From: Lachnospiraceae bacterium
Lineage (GTDB): Bacteria > Bacillota > Clostridia > Lachnospirales > Lachnospiraceae
Reading direction: 5' to 3'
NCBI GenBank assembly: GCA_024699395.1
Contig: JAILPU010000011.1
Location: forward strand, 1 to 6,502
DNA length: 6,502 bases
The notes beneath the pieces were generated by a model, which worked only from the letters and a program-made list of their open reading frames with translations, had not been told where the DNA came from and did not search any database. Of the stretch, positions 1 through 6,502 are shown in pieces. Position 1 is the first letter of the stretch. The number at the start of each line of letters is the position of its first letter. The translations under genes and the position numbers were made by a program.

Positions 1-189
1 GGTAGTCAGATGATGGATAGAGTTTTGATGGATATTAAGAATTCTGGATATTCAGAAGTTGTACTATGGGTATTTCGGGATAATCTCTCTTCTAGGGCTT
101 TCTATGAAACAAAAGGATTTGCGCTGACGGGGATTTCACAGCCAGCGTTTGGTACAGAAGAAGTCCTTTATTCTAAAAGATTACAATAA
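1..189 (+). CDS. GNAT-family N-acetyltransferase, C-terminal end (5' truncated by window)
   Basis: Frame 1 is open from the first base to TAA at 187-189, giving the last 62 residues of a protein that starts outside the window. The segment GYSEVVLWVFRDNLSSRAFYE followed by KGF is the characteristic end of the GNAT fold: a strand with the V-L-W-V pattern, then the N-x-x-S-R-A-F-Y-E helix and the K-G-F turn that closes the acetyl-CoA site. GNAT enzymes move an acetyl group from acetyl-CoA to an amine. The substrate cannot be told from this fragment, because specificity lies mostly in the missing part. It faces toward the 590-residue minus-strand gene and is probably host DNA flanking the central module. 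Confidence in the fold is high; the function is open. Confidence 0.9.
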   Translation, partial: GSQMMDRVLMDIKNSGYSEVVLWVFRDNLSSRAFYETKGFALTGISQPAFGTEEVLYSKRLQ

Positions 190-234
190 GGTGAATTTCT
201 GTATGTTGGGCTGAAGTTTTAGCACGTTATATCG

Positions 235-254
235 GAAGTTAATCGCACAACTTC
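235..254. repeat. Inverted repeat GAAGTT-N8-AACTTC
   Basis: A perfect 6-bp inverted repeat (235-240 and 249-254) lies about 45 bp after the acetyltransferase stop. No T-run follows it directly, so it is not a convincing terminator. It could be a binding site or chance. A related GAAGTT lies just upstream, at about 213. Confidence 0.4.
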
Positions 255-298
255 AAGTTTGTCGAAATGAGCGATAGAACATAATATTTGATGTGAAC

Positions 299-330
299 CT
301 TGGTAAAAAAGTCAGAATTACCGAGATTTT
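299..330 (+). terminator. Possible terminator of the acetyltransferase gene (weak)
   Basis: CTTGGTAA (299-306) pairs with TTACCGAG (318-325) over 8 bp with one G-T wobble, around an 11-nt loop. In the plus direction it is followed by ATTTT, a short and weak U-tract. It sits between the ends of two convergent genes (plus gene ending at 189, minus gene ending at 351), where a terminator is expected. In the minus direction no U-run follows the stem. The stem is modest and the loop is long, so this is tentative. Confidence 0.35.
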
Positions 331-350
331 CATTGCTAGAACACTACTGT

Positions 351-2123
351 TTATACAACCTCTGAGTTTTTTCTATTACGTATAATGCTGTCGAATTCTG
401 CTTTCATGGTCTTATTAAATACGATGGAAGGCTCTGATCCGGCTTCGGTCATGGTCTTAAGATTATAATTATTTGAAGATAAGTCCTTTTCAGTTACGAA
501 AGATATGAAGGACTTATCTTTTTTTCCCGGAAAAAGTGCATAGCGAACGCTGTAAGCGGATTCCCCGCAAAAATGAACTATATCCTCATCATTGTTGCAG
601 ATACAGATAAGATGAATGATATGGTTAGATATATTACCGATATTTCTTGCGAAGTAAAGGCTTCTTATATATCCGCCAAGGTCTTTGCCAATATGCTCTA
701 TGCAGATACTGTAATCCTGCGAAATTTCGATCTCGTTTCTAAGCCGGAATGGCATTTGGGGGGTAGAGAGTATTTGACTATACTCTCTGATGGGGATGGT
801 AAGGCTGTCTTTGTCATAGTAACGATTAAGAGTCTCTATTATATCTTTCATGTAGCCTTTTGATAAAGGGTAGAAAAAACAGCTATAATTTGCCAAAAGG
901 CAGCTGGGAAGGACAAATACGGGATAACCGGATAAAAGGCAGGTAATCTCATCACTGGTTGGCTTTTCTTTAAGAATATTCGTGAGAAGATAGGTAAGAT
1001 TCGTAAACTTCTTCTTTGTATCATTGGCTTGTACATATCCGTAAAAGGCTTTTTTAAATATATTTGTTCCGTTTGATAAGGTTTCTATGTATTCTTTTAG
1101 ATCTTCTATGGTAAAGGTTACTGTCTCATACGAGTCTGACAGTTCTATTCCATATCGGGTAGAATAGTGCTTTATCGGTACAAGAGTCTTAACCAGAACG
1201 TTAAAGTTTGAAATCTTTGTTTTTGAAGTAATGCATGTGCCGGTGCAAATCAAAAGGTCCTCAAGGCACATTTTTAACTTTTTATCCATTGACATTTTAA
1301 AAGAACGGTAGAAGGAATAAAGATCCTTTTCACCGGATTTTTTCAATTCGCTGTAAAGTATATTGAGATCATTTATGTTAAATGCAGGTCTTGTACCGCT
1401 GAAGGGCAGATGCGATGAAAAAATAATGCAACTGTTAGTGTCTGTAAGCCCAAGGTGCTTATAGTTTCCAATCTTTCTTATAAGTGTCTGCATGGGCTCT
1501 GTACCCATATCTTCTTCTACATATAGCTTAAAGTTCCGATTGTCTTGAAAATAAACGGTTGCATCTATGCAAAGGCCCCCCCTTTGTTTGGATTGTTTAG
1601 AAAAGGAATGTGTTTCCTCTTTTTCAAAACAAAAAGGAGTCCTTAAGAGCATTAAGGATAAAAGGCTCATACCAAGGCCATAGTCATGAGCTGTGACCAT
1701 ATCCCCGGATCGTCTTATCTTAAAAGATCCCAGAGCTGGCTTTAAGCTGTCCGGAAGGTGCTTGGCTAACTCCTTATATCCATCTTTTGTAAGCCTCAAG
1801 GCTTTTCTTGAAGACATATCAGGTGTGGCGAACTTAAGGGAGCTTAAATTTGCCCCCCTCCCCTGGGTGAGTCTATAGGCTCTGTTCTTTGTTGTTTGTG
1901 CTACAAAGAAGGGACCAAAGAAGAAGTTAAGTTCATTTAAGCTTACATTGTAGCCAAGATAAGAGAGGAACGAAAGAATGAAGGAAGTATAATAGTCATA
2001 ATTGGACACAAAGTCTATATCCTTGAATGATTCTTTTATGAACAGGACCATTTCTTTGTCATTCTTTATATCAGGGAAAAAGTTATTGAGATAGATTTTA
2101 TTGGAATCTGTAAGTTTTATCAT
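351..2123 (-). CDS. Replication-relaxation (MobC-like, Replic_Relax) family protein with long C-terminal extension
   Basis: The 590-residue protein starts at ATG 2123, preceded by GGAGA with a 6-base spacer. Its first half follows the order of features I associate with the Replic_Relax family of plasmid and integrative-element proteins. These are a winged-helix-like part ending in RLTKDGYKEL (110-119), H146-D147-Y148 (family 'HDL'), D187 in IDATVYF (family 'PDA'), and the signature E-E-D-M-G-T-E-P (203-210) followed by K217 and Y221, matching the usual E-x-D-R-G-T-E...K...Y. The D187/E203-E204/K217 set resembles a PD-(D/E)xK nuclease core, but activity is not established for the family. Residues from about 230 to 590 are not recognised; they are rich in Cys, Tyr and Ile with no clear membrane segment or signal peptide. 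It has its own promoter and repeat array upstream and lies in the same direction as the polymerase-like gene. The likely role is DNA binding in replication or mobilisation of an element, which is inferred. Confidence 0.65.
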   Translation of the reverse strand: MIKLTDSNKIYLNNFFPDIKNDKEMVLFIKESFKDIDFVSNYDYYTSFILSFLSYLGYNVSLNELNFFFGPFFVAQTTKNRAYRLTQGRGANLSSLKFATPDMSSRKALRLTKDGYKELAKHLPDSLKPALGSFKIRRSGDMVTAHDYGLGMSLLSLMLLRTPFCFEKEETHSFSKQSKQRGGLCIDATVYFQDNRNFKLYVEEDMGTEPMQTLIRKIGNYKHLGLTDTNSCIIFSSHLPFSGTRPAFNINDLNILYSELKKSGEKDLYSFYRSFKMSMDKKLKMCLEDLLICTGTCITSKTKISNFNVLVKTLVPIKHYSTRYGIELSDSYETVTFTIEDLKEYIETLSNGTNIFKKAFYGYVQANDTKKKFTNLTYLLTNILKEKPTSDEITCLLSGYPVFVLPSCLLANYSCFFYPLSKGYMKDIIETLNRYYDKDSLTIPIREYSQILSTPQMPFRLRNEIEISQDYSICIEHIGKDLGGYIRSLYFARNIGNISNHIIHLICICNNDEDIVHFCGESAYSVRYALFPGKKDKSFISFVTEKDLSSNNYNLKTMTEAGSEPSIVFNKTMKAEFDSIIRNRKNSEVV

Positions 2124-2129
2124 TGAAAG

Positions 2130-2134
2130 TCTCC
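2130..2134 (-). promoter_or_regulatory. Ribosome binding site of the replication-relaxation gene
   Basis: The minus strand reads GGAGA, then CTTTCA, then the ATG at 2123. The match and spacing support this start. Confidence 0.75.
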
Positions 2135-2210
2135 AAAAAATGAAATCACAAAAGAAGTCTTATTTAAATGTTTCTTAGGAAAAATGAAGAATATTTAAAA
2201 GGTTAAATCA

Positions 2211-2236
2211 AGGGGATGGGAGAGGGGGTTCTTATT
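2211..2236. other. G-rich tract in the 5' leader region, partly complementary to the upstream repeats
   Basis: The plus strand carries G4 (2212-2215), G3 (2218-2220) and G5 (2224-2228) within 17 bp, followed by TTCTTATT. The leader RNA of the replication-relaxation gene is therefore C-rich here (AACCCCCU...CCC...CCCC). GGGGGTTCTTATT resembles the reverse complement of the AATAACCCCT repeats with a short insertion. A read-through transcript from the polymerase-like gene could thus pair the two. There are only three G-runs, so a classical four-run quadruplex is not formed by this tract alone. Confidence 0.4.
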
Positions 2237-2268
2237 TTAGTAATTATCAGCGGTTTTTAACTGTTAGA

Positions 2269-2291
2269 AAAGCCGGATTTTATAAGGCTTT
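2269..2291. repeat. Inverted repeat AAAGCC-N11-GGCTTT, candidate operator
   Basis: The perfect 6-bp arms at 2269-2274 and 2286-2291 enclose an 11-bp spacer, and the -10 box (2279-2284) lies wholly within that spacer. A dimeric protein bound here would block RNA polymerase, so an operator for autoregulation or repression is a natural reading. That role is inferred. The symmetry itself is read directly from the sequence. Confidence 0.6.
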
Positions 2292-2307
2292 GCACTTGAT
2301 TTGGCAA
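2279..2307 (-). promoter_or_regulatory. Sigma-70/sigma-A type promoter for the replication-relaxation gene
   Basis: The minus strand carries TTGCCA (-35, 2307-2302; 5 of 6 to consensus), a spacer of exactly 17 bp, and TATAAA (-10, 2284-2279; 5 of 6). Transcription would start near 2272, giving a leader of about 150 nt before the ATG at 2123. It is the clearest promoter in the window, and it implies that this gene is expressed separately from the polymerase-like gene upstream. Confidence 0.7.
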
Positions 2308-2313
2308 AAACTC

Positions 2314-2416
2314 TAATAACCCCTTAATAACCCCTAAAAAAACGTCTGAATTTGGCTTTTTTAGCGCCTTAAATAACCCCTAAGCGGAATGAATAAAGAA
2401 AGTTGGAATAACCCCT
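2314..2416. repeat. Iteron-like direct repeats, four copies of AATAACCCCT
   Basis: Exact 10-bp copies lie at 2315-2324, 2326-2335, 2372-2381 and 2407-2416, all in the same orientation. The first two are perfect tandem 11-mers (TAATAACCCCT). Start-to-start distances are 11, 46 and 35 bp, close to whole or near-whole helical turns. They fill the gap between the stop of the polymerase-like gene (2423) and the -35 box of the replication-relaxation gene. Two roles fit: iterons of a replication origin bound by an initiator, or activator/repressor sites upstream of the promoter. The context (replication-type genes on both sides) favours the first but does not prove it. Confidence 0.8.
2354..2370. 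repeat. GGCTTTTTTAGCGCCTT motif between repeats 2 and 3
   Basis: GGC (2354-2356) and GCC (2366-2368) flank a T-run to give a short imperfect dyad. A close relative, AGGCTTTTTAGCCTTT, occurs on the minus strand at 4893-4878 in the other intergenic region. It may be a shared protein site. As a terminator for the polymerase-like gene it is poor in the minus direction, where no U-tract follows. Confidence 0.4.
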
Positions 2417-2422
2417 TGAAAA

Positions 2423-4714
2423 TCAATCAGTGCACTCACTATAAGATCTCATTTCGGCAATCCTATACTCAATTCCGCAGTTATCGACCTTTAGTGTTTT
2501 CTTTAACAGGAACCGGTTTATGAATGTTGATAAATACTCACAATCGTCCTTCCCAATAAAGAATATTACTTCATGAGCCTTGATTGACAGAATCATTATG
2601 TCGCAGCTGTAAAAGGTATCTGTCGAATAAAGAGTGGCCAAAAGCTCCATAATCATTTTTGAAGCACCATTTCTGCCGTTTATGGATAGGGAATAAACTG
2701 AGCCATCTACTTCAAATTTGTCCGGTATTACCGTGTTAGATATAAAGAGACCGGCTATTTTTGATGTAAAAAGGCGTTCCTTACTTTTGGAGTATAGGCT
2801 CTGATAATATGAGATTCCCATCGCCTGATAATAGTTGTTTATGGTTTTTAGCTGTTCAATAAAGCCGCATTTTGTTATCTTTGTCCTTAATCCCTTAAAG
2901 AGACGCTTATAATCATGAATATATTTTAGTGCCATATTGTCGATGGTTCCTTTTGGGGAAATGGTTATACCGCCTTTTGCCTTTTTTGCATTAAAGATTT
3001 CAAGGACCCATTCGGGATCGTATGAGTGGAAGGGTAGTAAAACGGATGAAACCGCAAACAATGAGTAAAGGGACCGTACTTTTATGCCCAGATTTGCCAA
3101 TATACCCATGATCATAAACGGATTATAGGTGTATTTTTCAATCTTTGAATGGGAAAAAATGGGTTTTAATATGTTTAACATCGCTGAATCCCTAATATCC
3201 GTACTAAAATAGGCGTGAAGCCTTTGAACGAAGAAGACTATCACGAAACTTTTATTATATGTGCGGCAAAGCTCGAAACTGAGGCATTCGTCTCTTAAAA
3301 CGTGGTTTTTAAAGTATGAGATTAGTCTTGAATCTGAGCTTTCCAAAGATATGGTGAATCTTTTAAGGTCATCCTTTGAGATGTAAGGGATTCCCAAAAG
3401 GTCGGAGGTCATGTTCCCGTCACGATAGTAATCATCACGATCAATCTCTTTAATGACTATAGGTTCATTCTCGGATACTACATGGTTCCTTATTCTTTCT
3501 TCCGGAATGATTACAGAAAGGAACTTGTATGGAACCAGATGATGAGGGGATATTTCTGGTTCTTTACTTATGTCATCAGAAGAGTTGTTGTTATTTGCGG
3601 ACGTTTCTGTTGTCTCGTTAGGAATTCCAGCTATTTGAAAAGACTCGTTTAGTTGTTCTTGTGCCTTTTCGGTATTAGCATTTGTGCTAAGGATGATATT
3701 GGAAGAAGCAGCATCTAATTCCTCGTCAATGTTCTCGGTAATCTTCTCCAAATCTAAAAAGTCTAGATTTGCCTTTTTTGTAGGCTTTTTCTTTTTGTTT
3801 TGTGACTTGTTTTTTGGTGGGTTATAAAAGGAGTCACACTCGGATATACCAAGAGCTGTATTTTTTTCGTTTGTCACACCGTTTTTCTGATTAATAGAGG
3901 AGATGTCTTTTAAAAGTTCTGTATAACAATCACCGGTATCAGGCATGATCTTTTTTAGAGAGGAAGAGAAAAGTTCTTCGTTACAGGCTTTGTCCGGAAG
4001 CATGTTCAGGATCATAGCTTTACAGAATGATGAGATGTCTGCTTTGCATTTTTTTATCGTAAGCCCATTTTCTTTAAGTTTCTTTAGATGGACCGGTTCC
4101 AGTACATCTTTGTAGTCCATACCCTCGTCAAAGATATCGGAAATAACGGTTTCATCAGATAATGCTTCAAAAGTGTATTTATAAAATGGATATATAAAAG
4201 GCTTATCGGCTGCGGACATCTGGTCAAGGACGTTGGTAACGGAATTAAACAGATCCGCTGTAAGACTGTAGGAAAGCAGTTTTTTGGCATTTTCTCTGGA
4301 TTCAAGGGCAAATCTTATGATATTTTTCTCATATTCGATGTTTTTATTTGTGTATTTTTTTGATAAGGGGCAAAGAGCGCAGGCAGTACACTTTTTATCG
4401 GTAATCTTATAATATTGGTCACAGGTTTTATATAGGATTACGGATCCATCCATAAATACGTCATCGCAAAAGGACATCCCTTTCGTGTGCCTGTGCCATG
4501 CCATATAATCATAGTCAAAGACGCGAGAACTAAAGTTTGAGGAGAGTAGTAGTAGGGAATTAGTCACATCTTCTTGAGATATTCCGGCATTAAGCATTGA
4601 ACAGACGTAGTTTTTTACAAAAACCTTGGCATCGTTTTCGTCTGATAGTTTTTTAAGTATGTATTTATAGCATGGAAGACCTTCCATGTATACTTTTTGT
4701 GAGTATTTTGGCAT
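2423..4714 (-). CDS. Reduced, probably inactive family A DNA polymerase (PolA)-like protein with N-terminal cysteine cluster
   Basis: The 763-residue protein starts at ATG 4714 behind GAGG with a 7-base spacer. An upstream in-frame GTG at 4777 has no ribosome site. Domains in order: residues 1-130 hold LPC15, then C98, C109, C112 and C115 (CxxCxxC), a likely metal or Fe-S site. About 300-390 is a Lys-rich then Ser/Asn/Thr/Glu-rich linker. About 475-575 resembles the PolA 3'-5' exonuclease: ILKPIFSHSKIEKYTYNPF, then ANLGIKV, matching 'LKPLL-D--I-K-G-N-KYD...L---GI'. The end of the protein resembles the PolA palm: SINGRNGASKM (677-687) for 'AINTPIQGTAADI', then KAHEVIFF (712-719) for the 'VHDELVFE' motif. 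Exo I acids (around F480-E481-L482-C483), the Exo II Asp (I535) and the HDE acids (H714-E715-V716) are altered. Only about 100 residues separate the two modules, so palm motif A and the fingers appear to be missing. Likely a non-catalytic replication or DNA-binding protein (inferred). Confidence 0.55.
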   Translation of the reverse strand: MPKYSQKVYMEGLPCYKYILKKLSDENDAKVFVKNYVCSMLNAGISQEDVTNSLLLLSSNFSSRVFDYDYMAWHRHTKGMSFCDDVFMDGSVILYKTCDQYYKITDKKCTACALCPLSKKYTNKNIEYEKNIIRFALESRENAKKLLSYSLTADLFNSVTNVLDQMSAADKPFIYPFYKYTFEALSDETVISDIFDEGMDYKDVLEPVHLKKLKENGLTIKKCKADISSFCKAMILNMLPDKACNEELFSSSLKKIMPDTGDCYTELLKDISSINQKNGVTNEKNTALGISECDSFYNPPKNKSQNKKKKPTKKANLDFLDLEKITENIDEELDAASSNIILSTNANTEKAQEQLNESFQIAGIPNETTETSANNNNSSDDISKEPEISPHHLVPYKFLSVIIPEERIRNHVVSENEPIVIKEIDRDDYYRDGNMTSDLLGIPYISKDDLKRFTISLESSDSRLISYFKNHVLRDECLSFELCRTYNKSFVIVFFVQRLHAYFSTDIRDSAMLNILKPIFSHSKIEKYTYNPFMIMGILANLGIKVRSLYSLFAVSSVLLPFHSYDPEWVLEIFNAKKAKGGITISPKGTIDNMALKYIHDYKRLFKGLRTKITKCGFIEQLKTINNYYQAMGISYYQSLYSKSKERLFTSKIAGLFISNTVIPDKFEVDGSVYSLSINGRNGASKMIMELLATLYSTDTFYSCDIMILSIKAHEVIFFIGKDDCEYLSTFINRFLLKKTLKVDNCGIEYRIAEMRSYSECTD

Positions 4715-4721
4715 ATTAAAA

Positions 4722-4725
4722 CCTC
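4722..4725 (-). promoter_or_regulatory. Ribosome binding site deciding the start of the PolA-like gene
   Basis: The minus strand reads GAGG, then TTTTAAT, then ATG at 4714. The longer GTG start (4777) would add a phenylalanine-rich stretch and lacks any purine-rich site, so the ATG at 4714 is preferred. Confidence 0.7.
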
Positions 4726-4869
4726 GCGTTACTTTGACAATCGAACAACTGTTTGCTAAAATAAAAAAGAAAAACACCCAAAAATACGTTAATTCTTGCG
4801 TGTTTATGTGAAGATCAATATTTAATATTTAAAAGCAAAGGAATTACCTCTAATTTATCACTTAATTTT

Positions 4870-4898
4870 TTGAAAGTAAAGGCTAAAAAGCCTACAGA
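4870..4898 (+). promoter_or_regulatory. Possible weak promoter of the recombinase gene
   Basis: TTGAAA (4870-4875; 5 of 6 to the -35 consensus) is followed after 17 bp by TACAGA (4893-4898; only 3 of 6 to the -10 consensus). The hairpin AGGCT-AAAA-AGCCT overlaps the spacer, so a factor bound there would affect transcription. The weak -10 makes this tentative. Confidence 0.3.
4880..4893. repeat. Perfect hairpin AGGCT-AAAA-AGCCT
   Basis: A 5-bp stem with a 4-nt loop. On the minus strand it reads AGGCTTTTTAGCCT, close to GGCTTTTTTAGCGCCT at 2354-2369. No proper U-run follows in either direction, so a shared protein-binding site is more likely than a terminator. Confidence 0.5.
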
Positions 4899-4903
4899 AC
4901 TCA

Positions 4904-4916
4904 TATCATTTTGATA
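4904..4916. repeat. Palindrome TATCA-TTT-TGATA
   Basis: A perfect 13-bp palindrome in the recombinase upstream region. Its right arm begins TGATAAGATT (4912-4921), which recurs with one change as TCATAAGATT at 4959-4968, 47 bp further on. The pair may be operator or recombinase-binding half-sites; the role is inferred. Confidence 0.5.
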
Positions 4917-4941
4917 AGATTATTAATAAAGGTAGTCTAAA

Positions 4942-4963
4942 TATGAATCAAAAGTGGTTCATA
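4942..4963. repeat. Inverted repeat TATGAATC-N6-GGTTCATA
   Basis: The 8-bp arms (4942-4949 and 4956-4963) have one G-T mismatch and a 6-nt loop. The right arm runs into the TCATAAGATT direct repeat. It overlaps the beginning of the short reading frame at 4943 and lies about 65 bp before the recombinase start. Confidence 0.5.
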
Positions 4964-4984
4964 AGATTCTGCACGGTGAGGTAA
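4943..4984 (+). CDS. Possible 13-residue leader peptide (doubtful)
   Basis: ATG at 4943 opens a frame reading MNQKWFIRFCTVR and stops at TAA 4982-4984, 42 bp before the recombinase ATG. AAAGG at 4928-4932 could be a ribosome site, but the 10-base spacing is long. Its start lies inside an inverted repeat, as in translational leaders. There is no run of a single amino acid to suggest attenuation. A frame this short arises easily by chance. Confidence 0.15.
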   Translation: MNQKWFIRFCTVR

Positions 4985-5015
4985 AAGAGCTTTATTCCGT
5001 TATTATTGATGAAAC

Positions 5016-5023
5016 AGGGGGAG
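5016..5023 (+). promoter_or_regulatory. Strong ribosome binding site of the recombinase gene
   Basis: AGGGGGAG lies a few bases before ATG 5027. The in-frame upstream codons TTG 5006 and ATG 5009 have no such site, and this purine tract would lie inside the coding region if they were used. The start is therefore placed at 5027. Confidence 0.8.
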
Positions 5024-5026
5024 CAA

Positions 5027-5950
5027 ATGGGAGAGAAGAGCGAATTTTGGAGTGAAAGGTTTATTCAGATTTTCAATGAATTCTTATGCACCTCCAACAT
5101 TGCGTCGACATCGGCCAATAGGTACTGGTCGTATGTTAAAATTATCTGTGATCAACTTTGCAAGGACTTTTTGGATATAGATCAAAAGGATGTTACAAGA
5201 TATTTTGATAAACTCCAGCAGAAGGTATATACAAATGAGATTTCCTTACATACAGTTTGTTGCAGAAGATCTCTTTTTAACAAGCTAGCGGAGTATTTGG
5301 TATTATATTATCCTGATTATTATACGGATAATCCTTTTGCAAATATCTTTATTAAGGACAGTAAAGCATATGTAAAAGCTACTTCGATACCATCTCTGGA
5401 AGAACTTAACAGGTTTCTTTATGCTTGTAAGAGAAATTTCATGCATTTCTTGTTATATTCGATGGTGCTTAGGATGGGCATTAAGAGCACGGAATTAATA
5501 AATTTAAAGAAAGAGCATGTCATCAGAGACGGCGATTGCTGTTTTATCTATATCGAGTCACGGGAAAAGTATGGATCTTTAAGCATTATTCCTATGCCTT
5601 CTGATATAATAAGACTGTATAATGAGTTTGAAGGCTTAGAGAATCCTAACAGAGAGTACCTTTTTACAAACTCAAGAAATGAAAAGCTTTCAATAACGAC
5701 GATATCAAGGCTAACAAAGAAATATCTTAATATGGCCGCTATTGACAATCATTACACGTTAAAGGATTTTAGAAACAGAGCGGTTCTCGATGTGATTGAG
5801 TCTCGTGACAAGAAGGGTTTAACTTACAATGAGGATGTAGCTACTTATTTTTCTTTGAAGGATAAGAGGATGAATATCCTTAAAGATGCTCACTATCTTG
5901 CGATAAATAACCCGGTGGAAGATTCCGATTTGAAAATAATAGCAATGTAG
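5027..5950 (+). CDS. Tyrosine recombinase/integrase-like protein with altered catalytic residues
   Basis: This 307-residue protein has the usual length and two-part design of a phage-integrase-type recombinase. Residues about 5-100 form an N-terminal SAM-like core-binding domain (FNEFLCTSNIASTSANRYWS, then a helix-rich stretch). The catalytic domain begins near IPSLEELNRFLYAC (121-134). VLRMGIKSTELINLKKEHV (147-165) matches the 'GLRISELLALKWEDI' box but has K153 where the first catalytic Arg is expected. The beta-hairpin Lys is probably K181 (SREKYGSLSIIPMP). The HxxR box is K246-D-F-R249: the Arg is kept and His is replaced by Lys. The third box (VATYFSLKDKRMN) has no clear His or Trp. A Tyr is present at 290 (DAHYL), about four residues later than expected from the third box. 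It is an integrase-family protein with reduced or changed chemistry; it may bind DNA without cutting. It is divergent from the polymerase-like gene and is followed by the Sel1-repeat gene after 55 bp. Confidence 0.75.
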   Translation: MGEKSEFWSERFIQIFNEFLCTSNIASTSANRYWSYVKIICDQLCKDFLDIDQKDVTRYFDKLQQKVYTNEISLHTVCCRRSLFNKLAEYLVLYYPDYYTDNPFANIFIKDSKAYVKATSIPSLEELNRFLYACKRNFMHFLLYSMVLRMGIKSTELINLKKEHVIRDGDCCFIYIESREKYGSLSIIPMPSDIIRLYNEFEGLENPNREYLFTNSRNEKLSITTISRLTKKYLNMAAIDNHYTLKDFRNRAVLDVIESRDKKGLTYNEDVATYFSLKDKRMNILKDAHYLAINNPVEDSDLKIIAM

Positions 5951-6005
5951 TGTTGGTTCAATCTGTCGAATGCTAACAAAAAAACATTAGAAATGAGATA
6001 GAGTA

Positions 6006-6502
6006 GTGAATACAGAAGATTATATTAAGGCTTGTTCGTCGTTGGAAGATGTTATAAACAAGGGAATCAGTTTACTTCAGGATAATGAAAGCTTGAGTGA
6101 AGCATTGAAATTGTTTAAGTATGCGGATGCTAAAGGAAATTCGGATGGGAGCTACTGGCTGGGAGTGGCTTTTCAAGAACAAAAATCCTTTGAAGAAGCA
6201 TTGATGTATTATAATAAAGCTGCTCAAAACGGAAATAGCAGAGCTGAAAATCGCATTGCGCTTATGTATGCACGGGGACTTGGGGTTCAAAAAGATGTTA
6301 GTCAGGCATTCATGTGGTTGGAAAGAGCTGCCAAGCATCATAGCTTGCAAGGTATTTGCAACCTTGCAGGTATGTACTGGTATGGATGCGGGATAGAAAT
6401 CAATAAAGAGTTAGCGCTTGGATTATGGCGATTTGCCGCGCAGAATGATGTGCAAAAGGCGGTTCAAATGTTGGAAATAGTCAATGAAAATGTTGATGGA
6501 CC
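6006..6502 (+). CDS. Sel1-repeat (TPR-like) protein, 3' truncated by window
   Basis: The frame is open from GTG 6006 to the window end, giving 165 residues; an in-frame TGA at 5994 excludes a longer start. The ribosome site is weak (GAGATAGAG with short spacing). From about residue 32 the sequence shows Sel1-like repeats: EALKLFKYADAKGNSDGSYWLG, EALMYYNKAAQNGNSRAENRIA followed by LMYARGLGVQKDVSQAFMW, and a third unit with LAGMYWYGCGIEINKELALGLW (118-141). The A-x-x-x-L/I-A-x-M-Y-x-x-G-x-G-V and W-x-x-x-A-A spacing of about 36 residues is typical. Such alpha-solenoids are protein-binding scaffolds; the partner is unknown. There is no signal peptide at the start. It may be co-transcribed with the recombinase (55-bp gap, no clear terminator) or may be host DNA beyond the end of an inserted element. 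Confidence 0.85.
   Translation, partial: MNTEDYIKACSSLEDVINKGISLLQDNESLSEALKLFKYADAKGNSDGSYWLGVAFQEQKSFEEALMYYNKAAQNGNSRAENRIALMYARGLGVQKDVSQAFMWLERAAKHHSLQGICNLAGMYWYGCGIEINKELALGLWRFAAQNDVQKAVQMLEIVNENVDG

Follow-up and report, generated by a model that had tools for sequence, protein, structure and literature searches.

A 763-residue protein without detectable relatives, P0001, carries a segment (residues about 471-562) that is fairly securely homologous, as judged from profile comparisons, to the 3'-5' exonuclease (proofreading) domain of bacterial DNA polymerase I (Pol I), and the catalytic residues of this segment that can be aligned are replaced. Its gene adjoins a set of direct repeats and the gene for a predicted MOBC-type relaxase (P0002). 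We favour the interpretation, at a probability of about 0.4, that P0001 is a non-catalytic DNA-binding accessory of a MOBC-type mobilization module and works with P0002. The window, i.e. the whole stretch of 6,502 nucleotides analysed here, is a contig of a Lachnospiraceae genome assembly (1.9 Mb, 333 contigs, 76% complete); its features are listed in Table 1.

Table 1. Features of the window and of the P0001 gene.
Feature	Position	Strand	Remark
GNAT acetyltransferase, terminal part	1-189		gene calls and family scan
P0002, 590 aa, PF13814-like (Replic_Relax/MOBC-type relaxase, predicted)	351-2123	-	
AATAACCCC, repeat 1	2315-2323	+	
AATAACCCC, repeat 2	2326-2334	+	
AATAACCCC, repeat 3	2372-2380	+	
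AATAACCCC, repeat 4	2407-2415	+	
P0001, orphan ORF, 763 aa	2423-4714	-	ATG start
C-terminal block of P0001, residues 672-763 (proposed palm end)	2426-2701	-	without profile signal
Exonuclease-matching segment of P0001, residues about 471-562	3029-3304	-	own Pol I profiles, PF01612
Lys-, Asn- and Ser-rich linker of P0001, residues 270-395	3530-3907	-	by eye
Cys cluster of P0001 (C83, C98, C109, C112 and C115)	4370-4468	-	
Tyrosine recombinase/integrase, 314 aa	5006-5950	+	strand opposite to P0001
Sel1-repeat ORF	6006 onward		cut by window end

P0001 is a real reading frame. A preliminary description, made from the letters alone, had pointed to a long intact frame, and the 763 codons indeed run without interruption, the chance of an open run of this length at the base composition of the window being about 2e-24; the peptides that it quoted lie at most one residue from where it had placed them. 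The codon usage of P0001 correlates with that of P0002 at 0.85 in frame, compared with 0.38-0.39 out of frame. An upstream GTG at position 4777 is an alternative start, from which the product would be 784 aa long. The segment rich in Lys, Asn and Ser appears unstructured by eye and probably serves as a linker joining two halves of the protein. The N-terminal half contains five cysteines, including a CxxCxxC run, which form a candidate metal site.

Neither the whole protein nor its N-terminal half matched a family in scans of Pfam, NCBIfam and PHROGs, and no relative was found among PDB sequences (best E values, 0.31 and 0.092). A search of 5.8 billion proteins returned only P0001 itself among the best 7994 candidates scored, and residues 440-763 likewise returned only themselves (1752 candidates). 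No homologue was found in plasmids and phages (tblastn) or in viral and genome contigs, and 61 genomes, including its own, contained nothing beyond P0001 itself. The genus has three further loci with PF13814, none of which contains a P0001-like gene (best E value, 0.78; 330 stop-to-stop frames from five loci were searched), and none of the clamp-binding motif patterns tested was found in P0001. The homologue searches depend on shared words or close identity, so that distant relatives could escape them, and the case of P0001 is that of one single sequence.

The exonuclease-like block of P0001, originally picked out by eye, was recovered with profiles built from 59 Pol I proteins (30 loci from the host genus and 30 from across the phylum, minus one 475-aa fragment). 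The profile of the exonuclease region scored 15.1 bits against a maximum of 9.0 among the 1118 shuffles, out of 2000, that received a score, and a wider cut of the same region scored 13.4 bits against a maximum of 5.8 (3000 shuffles, 1755 scored). When the profile was split by source, the phylum rows gave 19.7 bits, and P0001 was undetected with the rows from the host genus alone (-0.9 bits); this split was made after the pooled test, and the pooled figures, both above every shuffle, are the unselected ones. A realigned profile of 29 Bacillota Pol I proteins from outside the host genus matched the whole of P0001 at 21.2 bits (E value, 1.1e-8; a single-sequence comparison) and residues 398-763 at 23.2 bits, whereas the maximum was 8.1 among shuffles (3000, of which 1583 received a score) and 4.0 among 214 unrelated natural ORFs (289 ORFs minus 69 that are Pol I-like and 6 from the window). 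For residues 476-571 (96 aa), PF01612 was the best of 24,736 Pfam families (E value, 0.045), with 14 bits, below its cut-off of 23.6; residues 398-763 submitted as one piece matched 0 Pfam families at E values up to 10. The match was also missed by the whole Pol I profile from the genus (-2.3 bits), by hhalign with P0001 as a single sequence (probability, 0.3%), and by an exonuclease profile of seven rows chosen by a DxE pattern (-1.1 bits), most of which are not true Exo I sites. The segment presumably adopts an RNase H-like fold. The single-sequence model of residues 398-763 (mean pLDDT, 32.3; no residue at 50 or above) was unusable.

Residues were compared in an alignment of P0001 to exonuclease domains, of which 8 were active and 17 inactive; the Exo motifs are numbered as in Pol I. 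In this alignment, the D and E of Exo I correspond to E481 and C483, and the D of Exo II corresponds to I535; the Y/D pair of Exo III has no reliable placement on P0001. The alterations of Exo I and Exo II reported in the preliminary description were seen again here, and the replacement of catalytic residues in a domain of the Pol I exonuclease type agrees with its view that the protein is probably non-catalytic. A profile of active DEDDy exonucleases (8 of 10 picked proteins, after removal of one that lacked the motif and of a near-duplicate) gave 0.6 bits for P0001, and 151 of 1911 scored shuffles were equally good. The failure of this active-only profile agrees with a kinship of P0001 with inactivated Pol I exonuclease domains.

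The remaining parts of a polymerase were not recovered from P0001. The profile of the palm end, i.e. of the block with SINGRNG and KAHEV that had been proposed as the second polymerase element, scored 0.2 bits, and 208 of 1603 scored shuffles did at least as well. The palm profile from the 59 Pol I proteins scored -1.1 bits (equally good scores in 553 of 1029 scored shuffles), the fingers profile 0.6 bits (339 of 2114 as good), and the 5' nuclease profile 0.0 bits; those of motif A and the thumb reported no match. The whole-Klenow profile reached 8.6 bits, which none of the 1991 scored shuffles attained, with an alignment spanning only residues 500-565, within the exonuclease part. Residues 640-763 matched no Pfam family at E values up to 10, and PF00476 was not matched in P0001, either in the Pfam scans or when the genome to which the window belongs was searched at E values up to 10. 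Profile searches of the C-terminal half against family A polymerase recovered the exonuclease block and not the palm block. With none of the polymerase parts (thumb, motif A, fingers or palm) detectable, the idea of a whole PolA that has lost its fingers finds no support.

The product of the adjacent gene, P0002, is likely a MOBC-type relaxase, a DNA-nicking mobilization protein, as predicted from its family matches. P0002 itself matched PF13814 with an E value of 2.6e-4 (21.6 bits, under the cut-off of 25.3 bits), and all six members of its family matched PF13814 at E values up to 1, the best being 8.8e-6. The other five members, which share 30-35% identity with P0002, are known as proteins without genomic context. 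Five residues (D187, E203, D205, E209 and K217) are invariant across the six sequences. When P0002 was compared by profile with three further PF13814 proteins, its PF13814-like part was left unaligned. The predicted model of P0002 has a mean pLDDT of 62.8; its list of structural matches is topped mainly by nucleases, which we take to be of the PD-(D/E)XK type, and also includes CheY and RNA polymerase subunits below the first rows. PF13814 is given as the MobC relaxase domain in Table 1 of PMC5357655, and a relationship of MOBC relaxases to the PD-(D/E)XK superfamily is stated in PMC12857230. A link of the family to DNA transfer comes from the other PF13814 loci of the genus, since at two of the three the adjoining gene encodes a conjugative coupling protein. 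The P0002 locus was not found in plasmids or phages or in genome or viral contigs, and searches of 138 genomes of the genus, 392 of the order and 397 of the family each returned the window alone. Four of the relatives (P0003-P0006) have a C-terminal end like LSxSQLFSL, possibly a short interaction motif, which is absent from P0002. A perfect 13-bp inverted repeat, AAGATAAGTCCTT / AAGGACTTATCTT, lies within the P0002 gene (positions 476-520).

P0001 lies upstream of P0002 in the same orientation, and the DNA between the two genes contains the four direct repeats; all four copies of AATAACCCC are exact, and no others occur on either strand of the window. The transfer-origin reading of these repeats is a natural one because TraX of pAD1, a MOBC relaxase, is described as binding an oriT site composed of five direct repeats, away from the nic site (PMC12857230). 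By this analogy, the AATAACCCC repeats are a candidate origin of transfer. With one mismatch or fewer allowed, the repeat pair at positions 2315-2335 had one match besides itself in 138 genomes of the genus, which lies inside an ordinary gene and was set aside as a chance match. A scan of Rfam returned no family, and the intergenic strand between P0001 and P0002 showed no unusual fold. A promoter-like site (TTGACA-17-TAAAAT with a TG; 11 of 12 positions) lies at positions 4734-4762 of the plus strand, a short way upstream of the ATG of P0001, and points toward the integrase gene; the promoter scan found fewer sites in the window than the shuffle average.

The integrase is far from the others found in the genus (best match, 27% identity; E value, 3.0e-32), and the neighbours of its closest relative look like ordinary chromosomal genes. 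The recombinase may therefore stand alone and not belong to the element. As regards an integrative mobilizable element, integrase and relaxase-like genes are both present; no exact repeat of at least 11 bases is shared between positions 1-360 and 5930-6502, where attachment sites were looked for, and the right flank had two short matches besides itself in 138 genomes.

A role of P0001 in DNA mobilization is favoured because a relaxase-like gene and direct repeats adjoin it. In such a module, the element would be nicked and mobilized with P0001 working alongside the predicted relaxase P0002. The AATAACCCC repeats would constitute the binding array of the origin of transfer, at which P0002 would bind or nick, and P0001 would hold the DNA or present it to P0002 through its inactive, presumably RNase H-like domain, while its Cys-containing N-terminal half might make further contacts. 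The shared orientation and similar codon usage of the two genes and the nearness of an integrase also speak for this reading. The preliminary description had suggested a clamp, an end binder or a decoy without taking the neighbours into account; the protein is probably non-catalytic, as it proposed, and the relaxase-like gene and the direct repeats point to DNA mobilization.

The same set of neighbours could also serve replication: P0001 would be a replication protein of the element, such as an initiator or a primase-like protein, and the repeats would be iterons at which replication, and not transfer, originates. PF13814 is named replication-relaxation, P0002 weakly matches the PHROGs family 'replication initiation by nicking' (E value, 0.0073), direct repeats are typical of origins, and the Cys cluster of P0001 may recall the zinc-binding parts that occur in primases. 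However, the scans of Pfam, NCBIfam and PHROGs gave P0001 no match to a family of initiators or primases at E values up to 1, and we regard this explanation as unlikely. Another reading makes P0001 a full PolA descendant, in which an exonuclease and a fingerless palm were retained to act as a clamp or to bind DNA ends. In its favour, profiles confirm the exonuclease block, the motifs seen by eye follow the PolA order, and a low-confidence single-sequence model, unusable as a whole, suggests a strand-helix-strand-strand-helix-strand order for the last 90 residues, which is that of the minimal palm and of many other folds. The near-zero palm and fingers scores, the unreported motif A and thumb, the restriction of the whole-Klenow score to the exonuclease part and the lack of any Pfam family in residues 640-763 all speak against such descent, which is accordingly rated as improbable.

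A further possibility is that the resemblance to the exonuclease is due to chance or convergence and that P0001 is an unrelated orphan. The signal varies with the Pol I proteins included in the profile, the block had been picked beforehand by eye, and no structure model backs it. However, even after correction for the 24,736 Pfam families the E value of 1.1e-8 comes to about 3e-4, the shuffles and the 214 natural ORFs fall far below P0001, and the pooled profiles of 59 proteins exceed all shuffles, which leaves chance a poor explanation. Returning to the mobilization accessory, a more specific history can be proposed with considerable doubt: the element would have taken a Pol I proofreading domain, of a type that is dead already in the Pol I of Bacillota, and turned it into the DNA-holding part of a new relaxosome accessory, which occupies the place of a coupling protein beside a MOBC-type relaxase, the last 90 residues being perhaps a fingerless palm core. 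If the accessory reading is right, the inactive proofreading domain of a polymerase would have found a new use in DNA mobilization, away from any polymerase, and MOBC systems would gain a large accessory of unassigned architecture. The two PolA motifs seen by eye also carry a caution, since one of them holds statistically and the other fails.

Among known systems, MOBC modules such as those of CloDF13 (MobC) and pAD1 (TraX), as described in PMC12857230, resemble the window in having direct repeats adjoining a gene of this type, PF13814-like in the window. At two of the three PF13814 loci found elsewhere in the genus a coupling protein gene adjoins, and in the window P0001 takes that place. Two streptococcal elements with a MobC relaxase are reported also to encode VirD4 (PMC5704250), whereas a coupling protein is absent from the 6.5-kb contig of the window. 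The relaxosome auxiliary proteins presented in PMC12857230 are of the RHH and OB-fold types; P0001 is much larger and matched no RHH or OB-fold family in its scans, and it is like them in its proposed role of helping a relaxase to handle oriT DNA. None of the top-ranked titles of literature searches describes a Pol I exonuclease domain in a relaxosome protein.

On the polymerase side, P0001 resembles the 3'-5' exonuclease of bacterial Pol I (PolA1) along a stretch of about 90 residues that takes in the helix-strand-helix core. It differs from PolA1 in that it has no detectable polymerase core or 5' nuclease and in that the domain forms part of a protein of 763 aa, the N-terminal half of which has no family match. 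Substitutions at the exonuclease site are reported for about half of PolA1 proteins and are commonest in Firmicutes, Tenericutes and Actinobacteria (PMC12926913), so that the replacement of the catalytic positions in P0001 is shared with them and is not special. The PolA2/APEX polymerases, according to the same source, have a vestigial exonuclease domain with a clamp-binding motif; APEX keeps its polymerase, unlike P0001, which also lacks such a motif among the patterns tested, and in both cases a dead exonuclease domain would have been retained for another job. A dead proofreading domain is ordinary in the Pol I of Bacillota; its occurrence in an orphan non-polymerase beside a relaxase-like gene is described in none of the top-ranked titles.
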